Of a stretch of DNA of 64,000 bases, positions 1 through 64,000 are shown piece after piece. The translations under genes were made by a program, and so were the position numbers. The DNA lies in NCBI GenBank assembly GCA_021848385.1, contig JAJZUQ010000002.1:88571-152570 (forward strand), given 5' to 3'. Each line of letters starts with the position of its first letter. The first letter of the stretch is position 1. The notes beneath the pieces were generated by a model. The model saw only the letters and a program-made list of their open reading frames with translations. It was not told the origin of the DNA and did not search any database. The DNA comes from Deltaproteobacteria bacterium (GTDB lineage Bacteria > Desulfobacterota > Desulfuromonadia > Geobacterales > Geobacteraceae).

Positions 1-2
1 TC

Positions 3-194
3 CTCCTGATCGACGCGGAGCTCTGTTCAATGATCATTCGTCGCACCCCGGCCGGCGTCATCAAGGAGTATGCCTTGAGTAAAGGGATGCGGACACTGCG
101 GGACGACGGCCTGGCGAAAGCGGCAGCCGGGATCACCACCATCGAGGAGGTCCTGCGGGTAACCCAGGAGGACTATGCCGACCTTTCGCTATAG
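3..194 (+). CDS. gspE: Type II secretion ATPase GspE, C-terminal end (truncated by window edge)
   Basis: Frame 3 reads LLIDAELCSMIIRRTPAGVIKEYALSKGMRTLRDDGLAKAAAGITTIEEVLRVTQEDYADLSL*, typical GspE/PilB C-terminus; overlaps start of gspF. Confidence 0.85.
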   Translation, partial: LLIDAELCSMIIRRTPAGVIKEYALSKGMRTLRDDGLAKAAAGITTIEEVLRVTQEDYADLSL

Positions 195-1386
195 TGCATT
201 CAAGGCCTCCGGCTCTGTCGCAACCGGCACCATTGACGCCGACAACCTCCACGATGCCCAACTGCGGCTGAAAAACCAGGGGCTCTACCCGAAAGAACTC
301 GTCCCCGATACGGAACAGGCCGGGGGCACGGCACGGTGGAGCCTGAAACGGCGGGTGAATCTTTCAGAACTCGCCCTCATGACCCGCCGGCTTGCAACCC
401 TCCTCGGCGCGTCGGTGCCGGTGTACGAGTCGGTCACTACCCTCTACGAGCAGGAACGGCCGGGAGAGCTCAAAAACATCCTCAACCGGATCAGGGACCG
501 GCTGGCGGAGGGAGCGCCCCTGGCAAAGGCCTTTGCCGGCGAGCCCCATGTCTTCGGTGAAAGCTACATCAGCATGGTGGCGGCAGGCGAAGCGAGCGGA
601 GCGCTGGAGACCGTCCTGGATAAACTAGCGGACTTTCTGGAAGACCAGGAAGCTGTCCGAAGTAAGGTGGCGACCTCCCTCGCCTACCCGGTGCTGATGC
701 TCGTGGTAGGCAGCGGAGTAATGCTGTTCCTGCTTTCCTTCGTTGTGCCGAAGATCATCACCATTTTCCAGGAGAGCAAGGCGACCCTCCCCTTCATCAC
801 CATCGTTCTCATCAAGGTGAGCACATTCCTCCAGAAGGGATGGTGGCTCGTGGTGCTCCTCGGCTGCGGAGCGCTCCTCGGTTATGACCGGCTGAAGAGG
901 AAGGAAAGCGTGCGACAATGGCAGGACCGCTGGCTGATCCGTCTCCCCATCGTCGGAGGGATCACCAGGCAGCTGATTCTCTCCCGCTTTGCCAAAGTGC
1001 TCGGTCTCCTTCTCGCTAGCGGTGTGCCGGTCACCCGCTCCATGGAGATAACCGGCGAGGTGGTGGTTAACCGTGTATACCGGAACTGCCTGGCCCAGAT
1101 ACGGGAAGAGCTGATCCAGGGGGGAACCTTGGCGGCCAGCCTTGGAAAGAACCCCCTCTTCCCCCCGCTCCTTGTCCACATGGTGGCGGTAGGGGAAAAA
1201 GGCGGGGAACTTGAGCAGATGCTTGCCAAAGCTGGGGCAGCATTCCAGAAGGAATTCGATACCGCAATCACTCGTTCAATGGCCCTTCTGGAGCCGCTTC
1301 TGGTGCTGGGAATGGGAGTCTGCGTCGGTTTTGTCGTCATTGCCGTACTGCTCCCCATTTTCCAGCTCAACGAGTTGGTCAAATAG
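175..1386 (+). CDS. gspF: Type II secretion inner membrane protein GspF
   Basis: 403 aa, duplicated GspF domain with LAEGAPLAKAF / LIQGGTLAASL motifs and TM segments; operon context. Confidence 0.95.
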   Translation: MPTFRYSAFKASGSVATGTIDADNLHDAQLRLKNQGLYPKELVPDTEQAGGTARWSLKRRVNLSELALMTRRLATLLGASVPVYESVTTLYEQERPGELKNILNRIRDRLAEGAPLAKAFAGEPHVFGESYISMVAAGEASGALETVLDKLADFLEDQEAVRSKVATSLAYPVLMLVVGSGVMLFLLSFVVPKIITIFQESKATLPFITIVLIKVSTFLQKGWWLVVLLGCGALLGYDRLKRKESVRQWQDRWLIRLPIVGGITRQLILSRFAKVLGLLLASGVPVTRSMEITGEVVVNRVYRNCLAQIREELIQGGTLAASLGKNPLFPPLLVHMVAVGEKGGELEQMLAKAGAAFQKEFDTAITRSMALLEPLLVLGMGVCVGFVVIAVLLPIFQLNELVK

Positions 1387-1461
1387 ATAGACAAAATCAA
1401 GTTACAGCCGTGTCTTAAAGAATTCAATCTTTGTCAACATTGACGTTCAGGAGGTCTTTTC

Positions 1462-1905
1462 ATGAACAATGCATTACGCGACAGCCGCGGCTTCACCCTT
1501 ATCGAAATCATGGTGGTCATCGTCATTCTTGCCCTGCTGGCAGCGCTGGTCGCCCCCAAGATCATGGGGCGAAGCGATGACGCCAAGATAACGGTAGCCA
1601 AGAACCAGATCAGGGACATTGAAAGCGCCCTCAAGCTCTACAAACTTGACAACGGCGTCTATCCTTCCACCGAACAGGGCTTGGCGGCCCTCATCACCAA
1701 GCCGACCGTGGGGGTTATCCCGAAGAACTACAAGGCCGAGGGTTACCTGGAGAGCAAGCAGGTCCCCCAGGACCCGTGGAAGACCGACTACATCTACCTT
1801 TCCCCCGGCGAGCACGGTGACTATGACCTCTGTTCCCTCGGCGCCGACAGCGTCAAGGGGGGAGAAGGGAAGAATGCGGACATATGCAACTATGACATGA
1901 AGTAG
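1462..1905 (+). CDS. gspG: Major pseudopilin GspG
   Basis: RGFTLIEIMVVIVILALLAALVAPKIMGR prepilin motif and PQDPWKTDYIYLSPGEHGDYDLCSLGAD C-terminus. Confidence 0.96.
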   Translation: MNNALRDSRGFTLIEIMVVIVILALLAALVAPKIMGRSDDAKITVAKNQIRDIESALKLYKLDNGVYPSTEQGLAALITKPTVGVIPKNYKAEGYLESKQVPQDPWKTDYIYLSPGEHGDYDLCSLGADSVKGGEGKNADICNYDMK

Positions 1906-1968
1906 AAACTGGGGGGACGGCGGATGCCTTCACTATTGTTCCGGCGATTAACCATTGAAACCCTGTCT

Positions 1969-2021
1969 GTAGGGGCGGGGTGCCCCCGCCCCGGATTGGG
2001 CGAGGCAAGCCTAGCCCCTAC
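1969..2021. repeat. GTAGGGGC-type dispersed inverted repeat between gspG and gspH
   Basis: gtaggggcggggtgcccccgccccgg...gcctagcccctac; related copy at 35303-35330. Confidence 0.6.
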
Positions 2022-2066
2022 CGTTCATATGTTTAATCACCGGATCAATAAGTTTTTCGGGTTGCT

Positions 2067-2624
2067 GTGACGATACCTCAAAACTCAAAACTCTTCAGGC
2101 CCGCAGTTTGGGTCAAAATTCAAAACTGCCTTTCCGGCGGATTTACCCTCATCGAGATGGTGGTGGTGCTGGCCATTCTTGCGATGGTGGCGCTCCTGGT
2201 CTTCCCCCGTCTCCCGTCCACCGGCGCCACCGACCTGCGCAACTCGGCCCGCAACCTGGCGGCAATGATCCGGTACGTGGAAGACAAGGCAGTCACCACA
2301 AAAAGCGCCTACCGTCTCAGGGTCAACCTGTCCGACACCAGGCTGACGGTAGTTAAAATAGTGGATGGCGAAGAGGGGATCGACTCCGACCCCTTTTTCA
2401 GCCGGCAGATACTGTCAGACGGAATCAATGTCGAAGATGTGACCGTCCCCCGCCTCGGCAAAGTCGCCACCGGCGAGGTCTCCATCAACTTCGGGCCGGG
2501 AGGGCTGGAAGATTTCGCCGTCATCCACCTGAAGGGAAATCATGACAGCCACTTCACGGTGACCGCCTACCCCCAGAACGGCAAGGTCAAGGTCGAGGAA
2601 GGATACCAGGAGGTAGGGCAATGA
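2067..2624 (+). CDS. gspH: Minor pseudopilin GspH
   Basis: SGGFTLIEMVVVLAILAMVALLVFPRL prepilin signal; order G-H-I-J-K; start codon uncertain. Confidence 0.85.
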   Translation: MTIPQNSKLFRPAVWVKIQNCLSGGFTLIEMVVVLAILAMVALLVFPRLPSTGATDLRNSARNLAAMIRYVEDKAVTTKSAYRLRVNLSDTRLTVVKIVDGEEGIDSDPFFSRQILSDGINVEDVTVPRLGKVATGEVSINFGPGGLEDFAVIHLKGNHDSHFTVTAYPQNGKVKVEEGYQEVGQ

Positions 2625-2962
2625 AAGGGTTTACCCTGCTGGAAGTGATGGTTGCCCTGGCCATTCTTGCCGGTGTGATACTGACGGTCATCACCTCCTA
2701 CAACTATCACCTGGGAATTGTCATACGGGACAAGGAGGAGACCGAGGCCATGCTGCTGGCCCGTGCCAAACTGGACGAGCCCAACTTTTTGCAACAGGGG
2801 CTGACATCAGGGAACTTCGCCCCCCTGCACCCTGACATAACATGGAAAGTGGAGAGGGCCGCCGCCGAGATACCGGGAGTTGACCGGCTCAGCTTCACGG
2901 TTGCCTGGGATGGTGAGCGGCACAAGCTGACCCTGGCGAAATACCAGGAACGGGCTCTCTGA
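2621..2962 (+). CDS. gspI: Minor pseudopilin GspI
   Basis: MKGFTLLEVMVALAILAGVILTVITSYNYH; overlaps gspH stop. Confidence 0.85.
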   Translation: MKGFTLLEVMVALAILAGVILTVITSYNYHLGIVIRDKEETEAMLLARAKLDEPNFLQQGLTSGNFAPLHPDITWKVERAAAEIPGVDRLSFTVAWDGERHKLTLAKYQERAL

Positions 2963-2981
2963 CCGTGAGGAGCCCGGAGCC

Positions 2982-3650
2982 ATGAAAAATTCGATAACCA
3001 GGACGGCCTGCCTCACGAAACCGCAGAGACGGAACGGCGGATTCACCCTGCTGGAACTGCTGGTAGCACTGGCACTTCTTACCATTTTGTTCGCCGCCCT
3101 CTACGGCACCTTCTTTTCCCTCACCCGCGGCCGGGACGTAGCTGCAGCCGGGATGGAAACCCGTCGCGAGCTACGTACCACGCTGGATCAGATTCGACGG
3201 GAGTTGTCGGGTGCGTTCATCCGCGGGCCGGCACCGCTGGGGGTAAAACCGCTGGTCCCGTTCGTGGTGGAAGACCGTGACTCCTTCGGCAAGCCGGCTT
3301 CGACCCTGACCTTCACCACCTTTGCTCCACCCCGCAGCGACAGCGCTCCCACATCGGACCAGGTAACGGTGCGCTACCGGATAGTGGAGAATGGAAACCG
3401 GCTGAACTTGACCCGAGAGGCCCAGGACCGCTACCTGGCAGGCACCCCCGTCTCCTACCCGCAGATGGAGCATGTGGAGGGTTTTCTGGTGGAGTGCTAT
3501 GACGGCAGCAAATGGGTCAGGAGCTGGGATACCGCGCCAGGCGTCAATTTAGGACTGCCGAAGGCGGTCCGGGTAACCATCAGGCTCAAGGAAGGGGATG
3601 GCACCACCGAGTTCTCTACCATCGCCACGCCGCGGGTGACCGGTAGTTGA
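2982..3650 (+). CDS. gspJ: Minor pseudopilin GspJ
   Basis: NGGFTLLELLVALALLTILFAALYGTFF prepilin motif; operon position. Confidence 0.85.
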   Translation: MKNSITRTACLTKPQRRNGGFTLLELLVALALLTILFAALYGTFFSLTRGRDVAAAGMETRRELRTTLDQIRRELSGAFIRGPAPLGVKPLVPFVVEDRDSFGKPASTLTFTTFAPPRSDSAPTSDQVTVRYRIVENGNRLNLTREAQDRYLAGTPVSYPQMEHVEGFLVECYDGSKWVRSWDTAPGVNLGLPKAVRVTIRLKEGDGTTEFSTIATPRVTGS

Positions 3651-4573
3651 GGAACGAGAAGGGGTTCGCCCTGATCATAACCCTCGTGGTGAGCGCTCTG
3701 CTGGTGGCGCTGGTCGCCGAGTTCGTCAACGAAGTCTACGTGGATACCAGCTCCCGGCAGAACTTCGTCGACGCACAGCAGGCGAGTCTTCTTGCCGAAT
3801 CCGGCATCGCCGGCGGAATCAAGCTGCTCCAGTTCACCATGGCAAGCCAGGGATTCACCTCCCTCCTGGACCCGTGGGCCAAGCCGCTGAAGCTCGACGA
3901 CGAGCAGGGATCCATAGAGGTAACCATCGAGGACGAGGCCGCCAAGATCAACCTCAACTCCATAGCCGGTTCGAACGGGAATTTCATCGATGCCTATTAT
4001 CCCATAGCAACCCGTTTCCTGAAGAAGGCCGGTCTCTCCCCTGACCTGTGCGACGGCATCGCCGACTGGGTGGACACCAACGATGAACCCAAGCCGGCCG
4101 GGGCGGAAACAACCTACTACCGTTCATTGCAACCACCCTACAGTGCAAAGAACGGCTGGTTCGACACTGTGGATGAACTGCGACTCGTCAAAGGGTTCGA
4201 TGCAAAGACGATGGAGCGACTGCGCCCCTTCATTACCGTCTTTGCCGATTCCCTTCCGGGTTCACCGGCACCGATCAACATCAACACTGCCCCCCCGGAG
4301 ATACTGGCAGCCCTGGATGAAGGGCTGAGCGACGACCTGGTGGCACGGATCGTGGACTACCGGAAAACCACGCCATTCAAATCACCGGCGGATATCCTCA
4401 AGGTTGCCGGTCTGGACAAAATCGGGATAGCCCTGCAGACCAGGATCCAGACCAGAAGCACCGTCTACCGCCTGGTCTCACGCGGGCAGGTGCATGAAAC
4501 GGCGAGGATAATAGAAGCCGTGGTGAGAATCAATGGCAACCAGGCAACAATGCTCTACTGGAGAGAATACTGA
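3647..4573 (+). CDS. gspK: GspK minor pseudopilin
   Basis: GFALIITLVVSALLVALVAEFVNEVYVDTSSRQ; PININTAPPEILAAL helix-hairpin-helix motif typical of GspK. Confidence 0.92.
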   Translation: MRNEKGFALIITLVVSALLVALVAEFVNEVYVDTSSRQNFVDAQQASLLAESGIAGGIKLLQFTMASQGFTSLLDPWAKPLKLDDEQGSIEVTIEDEAAKINLNSIAGSNGNFIDAYYPIATRFLKKAGLSPDLCDGIADWVDTNDEPKPAGAETTYYRSLQPPYSAKNGWFDTVDELRLVKGFDAKTMERLRPFITVFADSLPGSPAPININTAPPEILAALDEGLSDDLVARIVDYRKTTPFKSPADILKVAGLDKIGIALQTRIQTRSTVYRLVSRGQVHETARIIEAVVRINGNQATMLYWREY

Positions 4574-5898
4574 TGACGTACCTTATCGTACAGTTGACGA
4601 ATAGCGAGGTGCTCTGGGGGCGTTATCAGCGCCGTCGCGGGGAGCTTGCATTCCTGGGGGGTGGCCGCCACCCGCTCGCCGGCGAGCCGACCTTTGCCGA
4701 CCTTCTGAAGGAGCTGTCAGTCAGCCGCCGGGAAGAGGAAAAGGTGGTGCTGACCCTTCCCTCTTCCAGCCTCTTTCTGCGGGAGATTGATCTCCCTCTC
4801 ACCGCCCGGCGCAAGGCGCGCCAGGTACTCCCCCTGGAGCTCAAGGGTGAAACGGCCATCGACACCGACGAACTGGTGTTCGACGCCATCCCGCTTGCCG
4901 ACGGCAAGGCCCTGGCGGTATGGACCCGGCGCGCTGGGGCGGCCGATCTGATACGGACCATGACCGGAGCCGGCCTCGAACCGGAAACGGTAAGCGCCGC
5001 TCCCCTCCACTGGGCCGAACTGCTTTCGCCGTCGGACACGACAGAACCGGTTGCCATTACCGACGGTGAGGCACTGGCCGTAACCCAGAACGGCCGGCTC
5101 CTGTTCTGCCGTCCCCTTGCCGATGTCGATCCTGTCGCAGAAGTGGCACGAACCCTGGCCGCCCTTGAACTCGGCAAAAACATAGTGATCCGGAAGGTAC
5201 TCCTCCACGGTGAACTGGCCCATGCGACTGTCCCCCCAACCAGCCCCGGCCTGACATTTCAGCTTCTTCCCCTGGCCGGCTCGGCGGCCCGTGCATTTGC
5301 CGGCGATGCAGAGGCGGCCCGGGACCTTGCCTCCACCTATGCCGTTGCGGCTGCCTGTGGCTCCGGAGCGGTGGTGAACTTCAGAAACGGTGGTCTGGCT
5401 TACACCGCCGGCGACGCGTCTGCACGCCGCAAGTTAATGCTGACCCTGGTCCTTGCGGCAATCCTTATCGTCGCACTCGCCGCCGAGACAACTGTCCGCT
5501 ATTACCTTGTGCGGCGGGACCTGAACTCCCTCGACAGCTCAATTCTCACCATCTACCGGCAGGTGTTTCCAAGCCGGAAAAAACCGGTGGATGCCGTCGG
5601 TGAACTGAAGGGTGAAATAAGGCGCCTCTCTGGCAGCGCGGCGACCGGCAGTACCTTGGCCGCGCTAACTAAAGCGGCGGAGCTCAAGGGTGATGACATC
5701 ACCGATATCTATGAAGCGGAATTCGACCATGGGCAGCTCCGGCTCAAGGGAGATGCCCGTTCCATTCAAGGGGTGAATGATTTCAAGTCCCGCGCGGCTG
5801 CCTCCTTCAGCAATAGTGAAGTAAGCGAAATTAAATCAAAACCTGATGGCACTGTCAGCTTCCAGTTCAGCGGTACGTTCACGGAGGAGAAAAAATGA
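4573..5898 (+). CDS. gspL: GspL-like type II secretion protein
   Basis: Actin-like N-terminus (VLTLPSSSLFLREIDLPLTARRKARQVLPLELKG), one TM, periplasmic ferredoxin-like domain; operon position. Confidence 0.85.
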   Translation: MTYLIVQLTNSEVLWGRYQRRRGELAFLGGGRHPLAGEPTFADLLKELSVSRREEEKVVLTLPSSSLFLREIDLPLTARRKARQVLPLELKGETAIDTDELVFDAIPLADGKALAVWTRRAGAADLIRTMTGAGLEPETVSAAPLHWAELLSPSDTTEPVAITDGEALAVTQNGRLLFCRPLADVDPVAEVARTLAALELGKNIVIRKVLLHGELAHATVPPTSPGLTFQLLPLAGSAARAFAGDAEAARDLASTYAVAAACGSGAVVNFRNGGLAYTAGDASARRKLMLTLVLAAILIVALAAETTVRYYLVRRDLNSLDSSILTIYRQVFPSRKKPVDAVGELKGEIRRLSGSAATGSTLAALTKAAELKGDDITDIYEAEFDHGQLRLKGDARSIQGVNDFKSRAAASFSNSEVSEIKSKPDGTVSFQFSGTFTEEKK

Positions 5899-6443
5899 CC
5901 TACCTGCGCCTCCTGGCAGAACGATTTCGCAATCTTGACAGCACTACCCGCCTCCGTTGGGGAATAGGTATCGCCATAATCCTCGCTCTGGCGCTGCTCT
6001 TCTCTGCCGCAAATGCCAGGATCGCCCATCTCGCCAAACTGCGCACCGCAAGGGAAGGGGATGTGGCTGAAATGCTCGTCCTCAGCCAGCGTTACCAGGT
6101 TGCCAACGCCGGTGCCGAGAAACTGGCGAACCGCCTCTCCGCCACCCGTCCCGACGACTCACCGGCCAAGCTCATAGAAGAGATCGGGATCAAGGGGAAA
6201 AACAGCCAGATCAAGCCGGTCAAGGGAGACGAGCAGCCCGGTTACGTCGAGGACGCCGCTGAAGTAAAAATCGACGGGCTCACCGCCAACGAAACCGTCA
6301 ATCTCCTTTACCGTCTGGAAAAGGGGAGCAGGCCGGTCATCATCAAGAAAGCGTTCCTCAAGACCCGCTTCGACGACCCGTCCCGCCTCGACCTCACCCT
6401 CACCATCGCCCTCCTCAAGGCAGCGCCGACGGGACAGCAATGA
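5895..6443 (+). CDS. gspM: GspM-like type II secretion protein
   Basis: 182 aa, one N-terminal TM, follows gspL with ATGA overlap. Confidence 0.75.
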   Translation: MTYLRLLAERFRNLDSTTRLRWGIGIAIILALALLFSAANARIAHLAKLRTAREGDVAEMLVLSQRYQVANAGAEKLANRLSATRPDDSPAKLIEEIGIKGKNSQIKPVKGDEQPGYVEDAAEVKIDGLTANETVNLLYRLEKGSRPVIIKKAFLKTRFDDPSRLDLTLTIALLKAAPTGQQ

Positions 6444-7276
6444 AACCGCGTCGAGTGCTCTACCTGACCGTCGGCATCCCGGCAGCACTCTTTCTTGTTC
6501 TCATTCTGACCGTCCTTTTCATCCCTTCCCGTGAATTGCAGGGGGTTATTGTTCGCGGACTTGCAAACGAAGGCTATACCTTTCACGCTTCAAGCTTCGG
6601 CAAGGCATTCCCCATTGGCCTCACCGCCCGGAACATGGAGATCGGCGATGATCGTGGACCGCTTTTTCGCGCCGATACAGCAACGGTCCGGCTGCAACTT
6701 CTGCCACTCTTTTTGGGAGACGTAAAGGTTACCGTCCGGGCAAGGATTGGTAGCGGTAAACTCGAAGGCGTATGGTCCCGCCGCAACGGAGGGGACCTGC
6801 ATGCGAGCGGGGTCCAGTTGGAGGATATTCCCTTCTTCCCCACCGTCGCCGGTGCTTCCGCCAAGGGGATCCTGCAGGTTGAAGCACGTTTGCAGGGACG
6901 CCAGACTGCAACCCGCGGCGAGATAAAGCTGGACGTCAAGGGGGCGGAACTTGCCGGCATCAAGATCGGGGGAACCCCCCTGCCGGACTCCAGTTACCGT
7001 CAAATTCAGGGGATGCTGAAGATTGCCGGCGGCAAGGCAACCCTGGAAAGTTTCTCCCTTGAGGGGGATGGACTTTATGTGCGCCTCAGGGGTGACCTCC
7101 CCATAACCACACCCCTCGCCAACGCCCCCCTCAACCTCACCCTGGAATTGATGCCGAAACCCGAGTTTCTGGAGCGGCAAAAATTCGTCTTTCTCCTCCT
7201 GTCAAAGCACCTGACATCTCCAGGTCATTACGAAATCCCGATCAAAGGGATGCTCTCCCGTCCCGCCCTGCCCTGA
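6440..7276 (+). CDS. gspN: GspN family type II secretion protein
   Basis: 278 aa, AsmA-like repeats after N-terminal TM; last gene of gsp operon in window. Confidence 0.8.
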   Translation: MKPRRVLYLTVGIPAALFLVLILTVLFIPSRELQGVIVRGLANEGYTFHASSFGKAFPIGLTARNMEIGDDRGPLFRADTATVRLQLLPLFLGDVKVTVRARIGSGKLEGVWSRRNGGDLHASGVQLEDIPFFPTVAGASAKGILQVEARLQGRQTATRGEIKLDVKGAELAGIKIGGTPLPDSSYRQIQGMLKIAGGKATLESFSLEGDGLYVRLRGDLPITTPLANAPLNLTLELMPKPEFLERQKFVFLLLSKHLTSPGHYEIPIKGMLSRPALP

Positions 7277-7317
7277 AGCACGGTTAAAATAGCAGATGGA
7301 GGTGGCTGACTGAGTTG

Positions 7318-9984
7318 TCAATTCACCTTGAATGCGGCAATCAGCGACGTAAGCCCTTCTGCTTGGTGAGACAGGCTCTGGGCAGCTCTGGAGAGCTGTT
7401 CCACTGAACTGAGGTTCTCATTGGTCAGTTCGCTAATATTCTCCATGGCAGTAATCACCATCTCTCCACCCTTCTTCTGCTCGGCTGTGGCATTTGCCAC
7501 AGACTGAGTCATTGAGTTCATGCTGTTCACAGCCGTCACGATCTGACGGGCAGAGAGTGCTTGCTCCTTGGTCGCAATGCTTACCTGTGTAGTGACATGG
7601 TTCATATTCTCAACAGCCAGCCGGATCTGTCTACTCCCTTGAGCCTGCTCACGGGCCGCTCCCGTAACTTCCTGGGTGACAGTGTTCATCCGTTCCACCG
7701 CAACCCGGATCTGCTTTCCCCCCTGCGCCTGCTCATGTGCTGCATTAGCCACTTGGGCCGTGAACAGGGTCATCCGCTCTACCGACTTCAGGACCTGCCC
7801 GGAGGCGTTGGCCTGCTCATCCGTCATCAGGGATATATCGGACATGAGCCTGCTCGTTTGATCGATGCTTTTGACGATATTTGCAAGTGCGTTCCCCGCC
7901 ACGCCGGACAGCTCCATGGAGGAGCGGGCTTCCTGAGCTACCAGCTCGCCCAATTTGACCGAATTGCCCGTGTCGTTCTGCACTTCCTTAATGACCTGGC
8001 CGATCTCCTTGGTGGCGCTAACGCTCCGTTCCGCCAGTTTGCGCACTTCTTCCGCAACCACTGCGAATCCACGTCCTGCATCCCCAGCCCGTGCCGCCTC
8101 AATGGCCGCATTCAGCGCCAGGAGGTTTGTCTGGTCGGCAATTTCGTTGATCACTCTGACAATGCTTCCGATCTCTTCGGACCGTTTCCCCAGGTTAACG
8201 ATAGATGCAGCTGTCTTCTCTATGACGTTCCCTACCCGCTTCATGGACTCCAGTGCCTGCTGCACCGCCTCCTGACCCTCAGCACCTTCCTTGGTAGCAG
8301 TCTTCGCAACATCATCTGCCGCCTTGACATTCCTGGCCGATTCCCGGATTGAAATAGCCAGCTGTTCAATAATGGCTGCCGTGTCGGCAGCCACCTGCTG
8401 CAGTTCCTGGGTGTTCCCCGCTACCTGGTCAATTGAAACAGTCATCTGCTCAACAGTCGAGGATGTTTCGGAAACAGAAGACGCAAGGTCCTCCGCGTTC
8501 TGTGCCACCTTCTCAATGGAGACGGTCATCTGTTCAATACTTGCTGATGTTTCCGACACAGAGGAGGCCATTACCTCTGCCCCCTTCGCCACCTGCTCAC
8601 TTGATGCTCCCAGTTCCTGGATGGAGGAAGAAACCTCATCCGCATTGTTTGCAAGAGAGTCGGCATTTTTTGCTACGATCTGTATGGAGGCAGCCATCTG
8701 CACCATGGTCGATGAAGTCTCCTCGGAGGCAGATGCTTGACTGTGGGCTGCCTGTGTCAACTGTTCAGAGTTAGCCGAAATCTGCCCTGCTGCCGCTGCA
8801 ACCTGAACCGAAGTGCCGCTGATTCTGCTGACCATCTCCTTGAGTCCCGACACCATCTCGTTAAGGGCATTGGCTAAATCCCCTACTTCGTCCTTAGTTC
8901 GCACATCAAGTTGTCCAGTCAGATCACCGTTTGCAACAGCCTGAGCAAAGGCAACCCCTTTGAGCATCGGACGCGCGATGCTCCGTGCGATAATCACCGC
9001 TATGCCGGCAATCAGCATCATAGCAATGGAAATGACTATCAGTACGATAGACCTCAGGGTGTAGACCGGTTTATACAGCTCCGCCTCCGGTATGGTCGAT
9101 GCACAGCTCCATCCTAACCCCTTGAAGTCGCCGTACCCCTTCGACGGGGCAAACGATACCAGTTTGGAAACTCCTTCGTAGGTATAATCCCCAATCCCTT
9201 CCTCCCCCTTGACCATCTTCATGGCAATCGCGGAAAGCTGGGCATTGGAATCATTGATCAGATTTTCTTTAAGGATCTTCTCCTTTTTTGGATGAACGAT
9301 GAATTTCCCTTCCTTGTTGAGAAGGTAGGTATAGCCGGTGTTTCCCACCTTACCTTCCTCAAGGGTGAGCTTTTCGAAATCGTTCCAAGGGATACGGGAG
9401 CCAACTGCACCGATCACCTTACCGCTGTCGTCCTTAACCGGGGCGGAAAAGCCGATGGCAAGATCGTTTATGCTTGCAGAAAAATAGACGTCATGCACAT
9501 AAAGCTCCCCTGCCATAACATGTTTGAACCACTCGGAATCCGACTGGTTCTTCTTGAAACCTGGATTTTTGAAAATGGTCATGTCGTTTGCTCCGACACA
9601 GTTGCCGGAAGTATCAAAGATCAGAATCTCCTTGTACAGCTCGTATTGTTTTACCAGGCTCTCGAGCATCTTGGTCGACTGAGAAAATTTCCCCGTCTTG
9701 AAGCCGTCTCTGATGACATCTGATGCCGCCCATGCCTTGATGTCGTCATAGCGGTCACCGACAATCACATCCATTTTCCCCATCACGGTATGGGTGGTAT
9801 CGGTAAGCATATTATTCCCCAGATCCTGCATGCTTCCTTTCGCCTTTTGATAGGCTACAGTGGCGACGATTGAGAGTGGCACTATCGAAATGACGAGAAA
9901 AAAAAGGAGCAGTTTTCCTTGAAGACCTTTAAAAAAACTCCGCTGTTTCATATTGATCCCCCTTTGGCAGAGAGTCTGAATCAC
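7318..9984 (-). CDS. Methyl-accepting chemotaxis protein (Cache sensor, HAMP, extended coiled coil)
   Basis: Conserved MCP tip [42 protein letters not shown]-terminal TM and Cache-like ectodomain. Confidence 0.96.
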
Positions 9985-10134
9985 ATGTCATCTGTTGGAC
10001 AACAACAGCGACTGATTAATGTCAAAAGTTACAATGAGTTGGTTGCTCAGATTAGCAACTCCCCTGATACATTTTTCGTCCAGACTTGTCGCCTCGTCGG
10101 GGATACCCGCTCTTCCCAACTTACGAAATGCACT

Positions 10135-10542
10135 TTAACACTGGTAGTAGATTCTTTCTGATTTGCAGTGGCTGTTAGGCAAGAGGTTTTCAATCATTTC
10201 ATAGAGCTCCTCCTGCTTGAACGGTTTTTTAAGATATCCTTTGGCTCCGAGTTCCAGTCCGCGCATCGTATTTTTCCCCTTCCCTTCTGTGCTTATGACT
10301 ATTATCGGAACCTTTCTGGTTATTCCCAGCGGCGATGCCTCTTCCAGAAATTGCACACCATTCATGATCGGCATGTTGATATCCAGAAGGATCAACTGGA
10401 TATCCTTCTGGACCGCCAAGAGATCAAGGGCCTCACGACCGTTCATGGCATCCACAATTTCGCATGGGTAGCAAGACAGAATCATTCGGTACATCTGGTG
10501 AATCAGCACAGAATCGTCGACAATCAGTACTTTGTTTAACAT
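10135..10542 (-). CDS. Single-domain response regulator (CheY-like)
   Basis: KVLIVDDS...LILLDINMPIMNG...KGYLKKPF receiver signature; start taken at MLNKV. Confidence 0.9.
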   Translation of the reverse strand: MLNKVLIVDDSVLIHQMYRMILSCYPCEIVDAMNGREALDLLAVQKDIQLILLDINMPIMNGVQFLEEASPLGITRKVPIIVISTEGKGKNTMRGLELGAKGYLKKPFKQEELYEMIENLLPNSHCKSERIYYQC

Positions 10543-10641
10543 TGTCTCCTCCACCTTTCATGTCCGAAGTGATGCAATCGCAGACGTACAATACAACGAT
10601 TGCTCCCCGTCACTTCCTGCAGCCCATCGGAATACGTGCAA

Positions 10642-11040
10642 TCAGGGACGTTGCTGCTTGACAGGAATCCCCCACAAGGCAACCTGCCGTAACAACAAAG
10701 GTATATCCAATGGTTTCTCGAAGAAGTAACACGCACCACATCGCAAAGCCTCTTCTCTGATTTTCTGAGTGCCAAAACCGGTCATGATCATCACATCAGT
10801 GTCATAATGCTCATGTATGTATCTCAGCAACTCAAGCCCCTCAACGCCATGAACGCCAGACATTTTTACATCAGTCAGTACCAGGTCAAAATGGTCAGTC
10901 TTCAGGACCTCTTTCGCCTGTTCAATCTCGCTGCAACAGGTCACCTCTACCCCTTCTGTCCTAAGAAGATAGGAAAGACTCAGCAAAATCGACTGTTCGT
11001 CATCCACGAGCAGAATTTTTTTCAATGTTCTTGCCGGCAT
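10642..11040 (-). CDS. Single-domain response regulator
   Basis: KILLVDDEQ...LVLTDVKMSG...CYFFEKPLD receiver signature. Confidence 0.9.
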   Translation of the reverse strand: MPARTLKKILLVDDEQSILLSLSYLLRTEGVEVTCCSEIEQAKEVLKTDHFDLVLTDVKMSGVHGVEGLELLRYIHEHYDTDVMIMTGFGTQKIREEALRCGACYFFEKPLDIPLLLRQVALWGIPVKQQRP

Positions 11041-11254
11041 AGATCATTTCTCCTGGGGAAAAGTGCCTTGTTCACCGGACTCAAGCAGGTTGCATACCAA
11101 AAGCGAACAGAGTTCGTTGGATACTTTCCATCGTGATTTCGCAAAGATACACAACCACAAAGGATTTGCCTGCCGGTAAGATTGTATGATTTTAGAGCGA
11201 TCGGGTGGGAACCGGCTGAAGGAGACGACCTGGTTCTAGCTTGAGGACAAAGCC

Positions 11255-11278
11255 GTTATGCATGAACTAATGCATAAC
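11255..11278. repeat. Perfect 9-bp inverted repeat GTTATGCAT-gaacta-ATGCATAAC (operator-like)
   Basis: Direct reading; sits upstream of a 39-codon ORF starting at 11301. Confidence 0.6.
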
Positions 11279-11386
11279 ACCTCGCAAACAGAGGGATAAA
11301 AATGAATGTCGAATTGATGGGCCAGCTTATCAAGGAAGGACTCACACACTATGAGCAACATCTGTCCGATAATCGGACGCGTACAG

Positions 11387-12739
11387 TTATGGGACAGACT
11401 TCTTCATTTTTGCCAGTTTGAGATGAAGCGTCGAACGGCTTATGCCAAGAAGCGTTGCGGTATTGGTGTGGTGGTTGCCGGTGACACGGAGAACATGTTC
11501 AATATACTCATCCTCGATTTTTTGCAGTGATTTTATGTGAGCATCAGCACTGTTCATCTGCAGTGGCAGAGGTTGCAACCTCAACTCTGACGGGATATGT
11601 ACCGGAAGGATTTCCTCACCTTCCGCAAGAATGATGGCACGCTCAATGACATTCCTCAGTTCTCTAACATTCCCTGGCCAACTATACCGGACAAGAACAT
11701 CCATTGCAGCCAACGAAATGCGTTTAGCCCCCTTCCCCATATCATTACCCAGGGTATGGGCAAAATGCTCCGCTAACAGCGTGATGTCATTGCCACGCTC
11801 CCGAAGAGGCGGGATGAGTATCGGCATGACATGTATCCGGTAATAAAGATCTTCCCGAAATGCTCCCTTATGCACCAGATTAAGGAGATCACGGTTTGTC
11901 GCCCCGACAAACCGTGCATTAGTGGTAATATCGGTAACCCCACCGACTCTTCTGAATTTTTTCGTATCAAGTACTTTAAGTAGTTTTGCCTGTATAGATA
12001 GCGGCATTTCGCCAATTTCATCGAAAAATATAGTTCCGTTGTTTGCAAGTTCAAAGAGTCCAATTTTCGTACCAGATGCATCGGTGAATGCACCCTTTTC
12101 ATGACCAAACAATTCCGACTCAAGGAGAGCATCCGAAAGACACGCGCTGTTAATCTCGACGAGAGGTCCTTTCTGCTTGCTCCGACGGTGAATGGCTCGT
12201 GCTATCAGCTCCTTGCCACTTCCAGATTCCCCAAGGATGAGCACAGGAGTAGAACGATTCTCTGCCATTAACGCAATCAGCCTTTGTATGCGCAGCATTA
12301 GCGAAGAATTTCCTATAAGTTCGGTACGTTGGATCGGCGTTGAGTACAGTTGCCGGTACTGCTCTGCCTCCTTTTCTCTTTGAATCTGACTCTCGATTCT
12401 TTCGAGAATCAGGGATAACTGCTCAAGGTCGAAAGGCTTGGCAAGAAAGTTCTCCGCTCCGCACTTCATTGATCTGACCGCTTTTTCTATTTGGGCATAG
12501 GCGGTCATCATAATAACACGAGCACCAATTTCCGGGACGACAAGATGGGGAAGAATGAGTTCCCCATCGGAATCGGGAAGGTGCATATCGAGAAATACGA
12601 TATCGGGGAGAAATTCCCTCGCACGGGAGAGCCCTTCAGCAGAAGTAGAGGCCTCCTGCAGTTCATAGCCGCGCTGGCTCAGGAAATAACCAAGAGAAAA
12701 TCTGATCCCCGGTTCATCATCGACAATTAACGCTTTCAT
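11387..12739 (-). CDS. Sigma54-dependent response regulator, NtrC family
   Basis: REC + ESGSGKELIARAIH + ELFGHEKGAFTDA + WPGNVRELRN + Fis-type HTH; start at MKALIVDDEPG. Confidence 0.95.
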   Translation of the reverse strand: MKALIVDDEPGIRFSLGYFLSQRGYELQEASTSAEGLSRAREFLPDIVFLDMHLPDSDGELILPHLVVPEIGARVIMMTAYAQIEKAVRSMKCGAENFLAKPFDLEQLSLILERIESQIQREKEAEQYRQLYSTPIQRTELIGNSSLMLRIQRLIALMAENRSTPVLILGESGSGKELIARAIHRRSKQKGPLVEINSACLSDALLESELFGHEKGAFTDASGTKIGLFELANNGTIFFDEIGEMPLSIQAKLLKVLDTKKFRRVGGVTDITTNARFVGATNRDLLNLVHKGAFREDLYYRIHVMPILIPPLRERGNDITLLAEHFAHTLGNDMGKGAKRISLAAMDVLVRYSWPGNVRELRNVIERAIILAEGEEILPVHIPSELRLQPLPLQMNSADAHIKSLQKIEDEYIEHVLRVTGNHHTNTATLLGISRSTLHLKLAKMKKSVP

Positions 12740-14490
12740 ACGACCGGACCGCTCAGGGGAAGCGTCATGGTGAAGGTTGCCCCCCCTTCTCTGTTGTTGC
12801 ACGCGACAAGACTCCCCTTGTGCGCTTCAACGATGTTCTTGGATATGGCTAGTCCCATCCCCGTACCATGTTTTTTAGTCGTATAAAAAATTTCAAATAT
12901 TTTTTCCAGTTGACCACTCGCAATGCCATGGCCGGTGTCAACAACGCTGAGTTTTGCCTCGTTGTTATTAGATTCAAGAATGATATCAATCTTCCCGCCA
13001 TAGCCTGAGGCATCTATTGCATTTTTTACCAGGTTTATCGCCACCTGTTCAAGTTTCTCGGAATCTCCCATCAGGAAAAGTTCATCGAAAGCGTATGATG
13101 TAAATATCCGCAGATTTTTCTCGGCCAGATAGGGTTCATTGACCTGAGTTGCCCTATCGATAATGCTGCATAAATCCACCTTCTTTTTCTCAACCCGCAG
13201 TTCCCTGGTGCAGTCCAGCAGTTCTCCGACGAGATTGTTGAGCCGCTTCGATTCCCCCATATATGAATCCATCAGTTGCCCATGCTGAGGTGAAAGCGTG
13301 AGTTCCATTCCAAGAATCTGGACGACTGCGGTCATTGCACAGAGGGGATTGCGCATTTCGTGAGCAACCCGGGCGACTACTTCCCCCATTGCGGAGAGAC
13401 GCTCCTTCTGCCTGATCTCGTTTCTGATTTTCATGATTTCCGTGAGATCCTTAAAGTTGATAATATGTCCAACCGTCTTGTTTTCTGTTCCGGTTTGGTT
13501 GAAGAGGGAAAACCCGACCACATATTCATTGGAACAAAAATGGGCAGTTATTTCGCCCGAACCGATTCCCGCCGTTAAGTGCTCTTCAAATTCAGGGCAG
13601 AAATCTCTCAACAGGCACCCTACAACCTGTTCAGCACTTCTGGAGCACAAACGGAGCGCATAGGGATTTGCCATCTTTATTCGAAGGTGATTATCGACGA
13701 CAACAATGCCACTGAACATATTGGTTATAACCGATTCGAGAAATTGGTTCTTCTCTTCCAGTGTATTCTTTACATATCTCACTTTTTCATGTGCCTTGAC
13801 ACGTTCTGTCACGTCCCGTATCACACTGACATGGCGCAAATAGCTCCCATCTTCGGCCATAATAGGTAGTATCGAATGTTCCGTAGGAAACGTTGTCCCG
13901 TCCTTTCTTTTCAACTCAAAGGTTGCATCAAAACACCCATTTTCCCGGTAAGAGTGCAAAATCATACCGCCGAACTTCTCATACATATTCTCATTCAGGT
14001 GCAACATTCTGGTACTGGAACCGACCAAATCATCACGTGAGCATTTGAACATTTTTTCAGCTGCGATATTGGCTTCCAGAATCTTGCGGGTTTTAAAGTC
14101 GACAATAATGATACCTTCATCCATGGCCGTAAATGCCGTTTGTAGTAAAACAAAAGCATCTTTAATTGATTTTTCAATCTTTTCTCTTTCTGTACTATAC
14201 TTCCCAAGTGGCCGGAGATATAGCATATACAGAACGGGGAATAGTATGCATAGATGTAGAACGAGTAATAGAGAAATTTCAGCAGGAATTGAGGACTTGC
14301 CTGCAATTGCATGCAGGTAGATTATGGCCATGCTTTCCATCAACATCATTGCTGCAATAAAAAGCAGAAGAGTCCACCCGGGATTTTTTACAAAAAAACT
14401 TGGATGCAAATCCTCTTTCGAACTGGATTTAATATTCTCCAAAATCGGGGCCTCAAGGTTATTTGATATGTTAGATGTTATGCAGATCAA
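12736..14490 (-). CDS. Membrane PAS-domain sensor histidine kinase
   Basis: Two TM, PAS repeats, VAHEMRNPL H-box, DTGHGIASG / GTGMGLAIS ATPase motifs; overlaps the regulator start. Confidence 0.94.
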   Translation of the reverse strand: MICITSNISNNLEAPILENIKSSSKEDLHPSFFVKNPGWTLLLFIAAMMLMESMAIIYLHAIAGKSSIPAEISLLLVLHLCILFPVLYMLYLRPLGKYSTEREKIEKSIKDAFVLLQTAFTAMDEGIIIVDFKTRKILEANIAAEKMFKCSRDDLVGSSTRMLHLNENMYEKFGGMILHSYRENGCFDATFELKRKDGTTFPTEHSILPIMAEDGSYLRHVSVIRDVTERVKAHEKVRYVKNTLEEKNQFLESVITNMFSGIVVVDNHLRIKMANPYALRLCSRSAEQVVGCLLRDFCPEFEEHLTAGIGSGEITAHFCSNEYVVGFSLFNQTGTENKTVGHIINFKDLTEIMKIRNEIRQKERLSAMGEVVARVAHEMRNPLCAMTAVVQILGMELTLSPQHGQLMDSYMGESKRLNNLVGELLDCTRELRVEKKKVDLCSIIDRATQVNEPYLAEKNLRIFTSYAFDELFLMGDSEKLEQVAINLVKNAIDASGYGGKIDIILESNNNEAKLSVVDTGHGIASGQLEKIFEIFYTTKKHGTGMGLAISKNIVEAHKGSLVACNNREGGATFTMTLPLSGPVV

Positions 14491-15136
14491 TCATGTCCAT
14501 ATCGGCGTTGTACCTGGTTTTTGATGCATTTGTTGCATTGGCAAGTCTGCCGACAATCTTCTGGATACGCTTAGTCCCTTCATAAATGCCAGTGATGTTT
14601 TCTGTTACCATTCCGGGGGCATTTTGAAGATCAGCTTGCAGGATATGGAGATAGGCAAAAACCGCCGTCAACGGATTGTTAATCTCATGGCTGACTGCTA
14701 TCGCCATTTCCTTAAATACCGTCAATCGTTCCAGTGCCAGCGCCTGGAGTCTTGCCTTGCGCAATTCTATGTGTGCGTGGACTCTAGCCTTCAGTTCGGG
14801 CGAATAGAATGGTTTGACCACATAGTCATCTGCTCCGACCTGGAACCCCTTGACCTTTTCATCAACGGAATCGACTGAGGTGACAAAAATGATTGGAATA
14901 TCTTTTGTTTCTTCTTCCTTCTTGAGAATACTGCATACCTCTAACCCATCAAGATCCGGCATATTGACGTCAAGCAAAATCAGATCCGGTTTTATTTGCC
15001 GTGCAGCGTTAATGCCGGCCATGCCGTCATCCTGGAAATTCAGTTCATAGCTGCCGTTAAAGATCTCGGCAAGCATGGACTGGGCAATTTTGCTGTCGTC
15101 AACAATCAGTATTTTTTCCACGTTTCCTCCAGCCAA
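14471..15136 (-). CDS. Receiver domain fused to DHp (HisKA) helices, no HATPase domain
   Basis: KILIVDDSK...LILLDVNMPD...DDYVVKPFYS then MAIAVSHEINNPLTAVFAYLHIL; ORF ends before any N/G boxes. Confidence 0.88.
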   Translation of the reverse strand: MAGGNVEKILIVDDSKIAQSMLAEIFNGSYELNFQDDGMAGINAARQIKPDLILLDVNMPDLDGLEVCSILKKEEETKDIPIIFVTSVDSVDEKVKGFQVGADDYVVKPFYSPELKARVHAHIELRKARLQALALERLTVFKEMAIAVSHEINNPLTAVFAYLHILQADLQNAPGMVTENITGIYEGTKRIQKIVGRLANATNASKTRYNADMDMIDLHNI

Positions 15137-15941
15137 CTACATATTTTGGCCTGAACCAACCGGCATTTCGGCGTGATTACGACCTTGTATCCGACGCAAA
15201 TTCGACCGTTTAATTGTGGTAATTGTGATGTGCACCAAACTGGCATCGTTCTACCCATTTTTCTCTGAAGAAAGGTGCGGATACCGAAAGTCGAGGAGTT
15301 TACCAGGAAACGCCTAACATCGTTTCAAGCTGGTTACTACTTCCAGGTCATCATTTAAAAAATGCCTGCAAGCAATAACTGTTATTTTGAACTACTGTTT
15401 GATATAATATTATTACTCCGAATTGACTCTTTTTGTCAATAATTCGTAACATTTATTACATATATTACATACGAATATTAAATTATTATTTTCAAATCAC
15501 CAAAAAACAAACGCTATTTAATTTGCCACAGGGGAGCAACAGTAAGATAGTGATCTCAGATGATATGAGGAAGACGTCAGGCGCTCTTGGCTGAAATGCG
15601 TGAGTTATAGCGGAGACAGTAAATTCCACTGGGAGATTTCGGATCAAAAAGAGCACAGGCTTTTTGTGTCGCCTTGAAAAAGAAACTCGTTGATCCAGAA
15701 TTTTGCTGAAAATATTGATAGAGGAGATTTTGGTAAGCGAGAATGAGGTTTGTCTCAGGGGGCAACTAGCAGGTCTTGGGAACGCAAACCCTACCCTGAG
15801 GCATAGTTAAACAACCATTTTTAATTGCAGAACAGCAGTTTGAAGATTGCTTTTTCTGCCGTTATAGCTACAATTGTGGAAATTTTACGCCTGTATCCAG
15901 GCGGGTATCCCCTCAATCACAAATCTGCCAGGAGCACGGCA

Positions 15942-16676
15942 ATGATCCAGTTTACCGGTGTCCATAAGTGGTTCAAACAACTCCATGTTCTGAACGATAT
16001 CAACCTCCGGGTCACGCCGGGAGAGGTGCTGGTCGTCTGCGGGCCATCCGGTTCCGGCAAGTCAACCCTCATTCGCACCATCAACCAGCTGGAGCCCATC
16101 AACGAAGGGAAGCTGATCGTCGACGGGATGGATCTCCTGGACAAAAAAACCGACATTAACAAGCTGCGCGCAGAGATCGGTTTTGTCTTCCAGCAGTTCA
16201 ACCTCTACCCCCACCTATCCGTCCTCAGCAATATTACCCTGGCCCCCCTCAAAATTCGCAAGACACCGAAGAAAGAGGCGGAGGAGCAGGCAATGACTCT
16301 GCTTGCACGGGTCGGACTTGCTGAAAAGCGGGACGCCTATCCGTCCCAGCTCTCCGGCGGACAGCAGCAGCGAGTTGCTATCGCCAGAGCTCTGGCCATG
16401 AAACCGAAGATTATGCTGTTCGACGAGCCGACCTCGGCACTTGACCCGGAGATGATCGGCGAGGTGCTGGCGGTCATGCAGGACCTTGCGGGGACCGGAA
16501 TCACCATGGTGGTGGTGACCCATGAGATGGGTTTTGCCCGGGAGGTTGCCCACCGGGTCGCCTTCATGGACCACGGAGTGGTACTGGAAGAGGCAAAACC
16601 GGAGGAGTTTTTTCGCAATCCCCAGCACGAACGGGCGCAACAGTTTTTGAAGCAACTCCTTTCTCCCATGCACTAG
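15942..16676 (+). CDS. glnQ: Polar amino acid ABC transporter ATP-binding protein (GlnQ-like)
   Basis: [37 protein letters not shown]; start taken at [11 protein letters not shown]. Confidence 0.92.
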
Positions 16677-16732
16677 GGGGGGAAGCACCGTGATGGAAAA
16701 GCAGGGACATCTTCTTTAAGGGGGAACATGGC

Positions 16733-17557
16733 ATGAAGAAACTGATAACCGTTGCAATTTCACTGGCACTGGCTGGACTCCTCGGCAAGGCTGCCCTGGC
16801 GGCTCCTCCCGCCGACACTCTGGCGGCGATCAAGAAAAAGGGAGTCCTTGTGGCAGGGGTAAAGGATTCCCTTCCCCCCTTCGGCTACATTGACGAAAAA
16901 AGCCGGACCATCGTCGGCTACGACATTGACTTCATCAACGCTATCGCCAAGAAACTCGGCGTCAGGGTTGAACTGAAACCGGTCACCTCAGCCAGCCGGA
17001 TGCCCCAGCTCCAGGAGGGCAACATCGACATCATCGCCGCCACCATGACCAAGAATCCGGAGCGGGCAAAACAGGTCGATTTCAGCCACACCTACTTCTT
17101 CACCGGCCAGAAATTCATCACCAAGAAAGGGACGGTCCGCTCTCTGAAGGACCTGGCAGGGAAGAAGATCGGTACCGCCAAGGGCTCGACCTCGGAACAG
17201 AATGTGAAGAAATCTATCCCGACCGCGACCGTCCTTTCCTTTGACGATTATCCCCAGGCCTTCCTGGCCCTGGAACAGGGGAAGGTTGCCGCCGTCACGA
17301 CCGACGAGGCGATCCTGGCCGGCATTCTCGCCAAGGCACCCAACAAGGCCCAGTTTGAGATCCCGAACCTGCAGATTTCCGATGAACCCTACGGCCTCGG
17401 GATGCGCAAAGGGGACAAGCATTTCGTCGACTTCGTGAATAAGACCCTCCTGCAGATGGAGAGGAGCGGAGAAGCGAAGAAGATCTTCGAGAGGTGGTTC
17501 GGGCCGAAAACCCCGTTCCACCTGCAGCGGAATTTCAAGATCACGGCGAATAAATAA
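16733..17557 (+). CDS. Polar amino acid ABC transporter periplasmic binding protein
   Basis: Signal peptide; GVLVAGVKDSLPPFGYID...VGYDIDFINAIAKKLG SBP family 3 motifs. Confidence 0.93.
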   Translation: MKKLITVAISLALAGLLGKAALAAPPADTLAAIKKKGVLVAGVKDSLPPFGYIDEKSRTIVGYDIDFINAIAKKLGVRVELKPVTSASRMPQLQEGNIDIIAATMTKNPERAKQVDFSHTYFFTGQKFITKKGTVRSLKDLAGKKIGTAKGSTSEQNVKKSIPTATVLSFDDYPQAFLALEQGKVAAVTTDEAILAGILAKAPNKAQFEIPNLQISDEPYGLGMRKGDKHFVDFVNKTLLQMERSGEAKKIFERWFGPKTPFHLQRNFKITANK

Positions 17558-17566
17558 TAACAACAC

Positions 17567-17596
17567 GAGGCGTAAGGAGATTGCTCCTTACGCCTC
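17567..17596. repeat. Perfect 13-bp inverted repeat between binding protein and permease genes
   Basis: GAGGCGTAAGGAG-attg-CTCCTTACGCCTC. Confidence 0.85.
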
Positions 17597-17617
17597 ACCC
17601 CTCACGGAAAAGGTCAC

Positions 17618-18325
17618 ATGCTCACGTATCAGTTTGACTGGTCGATCGTCACGTCCGGTAAATATTTCGAGTGGCTGGTGTCCGGTTGCAAGGTCACCCT
17701 CCAGATCTCCATTGTCGGAATCGTTCTGGCGTTCATTGTCGGCCTCCTCATCGCGGTCATGCGCATGAGCAATTTCCGGCCGGCACGCTGGTTTGCACTG
17801 GCTTACCTGGAGTTTTTCCGGAACACCCCGCTCCTCGTGCAGATATTTTTCTGGTACTTCGGCTCCTACAAGATCCTTCCTGCTGCGGTCAACGACTGGC
17901 TCAACAGTACCAACTTCGAATTCGCTGCAGCGGTCATCGCGCTGACCATTTACACCTCCGCGTTTATCGCCGAAGATATCCGCTCAGGCGTCCTCTCCAT
18001 CCCCAAGGAACAGATGGAGGCAGCCCGGAGTGCCGGCTTCTCTTTTCTTCGCTCCATGCAGTACATCATTCTCCCCCAGGCAGTCCGGATCACCGTCCCC
18101 CCCCTCGTCAACCAGTTCCTCAACCTGGCCAAGAACTCGTCTCTGGCCATGACCATCGGCGTCATGGAACTCACCTACCAGGCACGCCAGGTAGAAAGCT
18201 ACACCTTCAAGGGGTTCGAGGCCTTCACCGCGGCAACTGTCGTCTACCTTGCACTCTCATCAATCATTACCGCGCTGGTCCATCTCTACGATAAACGGGT
18301 ACTCAACCCGAACAGGGCGGTTTGA
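17618..18325 (+). CDS. Amino acid ABC transporter permease
   Basis: HisMQ-type permease, EFFRNTPLLVQIFFWYF and EAARSAGFSFLRSMQYIILPQAVR EAA loop. Confidence 0.92.
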   Translation: MLTYQFDWSIVTSGKYFEWLVSGCKVTLQISIVGIVLAFIVGLLIAVMRMSNFRPARWFALAYLEFFRNTPLLVQIFFWYFGSYKILPAAVNDWLNSTNFEFAAAVIALTIYTSAFIAEDIRSGVLSIPKEQMEAARSAGFSFLRSMQYIILPQAVRITVPPLVNQFLNLAKNSSLAMTIGVMELTYQARQVESYTFKGFEAFTAATVVYLALSSIITALVHLYDKRVLNPNRAV

Positions 18326-18326
18326 C

Positions 18327-19028
18327 ATGGGCGAACTGTTCAACTTTAACGTCATCACGGACAACTTCACCTATTTCATGATTGGCCGTTTCCCCAACGG
18401 CCCGCTTGGCGGCCTGGGGCTTACCATCTACCTGGCCGTTGTATCATGCATCCTTTCCTTCTTCTGCGGGCTCGTGCTCGGCCTGTTGAGCCTCGTTCGC
18501 AACCCGTTCATCAGCTATCCGGTCAACCTGTTTATCAATATTGTCCGCGGCCTGCCGCTCCTCATGGTCATATTCTGGATGTATTTCCTTCTCCCCGCGC
18601 TCATGGGACGCACCGTTCCTGAAAGTCAGACCGTCATCATGGGGCTCACCCTCTTTACCTCTGCCTACATGTCCCAGATCGTGCGCGCCGGTATCGTGGG
18701 AATCCCCAAGGGACAGACCGAGGCGGCCATCTCCACCGGTCTCAAGCACTGGCAGGTGATGCTCTACATCGTCCTTCCCCAGGGGCTGCGCAACATGATC
18801 CCCTCCTTCGTCAACCAGTTTGTCTCGCTCATCAAGGACACATCCCTCGCCTTCATCGTCGGTGTTTCCGAACTGACCCAGGTAGCCACCCAGGTCAACA
18901 ACCGGACCATGGCCTACCCGACCGAAATATTCATCTTCATTGCGATACTCTATTTCTTCCTCTGCTACGCCTTCACCAGCCTTTCCCGCTGGCTGGAACG
19001 GCGGCTCGCCTGGCGCAAGGCAATCTGA
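18327..19028 (+). CDS. Amino acid ABC transporter permease
   Basis: NIVRGLPLLMVIFWMYF and TEAAISTGLKHWQVMLYIVLPQGLRN EAA loop; start at MGELFNFNV. Confidence 0.92.
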   Translation: MGELFNFNVITDNFTYFMIGRFPNGPLGGLGLTIYLAVVSCILSFFCGLVLGLLSLVRNPFISYPVNLFINIVRGLPLLMVIFWMYFLLPALMGRTVPESQTVIMGLTLFTSAYMSQIVRAGIVGIPKGQTEAAISTGLKHWQVMLYIVLPQGLRNMIPSFVNQFVSLIKDTSLAFIVGVSELTQVATQVNNRTMAYPTEIFIFIAILYFFLCYAFTSLSRWLERRLAWRKAI

Positions 19029-19158
19029 TCCCCTCTGACTGACATCAATCAACGCAAAGATACAATGACACCAAGATAAAATGCCGGAGCCGTGACCTCG
19101 CACTTTTTGCGTCGTCCTGCAAGCCAGAATCTTTTCAGCGTGTCCACCGTTTGCAGAA

Positions 19159-20430
19159 TTATGCAGATTGACGTTGATTATCCGCAGACGCCTGTAACCG
19201 TTGCACCCGCTCAACCACGGGAGGATGAGAGTAGTAGAACCAGGCGTAGAAAGGATGGGGATGGAGATTGGCGAGGTTTTCCGCGGACAGCTTGACGAGG
19301 GCGGCGGCGAGCGCCCCTGGCTGGCCGGAGAGTTCCGTGGCAAACCGGTCAGCCTCCCACTCGTGGCGGCGGGAAAGCCAGCTGGAGAAGGGAGTGAAGG
19401 GAAACGCAAGCATCGAACCCAGAAACGCGAGGATTGTCAACTGGGCAGCGAAGGAGCTCCCGGAAAGGCCGATAATACCTGGCAGACCGCCCCATCCCAG
19501 CAGCCACCACGCTGCGTAACTGGCCAGGAGCGCCCCCACTTCCGTCATCACCAACTGTTTCCAGATGTGTCCCTTCTTCCAGTGGCCGATCTCGTGGGCA
19601 AGCACCGCAAGGATTTCCTGGTGGGACATCTGCCGTATGAGGGTATCGTAAAGGACGATCCGCTTCACCCTGCCGATGCCGGTGAAGTAGGCGTTGGAAT
19701 GCCGGCTTCTCTTCGATGCATCAATCTGCATGACCCGACTCACCGTCAGTCCCGCCCGTTCGGCCATGAGCCTGATTTCATCCTCCAGCCCCTCTTCTTT
19801 TACCGGCACGAATTTATTGAAGAGCGGTTCGATCACGTAAGGTGCTATGTACATTAGGACAAGGGAAACCACGGCGAAAAATCCCCACACCCAGAGCCAC
19901 CACCACGCAGGACTCCATCGAATAATGGCCAGAGCCCCAGCGGTCAGGGAACCAAGAAGAATCATGGTGATGGCAATCCCTTTGAAGAGGTCGGCAAGCC
20001 AGAGACGGCCGGTGGTGCTGTTGAACCCGTAGCGGGCTTCCAGCCTGAAGGTCCGGTAGAGATTGAAGGGGATGTCAAGCAGGGTCTGGGCGAAGGTAAT
20101 GAGGAGAAAGAAAAGGACCCCGCTAACGATGAACGAAGGAGCAAGGGATGCCACCCAGCGATCGTAGAGGGGAAGGACGCCGCCGAACAGGAAGAGGAGT
20201 AGGAGGAGATTGTCGTAAAGCGATTCCACCAGCCCGACCCGGCTCTGGTCCAGAGTGTAGGCTACGGCGCGGCGCAGGGTCTCACTATCGATGATTCCGT
20301 TAAATTCCGGGGGGAGCTCGTTGCCATGAACACGCAGGTGCCGGAGGTTGAGCGCACGGAGAAGGTAGCCACAAGCGGTGATAGCCAGCCAGATGCAAAG
20401 GACGAAGAGTGTCATGACGGCATCATACAC
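19159..20430 (-). CDS. M48 family metallopeptidase (Ste24/CAAX protease-like)
   Basis: VLAHEIGHWKKGH zinc motif, multiple TM, HEWEADRFATEL. Confidence 0.93.
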   Translation of the reverse strand: MYDAVMTLFVLCIWLAITACGYLLRALNLRHLRVHGNELPPEFNGIIDSETLRRAVAYTLDQSRVGLVESLYDNLLLLLFLFGGVLPLYDRWVASLAPSFIVSGVLFFLLITFAQTLLDIPFNLYRTFRLEARYGFNSTTGRLWLADLFKGIAITMILLGSLTAGALAIIRWSPAWWWLWVWGFFAVVSLVLMYIAPYVIEPLFNKFVPVKEEGLEDEIRLMAERAGLTVSRVMQIDASKRSRHSNAYFTGIGRVKRIVLYDTLIRQMSHQEILAVLAHEIGHWKKGHIWKQLVMTEVGALLASYAAWWLLGWGGLPGIIGLSGSSFAAQLTILAFLGSMLAFPFTPFSSWLSRRHEWEADRFATELSGQPGALAAALVKLSAENLANLHPHPFYAWFYYSHPPVVERVQRLQASADNQRQSA

Positions 20431-20563
20431 GAATCGGGATGCTACGGAAAGTAGGAACGCAGGGGTTTAGGCTGGCAACAGCAGAAGGTGAGTATAGGTG
20501 TGGTCGCACGACGTGTTCATGCAGGTATAACCTGTAATGCAATGCGTCAAAGTTTACGGAAAG

Positions 20564-20947
20564 CTAGAACCGGTCCTCCGTCTCCTGAACAGTGGAGAGC
20601 TGAGCGGAAATTTTCTGGGCGAACAGCAATTCAATAGAGGCCAGCATCAGCGAAATACAGGCGTAGACTGCCGTAACCTGTGACAGTTGCGGCGCTCCTT
20701 CGGCAAGAGAGCTTCCTTCGATGACTTTTGCCATAATTATGGCAAGTACGGCCAGGGCGAAATGCCGCTGCACTCCCAGTTTCTTTGAAGCCAGCAAGGC
20801 TCGGAGCTGCTCGACCTCACCCTCGACGAAGTGGTTCTGAAGCGACAACCAGTCGGCATAGATCCTCGGAAGCGACAAAGAAATCAGAAGTGCAATTATC
20901 ACCAGCATCATTGCAGACAAAAAATCCATTGCGTCCTCCATAATCAT
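20564..20947 (-). CDS. Hypothetical small membrane protein
   Basis: 127-aa ORF with 2-3 predicted TM segments. Confidence 0.55.
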   Translation of the reverse strand: MIMEDAMDFLSAMMLVIIALLISLSLPRIYADWLSLQNHFVEGEVEQLRALLASKKLGVQRHFALAVLAIIMAKVIEGSSLAEGAPQLSQVTAVYACISLMLASIELLFAQKISAQLSTVQETEDRF

Positions 20948-21325
20948 TACGTTGTTGTACTACCCGAGAATTTGCATAAGAAGAGCCAGACCTGCCTTTC
21001 ATTAAAATTATAATCCTTTAAAAGATAATCCTTCGCAATTTCGGTACGTTGCACAATTAAACACATTTCATATTAATATATGCTTAATACGATATATTTA
21101 CTTCCCGCTCCGAATGGTTTCATTTAGTCAAATAGCGGTTCACAAATTGGGGGCAAAAAGTCAACCTAACCAAATGCGCTGTCTTTGCGGCATGTTACAT
21201 ATGGTAAGGGGGATAACGGAGCATTACGGGATTTTACAGATACGTCAATTGGCTGGTGACTGACAGGGATGGGAGTCAGGAGCAGCAAAACGGTATATCA
21301 ATTTTCGTGCAATGCAGAAAACGCA

Positions 21326-21360
21326 AGAGCGCCCCCTTCCAAACCGGAAGGGGGCGCTCT
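21326..21360 (-). terminator. Terminator-like hairpin downstream of rhlE
   Basis: agagcgcccccttccaaaccggaagggggcgctct near-perfect palindrome, T-rich tail on minus strand. Confidence 0.8.
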
Positions 21361-21397
21361 CATGTCACATCAATTGTTTCCGTGCCAGGAACTTATT

Positions 21398-22759
21398 CTA
21401 AATAACCCGGCGTCCAGAGCGGCTGGCGGCGCTACCGCGATGCTCCACCACGACTGGGGCCTGATCGCGGCGCGGCGCACCCCATTTTTTGATACGGGAC
21501 TTGCCTGCGGCCTCACCCCTGCCTTGCTCATTACGTTGTCCTCCCGGAGAGAACCTGGCCGGTTTGCGACCGGGTCCACGGGAATCGTTGCGGGGGCCAC
21601 TGCCAGTACGGGCACGAAACGGACGCGTCGGCTCAAGCCCGGGTATGACGAGCTGCGGAAGAGGCTTGCCGATGAAACGCTCGATTTTTTCCAGGTAGCT
21701 GATCTCATTGAGCGAGGCAAAGGAGATGGCAATACCGCTGGCGCCGGCCCGGCCGGTACGGCCGATACGGTGGACATAATCTTCGGCGAACTTCGGCAGG
21801 TCGAAGTTGATGACATGGCTGACACCCGTGACATCCAGCCCTCGCGCTGCCACATCGGTGGCAACAAGCAGCCGGATCTTGCCCCGCTTCATGTTCATGA
21901 TGGTCCGGTTACGCGCACCCTGAGTCATGTCGCCATGGAGGGCGGCGGCAGAGTGCCCCTGGGAGCTGAGTTCACTGGCCAATTGGTCGGCTGCGACTTT
22001 TGTGGCAGAGAAAATGATCGCCCGGGTCAGCTCTGTGTCGGAGATAAGGTGCTGCAGAAGGCGGTTCTTGTGCTGCAGGTTATCCGCCACATGGAGCCGT
22101 TGCTCGATGGTATCGAGGGTAATCTGCTTAGGTGCAATCTCGATGCGCACCGGCTCCCGTAAAAGGCGCTGCGCGAGACCGGCCATGGTTTTATCCATAG
22201 TCGCCGTGAACAGAAGGGTCTGCCGACCCGCCGGTGCTGCCGCCGCAATGCGGTCGACATCTTCGCTAAATCCCATGTCGAGCATCCGGTCCGCCTCGTC
22301 AAGGATCAGAACCTCAAGCCTGTTGAGGGAGATGCGCCCCCGCTCCAGGTGGTCAATAAGCCTTCCGGGGGTGGCCACCACGATATCGAGGGGCTGGGAA
22401 AGGAGGCGGAGTTGTTCACGGTAAGGCATCCCGCCGAGGATGGCGGCACTCCTGACACGCATGAACTTGCCGTAGGTGCGAACCGCATCGGTGACCTGGT
22501 TGGCCAGCTCACGGGTCGGCGTCAGGACCAGGACCCGCGGGCCGCGCCCCTTTTCCAACGACGGCTCAGCCAGACGGTTAAGGGCGGGGAGGACAAAAGC
22601 CGCCGTTTTGCCAGTTCCCGTCTGGGCAGTGGCCATGAGGTCATGACCGGCAAGAGCCTGGGGGATGGCCTGTTCCTGAATCGGAGTAGGTTCGGTGTAG
22701 CCACATGCGGTGATGGCCTTGAGAAGGGAGGAAGAAAGCTGCAGATCTGCAAACGACAT
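21398..22759 (-). CDS. rhlE: DEAD-box ATP-dependent RNA helicase, RhlE type
   Basis: ATAQTGTGKTAAF, DEADRMLDMGF, FTATM, HRIGRTGRAG; Q motif CGYTEPTPIQEQAIP; start at MSFADLQLS likely. Confidence 0.92.
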   Translation of the reverse strand: MSFADLQLSSSLLKAITACGYTEPTPIQEQAIPQALAGHDLMATAQTGTGKTAAFVLPALNRLAEPSLEKGRGPRVLVLTPTRELANQVTDAVRTYGKFMRVRSAAILGGMPYREQLRLLSQPLDIVVATPGRLIDHLERGRISLNRLEVLILDEADRMLDMGFSEDVDRIAAAAPAGRQTLLFTATMDKTMAGLAQRLLREPVRIEIAPKQITLDTIEQRLHVADNLQHKNRLLQHLISDTELTRAIIFSATKVAADQLASELSSQGHSAAALHGDMTQGARNRTIMNMKRGKIRLLVATDVAARGLDVTGVSHVINFDLPKFAEDYVHRIGRTGRAGASGIAISFASLNEISYLEKIERFIGKPLPQLVIPGLEPTRPFRARTGSGPRNDSRGPGRKPARFSPGGQRNEQGRGEAAGKSRIKKWGAPRRDQAPVVVEHRGSAASRSGRRVI

Positions 22760-23071
22760 GGATATCCTTTTCGTAGGTTTGCGGGGACATGCGTGGGCCG
22801 CGGGACCAAACGGATGGGCCACTGAGGAACGGCGACAACACAGGGACGACCGACTTTAATTCATCGTCGCCAACCGTGTATTGAACGCTGTTTCAGGAAA
22901 GATATGCCAAAACAGAGAGGGGGTTAGTGAGCGATGCAGCAGGGACGGCATGGTGACTGCAAGCCGCCGGGCTGGAAGTGTACAACTTGTGGAGTATAGA
23001 GGTATTGGCGATAAATGGCAAGTGTTTTTTACATTTAATTGGCGTCAGGTGAAAATTCTGTCTCAGATGGC

Positions 23072-24295
23072 TTATGGATGGAAAGACAGCTCGCGCGGAA
23101 GAGCGATACTGAAGGTGGTGCCGTCGGGATCCTGGCTATGAAAGCCGACGTTTCCCCCCAGGTAGCGCTCTCCGAAGAGCTTGATACTGTAAGTACCGAT
23201 CCCCCGCCCGACATCGGCCTTAGTGCTAAAGGAACGCTGGAATATCTGTAGTTGCGTGTCATAGGGAATAACCCCAGGATTATGAACGGAGAGGGTGATG
23301 GTATCGGGTCCTGTCTCCGCAGAAATCGTTACCACCTCCCCCGCTTTGGTCGCCTCCAGCGCATTCTTCACCATATTGCCAAGAATCCGGCGCAGGATAG
23401 CCCTGTCGCTGACAATGTGGCATTCCGGCACTGGCCCGAGCACAAGGCTCCTTCCCGATGCAATGTCATGGTTGGCATAGAGAGCCTGTGTCTCTCGCAA
23501 TAATTGCGGCACTGACAGAGCAGTGAGTGTCGGCCGGAAATCCCCCTTTTCCGCCGCCACCAGTTCCTGCTGGTAGGTGACCTCCTCCACCAGTTGTTGG
23601 GCAAGTCTCACCATCCAGAGTCGATACTCCCTATCCTGCACGGGAGTGAGCAAGTCCCCCCGGGCGAGAACTTCGGCCAGCCCATGAATGCCACCGGCAG
23701 TATTGATAATATCGTGAAAAAAGACCCGCTCCAGCACATCGCGCCGCTTCTCGGCACTGATGTCCCGCATAGAATACACCGTCAGATGCATGCCGCCAAC
23801 GTGCACGGGTGTTGCCGTTACCTCCAGATCAAGGCTGGCGGACCTGTCGACGTCCATGGTAATCCGGCACTCACGGGTCGCGGAATGCCCCTGCTGTTGA
23901 CTTTGCAGGATGGCCATTACAGCGCCGCAACCAGCACAATGTTTCCCCGTCCCGCATCCTCCAACGCCTTCATCTGCATGGATGCAGTTGACCACCTCGC
24001 CCGGCCGCTTGCCTACCAGGGCTGCCGCGTCATTTATGCCGAAAGCGGTCAGCAGCCTGTCATTGACCGCAAGCACCTGGCGCTCCTCGTTGAGAATGAT
24101 CCCATAGGCAGGCATCGTTTCCATCAGGAGAGAAATGGTCTCTTCGGCGAGTATCCGGGACCGGGCACTCCGCACATCTTCCTGGGGAGCCCTCCCCGGC
24201 GGGGCAACCGTAATTGCAGCCGTATCGTCAGCTGTGTTGTGCATCTGCATATCCTGTACGCCCAGTATGGATGATGAAGCCGTTCGGACTGACAT
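23072..24295 (-). CDS. PAS-domain sensor histidine kinase with Cys cluster
   Basis: PAS-like N-terminus with CIHADEGVGGCGTGKHCAGCG; divergent DHp, ATPase region ILGNMVKNALEAT...GRGIGTYSIKLFGE. Confidence 0.85.
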   Translation of the reverse strand: MSVRTASSSILGVQDMQMHNTADDTAAITVAPPGRAPQEDVRSARSRILAEETISLLMETMPAYGIILNEERQVLAVNDRLLTAFGINDAAALVGKRPGEVVNCIHADEGVGGCGTGKHCAGCGAVMAILQSQQQGHSATRECRITMDVDRSASLDLEVTATPVHVGGMHLTVYSMRDISAEKRRDVLERVFFHDIINTAGGIHGLAEVLARGDLLTPVQDREYRLWMVRLAQQLVEEVTYQQELVAAEKGDFRPTLTALSVPQLLRETQALYANHDIASGRSLVLGPVPECHIVSDRAILRRILGNMVKNALEATKAGEVVTISAETGPDTITLSVHNPGVIPYDTQLQIFQRSFSTKADVGRGIGTYSIKLFGERYLGGNVGFHSQDPDGTTFSIALPRELSFHP

Positions 24296-24337
24296 CCTCG
24301 AAACAGAGGGCTAACGTAGCAAGGGAGAACGCCGTAA

Positions 24338-25108
24338 CTATTTCAGGATCACAGCCTTTTCCACGATTACATCATACTTGTAACCGCTGCCAAAATCCTT
24401 GTCCTTATAGAGGATACCCTGCATAGTTACCACGTCCCCCACAGCAGGCAGATCCTGGGAGGTGAACACGAGGTTATTGGTCCCTTTTTTCTGGCTGCCG
24501 GTACCGTCCTGCAGGTGGATCCAGTTCTTGTTCATGATGCCGCCCGACACCTTTACCACCTTCCCACGCACCACGATCTTCTTCTTGTCCAGCTTGGACT
24601 TGTTCTTGTAAATATCGCCGACGGTATAGGCATTGGCACCGGAAGCCTTCTCGACCTTGATCACCCCGGCGGAAGTGACTTTCGCCCCTTTGCTGCCGGG
24701 AGACTTCTGCTTGGTATCCATTTTGCCACCCACCGTGTCCAACGGGGCATTGCAAAAGGTTATGCTCTCAAAGGTCCGTTTGAGGGTCTTGCTGGTAAAA
24801 TTATTCATATTCATGCCGGACGGACAACTCACCTCCTGCCCCACCTTCACGCGGGTCTCCGATGCAGCCACCCACGTCTTTTTGCCGTTCTTCTCCAGGT
24901 TGACATAGGTATATCCACCACTGTTCATGGTTTCGACGATTTTCCCCGTGATGGCACCGCCTCCCTTCTCTTCCTGAGCCGGAGGATTCGCCGCCGGAAG
25001 CGTTACGGCAGCATTATCAGGGTGGGGAGCAGTCGGGCCAGCCGCCAATCCAAGGGAGGGAAGCACTAGTAACCAGGCAAAAGAAAGCAATTTCACAAGC
25101 TGTTTCAT
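24338..25108 (-). CDS. Secreted protein with OB-fold-like domains (NrfJ-like)
   Basis: Signal peptide MKQLVKLLSFAWLLVLPSLGLAAG; GKIVETMNSGGYTYVNLEKNGKKTWVAA and VVRGKVVKVSGGIMNKNWIHLQDGTG. Confidence 0.7.
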   Translation of the reverse strand: MKQLVKLLSFAWLLVLPSLGLAAGPTAPHPDNAAVTLPAANPPAQEEKGGGAITGKIVETMNSGGYTYVNLEKNGKKTWVAASETRVKVGQEVSCPSGMNMNNFTSKTLKRTFESITFCNAPLDTVGGKMDTKQKSPGSKGAKVTSAGVIKVEKASGANAYTVGDIYKNKSKLDKKKIVVRGKVVKVSGGIMNKNWIHLQDGTGSQKKGTNNLVFTSQDLPAVGDVVTMQGILYKDKDFGSGYKYDVIVEKAVILK

Positions 25109-25279
25109 GGCAAGACTCCTGTAAGGTAATGTACTTCGACTATGTCGATCTGAAGCTGTGAGATTACCTTTTTTTCTGAAAATGTACAAGCAGATTGCCT
25201 CAAACCGTATCCCCCCAACCGCGTGCCATACTCTGCGGACTCCCCAGAAACCTCGGTCTCGCATAACCCGCCTTCAATG

Positions 25280-25516
25280 TCGGGACTTCCCGACATCACG
25301 TTCGTGCGCGTTGATTTTTTCCAGAAGCTTACCGAGATGGTCGCCACTCCCGCGGCATTTGGTCTGAGTGTAGTAGATAAACCCTGTGTAACGCCCGATA
25401 CACCGCCATATGCATGCCAGGAACCTGATAGCTACCTGTTCTGGGATGGAACTCACCCGACCCGGGCGGTTCATGCCATCATGTCACAGCAAGCAGCGTT
25501 CGCGTTAAGCGAATGA
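25280..25516 (+). pseudogene. C-terminal remnant of SGNH/GDSL lipase-like hydrolase
   Basis: LPDITFVRVDFFQKLTEMVATPAAFG...EPDSYLFWDGTHPTRAVHAIMSQQAA resembles the C-terminal Asp/His block; no GDS block upstream. Confidence 0.65.
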
Positions 25517-25585
25517 CCGGCCACCTTCTCCAATAGAGAGAAGGGATTAGCGGGAGATCAGTGCTTTTGAGCATCTCCCCAAATC

Positions 25586-25660
25586 GCCCCCCCCCTGACC
25601 CCCTCCATATCAAGGAGGGGGATTAGCTCCCCTCCTGTTTCAGGAGGGGTTGGGGGTGGT
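25586..25660. repeat. Palindromic C/G-rich interspersed repeat
   Basis: ccccctgaccccctccatatcaaggagggggatta + cccctcctgtttcaggaggggttgggggtgg; related to 32932, 33533 and 50232. Confidence 0.65.
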
Positions 25661-25747
25661 AAGTTTCTTGATGATAAAGCACTGCTGAAACATTGTGGCT
25701 CGCAAATCAGGTTCACCAACTACCGACAAGTTGCCTCGCAATGACCC

Positions 25748-25779
25748 AAAAAAAGGCCCCGGAGATGAACTCCGGGGCC
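25748..25779 (-). terminator. Rho-independent terminator of tRNA operon
   Basis: ggccccggag-atgaa-ctccggggcc with A7 (T tract on minus strand). Confidence 0.88.
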
Positions 25780-25789
25780 TTCTGATTTG

Positions 25790-25867
<78 letters not shown>

Positions 25868-25868
25868 A

Positions 25869-25944
25869 TGGTGAGCCGCGTTGGGATCGAACCAACGACC
25901 ACCTGATTAAAAGTCAGGTGCTCTACCAACTGAGCTAGCGGCTC
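25869..25944 (-). tRNA. tRNA-Lys (anticodon TTT)
   Basis: Minus strand GAGCCGCTAGCTCAGTTGGTAGAGCACCTGACTTTTAATCAGGTGGTCGTTGGTTCGATCCCAACGCGGCTCACCA. Confidence 0.96.
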
Positions 25945-25961
25945 GTTGCGACAAGAAAAAC

Positions 25962-25990
25962 TTTATACTACATTCCGTCCAGCCGGTCAA
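25962..25990 (-). promoter_or_regulatory. Sigma70-like promoter for tRNA-Lys/Glu operon
   Basis: Minus strand TTGACC-N17-TATAAA, -10 at 25962-25967. Confidence 0.75.
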
Positions 25991-26009
25991 GAATTTTTTT
26001 ATCTAAATT

Positions 26010-28636
<2,627 letters not shown>

Positions 28637-28760
28637 TTCGGCGTATCTTTCAGACTGGGATGTTCTGCACAGAACGTGGTCAGGATGCTTCCGGATTGCA
28701 GCAAAACGCTTGAAATGCTAGCAATATACCACTGGAAAGTCAACGATTAAATCCCCCAAT

Positions 28761-28791
28761 AAAAACGGGGATGCCTTTCAGGGCACCCCCG
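28761..28791 (-). terminator. Terminator-like hairpin after VCBS-type gene
   Basis: Minus strand GGGGTGCC-ctgaaa-GGCATCCCC then GTTTTT. Confidence 0.8.
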
Positions 28792-28817
28792 CTGAACCAT
28801 TGCAGCTGCTGGTGATA

Positions 28818-30359
28818 TTACTCAACTTTCTTGATGTAGAGCGCACTCGCCCCGTCATCCAGAAGCCCTTCTTTCTTCACTTTTTCCAACAGGACAAGCT
28901 CTTTGCGCTTTTCATCGTAAGCGTAGTCCGCCAGATAGTTCTGACTCTGCCGGGTCCGCCATCTCTCTTCCAGCGACGATCCGTCCCATGTAAAAGCGAC
29001 CACCGCACTCTTTCCATATGACCTGCTGTTCCCCACGACCCAGAAGCCGCCGTTCTGTGGCACAATTATTTCGCCGCTCGCGGTGACCATGATCCGCTGC
29101 TGGAGGAATATCCAGCGCATGGGATCACCGGTCGTCCGGAAACTGCTCAGGTCGGGGCGCTGGAAATAGAGTTCGGACCCGCCGTACTTGTCGCTGCTCC
29201 GCCACAATTCATCCCGTGAAGCTGAATAGACCATCAGGTAGCCATCGGGATGGAGAACCACGAAATCGGTTTTCCCCTCCCGGTCCTTGAACTGGTTGAA
29301 GTTGTAAAGAAAGGCAAACCGGGGGAGCTTGAGGGGATTCTTCATCTCATAGCGGTCGCCGCTTTTGACAAGTTCGTAGACATCACCATAGAAATCAGCA
29401 TCGGTCGACATTTCCTGCACATAAATCTTCGTCTTCCCCCCGGCCAGCGCCATCCCTCGCATGAAATAGGGGAGGTTTTCGGCGATCTTTTTCAGGCCGG
29501 TACCGTCCGCCAGATAGACACGCGAAGCGAGATTCTCGCCGTTCAGGACCGTCAGGTAGACCTCCGGCACGCCATCGCCATCAAGATCAGCCGTGTCCAC
29601 GCCGAGTATCTTCTCATCGCCGCTGGTCGAAACTTCGGCGATGAGCTTCAGCCCTTCACCCATCCGGTAGTATTTCAGGCTGCGATTCCCGGCTACAAAA
29701 ACCTCCCGCTCTCCATTGGCCAGGGTTCTTCCCAGTGCGATACCCCTCATGACGCCGGTCAGACGCTGGCTCACCCATCCGCCACCAGCGGATTTCGCAA
29801 CCGGAGCCGCCCGTATGATGTCCGTCTGGGTGGCACTCTCGGCAGCTTTTTCAGCAGTTGACGGTTTTACGATATCCATAGGCTTGACAATATCAGCCGG
29901 TGGAGCCACAACCGGCACCGTCACGGCCCCTGCCACCGGTGCGACCGGTTGTGAAGACACTGTCGACGCGTAATTCTTTGCGATCCCGCCGGCCAGCACC
30001 TGCGCCAGTTTACCGACAGCGGCGATCAGCTCGTCCTGGCTTTCACCCTGAACAAAAGATCGGGTTACCACATCCCCTTTGACATTCCTGGCAACGGCAT
30101 CGATGCTGAACACCTTGCCGATCTGCAGATAACTTCCGCTGACAATTACTTCGGCCCCGGTTTTGTTGTCGAGGGTTGTAACGGCATCGCTGGTAATCCT
30201 CGTTGTAAGGAGAGTCTGAAGTATCCCTTTCAGCTCATCCTTGTTCTGCCCGCCCGTAACGGAGAATTCGCTGACATAGGCCTTTATGGGGGCCGCGCCG
30301 ACAGCGGGTATGTAGAGAAAAAATAAAAACAGGGCAAGGCATACTGCAAACTTTTTCAT
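28818..30359 (-). CDS. Secreted protein with FlgO-like N-terminus and VCBS/FG-GAP-type repeats
   Basis: Signal peptide; LGVDTADLDGDGVPEVYLTVLNG repeat motif. Confidence 0.7.
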   Translation of the reverse strand: MKKFAVCLALFLFFLYIPAVGAAPIKAYVSEFSVTGGQNKDELKGILQTLLTTRITSDAVTTLDNKTGAEVIVSGSYLQIGKVFSIDAVARNVKGDVVTRSFVQGESQDELIAAVGKLAQVLAGGIAKNYASTVSSQPVAPVAGAVTVPVVAPPADIVKPMDIVKPSTAEKAAESATQTDIIRAAPVAKSAGGGWVSQRLTGVMRGIALGRTLANGEREVFVAGNRSLKYYRMGEGLKLIAEVSTSGDEKILGVDTADLDGDGVPEVYLTVLNGENLASRVYLADGTGLKKIAENLPYFMRGMALAGGKTKIYVQEMSTDADFYGDVYELVKSGDRYEMKNPLKLPRFAFLYNFNQFKDREGKTDFVVLHPDGYLMVYSASRDELWRSSDKYGGSELYFQRPDLSSFRTTGDPMRWIFLQQRIMVTASGEIIVPQNGGFWVVGNSRSYGKSAVVAFTWDGSSLEERWRTRQSQNYLADYAYDEKRKELVLLEKVKKEGLLDDGASALYIKKVE

Positions 30360-30474
30360 GGCAACTCCTTACGGGTGGTTTCAAACGTGGGGCGATTATG
30401 GCAAAGGGGGGTCTGCAAGTCAAAACATTTACGGTACAGCTGATTTTAACCCACGGGATGCGCGCCTCCCATGT

Positions 30475-30512
30475 AAAAAAAAAGGGGGAGAGTTTCCCCT
30501 CCCCCCCCTTCT
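30475..30512 (-). terminator. Terminator-like hairpin with poly-T (minus strand)
   Basis: aaaaaaaagggggagagtttcccctcccccccc. Confidence 0.75.
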
Positions 30513-30530
30513 AACCTGCATCGACAGGAA

Positions 30531-30803
30531 TCAATTGTTGGTGTTCAACTTGTCGAGGATCGCTTCTGCTTCTTTCAGCTTGTCCTGGAGCTTCTTCAGC
30601 TCTTCGGCGGAGTAAACTTTCTTGCCTTTCTTGATCTCCGCGTTCAGCTTCCTCATCTTCTGCTGGATGCTGCTTACTTCACCCATGCAACCTTTGGAGG
30701 CGAGGAGGCACTGGTCCTTCTCTTCCTTCGTCATCTGGGCAAAAGCCGGCATCGCCGCCGACATCATGAATGCTGCCATTACCATAACCGCTACCTTCTT
30801 CAT
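30531..30803 (-). CDS. Small periplasmic hypothetical protein
   Basis: Signal peptide MKKVAVMVMAAFMMSAAMPAFAQ; charged helical C-terminus. Confidence 0.75.
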   Translation of the reverse strand: MKKVAVMVMAAFMMSAAMPAFAQMTKEEKDQCLLASKGCMGEVSSIQQKMRKLNAEIKKGKKVYSAEELKKLQDKLKEAEAILDKLNTNN

Positions 30804-30880
30804 GGCGTAACCTCCGTTCAAGGAATTGAAACTCTGAAGACAATTAGAGCAGCTTTTCACACCTTGTCAACCGGGAGAAT

Positions 30881-30908
30881 AGTGCGCCGGAGTTTCCCCC
30901 GGCGCACT
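30881..30908 (-). terminator. Hairpin downstream of porin
   Basis: AGTGCGCCGG-agtttccc-CCGGCGCACT. Confidence 0.7.
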
Positions 30909-30920
30909 GCCAACCGTCAC

Positions 30921-32327
30921 TTAAAAGGCGTAGTTAACCTGCAGTTTGGTGGTGTAGGGATTGACCGGCCAGGAGCCGCTCGTAGGCTTGTAGTAGTCGC
31001 CGAGGACCATGTAGGCAGCCTGAACACTGGTGGTCAGGTTGTCGTACAGTTTGTAACCGATCTCGGTGTTGATCTCGGTGCCAAGATAGTCGCCTTTGTG
31101 TGTGCCAGTAGTGTCCCTGGCAATAGCACCAAAGCCCACGTTGCTGTTCACGAAGAACTTGTTGATGGCCAGATCATAACCGAGGTAACCACCGAGGAGA
31201 CCTTGACTAGCGTTGTTCAGGTCCATCACGACAGCCCGGTCGGAGGTCATGTTGTACTTGTTGCGGAGCATGAGCTGCATCTCGCCAGCATAGAAGGCAT
31301 GGCCCGGAGTATCCGTGCTGCGTTCGTTGATGGTCTGGAAGTCGTTGCGGGTGCTCGTATTGTTGTCCCTGTTGCCGGAGATGTAGAGGGCGTTGGCGCG
31401 TAGGGTGCCGGGACCCAGTTTCGCCTTTGCTCCCACGTTGGCGGCAAGAGAGCTCACCTTCTGTGCATTGCCTGGGAACAAGGTATCTCCGAGTTTGCCG
31501 GCCTGGTAGATGACGAAACCGTCGATGGTGACAGGCCCGGCCAGCGCTTCGGCGTTCACGCCGAACATGTTGATGGCGGTGCGATCCTGGGTCTGGCGAA
31601 GCACATCGCTGTAAAGGAGGTAATAGTCAGCCCCTACCTTGAAATTCTTGGTAACATTGACCTTGGCGTTCAGGTTGACCAGATCGCGGGTCAGGTAGCC
31701 AGGGGTAGAATTCTGAATCGTGCTACCGGCAACAGTGGTAGCGGAGGGAACCCCCAGATAACTATTCGTAGCGGGAGCACTGCCGGTCGTGGCATCGTCA
31801 AACCGGAAGTAGGCACCACCGAGAGAACCGAAGCCCATCTTGGCCTTGGCAACCAAACCGGCAGCGTCATTGTTGAAGATGATTCCCTTATAGCCGTCGT
31901 CAAAGCCCTGGATACCGAGCTTCACGTTGAGCGGGGTGGAGGGGATATTGAAGTCCAGATAAATGTTCTTGGTTTCCAGGTTGGTCTGGTCGGCACCGAT
32001 GCCACCGCCGTTGTTCCGAGTGGTACCATTGGAGTTATAGGAGTTGTCACCCCAGCGGGAATCGAATTCAAAGTGGGTGATCAGTTTCAGGTCGTCATTC
32101 GCCTTGGCAATGTACATGAGGCGTGCCCGCTGCTCGATGTAATTGCTCGTGGGAGAACTGACGCTCGGTGTAGTTTTCCCGACTAATCCATTGTCGAAAT
32201 TGTCGATGATCCCCCGCACCCGGAACAGGCCGTGGAACTCGTTTTCAAACGCCAGCGCAGGCACCGCCGTTGCGACGGTCAGGGCTGATACTGCGGCGAC
32301 AGCCAAAAGTCTCTTTTTCATGCTCAT
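30921..32327 (-). CDS. Outer membrane porin-like beta-barrel protein
   Basis: Signal peptide, repeated amphipathic strands, C-terminal ...TTKLQVNYAF ending in aromatic F. Confidence 0.8.
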   Translation of the reverse strand: MSMKKRLLAVAAVSALTVATAVPALAFENEFHGLFRVRGIIDNFDNGLVGKTTPSVSSPTSNYIEQRARLMYIAKANDDLKLITHFEFDSRWGDNSYNSNGTTRNNGGGIGADQTNLETKNIYLDFNIPSTPLNVKLGIQGFDDGYKGIIFNNDAAGLVAKAKMGFGSLGGAYFRFDDATTGSAPATNSYLGVPSATTVAGSTIQNSTPGYLTRDLVNLNAKVNVTKNFKVGADYYLLYSDVLRQTQDRTAINMFGVNAEALAGPVTIDGFVIYQAGKLGDTLFPGNAQKVSSLAANVGAKAKLGPGTLRANALYISGNRDNNTSTRNDFQTINERSTDTPGHAFYAGEMQLMLRNKYNMTSDRAVVMDLNNASQGLLGGYLGYDLAINKFFVNSNVGFGAIARDTTGTHKGDYLGTEINTEIGYKLYDNLTTSVQAAYMVLGDYYKPTSGSWPVNPYTTKLQVNYAF

Positions 32328-32465
32328 TTGTTACCTCCTTCGTTGTTGATTAAGAATCAAAATTAAAATCCATCACATTCTGCAGTCTGCTGCTTCCAAC
32401 CTTAGGGATACCACCACCTTTCACAAGAGAGTGCCGATATGCTCGGGTACGTTTAAATCCCCCTC

Positions 32466-32519
32466 CAAAAGAAAAGCCCCGCTCCGCTCCCCGACATTAC
32501 GGGCAGACGAAACAGGGCT
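32466..32519 (-). terminator. Terminator-like hairpin in porin 5' leader
   Basis: Minus strand AGCCCTGTTTCGT...GCGGAGCGGGGCT (about 13 bp including GU) then TTTTCTTTT. Confidence 0.7.
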
Positions 32520-32604
32520 CTGAACAATGCTGTCCCGCAGGACGCAAGACATTGGTCTTCCCGTTACACTTCTGTTGGCTAGTGTTCATGCGTGTAAGGT
32601 TCAT
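32497..32604 (-). CDS. Putative 35-aa Cys-containing leader peptide overlapping the terminator
   Basis: AAGGAtaataATG; MNLTRMNTSQQKCNGKTNVLRPAGQHCSEPCFVCP*; downstream of promoter, last codons form the 5' arm of the hairpin. Confidence 0.4.
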   Translation of the reverse strand: MNLTRMNTSQQKCNGKTNVLRPAGQHCSEPCFVCP

Positions 32605-32632
32605 TATTATCCTTGCCCGATGAAGCTGCACT

Positions 32633-32661
32633 AATATAAACCCTTGATTACCGGATGTCAA
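32633..32661 (-). promoter_or_regulatory. Consensus sigma70-like promoter
   Basis: Minus strand TTGACA-N17-TATATT. Confidence 0.8.
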
Positions 32662-32931
32662 CAGTTGCAAGCGTCCAGCGACGCCTGAACCTGGCCACCA
32701 TCCCACGGTTAGTCGTGGGAAAGCCCAACCATCAGGTCTTTGACTCAACCGGTAGCCACATCAAAAAATATCAACGCAAACGATGTTTTAAAATTTATGA
32801 AACAATATAATTATATTCAAACCAAAGTCAAGGAAAAATCGTCGACATTTATCCGGCAACGTAAAGATATTTCCGATTAGACGGGTAGTTACACATCTGC
32901 CCGCACCTTGCAACACTGATTCTATCGCAGC

Positions 32932-32994
32932 TAACCCCTCTAAATCTCCCCTTATCTAAGGGGGGACTGCGGGGAGGGTTAGATTTAGAGGTTA
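32932..32994. repeat. MITE-like inverted repeat downstream of mce
   Basis: TAACCCCTCTAAATCT...AGATTTAGAGGTTA ends with internal CCCCTTATCTAAGGGG palindrome. Confidence 0.7.
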
Positions 32995-33001
32995 CATGGT
33001 G

Positions 33002-33421
33002 CTAGACCCTAATTCTGTGCCCCGACCGGCATAGTTCAGTAAGAACACCGTTACTGCTTTTGGGATGAATGAAGGCAATCCGGGCACCGTGGGCTCCATT
33101 ACGGGGGACGGCATCGATCATGCGGGCGCCATCCTGCACGAGCTTTTCAATGGCAGCCTCGATGTCCTCTACTTCGTAGGCGATATGGTGGATTCCTGGA
33201 CCGTTCTTTACAAGAAACCCGGCAATTGGGCTGTCATCCCCCGTCGGCTCCAGAAGTTCGATCTTCGATTCACCAATCTGGAAAAAGGCAACCCGGACCT
33301 TCTGCTCTGCCACCTCCTCGATGCCTTCGAGGCTCATGCCAAGGCTGTTCCGGTAAAAAGGGATCGCCTCGTCGAGAGACCGGACCGCAATGCCGATGTG
33401 ATTTATTTTTTCAAGCACCAT
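33002..33421 (-). CDS. mce: Methylmalonyl-CoA epimerase
   Basis: KINHIGIAVRSLDEAIPFYRNSLGM...GPGIHHIAYEVEDIEAAI; next to mutase. Confidence 0.93.
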   Translation of the reverse strand: MVLEKINHIGIAVRSLDEAIPFYRNSLGMSLEGIEEVAEQKVRVAFFQIGESKIELLEPTGDDSPIAGFLVKNGPGIHHIAYEVEDIEAAIEKLVQDGARMIDAVPRNGAHGARIAFIHPKSSNGVLTELCRSGHRIRV

Positions 33422-33532
33422 GAACCTCGTTTCCAGGACGTTGATTGCTTCAACCGTGTTTACAGGACGGTCTGCATGCTGCAACTATTCCGCTTGTAGA
33501 CTGGTACTCTGTAATTTTTGTTTCTTCATGCA

Positions 33533-33612
33533 TAACCCCTCTAAATCTCCCCTTAACTAATGGGAGACTTCAAGGCTTCCCCCCTTAGATAAGGGGGGAC
33601 TGAGGGGGGTTA
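33533..33612. repeat. Palindromic repeat upstream of mce
   Basis: Starts with the same 23 bp as 32932 (TAACCCCTCTAAATCTCCCCTTA) and contains CCCCCCTTAGATAAGGGGGG. Confidence 0.7.
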
Positions 33613-33626
33613 GATGCCAGATGGCG

Positions 33627-35279
<1,653 letters not shown>

Positions 35280-35302
35280 AAGTTCACTCTCCATATGCAG
35301 AT

Positions 35303-35330
35303 GTAGGGGCGACCTTCCAGTCGCCCCTAC
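35303..35330. repeat. Perfect 11-bp inverted repeat GTAGGGGCGAC-cttcca-GTCGCCCCTAC
   Basis: Direct reading; intercistronic between carboxylase and mutase. Confidence 0.8.
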
Positions 35331-35359
35331 GTAGTATCGCTTCATTTCAGCGCTAACGG

Positions 35360-38260
35360 CTAGAGTACCGCCTTAAGATACTCCATGGTCCGCTCCCGCT
35401 TTGCCTTTTCAATCAGCTTGGGATCCACCTCAACGAATTTCTCATCAGGCGTTATCTTGAAGAGCGGCTGACCTTTATGCACGATGGTCCCGTCTCCGCC
35501 TTCGATCAGTATCTTGTCGATGGTGCCGGAGAAGGGCGCCCGGATGGTGTTGAACATCTTCATGACTTCAATGATGTACAGGGGCTGATCCTTCTCGAAG
35601 TGCATCCCTTCGCTGACAAAGGCAGGGAGCCCCGGTGCCTCCTGGGCATAGTACATCCCGCCGCAGACCGCAACGATTTCGTCGGCCTTGGTGGCCGGTG
35701 GCGGCACCAGGATTTTTTTCATCCGGGCCTGGAGGTCGAGGTCGGTGAGATAATCGGGGATCACTACTTCCATGTCATCCTGTACGCACATATCCCAGAA
35801 GTTGGTGTTGCCGCCAATCAGGAACAGCATGCCAAGCAGTTCCAGTCCACACTCGTAACCATAATGGGCCGAACGAATCCGGTCCCACGTCTCGGCATCA
35901 AACCCTCCCTGCGGCTTTTCCTTGTTCAATACATCATTGAGCTTGAAGTACTCCTCCCGCTCGAAACCGAATTTTTCCCGCAGGGTGCGGTAGAAATGCA
36001 GCGACTGCTGGAGCAGTTCATTGTCATGATCCCAGATAATCTCCGCTGCCGGCTTATGAGGGCGATAGCTCATGTGCATGTACTCGTAGGTCTCGTTCAA
36101 CACGCCGAGCGGGTTACGCAGCCAGATTACCTTTCCCTTGTCGATGCGGAAATTCTTGGTGTTCATGGAAAGCCAGCCGGAGAGTAGATGGGGATCATCC
36201 AGCAGGCGTGCCATGGGACGGGTAAGCAGGGTCCCTTTGCGATCCAGGATGGCCGAAATGTTTTTCAGTTCCCTGGCACACATGTCCGGTTGGCCGGCAT
36301 ACTGCTCAGTAACCATTTTGGCGTAGTGTTTTTTCATCTGGATGAAGGCGTAGACAACATCCAGCCTGTTTGCCTCTTCCTTGAGGGTGCCCACCAGGGT
36401 CAGATACGGGACCACGAAACGGGTGGTGGGCTTGGCATTGACATTGCGCCCCAGGAACCAGTTGACCAGACCATAGTGGAACTCCAGGTTGGTGGCCAGG
36501 GAACTCCCCCGCAGGGTGGTGCTGCGCAGCACTTCGGAAAGACGCTCGTAGCTGCGCAGGCGGTCCTCCCCCTTGGTGAGCAGCAGGGCGATATTGGAGT
36601 CATAGGCGCCGGCCACCTTGTACTTCACGAACAGGCCGGTGTCGGGATTCAGCATGCTGATTCCCTGGTCGTCCCGCACCTCGCCCTTGATCGGCTTGGA
36701 CCAGTAACGGACCATACCGCCGGCATGGGGGGAAAGGGAAGCATCGGTTGCGTTCAGGCGGGCCTCAACCGAGGCGTTGAAACGGACAACCCTCTCCGGC
36801 TTGGGCAGACGCTGTTTGTGGCGCGCCAGGAGGGCCATGGCCTCGACCAGGGACTCGACGGTGAAGAAATCGTTCTTGTCCTTCGGGTTGGTGAACTTGA
36901 GGGAGTAACAGAGTTCGGTCACCCGGTGCTCCACCTGGATCCTGGTGTTGACCTCCATGAAGTAGTGGCGGTCACGGTCCACGATGCACTCGAAGGTTGA
37001 GGCGGAATCCAGCCCGACCGCCTCACCGAAACGGGCAGACTCTTCTTCCATTCGTCTGAGGACCTTCAGGTCGCTTTCGAGGGCCTTGACCTCTTCCTTC
37101 CTGCCGGCGGCTTTGGCTTTTTCGATGGCGGCCAGCAGCCCTTCCTGGGTGACAGAGACCTCAAGCAGCTTCTGCTCGTGCATCTGGAGTGAGCAGTCGC
37201 GCCCCCCCAGGGAAATGCACCACTCACCGTTCCCCAGGAGCTGGATCTCGTTATGGCGGGTCTGCTCGATGTTCAGCTCGATCAGGACGTTTTTGTTGTC
37301 GCCAACCCCGTTGGCTTTTACCTCGTTAAGGACCTCACGCACAAGGGTCGGAGCTTCGGCGGCCGCCTTGGCGATCATTTTCTCGTCGGCATTCTTGGCA
37401 GCCAGAAGCGACGCCCCCAGAATACGCTGTCCCTTACCGCCGCCACCGCCTATGGCCTTCAACCGGAAACGGCTTTTGGGGTGCTTGCGGAACAGTTCGG
37501 CAACCTCTGTCTCGACCTGGGCACACAACTCTTCTATGGAATAAAGGTCGATCCCCTTGGCGTAGGAGGTCATCAGGATATGATCGGCCAGGGTCTCGAG
37601 GGGAAGCTTGGTATCCTTCAGCAGCTTATTGTCGCAGGGCAGTTCTTCGGCCTTGACCAGTGCCAGCAGTTGCTCCCGGGTCGGGTGCTTTTTCAGCAGG
37701 GTCCTGGCGGTGACGTTATCCACGCCGGGAGTGACACTGACATTCACCGACAGGGCGGTACGCTTGGCCTCGTCCTTCTTGCCGGCGCGAGCCTGGGTAG
37801 CGGCACAGGGGCCGATAAAGCTGAGTCCGGCAGCCTCGATGGCCGCCACGAACTCTTCATCTTCAGCCATGAAACCGTACCCGGCGAAGATCGAGTCGTA
37901 ACCGTTGTCCTTGGCGATCTGGATGATCTGGTTGATCCGCTCTACCCGCTCTTCCTTGCTGGCGCCGGTATAGTCGGGCACCCGGTGGACGCGACGTGAG
38001 TCGGTCAGCTGGCGCAGTTCAGGGGCCAGGGCATTGGGGTAGACGATGGAATCCTTCTCAGAAAGGAGGATGCCGAAGTGGGTAATCCCCATTTCCTGGT
38101 AAACGTCCATCGCTTCCTTGCGGATCGGGCCACGGCAGACGATCAGCGGCTTCAGGTCTTCACAGGAGAAAGAGCGCACCCACTCTGAAGTGGATTTGGC
38201 CAGTCGGCGCTCCCGGTGGATCAGCGGGTTGTGCATGTAATAATCGGCTGCTTGTGGCAT
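35360..38260 (-). CDS. Oversized biotin carboxylase / biotin carrier protein (acyl-CoA carboxylase alpha)
   Basis: ATP-grasp BC domain ([33 protein letters not shown]) and C-terminal biotinyl motif [11 protein letters not shown]; 966 aa. Confidence 0.9.
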
Positions 38261-38305
38261 GGGTAGATATCTCCAATTCGTCGAATTAGGTATATAGATT
38301 TATGC

Positions 38306-40039
38306 TTAGTGGAACTCGCGCTGGATTGCCTGCATCGGCCCCGGCTTGTAGTGCCTGAGCAGGAAGTTCATGTTTTCTCCCAGGACCTTGCGCAGGTCGG
38401 TGGGCATGACAAGCGACGAAATGGAGCCCAATGCCAGACCTTCCTTCGGATTCATAAGCTCTTTTTCATAGCGCATATTCAGTGCGGCTTCCTCGACCTT
38501 GAGCCATTCCGCAACGTCCTTCTCCGCGTCCTTCCTGGCCTCACCGGGATCCATCCCTGCATTGACCCGCTCCTGAACTCCCAGCTTGATCCTCTCGGTG
38601 GCAGCGCCACGGACCTTGCGCAGCTCATCCTTATAGACGAACTCCTTCCCTGCCGGCCCCATAACGGCGAGACGCGTGGTCGGAAGGGCCAGAACCAGGT
38701 CGGCACCGGTGGGATAGTTGTTGTAGGATGCATAGGCACCGCCGTAGGCGTTCCGGATAATCAGCAGAATACGCGGGGTGCGGATATCGACGATGGAATC
38801 GAGCATGGCCCGGCCCGCCTGGACGATGCCGCGGGTCTCCTGTTCGCGCCCCGGCAGGAAGCCGGTGGTGTCTTCCATGAAGATTATAGGTATGTTGTAG
38901 ATATTGCAGAAGCGGTTGAAGCGCGCGATCTTGTAGGCGGAATCCACGGAGATCTGGCCTGAAGAGACTGCGCTGTTGTTGGCAACAAAGCCGACTACGT
39001 TTCCCCCGAGACGGCCGAAAGCGGTCACCGCCTCGCGGGCCCGGTCGGGCTGGATCTCGAAGTAATCACCATGGTCGCAGATCTGCTGGATCATGATCGA
39101 GACATCGAAGGGGGTATTGAAACCGGTCGGAGAGTTAAAGGACTTCTTCAGCAGGGTATTGATCTCCCAGGTCTTGCGGTCAAGGGGATCGCTGGTCTTC
39201 TGGAAGGGAGCCAAGACGCTGTTGTTATCGGGAATGTAGTTCAGGAGCTGGATCGCAGCTCGCAGGGCACCCACCTCATCTTCCACCGTCAGGTCCGCAA
39301 CCCCGGAGGCACCATGCACCTTGGGGCCCCCCAGGTCTTCGGGGGTAACGTCTTCGCCCAGGACCGACTTGACTACGCCGGGTCCGGTCAGGCCGAAGAA
39401 CGTATCGTTCGGCTGGATGACGAAGCTCCCCTGACGGGGGAGGTAGGAACCGCCGCCGGCATTGAAGCCGAACATGCACATGATGGAGGGGACCACGCCG
39501 CTGATCTTGCGGAGCGCCGTAAACGCCTCGGCGTAACCGTCCAGACCTCCCACGCCTGCCGGCACAAAGGCACCAGCTGAATCGTTCATCCCGATGACCG
39601 GGATCCCTTTTTCCCCTGCCATCTGGAAGAGAAGTGCGAGTTTGCGGCCATTGGTGGCATCAATGGAGCCGGCTCGTACCGTAAAGTCGTGGCCATAGAG
39701 GGCCACGTCACGTCCGTTGATATTGAGTATGCCGGTCACCAGCGAGGCACCGTCCAGATTCTTGCCCCAGTTCTGGAAGAGGATGTTGGGCTCTTTTTCG
39801 CTAAGCACCCGGATCCGCTCCCAGACGGTCATCCGCTTCTTGAAGTGCTGCTTCTCGATCTGGGCAATACTGACAGACTTGATCGGACGCTCGATCAGGT
39901 CATGCCCCTCTTTCATCGCCTCCTCATAGCCGCCCTTTTTGCCAGGTATTTCTCCCGGTATGGTGAAATTTACAACTTTTTCGGGCGCAAAGGGGTTCTT
40001 CAATGACGGTTGTATCGCTTTTTTAGACATCTCAGCCAT
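38306..40039 (-). CDS. Acyl-CoA (propionyl-CoA) carboxylase carboxyltransferase subunit
   Basis: Two crotonase-like CT halves; [45 protein letters not shown]. Confidence 0.93.
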
Positions 40040-40200
40040 CCTTCCGGTACATAGGATAAAAACTGCAAAGGGAATCGGTTCAAAGGTCTGCTTTTCTACA
40101 GGTTGCCGACAATCCGCATCTTCTCGAAGGGAAGAAACCAGAGGAGTGGCATGGGGCGCTCAACGCGGGAACGTTGAATGAATGAACTTCGAGTTTCCTG

Positions 40201-40764
40201 CTATCGCGTAACGACCGCAAGCACCTGCACCTCCGAGCCATCCTTGGAAAGGAGGCGGTGCTTCATGGACGAATCGAAGTAGACACAGTCCCCTTCCTGT
40301 AGGGTGACACGTTCATCGTCCAGCAGCATTTCCGCTACACCCTTCATGATAAAGAGGAACTCCTCGCCATCATGGCTGTAAGTGTTTTCTTCGGCGGTCT
40401 TTTCCGTCACGGACAGGAGAAAGGGCTCCATTTTCTTGTTCTGCTTGCGGAACGAAAGGGATTCGTAGGAGTACCCCTGGCTGGTCCCGGCCCGGGAGAT
40501 CACCCGGGGGATGACCTTGCGCTCACCCTTGCGCACCACTTCGTAGCGGCACTCTTCCTCGTCTTCGTTGAAAAAGAGCCCGATCTTGACGTCAAAAAAC
40601 TTGGCGATTTTTGACAGGGTTGCAATGGGAGGAGAGACGTTATTGTTCTCGATCTGCGAGATCAGGGCAGGTGAAAAACCGGTCTCCCTGGCAACCGCCT
40701 GGAGGGTCATTTTCTTTGCAAGCCGGAGTTTTTTTATCTTGGCGCCGATATTGTAATCGGTCAT
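40201..40764 (-). CDS. XRE-family transcriptional regulator with C-terminal cupin
   Basis: IKKLRLAKKMTLQAVARETGFSPALISQIENNNVSPPIATL and cupin HDGEEFLFIMKGVAEMLLDDERVTLQEGDCVYFDSSMKHRLL. Confidence 0.94.
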   Translation of the reverse strand: MTDYNIGAKIKKLRLAKKMTLQAVARETGFSPALISQIENNNVSPPIATLSKIAKFFDVKIGLFFNEDEEECRYEVVRKGERKVIPRVISRAGTSQGYSYESLSFRKQNKKMEPFLLSVTEKTAEENTYSHDGEEFLFIMKGVAEMLLDDERVTLQEGDCVYFDSSMKHRLLSKDGSEVQVLAVVTR

Positions 40765-41002
40765 TTAATCTCCACCTATAAACGATAAAATAAAACTAGT
40801 TTCTATTTTACCTGGTAATAGATAAACTATTTCAACTTCTAATGTCAATAAAAAATTTTTACCAAACATAAATTTTGCGTAGCGGAACAGCCTGTTTTGA
40901 CGAGGTATTTTATCTCTGTTTTACCGCGTTCACAGCCACGCGGGCCGTGAGTTATGAGAAAAGCAAAACAGCTTGTCACAATTAAGAGGTGACCCGGTTG
41001 AC

Positions 41003-42286
41003 CTAGCGAAGTTTGCGGGCCAGGATCTCAAGGGTATGCATAACCCTGGTCCGTGCTCCGGCCTGCTTGAGGCCATCGGACAACTGCATCATGCAGCCGG
41101 GACAGCCGGTCACCACCGCCTCGGCACCCGTCTTCAGGATGGCTTCGCTCTTGCCGGCATTGATCTTGAGGGACGTGTCGTAGTGGTAGACGTTGAAGGT
41201 CCCCCCCAGGCCACAGCACTTGTCGGCCCCCTCCATCTCGGTCAGTTCGACCCCTGGCGCACCTTGGAGCAGCTCCCGCGGCTGTCGCGTGATTCCACGC
41301 GTGCGCAGGTGGCATGGATCGTGGTAGGTGATGGTAATCGCTTCCCCGGCACCGGTCTCCGTCGGATTCAGGCCGAGCTGTTGCAGAAGCTGGGCTGCAT
41401 CGACGGTCTTTTCCGCTACGGCCTTGAGTCGCGCCTGGAGCTCCGGGTTCCTTTTCCCCACCACAAGCGGGTAGAATTTGTGGAGCGCCCCGCCACAGGT
41501 TGCGCAGGCAGTCATGATGTAGTCGGCATCGTATTTCTCCAGGGCAGCAAGGTTCTTCACCGCCAGTTCCCGCACCGTCGCCAGGTCGCCGCCGGACATC
41601 CCCGGCAGGCCGCAGCACTGCTGATCCTTCGGAATGATGACCGTACACCCCAGGTGCCGGAAGAGCGCCAGAGCCGCCTCCCCCACTTCAGTGTAGACAA
41701 AGTTGGTCATGCAGCCGACGAAAAAGACGATGCGCGGCTTACCCGGCTCTCCCTGGATCACCTCGGGATGACGGTTAAGGAACGGCTTCTTCGCCAGCTG
41801 GGGGATATGGCGCTTACCCCCCACGAAGGGGAGGGGAAAGCGGAGCCGCAGCCCCGACGTAGCCGGGACCTTGCGAAAGAAAAGGGGGCCAAGAATGACA
41901 GCCGCCAGGGCCCCGAAGTTCATCAGCTTGCGGTTCCGGATGACCCGACCCACCGCCTGATGGAAGGTAGTCAAACCCCGTCGCTCGGCCAGCGCCTCCC
42001 GGGCCGCGATAACGATCTCGTCGGTCGGCACCTCGTTGGGGCACTTCTCCACGCAGCTGCCACAGAGAAGACACTTGGACATGGCCAGATAGGTCTGGTC
42101 ATCCAGGTCGATGTCCTGTTTCATCAGGTGCTGGGCCAGGGCTACTTTGCCGCGGGCCGCCGCCGGCTCCCGCTGCCAGGCGGCAAACGCCGGACAGTGT
42201 GCCCGGCACGCCCCGCACTTCACGCACTTCTTCAGTTCTTGTTCTACTCGTTTCAAAGGGTCCACAATCAAGCCTTCTTCATTCAT
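41003..42286 (-). CDS. glcF: Glycolate oxidase iron-sulfur subunit GlcF-like
   Basis: CVKCGACRAHCPAF, CLLCGSCVEKCPNEVPTD, CCG motifs; start at MNEEGLIVDPL. Confidence 0.92.
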   Translation of the reverse strand: MNEEGLIVDPLKRVEQELKKCVKCGACRAHCPAFAAWQREPAAARGKVALAQHLMKQDIDLDDQTYLAMSKCLLCGSCVEKCPNEVPTDEIVIAAREALAERRGLTTFHQAVGRVIRNRKLMNFGALAAVILGPLFFRKVPATSGLRLRFPLPFVGGKRHIPQLAKKPFLNRHPEVIQGEPGKPRIVFFVGCMTNFVYTEVGEAALALFRHLGCTVIIPKDQQCCGLPGMSGGDLATVRELAVKNLAALEKYDADYIMTACATCGGALHKFYPLVVGKRNPELQARLKAVAEKTVDAAQLLQQLGLNPTETGAGEAITITYHDPCHLRTRGITRQPRELLQGAPGVELTEMEGADKCCGLGGTFNVYHYDTSLKINAGKSEAILKTGAEAVVTGCPGCMMQLSDGLKQAGARTRVMHTLEILARKLR

Positions 42287-42309
42287 GATGCGTTGCGATT
42301 CAACCCTGT

Positions 42310-42430
42310 TAAGGCACGATTTTGGATGCCAGAGTGGGGTTGCGGAGGGCATCCGCGGAGGCGTAGCAGCGCTACGCCGCACAAGGAATGACCGAACGCA
42401 AACCCGCTATGGCGCCAAAAGCGTGCCTTA
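42310..42430. repeat. 121-bp long palindromic element, family member 1
   Basis: TAAGGCACGATTTTGG...CCAAAAGCGTGCCTTA ends; core GGCGTAGC-agc-GCTACGCC. Confidence 0.8.
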
Positions 42431-43810
42431 TCCTGCGGGGAACATTTTGCCGGGATTCAGTATGTTGTTCGGGTCCAGCGCCTTCTTGATCGCCTGCATG
42501 GTTGCAATCTGCGTCGGCGACAGCTCCAGCGGGATGAACGGTTGCTTGGAAAGCCCGACGCCGTGCTCTCCCGACATTGTTCCCCCCAGATCGAGGGCGG
42601 CCTTGAAGACCTCGGCGATCGCATCGTGGGCCTTTTCCTCCATCCCCGGCACCGCCTTGTCGATCATGATATTGACATGGATGTTGCCGTCCCCCGCGTG
42701 GCCGAAATTAACGATGGGGATGTCGTACTTCTGCTGGATCTGCTCGATGCGCCGGATGACGTCAGGGACCTTGCTCCGGGGAACGACGATGTCCTCATTG
42801 TACTTGTCCGGGTTAACGTCGCGCAGGGACGGGGAAACAAGCCGCCGCACCTTCCAGAGGGCCTCGGACTCGGCGGCGTCCTTCGCCACCTTGAACTCCA
42901 CGAGCCCCAGGGGCTTGATCACTTCGTGAATCTTTGCCGCCTGTTTTTCGATCAGTTCCCGGTCGCCGTCCACCTCGATGAGGAGCACCGCCCGGGCCTC
43001 AGCCGGCAATCCCAGGTTGAACCGCCGGTCGACGCACTGGAGTGTGGCGTAATCCATGAATTCCAGGGTCGTGGGAATGATCTTGTTCCCGATGATGGTG
43101 GAAACCGCCCGCGCCGCGCCGTCGATGGAATCGAAGGTGGTAAGCATGGTCTTCTTCGCCTCCGGATAGGGGAGAAGCTTGAAGATGATCTTGGTAACCA
43201 CCCCAAGAGTCCCCTCGGAGCCGACGATGAGACGGGTGAGGTCATATCCCACGACTCCCTTGTAGGTTTCGCCACCGGTCCGGATGATATCACCCACAGG
43301 GAGGACCACCTCCAGCCCCATGACGAAGTCGCGGGTGACGCCGTACTTGACGGCCCGGGGGCCGCCGGCGTTTTCGGACACATTCCCCCCCAGGGTGGAA
43401 AACTTGAGAGAAGCGGGATCGGGAGGATAGAAGAGGCCAAGCTTCTCCACTTCCAGTTGGAAATGCTCCGTCACCACACCCGGCTCCACCTCGGCGAGAA
43501 GGTTTTCCTGGTCGATGCGAAGGATGTGGTTGAGACGGGTGGTAACGAGGACGATACCGCCCCCCTTGGCCAGGCTACCACCGGAAAACCCGCTTCCCGC
43601 TCCCCGGGGAAAGACCGGGATATGTTCACCGTTGGCAAGTCTGAGTATCCGGGAGATTTCTTCTGCGCTCCCCGGATAGACCACCACATCGGGAAGAAAC
43701 TCCATCTGGGTGGCATCGTAGGAATAACAGAGGAGATCCTGGGTTTCGGTGGCCACATTTTCCCCACCGACAATGGTTTTCAATTTTTCTATTATTGACT
43801 GATCCAGCAT
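42428..43810 (-). CDS. glcD: FAD-linked glycolate/lactate oxidase subunit GlcD
   Basis: VFPRGAGSGFSGGSLAKGGGIVLVTTRLN, NVSENAGGPRAVKYGVTRDFVMGLEVVLP, GHAGDGNIHVN. Confidence 0.94.
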   Translation of the reverse strand: MLDQSIIEKLKTIVGGENVATETQDLLCYSYDATQMEFLPDVVVYPGSAEEISRILRLANGEHIPVFPRGAGSGFSGGSLAKGGGIVLVTTRLNHILRIDQENLLAEVEPGVVTEHFQLEVEKLGLFYPPDPASLKFSTLGGNVSENAGGPRAVKYGVTRDFVMGLEVVLPVGDIIRTGGETYKGVVGYDLTRLIVGSEGTLGVVTKIIFKLLPYPEAKKTMLTTFDSIDGAARAVSTIIGNKIIPTTLEFMDYATLQCVDRRFNLGLPAEARAVLLIEVDGDRELIEKQAAKIHEVIKPLGLVEFKVAKDAAESEALWKVRRLVSPSLRDVNPDKYNEDIVVPRSKVPDVIRRIEQIQQKYDIPIVNFGHAGDGNIHVNIMIDKAVPGMEEKAHDAIAEVFKAALDLGGTMSGEHGVGLSKQPFIPLELSPTQIATMQAIKKALDPNNILNPGKMFPAG

Positions 43811-43926
43811 CAAAAATCCTTTCTTACCGCAAAGGCGCAAAGGACGCCGAGAAAACCGACGCAAAGACGTTTAAAGGGATGTCCATGCGTACTTTGCGCC
43901 TTGAGCGACCAAGGGGAGCGGGCGGT

Positions 43927-45192
43927 TCAATGATTTTGGCAAACCGGCAGCACCGTCCCCCCTTCGGGGATAACATAGGCGCGGTAAGCGGGGGGCAGCA
44001 TCGTCTCTGCCTTGGCAAGCGCTTCGTCCAGCGATGTCGCAGGTGTCATCCCCATGGTCAGCACCTCTTCGGGAGGAAGGCTGGAGACGAGTATGACCCG
44101 GTAACGCCGGGCCTTGTACAGGGTGGAATAGGCAGTCTGACCGTTGATCTCGTAGTTGCGCCGGAGCGCCGCCTCGAACTCCGGCAGCTCCTTGTGGCGG
44201 AACCAGTCGAAAAAGGTGCCGTTGCCGTACCCGTCCCGACACTCGGCGAGGAGGACGAGAACGCCCCCCTCCCGCAGCGCCTGGCTCCCGTACTCCATGG
44301 ACTTGTGGGCCTGGATGAAATTGATGTCCTTGGGGAACCCGCCGCAGGAGACCACCACCAGATCGGCCGGGGCGGCGAGACGGCAGGTAAAGTGTTCTGC
44401 ATAGTAACGGCAGCCTGCCGCGAAAGCATCCCGCCACTCTCCGGCAAAGACGGCAACGATACGCTTGTCGGGGGAAATGACCGTATTGAGGATGAAGGCC
44501 GGCTGCACCATGGCGCACGCCTCCTCCATCGCCTGATGGACCGGGTTCCCTTCCAGATTACCGGTAGTAGCCCGGGGATTCCTGCCGCTCCCCTCCCCCG
44601 GATTAAGGACGGCGAAGTGGCTGGCCATGCACGCCTGCCTGCTCGCCACGCCCGGCAGGATAGCCTTCCGGCCGCCACCGAAGCCGGCAAAATAATGAAA
44701 GCCGATGGTGCCGGTGAGGATCACCCGATCCGCCTCGGCGATGCGCCGGTTGATCTCGACCCCGACCCCGTTGCCGGTCCTTCCAAGATAAACCAGCTTA
44801 CCCGGATCATCACAGTCGTGGTCCGTGACACGGATCCTGCCGTAAAGTGCGCCTACTATCTTTCTGTGCTCGGCTTCGGTCTGCTTCCGGTGGATACCGA
44901 GGGCGATGACGATCTCGATGTCGCTCTCCCTGATGCCTGAGCGGATGAGGCGTTCAACGAGGAGCGGCAGGTATATCTCGCTCCCCGTATGGCGGGTAAT
45001 GTCCGACGTGACGATCACGACCCGCTCGCCCCGCTGAAACAGTGCCAGTTGCTCTTCGCACCGGTCAAGAGCAGCACTCACCAGCTGCCCGGCCCCCGCG
45101 GCAGGCTCCGGCGCCGCAGCACGTATGACCCCCGCCAGTCGCCCTTCGGCTACCCCGCAGTCAAAAGCCGTATCACCATATTTCAATAGCAT
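43927..45192 (-). CDS. LarA-like nickel-dependent lactate racemase family protein
   Basis: VVIVTSDITRHTGSEIYLPLLVERL, IVIALGIHRKQTEAEH, TGTIGFHYFAGFGGGRKAILPGVASRQ. Confidence 0.9.
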   Translation of the reverse strand: MLLKYGDTAFDCGVAEGRLAGVIRAAAPEPAAGAGQLVSAALDRCEEQLALFQRGERVVIVTSDITRHTGSEIYLPLLVERLIRSGIRESDIEIVIALGIHRKQTEAEHRKIVGALYGRIRVTDHDCDDPGKLVYLGRTGNGVGVEINRRIAEADRVILTGTIGFHYFAGFGGGRKAILPGVASRQACMASHFAVLNPGEGSGRNPRATTGNLEGNPVHQAMEEACAMVQPAFILNTVISPDKRIVAVFAGEWRDAFAAGCRYYAEHFTCRLAAPADLVVVSCGGFPKDINFIQAHKSMEYGSQALREGGVLVLLAECRDGYGNGTFFDWFRHKELPEFEAALRRNYEINGQTAYSTLYKARRYRVILVSSLPPEEVLTMGMTPATSLDEALAKAETMLPPAYRAYVIPEGGTVLPVCQNH

Positions 45193-45309
45193 GATGTGGC
45201 CATAATACCCTTTGGGTGACAAGAGCGCAAGATGTAAGACGTCATCCACGTCCGCACGTGACGTTGTTTCCCGAGGGAGGTTTCTCCGGCAGGGGCACTA
45301 CTTTTAGTA

Positions 45310-45339
45310 TTGACAATACCCTGCTTTTCCTCGTAGAAT
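45310..45339 (+). promoter_or_regulatory. Sigma70-like promoter of hppA
   Basis: TTGACA-N18-TAGAAT. Confidence 0.7.
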
Positions 45340-45404
45340 TCTGCGTTTTCCCTTCCCGAACCCACGCCTTTCAGAGGCACAACTATACAAGGAGGATGTT
45401 TTCA

Positions 45405-47459
45405 ATGGAACAGTATGCAGTATTTTTTGCCCTGATCTGCGCCGCAGCAGCGGTTGTATACGGGCTTGTCTCGGCTCAGTGGATTCTTGGGCTTCCCCAG
45501 GGCAACGAGCGGATGAAGCAGATTGCCGCAGCCATCCAGGAAGGTGCCGGCGCTTACATGAAGCGTCAGTATACCATCATAGCCGTGGTCGGCGTGGTTA
45601 TGTTCATCGCCCTTTTCGCCACCCTGGGAGTTAAAACCGCCATCGGCTTCGCCATCGGCGCAATCTTCTCCGGCCTGACCGGTTTCATCGGCATGTTCGT
45701 TTCGGTCCGCGCCAACGTCCGCACCACCGAGGCTGCCAAGTCCGGCATTACCAAGGCCCTCAATGTCGCCTTCAAAGGCGGCGCCATCACCGGCATGCTG
45801 GTAGTTGGCCTCGGTCTTCTGGGTGTAGCCGGGTACTATATGGTTCTGCAGAAGCTCATGCCCGGCGCACCGGTCAAGGAAGTGGTCAGCCAGCTGGTCG
45901 GCCTCGGCTTCGGAGGCTCCCTGATCTCCATCTTTGCACGTCTGGGCGGCGGTATCTTCACCAAGGGGGCCGACGTAGGCGCAGACCTGGTGGGTAAGGT
46001 CGAAGCAGGCATTCCCGAAGACGACCCCCGCAACCCCGCCGTCATCGCTGACAACGTCGGTGACAACGTCGGCGACTGCGCCGGCATGGCCGCCGACCTG
46101 TTCGAAACCTATGCTGTTACCCTGATCGCCGCCATGCTCCTGGGAGCGATGGCATTTGTCGGCAACCAGGCCGCTGTCAGCTATCCCCTGATTCTAGGGG
46201 GCATCTCCATCATCGCCTCCATCATCGGCACCTTCTTTGTCAAGCTGGGAGCCAGCCAGAAAATCATGCCCGCCCTCTACAAGGGGCTGATCGCCTCCGG
46301 TGTCCTGGCCTGCATCGCCTTCTACTTCGTCACCAGTCAAATGTTTCCCCAGGGGCTTACCAACGCCGACGGCCAGAACTTCAGCGCTGTAAATATTTTT
46401 ATCTCCGCCATCGTCGGCCTGGTCGTTACCGGCGCCATCTTCTGGATTACTGAGTACTATACTTCCACTGAATACGCACCTGTCCAGCATATTGCCCAGG
46501 CCTCGACCACCGGACACGGCACCAACGTCATCGCCGGCCTCGGCGTCTCCATGAAAGCCACTGCCGCACCGGTCATCGTCATCGCTGCCGGCATTATCGT
46601 CGCCTTCCAGTGTGCCGGGGTTTACGGCATCGCCATCGCCGCCGTCTCCATGCTGTCGTTGACCGGCATCGTCGTCGCCATGGATGCCTACGGCCCGATC
46701 ACTGACAACGCCGGCGGCATCGCCGAAATGGCCGAGCTGGATAAATCGGTCCGCGACGTCACCGACCCGCTTGACGCCGTCGGCAACACCACCAAGGCCG
46801 TCACCAAGGGTTATGCCATCGGTTCCGCCGGCCTCGCCGCGGTCATACTCTTCACTTCTTACGTAAACGAATTGAAGCTGGCTGGTCAAACGATCACCTT
46901 CGATCTGTCCGATCCGTACATCATCGTCGGCCTGTTCATCGGCGGCATGCTCCCCTACTACTTCGCCGCCATGTGCATGGAAGCGGTCGGCAAGGCAGGC
47001 GGCGCTGTTGTTGTTGAAGTCCGCCGCCAGTTCCGCGAAATCAAGGGGATTATGGAAGGTACCGGCAAGCCTGACTATGCCTCCTGCGTTGATATCGTTA
47101 CCAAGACTGCTCTGAAAGAGATGGTCATTCCCGGACTGATTCCGATTCTCGCACCTATTGTCGTCGGCTTCACCCTTGGCCCGAAAGCTTTGGGTGGCGT
47201 GATCGTCGGCACCATTGTTACCGGTATATTCGTCGCGATCTCCATGACCACCGGCGGTGGTGCCTGGGATAATGCCAAGAAATATATCGAAGACGGTCAT
47301 CACGGCGGCAAAGGGGGCGATGCCCACAAAGCCGCCGTTACCGGCGACACCGTCGGCGACCCCTACAAGGACACTGCCGGCCCGGCCGTCAACCCGATGA
47401 TCAAGATCATCAACATCGTTTCACTTCTCATCGTCCCGCTGCTCGCCCGGATGGGATAG
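45405..47459 (+). CDS. hppA: Membrane-bound proton/sodium-translocating pyrophosphatase
   Basis: [58 protein letters not shown] aaggagg. Confidence 0.98.
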
Positions 47460-47476
47460 CAGCAACGGTACAACTA

Positions 47477-47518
47477 CAAAAAAGAGTGGCGGCCTGGAGG
47501 CCGTCACTCTTTTTTTTT
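47477..47518 (+). terminator. Rho-independent terminator of hppA
   Basis: AAAAAAGAGTGgcGGCC-tgga-GGCCgtCACTCTTTTTTTTT. Confidence 0.92.
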
Positions 47519-47662
47519 GATGCGATAATTCATCATTTTCAACATGCACATCATGAAATCAGTGGCAATCATCTAAAAAACCTGCTAAGAATTAACAACT
47601 GCTAACAGCATTCCCAACGGCTGGGGGCACTCAATCTCTCGTTATTTTCCCCGGAGGTACAT

Positions 47663-48541
47663 GTGGCTGGTTTTCCTGACAAGATCCTGCGAGCATCCAT
47701 CGCCCTGCTCGCCATTCTCATATGCCTTTCCGGTCCATTGTCGCCAACGGCACGGGCACAGGGGAACCAATTCCTCGTCAGCGCTTTCACCCCTCCATTT
47801 CCCGTCAAGAGCATAGACATCGAACCTTTCAAGCAGAAGGACTGTCTGGTCAGGATCATCGCGCAGCAACCCATCAAGGGGGTGATGCTCGATGATTATT
47901 CCGACACCCTCCTCTCACGGGGAATCAGCATATACGGTGCCACCTTTTACGGCCCCTTCGATGGCAACCGGTCCACGGTGGCTGCAGCCATCACTATGAC
48001 CAGAAAAGCCGCAGACAACAATGACGCTGTGGATGTGTCCACCAGCGTAGTGACAAACATCGCGAATAACGGGCCGATCCCGCCCCTGTTCATCAACGAA
48101 AAAGAGATGACCATCGCCGTGGACGGGGATTTCGGCCGAAAGTGGCAGCGACTCACCATCATGCCTGACCGGGAACCCATCGCCGGAGAGCCAAAGGTCG
48201 GACGCTTTCCCGGAGCCAGACTGCGGGAGGCGGAAATTCCCGCGGAGGGGCAGGGGAACCGGAAGCGGCTGGTTTACGCAGCCCGGGCGCCTCTTGCCGA
48301 CGTTTACGACTACTATGTGAAGAAACTCAAAGAGATTCATCCCATCGTCACGACCACCGGCAACCCGGCAGACCACCCCACCTCGAACGAGCTGTTCGGC
48401 ATCAGGACACTGGCCCGGCAGGCTACGATAGGGGGGTACACGTACCGCGACCGGAACATGCACTATACGGAAGTGACCCTGAAACAGGGAGGAGACCCGG
48501 CTCTGGCCGACTACGTGGAAATCGAGGTCCTTGAAAACTGA
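47663..48541 (+). CDS. Secreted hypothetical protein
   Basis: GTG start after ggagg; hydrophobic signal segment; 292 aa; no family recognised. Confidence 0.65.
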   Translation: MAGFPDKILRASIALLAILICLSGPLSPTARAQGNQFLVSAFTPPFPVKSIDIEPFKQKDCLVRIIAQQPIKGVMLDDYSDTLLSRGISIYGATFYGPFDGNRSTVAAAITMTRKAADNNDAVDVSTSVVTNIANNGPIPPLFINEKEMTIAVDGDFGRKWQRLTIMPDREPIAGEPKVGRFPGARLREAEIPAEGQGNRKRLVYAARAPLADVYDYYVKKLKEIHPIVTTTGNPADHPTSNELFGIRTLARQATIGGYTYRDRNMHYTEVTLKQGGDPALADYVEIEVLEN

Positions 48542-48640
48542 AAAACGGGCAACTCACCTCGGGCGGAGCAAGCGCCGCCCCTACAGATTCAGAACCTTAA
48601 TCACACAGAAAATTGCTCCCCAGCAACGCACCGCAACCTT

Positions 48641-50128
48641 TTATATACCCGCTTTTCTCCCCCGCCGGACCATCGCCTTTGCATAGAGTTCTTCATAACC
48701 GCGCGCCGATGCATCCCAGGTGAAACGCCGGCCCATGGCGTTCCGGATGAGTTCCTCCATGGCATCCTTGCGGTGGTACCAGGTGTGGACAGCCCAGCCG
48801 ACGGTGTCGAACAGCGCGCCGGCATTGAGGTCCTGGAACTTGAAACCGGTCCCGGAGAGGGAACGTTCGTCAAAGTTCTCCACGCTGTCATCGAGACCAC
48901 CGGTGGCACGGACGATGGGTAGGGTGCCGTAGCGGAGGGAGTACATCTGATTCAGGCCGCACGGCTCAAAGGCGGAAGGCATGAGGAAAAAATCTGCCCC
49001 CGCTTCGATCCGGTGGGCAAGGGTATTGTCATAACCGATGACGCAGCGGAATTTTTCGGGATAGGCCGCCTGGATGTCGCCAAAGTAGAAATGGGCCCAC
49101 GGTTCGCCGGCACCGAGCATGACGAACTGGAGATCGAGTTCCAGTATGCGGGGAATCGCCTCGGCCAGGACATCGATCCCTTTCTGTTTCACGAGCCGCG
49201 ACACCATGCCGATGAGGGGGACGTCATCCCGCTCGGGCAGCCCCATGGCCTGCTGCAACTCCCGCTTGCAGATTTTCTTCCCGCCCAGATCTTCGGACGT
49301 GTAGCTGGCCGGAATGAGGGGGTCGGTCTCCGGGCTCCATTCGGCATAGTCAACCCCGTTGAGAATACCGGAAAGATCGGCAGCACGTTCCCGCACTACC
49401 CCCTCCAGCCCCCAGCCATACTCCGGGGTCTGGATCTCCCGGGCATACCCCTCACTCACGGTATTGATCATGGTGGCATGGTAGAGCCCACCCTTGAGCA
49501 GGTTCACCTGGTTGTCCTTTTCCAGTCCGAGGAAGGTGAACTGCTCCCAACCGACGCCAAGCACCTCCATCGCACCTTCATAAAACGTTCCCTGGTGCTG
49601 CATATTGTGGACGGTAAGGAGCGACGCGGCCTTACCCGCATAAGGATCGGTACGGTAGATGGTATTAAGAAGGACCGGTATGGCCGCCGTGTGCCAGTCG
49701 TGTGCATGGACCACGTCAGGCCGGAAGTCGAGCATGTTGCAGAGCTCCAGGGCCGCCTTGGAGAGAAAGATGAAGCGGTTGTCGTTGTCCAGGTACCCCT
49801 CATTGTCAACCTCGTAGAGCCCGCCGCCACGGCCGTAGAACTGCTCATGCTCCAGGAAATAGACGGGAACGCCGCTGCCGGGAAGCAGCCCCTCGTAGAC
49901 ACCGCAGTACATGGTGCCGATGATTCCCATGGGGACCACGAGCACCCCCGGAAGGAGTTTCAGGCTGTGCCGTTCCACGTCCACCCTGGAGTAGCGGGGC
50001 ATCACCACCCGGACGTCGTGACCGCGGGCAGCCAGCGCCCGGGGAAGCGCACCGACCACGTCGGCCAGGCCACCTTCCTTGGCAAACGGTACCGCCTCGG
50101 AGGCAGCCATCAGAATGTTAAGTCCCAT
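48641..50128 (-). CDS. glgA: Glycogen synthase (ADP-glucose, GT5)
   Basis: MGLNILMAASEAVPFAKEGGLADVVGALPRAL; FFLMPSAFEPCGLNQMYSLRYGTLPIVRATGGL. Confidence 0.97.
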   Translation of the reverse strand: MGLNILMAASEAVPFAKEGGLADVVGALPRALAARGHDVRVVMPRYSRVDVERHSLKLLPGVLVVPMGIIGTMYCGVYEGLLPGSGVPVYFLEHEQFYGRGGGLYEVDNEGYLDNDNRFIFLSKAALELCNMLDFRPDVVHAHDWHTAAIPVLLNTIYRTDPYAGKAASLLTVHNMQHQGTFYEGAMEVLGVGWEQFTFLGLEKDNQVNLLKGGLYHATMINTVSEGYAREIQTPEYGWGLEGVVRERAADLSGILNGVDYAEWSPETDPLIPASYTSEDLGGKKICKRELQQAMGLPERDDVPLIGMVSRLVKQKGIDVLAEAIPRILELDLQFVMLGAGEPWAHFYFGDIQAAYPEKFRCVIGYDNTLAHRIEAGADFFLMPSAFEPCGLNQMYSLRYGTLPIVRATGGLDDSVENFDERSLSGTGFKFQDLNAGALFDTVGWAVHTWYHRKDAMEELIRNAMGRRFTWDASARGYEELYAKAMVRRGRKAGI

Positions 50129-50194
50129 GCAGAACCTCGTTGAATCTACATCGTTTCCATCCGGAAACGATTTCCTGAATATCCTGTTCATCCC

Positions 50195-50336
50195 TGAGCC
50201 TCTTGCAAAAAGACAAAAACTGAAAATCTGTACCCCCCCTGCTTCGCTTCGCTCGCTTCCCCCCTTAGATAAGGGGGGATTGAGGGGGGTTATGACGCGC
50301 ACATTGGGTCGACAAGAGACTTTTGCAAGAGCCTCC
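50195..50336. mobile_element. MITE-like element with ~16-bp terminal inverted repeats and nested palindrome
   Basis: GAGCCTCTTGCAAAAAG...CTTTTGCAAGAGCCTC termini; inner CCCCCCTTAGATAAGGGGGG. Confidence 0.65.
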
Positions 50337-50356
50337 CCTGTTAAGGGGAGTGTACT

Positions 50357-51367
50357 TCAGCAGATCCGCGGCAACTGTTCCCCCGCCAGCATCTCTACCC
50401 CCCGCATACCACCCACAGAGGTTTCCAGTTGTACCCGGCCATCGGAAACAGCAGTCACCTCACCAATAATGGCCGCATCACGGCCGAGGGGGTGCAAACG
50501 CATCCTCTCCAGGGCCGCATCGGCCCGCTCCGGCGAGACGATCGCCAGAAGCTTCCCCTCGTTGGCCACGTAGAGGGGATCGAGGCCGAGAATGGAGCAG
50601 ACCCCCCTGACGCCGCTCTTGAGCGGCAGCGCCTCTTCCCGCAGGGTGACGGTCACCTTGGATTGAATAGCGATCTCCTTGAGCGTGGTCGCTACGCCAC
50701 CGCGGGTCGGGTCCCGCAGCACATGAAGGGCATCCCCTTCCAGGAGCAGCTCAGACACCAGGCCGTTCAGGGCTGCGCAGTCGCTTTCGACATCGGTCCC
50801 CAGCTCCAACCCCTCCCGGGCCGCCAGCACCGCAATTCCATGGTCGCCGATAGTGCCGTTGATGATGATCCTGTCCCCAACCCGGGCATTGCAGCCGTTG
50901 ATCTCCACCCCGTTTTCCACGACGCCGACCCCGGAGGTGTTGATGAAGAGCCGGTCCGCTTTTCCCCGCGGAACCACCTTGGTGTCTCCGGTGACGATGG
51001 CGATTCCCGCCAGGTCGGCAGCCTCCCGCATGGACGCAAGGATCGCGGCCAGCTCCCTGCGGCTCATCCCCTCCTCCAGTATGAGGCCGACACTCATGAA
51101 GAGCGGCCGTGCCCCCATCATGGCCAGGTCGTTGACCGTCCCGTTCACCGCCAAGGTGCCGATGTTGCCCCCAGGGAAAAAGATCGGGTCCACCACGTAG
51201 GAATCGGTGGTAAAGGCCAGCCGCTGGCCATTATGCTCCACCACCGCCGCATCGTTCTGCCCCGCCACCGGAATCCCGGATAGAGTCGGGATGATCAGTT
51301 CGTCAAGCAGTTGATGGGAGAGCTTCCCGCCGCTGCCGTGGCCCAGTAATATGAGATCTTTATCCAT
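50357..51367 (-). CDS. hypE: Hydrogenase maturation protein HypE
   Basis: LGHGSGGKLSHQLLDELI...DSYVVDPIFFPGGNIGTLAVNGTVNDLAMMGA and C-terminal PRIC*. Confidence 0.97.
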   Translation of the reverse strand: MDKDLILLGHGSGGKLSHQLLDELIIPTLSGIPVAGQNDAAVVEHNGQRLAFTTDSYVVDPIFFPGGNIGTLAVNGTVNDLAMMGARPLFMSVGLILEEGMSRRELAAILASMREAADLAGIAIVTGDTKVVPRGKADRLFINTSGVGVVENGVEINGCNARVGDRIIINGTIGDHGIAVLAAREGLELGTDVESDCAALNGLVSELLLEGDALHVLRDPTRGGVATTLKEIAIQSKVTVTLREEALPLKSGVRGVCSILGLDPLYVANEGKLLAIVSPERADAALERMRLHPLGRDAAIIGEVTAVSDGRVQLETSVGGMRGVEMLAGEQLPRIC

Positions 51368-51579
51368 TTTGACTCTCCAGAAATCATTGTTAAATAGATT
51401 TAGAGCCGCAGAAAAGCATGATAACCATCGAACCGCAAAGTCGCAATGGACGCGAAGTAAAGACCGTCAAGACCGATAAATCGTTTTATGCTTGAATCAA
51501 TACAAAATTTTCTTTGCGCTCTTCGCGCCGCGGTTCAAAGTTTAAAAGGATTTCTCGGTATCTCCGCGGCAGATTTTAT

Positions 51580-52671
51580 CTATCGTCCATATTTATACGC
51601 CGCCGCACAGGTCCCCTCGCTCGACACCATACACGCCCCTACCGGCGCCTCAGGTGTGCAGGTGGTGGCGAAGAGCGGGCAAGCGAAGGGGCTCACCTTC
51701 CCCTTGAGGATCTCGCCACAGAGGCACCCCCGATGTTCCCGCAACTCCTCGACCGCCACGGGGATGGCACACTCCGCGTCATAGCGGGCATAAGGTTCGG
51801 CGATTCTGAGACCGCTGCCGGGGATCACACCGATACCGCGCCATTCAACGTCGCAGGGGGTGAATACCTGGGCCAGCACCGCCTGGGCTCGCACATTTCC
51901 CTCCGCAGTCACCACCCGCCGGTACTGGTTCTCAACCCGGCTCTCTCCCGCCAGTACCTGACGGACCAGCATCTCCACTCCCTGCATCACATCGGTCGGC
52001 TCGAAGCCGGTCACCACGCAGGGGACCCCCTGTTCTTCGGCCAGGGGGCGATAGGCATTGGCGCCGATAATGGCACTCACGTGGGCCGGGCAGAGGTAAC
52101 CGTCGATGGAGAGCTCCGGATCGGCGGCCAGGATCTGCATCGGCACCGGGATGGTCTTGTGGGCCGTCAGGACGAAATAGTTGGCAAGCCCCCGCTGCTC
52201 CGCCGCCAGGATGCTCCCCGCTATGGCCGGCGCCGTGGTCTCGAAACCGACCCCGAGGAAGACCACCCGCAACTGCGGGTTCTTGGCCGCCAGCGCAACG
52301 GCGTCCAGGGGGGAATAGACGATACGAATGTCCGCACCCCGCGCCCGCTCCTCCATGAGAGAGGTACTGGAGCCGGGGACCCGTACCATGTCGCCGAAGG
52401 TGGCGATGACCGTACCGGGAAGGCGGGCCAGAGCGATGGCCCGGTCCACATAGCCGTTGGGGGTGACACAGACAGGGCAGCCGGGACCGGAGATGAGTCT
52501 TACCTCCGCCGGCAGGAGTGAGCGGATGCCATACTGGTAGATGGCCATGGTGTGGGTGCCGCAAATTTCCATGAAGGTCATGGGGGTGGTCCGTCCGGCG
52601 ACCAGGCCCCTGATCCGCTCCGCAAAACCGAGCACCACCTGGCGGTCGCGGAATTCGTCCAGATAGTTCAT
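51580..52671 (-). CDS. hypD: Hydrogenase maturation protein HypD
   Basis: FMEICGTHTMAIYQYGIRSLLPAEVRLISGPGCPVCVTP; GFEPTDVMQGVEML. Confidence 0.97.
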   Translation of the reverse strand: MNYLDEFRDRQVVLGFAERIRGLVAGRTTPMTFMEICGTHTMAIYQYGIRSLLPAEVRLISGPGCPVCVTPNGYVDRAIALARLPGTVIATFGDMVRVPGSSTSLMEERARGADIRIVYSPLDAVALAAKNPQLRVVFLGVGFETTAPAIAGSILAAEQRGLANYFVLTAHKTIPVPMQILAADPELSIDGYLCPAHVSAIIGANAYRPLAEEQGVPCVVTGFEPTDVMQGVEMLVRQVLAGESRVENQYRRVVTAEGNVRAQAVLAQVFTPCDVEWRGIGVIPGSGLRIAEPYARYDAECAIPVAVEELREHRGCLCGEILKGKVSPFACPLFATTCTPEAPVGACMVSSEGTCAAAYKYGR

Positions 52672-52898
52672 GCAAGATCCTCAGGACTGAACACTTCCCG
52701 CATCATCTCCAGCGTCTCTCTTGCCTCGTCTTCATCCAGTTTGGAGATGGCAAAGCCAGCATGGACGATGACATAATCACCCACCAGCAGCTCATCTGCC
52801 ATGAGCATGAGGCTCGCTTCCCGCTTCACGCCGTCGATCTCGGCCACCGCATCGGTGCCGTCGATGCTGATTATACGCATCGGAACCCCTACACACAT
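52668..52898 (-). CDS. hypC: Hydrogenase maturation chaperone HypC
   Basis: MCVGVPMRIISIDGTDAVAEIDGVKREASLMLM...GDYVIVHAGFAI. Confidence 0.96.
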   Translation of the reverse strand: MCVGVPMRIISIDGTDAVAEIDGVKREASLMLMADELLVGDYVIVHAGFAISKLDEDEARETLEMMREVFSPEDLA

Positions 52899-52910
52899 AT
52901 CGCCTCCGGG

Positions 52911-53028
52911 AAACGGGCACTTTTCCGCCCCGGCTGCGTAAGTCTTCGGGACTGTTTGTGCGGCGTACTTCCAGTACGCCTCCGCACACTCCCTCGACAG
53001 CCTTGCCAGGACGAAAAATTGTCCGTTT
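52911..53028. repeat. 118-bp long palindromic element, family member 2
   Basis: AAACGGGCACTTTTCCGCCCCGGC vs terminal rc AAACGGACAATTTTTCGTCCTGGC; core GGCGTACT-tcc-AGTACGCC. Confidence 0.8.
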
Positions 53029-53077
53029 AGAAGTTTGGTGGTTTAATCCTGTATTGAAATTTATTGCCAATGTTGCA

Positions 53078-53195
53078 GCAACGCGATTTTTTTGCAAGGT
53101 CAAGGCGATCAAGGGATGACGCGGAGACGTAGCAGGGCTACGTCGCACAAGGAATCCCGAAGATCAACGCAGAGATTGCGGAAAAGGCGCGTTGC
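53078..53195. repeat. 118-bp long palindromic element, family member 3
   Basis: GCAACGCG...CGCGTTGC ends; core GACGTAGC-agg-GCTACGTC; overlaps last codons of hypF. Confidence 0.8.
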
Positions 53196-55461
53196 TCCAC
53201 TCAGCGATGACCGCCTGGCCGAGGGCCAGCCCCCCGTCGTTAGGAGGCACCAGACGATGGGTGTAGACGTCAAACCCCCGTGCGGCGAGCAGGTTCACCA
53301 TCTCTTCGCTCAGGAGCCGATTCTGGAACACACCACCGGAAAGGGCAACGCGGTTGGCACCGGAGTTCGTCCGAATCTCATCGCAAACCGTCGCCGCAGC
53401 CAGGGCTATGGTGACATGGAACCGGCGCGCAAGCCCGGCGCGGCCTCCGCCCGCAATCAGTTCTTCCGTCATCGCCTTGAACAGGGGGGCAAAGTCAAGC
53501 ACCTGCCTGTCATCCTCAGCGGAAACCACGAAAGGGAAAGGCTCACCCGGCGCCCCTTCTTCTGCCAGCGCCTCCAGCTCGATCGCAGCCTGCCCCTCAT
53601 AGCTGATGCGGGAGCGGACCCCGAGAATGGCGGCAGCGGCATCAAAGAGGCGCCCGCAACTGGAGGTGGAGGGTGAATTGATCCCCCGTTCCAGCATCCG
53701 AAGCAGAATGCCACGCTCCGGCTCCCCCACTTCCGCCAGGCAGGGGAGAGGAAGATCAAAGAGCTTCGCGCCGTATGTCCGGTGAAGCCAGGAGATGGCC
53801 ATCCGGAACGGCTCGCGTACTGCCGCATCGCCGCCAGGGAGGGGTACATAGCAAAATTGTCCGGCGCGCCGGAACCCCCGATAGTCACCCACGAGAAATT
53901 CTCCTCCCCAGATGGTACCGTCCAGGCCGTACCCCGTGCCGTCAAAGATCACCCCGATGCACTCCCCATCCAGCCCGTTTTCCGCCATGCAAGAGGCGAG
54001 ATGGGCGTGATGATGCTGCACCGCCAGGGCGGGAAGATCGGCAATACGACCGGCATAGGCCGTTGAAAGGTAGTCGGGATGAAGATCGTGTGCCACCACC
54101 GCCGGCTGCACGTCCAGAAGCCGCTGCAGGTGGATGACCGTCTCATCCAGGGAGGCAAGGGTTGCCGTATTCTTCAGGTCGCCGATATGCTGGCTGAGAA
54201 ACGCCCGGTTCCCCCGGGTGAGGCAGACGGCGGCCTTCAGCTCTGCACCCACCGCCAGGACATTCGTTTGCGATGCGGGGAGAAGCACTCCACGAGGAAC
54301 GTACCCCCGGGAGCGGCGCAGAAAAAGGGGATTCCCCTGGAATACCCGCACGACGGAATCATCAAGCCGGGCATGGATCTCCCGGTCATGGGTCAGGAAG
54401 GCATCAGCGATGCCGGCAAGCCGGTTCCGCGCCTCGTCATCCCTGAAGGCGATCGGCTCGTCGGTGACATTGCCGCTCGTCATGACCAGTGCGGAAAAAT
54501 TTCCCCGCAGAAGGAGGTAGTGGAGAGGGGTAGCAGGGAGCATCACCCCGAAATAGCCGTTGGCGGGTGCCACCGACGGGGCAACGGCATTTGCTTCCTT
54601 CTTTCTGAGGATCACAATGGGACGCTCGGTCCCGCTCAACAGGCGGGCCTCCGTCTCGTCAACCAGGGCAAAGCAGGAAATGGCTTCTAACGTTGGTGCC
54701 ATGAGGGCGAACGGCTTTTCGTCCCGCTGTTTGCGCCGGCGCAGTTCCCGCACCCCCTCCTCGTTGCCGGCGTCCACCGCCAGATGGTAGCCGCCAACCC
54801 CCTTGACCGCCAGGATGCGCCCTTCCCGAAGCAAACGGATCGCTCCGTCAAGGGGGTCCCCGGCGACATCGTCTCCCGCCGCCGTTGTGAGACGGAGGTG
54901 CGGCCCGCACGCCGGACAGGCATTGGGCTGGGCATGGAACCGGCGACTGGCGGGATCGTCGTACTCGGCCCGGCAGGCGGGGCACATGGCAAAGGGAGCC
55001 ATGGTAGTGAAGGGGCGATCGTAAGGAATACCAGTGATGATGGAGTAGCGGGGGCCGCAGTTGGTGCAGTTGATGAAGGGGTAGCGGTAGCGCCGGTCTG
55101 TAGGGTCAAACAGCTCGGCCAGACAGTCAGGGCAAACATCACAGTCAGGGGATATCATCGCCCGGCTTTCGCCACCACCGCTGGCAAGAATGGCGAACCC
55201 CGTCTCCCCCGCCGGAACCTGCTCCGAGCAACGGAGTCCGGTTATCACCGCCAAAGGCGGTGCTTCGGAAGAGATCGCCTCACGAAACAACGCCAGATTC
55301 TCCGGCTTCCCTTCCGCTTCGATCAACACGCCACGGCCGGTATTGCGCACCCATCCCCCCAGGCAATGCCTGGCGGCAAGGCGGTAGACAAAGGGGCGAA
55401 ATCCAACCCCCTGGACAATACCCTCTATTTCCAACCGTATTCGTTTGATGTCGCACACCAT
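53164..55461 (-). CDS. hypF: Carbamoyltransferase HypF
   Basis: Acylphosphatase GIVQGVGFRPFVYRLA, zinc fingers CDVCPDCLAEL.../CTNCGPRYSI, VQHHHAHLASCMAENGL. Confidence 0.97.
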   Translation of the reverse strand: MVCDIKRIRLEIEGIVQGVGFRPFVYRLAARHCLGGWVRNTGRGVLIEAEGKPENLALFREAISSEAPPLAVITGLRCSEQVPAGETGFAILASGGGESRAMISPDCDVCPDCLAELFDPTDRRYRYPFINCTNCGPRYSIITGIPYDRPFTTMAPFAMCPACRAEYDDPASRRFHAQPNACPACGPHLRLTTAAGDDVAGDPLDGAIRLLREGRILAVKGVGGYHLAVDAGNEEGVRELRRRKQRDEKPFALMAPTLEAISCFALVDETEARLLSGTERPIVILRKKEANAVAPSVAPANGYFGVMLPATPLHYLLLRGNFSALVMTSGNVTDEPIAFRDDEARNRLAGIADAFLTHDREIHARLDDSVVRVFQGNPLFLRRSRGYVPRGVLLPASQTNVLAVGAELKAAVCLTRGNRAFLSQHIGDLKNTATLASLDETVIHLQRLLDVQPAVVAHDLHPDYLSTAYAGRIADLPALAVQHHHAHLASCMAENGLDGECIGVIFDGTGYGLDGTIWGGEFLVGDYRGFRRAGQFCYVPLPGGDAAVREPFRMAISWLHRTYGAKLFDLPLPCLAEVGEPERGILLRMLERGINSPSTSSCGRLFDAAAAILGVRSRISYEGQAAIELEALAEEGAPGEPFPFVVSAEDDRQVLDFAPLFKAMTEELIAGGGRAGLARRFHVTIALAAATVCDEIRTNSGANRVALSGGVFQNRLLSEEMVNLLAARGFDVYTHRLVPPNDGGLALGQAVIAEWSNAPFPQSLR

Positions 55462-55509
55462 AAGAGGAAAGGTAAAGGTCGTGCAGTTTCTTTACCTGTA
55501 CCTCTACCT

Positions 55510-56265
55510 TTACCTGTTTTCCCCCGCCCGCTCGCGCAGCCAGCCGTACCACTCATCCATCCCCTCCCCGCTCCGGCTTGAGACCTCGAAGATAGTGATG
55601 TCCGGGTTGACCCGGCGGGCCATCTCCCGACACCTCGCCACATCGAAATCCACGTGGGGAAGAAGATCCACCTTGTTGAGGAGCATTATGTCGGCGGCAT
55701 GGAACATTTGTGGGTACTTGAGCGGCTTGTCCTCCCCCTCGGTGACGGAGAGCACCACGACCTTGTGATGCTCACCCAGGTCGAAGGAAGCGGGACAGAC
55801 CAGGTTCCCCACATTCTCGATGAAGAGGATGTCCAGGCTGGCAAGATCGAAATATTCGGCGGCATGACCGACCATGTGGGCATCCAGGTGGCAACCGGCG
55901 CCGGTATTGATCTGCTGCACCGGAACACCGGCCGCCGCGATGCGTCGGGCATCGTTGTCAGTCTGCTGGTCCCCCTCAATGACGGCGCTACGAAGGTCCC
56001 CTTTAAGATCCCGCAGGGTCCGCTCCAGGATGGTGGTCTTGCCGGAACCGGGAGAGCTGACCAGGTTCAGAACGAACACCCCCCCTGCCGCAAAGCGCTG
56101 CCGATTCCCCTCGGCAAAGCGACGGTTCTTGGCCAGCAGATCGGTCTCTACCGTTATGCGGGTGCCGGCTCCGGGCCGTGACTCCCCCTCGTGATGGTGA
56201 TGATGGCCATCCCCATGGTCGTGGTCATGATGTTCGTCGGTGCTGCAGCCGCACGTGATACACAT
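55510..56265 (-). CDS. hypB: Hydrogenase nickel incorporation GTPase HypB
   Basis: MCITCGCS, His-rich HDHDHGDGHHHHHEG, VSSPGSGKTTIL, ENVGNLVCPASFDLGEH. Confidence 0.97.
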   Translation of the reverse strand: MCITCGCSTDEHHDHDHGDGHHHHHEGESRPGAGTRITVETDLLAKNRRFAEGNRQRFAAGGVFVLNLVSSPGSGKTTILERTLRDLKGDLRSAVIEGDQQTDNDARRIAAAGVPVQQINTGAGCHLDAHMVGHAAEYFDLASLDILFIENVGNLVCPASFDLGEHHKVVVLSVTEGEDKPLKYPQMFHAADIMLLNKVDLLPHVDFDVARCREMARRVNPDITIFEVSSRSGEGMDEWYGWLRERAGENR

Positions 56266-56268
56266 ACG

Positions 56269-56601
56269 TTACTCTACCTCCAGTTCTTTGACCCGCAGTT
56301 CCTCTCCGGAGATGGCGGCATGGCTGAAACCGCCACAGGACGGACAAGGGTCGAAATAGGTGTCGAGATGGAACTCAGCCCCGCAGTCGTGACACACTCC
56401 ACGGGACGGAATCCGCTCAATGACGAGGCGCGCCCCTTCCAGCAAGGTTCCCCGACTGCAGGCATCGAAACAGAACTCGACGGCATCGGGGACAACACCG
56501 GAGAGCTCGCCGATCTCCAGGACCACGACGGTAACCCGCTTCCCCTCCCCATGCTGGAGACAGATATCAATAATGCTCTGGGTCAGGGAAAGTTCGTGCA
56601 A
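56269..56601 (-). CDS. hypA: Hydrogenase nickel incorporation protein HypA
   Basis: MHELSLTQSIIDICLQ, CHDCGAEF...CPSCGGF zinc motif. Confidence 0.96.
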   Translation of the reverse strand: MHELSLTQSIIDICLQHGEGKRVTVVVLEIGELSGVVPDAVEFCFDACSRGTLLEGARLVIERIPSRGVCHDCGAEFHLDTYFDPCPSCGGFSHAAISGEELRVKELEVE

Positions 56602-56846
56602 CAGACCTCCTGGTGGGCGGAAAAGTCGTCAGACCGCCTTTCACCGTTCATACTAGCAAATCCATTCCAAGAAGAAAAGTTGTATACGCTTGAGGCCCGG
56701 GCCGAGCGAATTCACTACGGGGAGTAACTCCTTGTTTTCGCCCACACCGCTGGTGTATAATTCACCGGTTGTCGTTACTGGGGCAGAACACGAAAGACCG
56801 CCAACTGCCGGGACATTATCCCGCACCGGCACGGGAAAAGGACGCT

Positions 56847-58268
56847 ATGAAGCTCAATACCAAACTGGTGATCATCATGATGTCGCTCCTGGTCATCGCC
56901 ATCCTGACCCTCTTCATGATGAACCAGTACAGCCAGAACGACCTGGTTCACGAGATCCAGGAAAGCTCCACCGAGGTTTCCAAGGCAATCCAGCTCTCCG
57001 TGGAAGACCTCACCTCTGCGACAGAAGGCCAGTCGTCCCGCCTGACGGAATACCTGAAGGGCGCCCGGGACAAGGGTATCAATGAAATCAACATTATCGA
57101 CAACGAGGGGGAGATCATCAACTCTTCCGATCCGACAAAGGTCGGCAAAAAACGTGAGATCAAGAAACTGGAAAAGGGACTCAAGGCTTCCCCCCTGAGG
57201 GGAAGCGCCGGAACCTCTTCGATGCGCCCCTACAATCTGGTGGTGCCGGTTATCGTCGGCGACGAGCAGCTCGGTTACGTCCAGATCAACCTCCTCCTCG
57301 ACAACATCGGCAACATCCAGCATGCAAATTTCATCCGCCGGCTCATTGCCACGTCGCTCGTTTTCATGCTCGGCATATTCCTCACCTTTTACCTCGCCCG
57401 GCGCTATACCCGCCCGATCCATCGCCTGGCGGAGAACGTCAAGCTCGTTTCAGCCGGCGACCTGTCGGTAACCTTCCCGGTGGAGACCGGCGACGAAATC
57501 GGCGACCTGGCAGAAAGTTTCAACGAGATGGTGGCAAAACTTCGCGAGAAGGAAGCCCTGGAAAAGCGGCTCTACGAGGCGGAGCACCTCTCCAAGGTCG
57601 GACAACTGGCCTCCGGCATCGCCCACGAGATACGCAACCCCCTGAACTACATCAGTCTCGCCATCGACCATCTGAAGAGCGAGATACTGCCCGAGTGCAC
57701 GGAGCAGCATCGAACAGAACTGGAAGACCTGACCAACAAGATCAAGGAAGAGGTCCGCCGGGCAAACTACATGGTGCTTAACTTCATGAATTACGGACGC
57801 CCTCTCAAACTCCGCATTACCAGCTTTGCCTACCCGGAACTGGTGGCGAAGGCACTGCCGCTCCTGAAGGACAAACTCGACGAACAAAAAATCCGGATTG
57901 TGCCGGACATGCCCGGCAACCTCCCTCCCATCCAGGCAGACCAGGAATTGCTGCGCAACTGCCTGTTCAATTTCATCACCAATGCGGCCCAGGCCATGCC
58001 CGATGGAGGTGATATCACCCTGGGGGCGAGCTATGACGGTGAAAACAACTGTTTCCGCCTCACCTGCACCGATCAGGGAAAGGGAATCGAACCAGACGAA
58101 CTGGACAAGATATTCCAGCCCTACTTTACCACGAAAGAGGCCGGAATCGGCCTGGGACTTGCCATAACGGAACGGATCATCAAAGAACACGGTGGTGAAA
58201 TCACCCTGGCAAGCACCTTGGGAAAAGGGACCACCTTCACGATGGTCCTGCCGCAGAAAGTAAGGTAG
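56847..58268 (+). CDS. Membrane sensor histidine kinase (HAMP)
   Basis: Two TM, HAMP, LASGIAHEIRNPLNYISLAIDHL, DQGKGIEPDELDKIF, IGLGLAITERII. Confidence 0.95.
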   Translation: MKLNTKLVIIMMSLLVIAILTLFMMNQYSQNDLVHEIQESSTEVSKAIQLSVEDLTSATEGQSSRLTEYLKGARDKGINEINIIDNEGEIINSSDPTKVGKKREIKKLEKGLKASPLRGSAGTSSMRPYNLVVPVIVGDEQLGYVQINLLLDNIGNIQHANFIRRLIATSLVFMLGIFLTFYLARRYTRPIHRLAENVKLVSAGDLSVTFPVETGDEIGDLAESFNEMVAKLREKEALEKRLYEAEHLSKVGQLASGIAHEIRNPLNYISLAIDHLKSEILPECTEQHRTELEDLTNKIKEEVRRANYMVLNFMNYGRPLKLRITSFAYPELVAKALPLLKDKLDEQKIRIVPDMPGNLPPIQADQELLRNCLFNFITNAAQAMPDGGDITLGASYDGENNCFRLTCTDQGKGIEPDELDKIFQPYFTTKEAGIGLGLAITERIIKEHGGEITLASTLGKGTTFTMVLPQKVR

Positions 58269-58330
58269 AGGTAGAGGTAGAGGTAGAGGTAGAGGTAGAG
58301 GTAGAGGTAGAGGTAGAGGTAGAGGTAGAG
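58265..58330 (+). repeat. Hexanucleotide microsatellite (GTAGAG)x11
   Basis: Eleven uninterrupted GTAGAG units counted directly; the first contains the kinase stop codon. Confidence 0.97.
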
Positions 58331-58463
58331 AAAAGGCTATCTCTGAACTCTCGATATTCAACAAAAAAACAGGCACGGTAACAGGTACAGGCCGGGGAAA
58401 TACGAATCTAGCGTTTCCCCTTTACCTCTTCCTCTACCTTTTCCTGTCTCCAAAGGAGACGCC

Positions 58464-59828
58464 ATGGCGGGCAAAATACTGGTAGTGGACGATGAAAAGG
58501 GGCAGCGGGAGATCCTCCAGACGATCCTCAGTCGGGAAGGGTACCGGGTCACAGCCGTTCCTGGTGGAAAGGAGGCCCTGGCCTGGCTTGAGGAAGAGGA
58601 ATTCGACCTCCTGCTAACCGATCTGAAGATGCAGGGAATGTCCGGCATGGAACTCATGGAGCAGGCGCTGGCGGCCAACCCCCGGCAGTGCGTCGTGATC
58701 ATGACCGCCCACGGCACGGTTGACTCCGCGGTAGAGGCGATGAAGAAGGGTGCCTTCGACTACATGGAGAAACCGATCGAGCGGGAAGACCTTCTCCTGA
58801 CGCTGAAAAGGGCCTTCGAGCATATCGGACTTGTCCGGGAAAACTTGTCGCTCCACCGAAAGCTGGCGGAGACCATGACGATCCCCAATATAATCGGCGA
58901 ACATCCGAAGATCAAAGAAGTATTTCGCATCATCAACAAGATCGCCCCAACCGTTTCCACGGTTCTTGTCTACGGGGAGTCGGGGACCGGCAAGGAGCTG
59001 GTGGCCCGTGCGATCCACGACGGCAGCCTTCGCAAGGACAAACCGTTCTTCGCCATCAACTGCGCCGCCATTCCCGACACCCTCATCGAATCTGAGCTGT
59101 TCGGCCATGAAAAGGGCTCCTTCACCGGAGCCGGCAGCCGGGAAATCGGAATATTCGAGGCAGCCGACGGCGGGACCGTCTTCCTCGACGAGATCGGCGA
59201 GATGAATGTGGGGATGCAGGCCAAACTTCTCCGCACCATCCAGGAGAAGGAAATTCGCCGGGTGGGAGGGAAAATCAACGTCCCGGTGGACGTGCGGATC
59301 ATTTCCGCCACCAACAAGGACCTTGAAGCGGAGATCCGTCGAGGTAATTTCCGGGAAGACCTTTTCTACCGCTTAAACGTCATCCGCATCAGTCTCCCCC
59401 CTCTCCGTGAGCGGGGGAGCGATATAGCTGCCCTGGCCGATTTCTTCGTCCGCAAATACAGTTCCGCAGCGGGTCTCCCGCTCAAGGGCATCTCAAAACC
59501 GGCGCTGAAACTTCTCCTCAACTACGGCTGGCCCGGCAACGTCCGCCAGTTGGAATCGGTCATCGAGCGAGGGGTGTTGATGGCAGAAAGTGACTACATC
59601 GAACCGGAAGACCTCCCCGCCGAGATCCACGAGGAAGGGACGGCAACAGCCCGCCTCCCCTTCGAATTCCCCGTCGAAGGGATATCCATCGAGAGCCTGG
59701 AAAGGGAGCTCATCGTCAAGGCAATGGACCGGGCCGGATGGGTCATCAGCAAGGCCGCCCCTCTTCTCGGCATGAGCTACAAAACCCTCCAGTACCGCCT
59801 GGAAAAATTCGGCATCGAAAAACCATAG
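58464..59828 (+). CDS. Sigma54-dependent response regulator, NtrC family
   Basis: REC VDDEKGQREIL / LLLTDLKMQG, GESGTGKELVARAIH, ELFGHEKGSFTGA, GWPGNVRQLES. Confidence 0.96.
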   Translation: MAGKILVVDDEKGQREILQTILSREGYRVTAVPGGKEALAWLEEEEFDLLLTDLKMQGMSGMELMEQALAANPRQCVVIMTAHGTVDSAVEAMKKGAFDYMEKPIEREDLLLTLKRAFEHIGLVRENLSLHRKLAETMTIPNIIGEHPKIKEVFRIINKIAPTVSTVLVYGESGTGKELVARAIHDGSLRKDKPFFAINCAAIPDTLIESELFGHEKGSFTGAGSREIGIFEAADGGTVFLDEIGEMNVGMQAKLLRTIQEKEIRRVGGKINVPVDVRIISATNKDLEAEIRRGNFREDLFYRLNVIRISLPPLRERGSDIAALADFFVRKYSSAAGLPLKGISKPALKLLLNYGWPGNVRQLESVIERGVLMAESDYIEPEDLPAEIHEEGTATARLPFEFPVEGISIESLERELIVKAMDRAGWVISKAAPLLGMSYKTLQYRLEKFGIEKP

Positions 59829-59979
59829 TTTCCCCGTACTTGTGAACGGTACTCCATCTGATATCATGGATAAGCCGTTCACCCGCATCGTTACCCGAAG
59901 ACGCAGCATGTTGCCACTCCACGTGGTGCGTTGCACAAACCCTGTTCATCCCGATTTCGCTCGACGAAGGAGTAGTCCC

Positions 59980-62544
59980 ATGGATTTCAACAAAATGCTT
60001 CACCGCTTCACGGTGGTCCCCTCCCTGCCGGAGGAACTGGCGGCGCTGCATCGGATCGCCTACAACATCTGCTGGACCTGGGAGCCTGAAGCGATCGAAC
60101 TCTTCAAACGTCTCGACCAGGAACTCTGGAAAGAGACCCGCCACAACCCGGTGGAGATGCTCGGCATCCTTCAGCAGGCAACCCTGGAAAATCTCAAGCA
60201 CGATGACGGATTCATGTCCCACCTGGCGCGGGTCGAGGAAAAAATCAACGACTACCTCTCCGCAAGGAGCTGGTTCGACAGGTTGTACAAGGGGGGAAAA
60301 GGGGTGCAGTTTGCCTATTTCTCCATGGAATTCGGCATCCACGAATCACTCCCCATCTACTCCGGTGGACTCGGCATCCTGGCAGGCGACCATCTGAAAT
60401 CGGCCAGCGACCTGGGGATACCCCTCTGCGGCGTCGGCCTCCTGTACCGGCAGGGTTATTTCCGCCAGTACCTTAACATCGAGGGTTGGCAGCAGGAGTA
60501 TTACCCGGAAAACGACTTCTACAATCTCCCCCTCCACCAGGAACGGGACAAGGAGGGGAATCCCGTCAGTTTCGACCTGGATCTGGCGGGGCGGCGGGTG
60601 CGGGTTCACGTCTGGCGGGTCCAGGTCGGGCGGGTTCCCCTCTACCTCCTGGATACCAACCTGGACGATAACGCCCCGGAAGACAGGGAAATCACTACCC
60701 GGCTCTACGGCGGCGACCAGGACATGCGCATTCGCCAGGAAATTCTCCTCGGTATCGGCGGGATACGGGCACTGCGTGCCATCGGTATCGATCCCCAGGT
60801 CTGCCACATGAACGAGGGGCATGCCGCCTTCCTCGCTCTGGAGCGTATCAGGATCATCATGGAAGAAAATAAACTCAGATTCAGCGAAGCACGGGAAGCG
60901 GTCAAATCAGGCAACATCTTCACCACCCATACGCCGGTGGAAGCAGGCATCGATCATTTCCCGGCGGACCTGCTGGAAAAATACCTGGGACGCTATTACC
61001 GGAGCATGGGACTCTCCCGCGAGGAATTTCTCGGTCTCGGCCGGCAGAACCCCAGGAATCCCGGTGAGAGCTTCTGCATGGCCGTGCTGGCCCTCAAACT
61101 GGCCGACTTCAGCAACGGCGTGAGCGAGCTCCACGGTGAGGTCTCCCGTAAGATGTGGAAGAACGTCTGGCCCGAACTCCCGGAAGAGCAGCTCCCCCTC
61201 TCCTCCGTCACCAACGGCGTCCATATGAAGACATGGATCGCAACGGAAAAGGCAGGCCTCCTCATCCGCTACCTGGGAACACGCTGGCTGGAAGACTCCA
61301 CCGACCACAACCTGTGGCGCAAGGTTAACCGCATCCCCGATGCCGAGCTGTGGCGGACCCACAGCCGCTGCCGCGAAAAACTTGTTGATTTCTCCCGTCG
61401 CCGGCTCAAGGAACAGCTCACCAAGGTGGGCGCGACAGCCAAAGAGATCGTCGTGGCCGACGAAGTCTTCGACCCCGGCATCCTTACCATCGGCTTCGCC
61501 CGCCGCTTCGCCACTTACAAGCGCGGGACTTTGCTGCTGCGCGACCTGGACCGGCTTGAGCGGCTGCTCAACGACCCGGCCCGACCGGTACAGATCATCT
61601 TTGCCGGCAAGGCCCACCCTGCTGATCACCAGGGGAAGGAACTGATCAGGGAAATCGTCCAGCTCTCCCACCAGGAGCGGTTCCGGCACCGTATCGTCTT
61701 CATTGAGGACTATGACATGGCCGTGGCCCGTCACATGGTACAGGGTGTCGATGTCTGGCTGAATACCCCGCGTCGTCCCATGGAGGCCAGCGGCACGAGC
61801 GGCATGAAAGTCGCCTTCAACGGCGGGCTCAACATGAGCATCCTCGACGGCTGGTGGTGCGAAGGTTACAAAGGTAACAACGGCTGGGCCATCGGCAGTG
61901 GCGAAGTCTACGACGACATTGAGTACCAGAACGAAGTGGAAAGCCGTGCCATGTACGACCTCCTGGAAAAAGAGGTCGTACCGCTCTTCTACGACCGGGG
62001 GGCCGACGGCATACCCCGTGGCTGGACCGCCTGCATGAAGGCATCCCTCCAAACACTCTGCCCGGTTTTTTCCACCGACCGCATGGTATGCGAATATACT
62101 GACCGCTTTTACCTCGCCGCCAGGAAACAGTCGCAACTCCTTGGCAACAGCGAATTTGAGCTCTCCATCGACCTTGCGGCCTGGAAGGAGAAGATCCATC
62201 GCAACTGGCATCAAGTCAGGATTGACGGAGTTGAAGCGGACGGGGGACGGGAAGTGTCCGTCGGCGACCGCATCAATGTCAGTGCAACCATCTGCTGCGG
62301 CGAAATTCCCATCGAAGAGGTGTCGGTTGATGCCTACTTCGGTGTCCTCGATTCCCGCGGCGCCATTGTCGGAGGGGAATTGATCTCGCTGGAAACGGCA
62401 ACCGCCTTGGGGGACGGGAACTACCAGTTAAGCGGCGAGATGGAGTGCCGGTTCTGCGGCCGCCACGGCTTTCTGGTCCGGGTCATGCCGAAACACCCCG
62501 TACTCGGGGCAACATACGAACCGGGGCTTCTTGTCTGGGGATAA
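59980..62544 (+). CDS. glgP: Alpha-glucan phosphorylase family protein
   Basis: YFSMEFGIHESLPIYSGGLGILAGDHLKSASDLG, HMNEGHAAFLALERI, RRPMEASGTSGMKVAFNGGLNMSILDGWW. Confidence 0.95.
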   Translation: MDFNKMLHRFTVVPSLPEELAALHRIAYNICWTWEPEAIELFKRLDQELWKETRHNPVEMLGILQQATLENLKHDDGFMSHLARVEEKINDYLSARSWFDRLYKGGKGVQFAYFSMEFGIHESLPIYSGGLGILAGDHLKSASDLGIPLCGVGLLYRQGYFRQYLNIEGWQQEYYPENDFYNLPLHQERDKEGNPVSFDLDLAGRRVRVHVWRVQVGRVPLYLLDTNLDDNAPEDREITTRLYGGDQDMRIRQEILLGIGGIRALRAIGIDPQVCHMNEGHAAFLALERIRIIMEENKLRFSEAREAVKSGNIFTTHTPVEAGIDHFPADLLEKYLGRYYRSMGLSREEFLGLGRQNPRNPGESFCMAVLALKLADFSNGVSELHGEVSRKMWKNVWPELPEEQLPLSSVTNGVHMKTWIATEKAGLLIRYLGTRWLEDSTDHNLWRKVNRIPDAELWRTHSRCREKLVDFSRRRLKEQLTKVGATAKEIVVADEVFDPGILTIGFARRFATYKRGTLLLRDLDRLERLLNDPARPVQIIFAGKAHPADHQGKELIREIVQLSHQERFRHRIVFIEDYDMAVARHMVQGVDVWLNTPRRPMEASGTSGMKVAFNGGLNMSILDGWWCEGYKGNNGWAIGSGEVYDDIEYQNEVESRAMYDLLEKEVVPLFYDRGADGIPRGWTACMKASLQTLCPVFSTDRMVCEYTDRFYLAARKQSQLLGNSEFELSIDLAAWKEKIHRNWHQVRIDGVEADGGREVSVGDRINVSATICCGEIPIEEVSVDAYFGVLDSRGAIVGGELISLETATALGDGNYQLSGEMECRFCGRHGFLVRVMPKHPVLGATYEPGLLVWG

Positions 62545-62670
62545 CCCGTTTCCAAAATCCGGCCACCTCCCCACGCGGTTTCAGGCATATCTCAGGTTTT
62601 GGTTGAACTGAACGGGGAAAAGGGGTATTATTTCAACTCTTTTACCCTGTGATATCCGAGAGATGGCCCA

Positions 62671-63921
62671 ATGTGCAGTAATTCCACACTACGTATGATC
62701 CTGTTTGTTCTGCTTGCGGGACTTTCGGCCTGCACCAGCATGGTTCCCCGCAAGGACCTCCCCTATCCCCTGACCAACCAGGAATCGGGCGACCCGGTAA
62801 AGGTGGTCAGCATTCCCCTCCCGGTCATCGCTTCAAGCCCCAACGAGGGGGTCACCTCCGGTGCTCTGACCGCCTTCCTCATTCACGACAAACATGACGA
62901 AATCAATACTCTCCTGGCCCCCCAGGTAAACTACAATACCAACTTCGGCACCACCGCCACCCTCTATGGCGCCTTCTATCCCACTCCGGACCTGTTCTGG
63001 GAGGTCAACCTCGCCAAATCGTCCAAGGTCAACGATGATGTGGAAGTACGCTTTCGCGACACAACCCTTCTCAACCACGAACTGGAACTGAACGGCTACG
63101 TTTTCTACTTCACCGACGGGTCGGCCCGCTTCTTCGGCTTTCAGTCCAACAGCACCAAGCAGGGAGAGACCAACTATGCCGACCAGGAGTTCGGCTTCAA
63201 CGTAAGCGCCGGGTACAAGTTTGGCAAACATTACCAGCTTGTTTTCGGTGAGCGCCTCAAAGGTGACAACATCATGAGGGGTGCCTTTTCCTCCATACCC
63301 TTCATCCGTGACCGTTACTCCGTACAGGACGTTCCCGGCATCGACGGCTTCACCGTCCACGCTCAGCGACTTGCCTTGGTCTACAGCACCCTCAACTCGT
63401 CCAATATGCCAACCTTTGGCGGTTACTCAAAGATATCGGTTGAAAACAGCTCAAAACTCCTCGGCAGCACTGCCGAATATCGCCACTATGAAGTGGAGGC
63501 CAAGGGGTTCATCCCTCTCGACAATGCACGCTATGTCAGCGCCTTCCGCCTCGCTTACAACCAGACTCTCGGCAACAGTGTCCCCTTTCTGGAACGAAGT
63601 ATCCTGGGGGGAGAAACTACTCTGCGGGGATACGGCCGCAACCGCTTCATCGACAACAGTTATCTTCTCCTCAATCTTGAGGAGCGGATCCGTCTGTTCC
63701 GCTGGGAGGTCTTCAACGTCGATGCCGATTGGGAGGTTGCCCCCTTCGTCGACCTGGGATCGGTCATGAAGTCACTCGCCCAGTTCAGATCCAGCAGCTT
63801 CGAATTCAACCCCGGTGTCGGCGTCCGGGCGGTTGTCCGCCCCAATCTTATCGGCCGGGTCGATGTAGGATTCGGAAAAGACGGACCCGCCGTGTTCGTC
63901 GGCCTCGGCTATCCGTTCTGA
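62671..63921 (+). CDS. BamA/TamA-family (surface antigen D15) outer membrane protein
   Basis: Lipoprotein-like signal LLAGLSAC; GGETTLRGYGRNRFIDNSYLLLNLEERI; C-terminal VFVGLGYPF. Confidence 0.85.
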   Translation: MCSNSTLRMILFVLLAGLSACTSMVPRKDLPYPLTNQESGDPVKVVSIPLPVIASSPNEGVTSGALTAFLIHDKHDEINTLLAPQVNYNTNFGTTATLYGAFYPTPDLFWEVNLAKSSKVNDDVEVRFRDTTLLNHELELNGYVFYFTDGSARFFGFQSNSTKQGETNYADQEFGFNVSAGYKFGKHYQLVFGERLKGDNIMRGAFSSIPFIRDRYSVQDVPGIDGFTVHAQRLALVYSTLNSSNMPTFGGYSKISVENSSKLLGSTAEYRHYEVEAKGFIPLDNARYVSAFRLAYNQTLGNSVPFLERSILGGETTLRGYGRNRFIDNSYLLLNLEERIRLFRWEVFNVDADWEVAPFVDLGSVMKSLAQFRSSSFEFNPGVGVRAVVRPNLIGRVDVGFGKDGPAVFVGLGYPF

Positions 63922-63947
63922 CATACGGTACAGCACAAGGGGGTACC

Positions 63948-64000
63948 ATGGAAAAAACAACTTGGTCTGTCCCGGACCTGTTGCAACTCTCCGGCGGGTA
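63948..64000 (+). CDS. 5' end of a CDS truncated by the window edge, product unknown
   Basis: ATG after aagggggt SD; MEKTTWSVPDLLQLSGGY... Confidence 0.5.
   Translation, partial: MEKTTWSVPDLLQLSGG

Follow-up and report, generated by a model that had tools for sequence, protein, structure and literature searches.

In the ampC and pyrBI attenuators of Escherichia coli, translation of the leader or the presence of a ribosome on it blocks an intrinsic terminator, and the leader peptide carries no amino-acid code. Premature termination is also controlled by leader translation in the DUF1127 attenuator of Sinorhizobium meliloti, which was proposed to monitor ribosome availability and in which translation of the upstream ORF (uORF) favours termination through C-rich codons (PMC12218461). 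Among the E. coli uORFs with downstream 3' ends is yliM-ompX, listed as a candidate only (PMC7815308). A leader element of a different kind is the STAB-SD of Bacillus thuringiensis cry3A, a non-initiating site in the 5'-UTR that is complementary to 16S rRNA (PMC4113751).

The leader analysed here precedes a porin gene within a 64,000-nucleotide stretch of DNA (the window) from a Geobacteraceae assembly of 122 contigs. The porin matches the NCBIfam porin model NF033939 weakly, below its cut-off, and we take it to be OmpJ-like from the context of its homologues and from what is known of GSU3304. Porins of the OmpJ type are prominent in the outer membrane of metal-reducing Geobacterales. G. sulfurreducens requires OmpJ to transfer electrons to Fe(III) and Mn(IV) oxides (PMC1186022). 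The accessible portion of the literature on GSU3304 yielded no description of the transcript start or leader of ompJ. The genes of methylmalonyl-CoA epimerase and mutase adjoin the porin gene, and reading by eye showed the end of the same epimerase gene ahead of the porin in leaders from Geomonas and related genera. The interval from the epimerase gene to the porin leader holds an inverted-repeat element (32915-32995; CCCCTTAGATAAGGGGAGATTTAGAGGGGTT), a dispersed repeat with 17 genomic matches that are 81-100% identical.

Table 1. Features of the porin leader and porin gene, in window coordinates.
Feature	Position	Strand	Sequence	Remarks
P1 promoter-like site	32804..32831	-	TTGACT-N16-TATATT, then TTTCATAAATTTTAAAACA	Upstream of P2
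P2 promoter-like site	32633..32661	-	TTGACA-N17-TATATT	11/12 matches; in 4/4 genus members
Leader ORF, 35 codons	32497..32604	-	MNLTRMNTSQQKCNGKTNVLRPAGQHCSEPCFVCP	ATG 32604, TAA 32497; SD AAGGA just upstream
Intrinsic-terminator-like hairpin	32474..32520	-		-33.0 kcal/mol; ORF stop UAA (32499-32497) in loop
U-rich tract after hairpin	32466..32475	-	TTTTCTTTT	Invariant in genus
16S-complementary element	32410..32422	-	GAAAGGTGGTGGT	Near-perfect complement of 16S 3' tail; about 95 nt before porin
OmpJ-like outer-membrane porin, 468 aa	30921..32327	-	SD GAAGGAGG	Start 32327

A preliminary description of this DNA had reported, on the minus strand, a consensus promoter, a 35-codon ORF with an SD-like sequence, and a terminator-like hairpin with its tract, the ORF stop falling in the hairpin loop; all of these were found (Table 1), and the porin start, placed by that description ~140 bp beyond the hairpin, is 146 nt from it. 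The hairpin folds with a z of -6.26, a value equalled by none of 200 shuffles. Directly after its U tract stands GGAGGGGG (32457-32467, minus strand), an SD-like or CsrA-like motif by its sequence, which also occurs in leaders of several genera (L014, L086, L120 and L122). As in leader-ORF attenuators, a predicted intrinsic terminator lies between promoter and structural gene, and the unit of promoter, ORF and hairpin is kept in all four genomes of the genus that were compared (the three congeners match Geobacter sp. AOG1, Geobacter sp. H2geo and Geomobilimonas luticola). Invariant among the four are the -35 box of P2, the SD and start codon of the leader ORF, and the 5' part of the unit (CAGCTTCATCGGGCAAGGATAA). 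Folding of the window pairs the leader SD weakly with codons 26-28.

The ~160-nt transcript of the preliminary description agrees with the ~155 nt predicted from P2, which fold with a z of -3.17 (2/200 shuffles as good), but a second promoter-like site, P1, had been missed. A scan of 5 kb returned eight promoter-like sites, against 2.8 +/- 1.8 in shuffles. Visual inspection showed sites of the P1 type (TTGACTTTTGTTTGAAT..TATA.TG with a T-rich AACA segment) ahead of syntenic porins from other genera and families, and P1 is, as far as its sequence can tell, the older upstream promoter and the one common to the order. Because P1 is shared in this way, the leader in full probably extends over about 470 nt. 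Within 32780-32831 on the minus strand, P1 is followed by a T/A-rich segment ending in AACA (TTTTAAAACA, TTATATAACA or TTTTTAGAACA), which is conserved in leaders of several genera and may be a regulator site or an initially transcribed element. The Rfam scan that the preliminary description had suggested, run on the window and the leader, matched no known leader or riboswitch at gathering scores, and the only leader hit was at chance level (E 5).

The arrangement recurs across the order. Among the leaders of 92 porin homologues that were read, 47 from three families (f1, f3 and f4) show a terminator-like hairpin between -168 and -84, counted from the porin start. They were selected by an energy cut-off (E <= -18 within this interval), so the rate of hairpins among them cannot serve as a test; of 132 shuffled leaders, 11 (8%) reach E <= -19. 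The stem covaries in the g13 clade: six of its pairs have changed on both sides, and none of 500 shuffles reaches its covariation score. Other porin leaders, such as those of f4/g18 (L100, L104, L107, L112 and L117), are without such a hairpin near the porin. Most hairpins are preceded by a short ORF, often starting with GTG or TTG behind a modest SD, in recurrent start contexts (GTGTCAATG, GGTGGCAATG, GGAG..ATTG and GGGAGCGAA..GTG). Seven f4 leaders (L013, L025, L030, L032, L065, L096 and L110) carry TGAAACGTTTCA-like palindromes (CTGTGAAACGTTTCAG) in the region of the ORF start, possibly an operator or a small hairpin at the leader start codon.

What tends to be kept in these ORFs is the position of the stop. 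Under an objective rule, which takes the start with the best SD 20-130 nt before the hairpin in each of 33 dissimilar leaders, 23 of the stops lie in the loop, in the 5' arm or no more than 15 nt ahead of that arm. For the other two frames, 12 of 66 stops fall in the same zone, a control biased by NTGA starts, which give an immediate stop in the +1 frame. Relative to a random position, 10.8 leaders would be expected (P 7e-7), and relative to a random start codon of the same leader, 16.9 (P 0.0045), with the leaders treated as independent, which related leaders are not; the excess over random start codons is modest. When starts in conserved contexts were called by eye, all 36 ORFs reached the hairpin or ended within 15 nt of it: 13 stops lie in the loop, 10 in the 5' arm, 7 up to 15 nt before it (one of these, in L080, only just long enough) and 3 in the 3' arm (L023, L064 and L086), and 3 ORFs run through the hairpin (L030, L090 and L122). 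A putatively translatable ORF usually ends at or in the predicted terminator, with a conservation of position that is statistical.

The peptide itself is a different matter. In the three congeners it is 94, 77 and 74% identical, and a 3-nt indel among their ORFs preserves the frame. Outside the hairpin, pN/pS within the genus ranges from 0.07 to 0.91 (mostly 0.3-0.6), moderately low values that point to weak constraint. The C-terminal CSEPCFVCP is encoded by the 5' arm of the hairpin, and since a nearly identical arm (TGTTCcAGAGCCCTGTTTCGTCTG) is read in another frame in L122, its conservation is at least partly driven by the RNA. A search with the leader peptide among 97 relatives gave significant E values in the three congeners only; a candidate paralogue of this peptide within the genome (43%, E 0.17) was rejected as a chance match. 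Between genera the peptides are unrelated (LLTQNSPRITQKSS, MPLSNSTQ..CCCKPLPAL, VNVSEKNIKEIQSYL and MKMPGPF..CESPFTVLC), and indels can shift the frame relative to the hairpin in related leaders, as in L017 versus L070, with the stops remaining inside. The preliminary description had held that a hairpin conserved without its ORF would favour a plain sRNA; the hairpin is indeed conserved and the peptide is not, but the presence of the ORF and the position of its stop are.

Sequences upstream of the 5' arm that could pair with it occur at chance level (mean z 0.02; 1 of 33 leaders below z -2), which makes an RNA-only antiterminator unlikely, and mutually exclusive pairing of the antiterminator or 2:3-hairpin type was rejected as a candidate on the same 33 leaders. 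With no upstream strand complementary to the 5' arm, the best reading is a translation-coupled attenuator working by ribosome occlusion, and it is with moderate confidence that we regard the leader as a transcription attenuator that would read translation itself and not an amino acid. From the arrangement we infer termination, occlusion by the ribosome, the direction of control and the signal. RNA polymerase would start at P1, P2 or both, and produce a leader carrying a ribosome-binding site and the short ORF. A ribosome following closely would reach the end of the ORF inside the 5' arm of the terminator or no more than about 15 nt from it; by covering the arm it would keep the hairpin from forming, and transcription would proceed into the porin gene. 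If leader translation failed or lagged, for example because of few free ribosomes, a blocked leader SD or slow elongation, the hairpin would form and transcription would stop, giving a product of about 155 nt if begun at P2 and of about 325 nt if begun at P1. The terminator would thus be on by default and relieved by the arrival of a ribosome, the peptide being irrelevant and the signal being leader translation in general, with no particular codon involved.

The main rival, which we judge rather unlikely, is a plain partial terminator with an incidental ORF, whose short product may or may not act as a stand-alone sRNA. The unit of about 155 nt is complete from promoter to terminator, its CAGCTTCATCGGGCAAGGATAA part is invariant in the genus as the seed of an sRNA might be, the peptide is not conserved between genera, and sRNAs derived from 5'-UTRs are known (PMC7815308). 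However, start signals and a non-random stop placement recur in leaders of unrelated sequence, and no common candidate seed was seen across genera. Alternatively, an RNA-binding protein or an sRNA could control the leader through the same ORF and terminator, CsrA acting on GGA motifs being one example. Such motifs are present at the leader SD and directly behind the U tract, and ompJ (GSU3304) mRNA is lowered 1.5-1.7-fold when csrA is mutated in G. sulfurreducens, which makes protein control of the leader conceivable (PMC11934962). GGA is a common motif, however, and the effect in the mutant is small and may be indirect, so that this explanation seems improbable to us. The weakest alternative is the attenuator of the trp/his type, with ribosomes stalling at Cys codons, as the preliminary description had suggested: four of the 35 codons are indeed Cys, two of them in the hairpin arm, but Cys13 is Tyr in two of the four genus members and Cys34 in one, many homologous sister leaders have one Cys or none (several have none), no alternative hairpin of the 2:3 type was seen, and no run of codons for one amino acid is conserved in the leaders compared in the genus and the order, so that this amino-acid-specific part of the earlier interpretation is largely refuted and very improbable. 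What comparison supports in that interpretation is the coupling to translation, with an ORF and its start signal before the hairpin order-wide and stops in or near it beyond chance.

Downstream of the predicted terminator lies an element that the first reading had overlooked, GAAAGGTGGTGGT, of which this genome contains a single exact copy. The exact motif was found in 87 of 141 genomes of the order, and many of the matches, not all, belong to the porin leaders that were read. Because no 16S gene was found in this assembly or in the three relatives searched, the anti-SD sequence was taken from general knowledge; with this assumed 16S 3' tail, 41 of 68 non-redundant leaders are predicted to have a site that pairs at or below -15 kcal/mol, whereas among 1360 shuffled segments 19 do. 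The site precedes the porin by about 75-107 nt (median -90). Its usual form is GAAAGGTGGTGRT, with a conserved U mismatch, and it often matches better than the SD of the porin itself; in the leaders compared, no start codon was seen to be conserved behind it. It is conserved across families and present in porin paralogues without the attenuator (for example L071 and L075). By sequence, GAAAGGTGGTGGT resembles a STAB-SD or a standby site, and it would probably bind 30S subunits and shield the porin mRNA from RNase J, which is encoded in this genome.

It is possible, if doubtful, that the two elements act in series throughout the order as ribosome-sensing modules of one outer-membrane gene, as an attenuator of a major porin gauging translation capacity through an ORF free to drift, followed by a 30S docking site that would stabilize the mRNA. 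The arrangement suggests that the porin channel is made only when ribosomes are busy translating. If so, a translation-gated attenuator would link the composition of the envelope directly to translational capacity, and the leader would be a clean case of selection retaining the position of an ORF and not its peptide, a principle useful for finding attenuators that methods based on peptide conservation miss. With the conserved 16S-complementary element, a role like that of STAB-SD can be tested directly outside Firmicutes.

Compared with the systems described above, the leader resembles ampC and pyrBI in the proposed block of a terminator by leader translation without an amino-acid code, and differs from them in the class of gene, a porin, and in ORFs of 5-51 codons with variable sequence. 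As in the S. meliloti DUF1127 uORF (PMC12218461), translation of a leader ORF is proposed to control premature termination, but the polarity is opposite, translation here being predicted to prevent an intrinsic hairpin. Like yliM-ompX, it places a short ORF before the gene of an outer-membrane protein, with a premature 3' end that is here predicted. Finally, the leader shares with cry3A a predicted 16S-complementary site in the 5'-UTR and a host that encodes RNase J, whereas the Geobacterales site is distinguished by the form GAAAGGTGGTGRT, a conserved U mismatch and a location about 90 nt before a porin.
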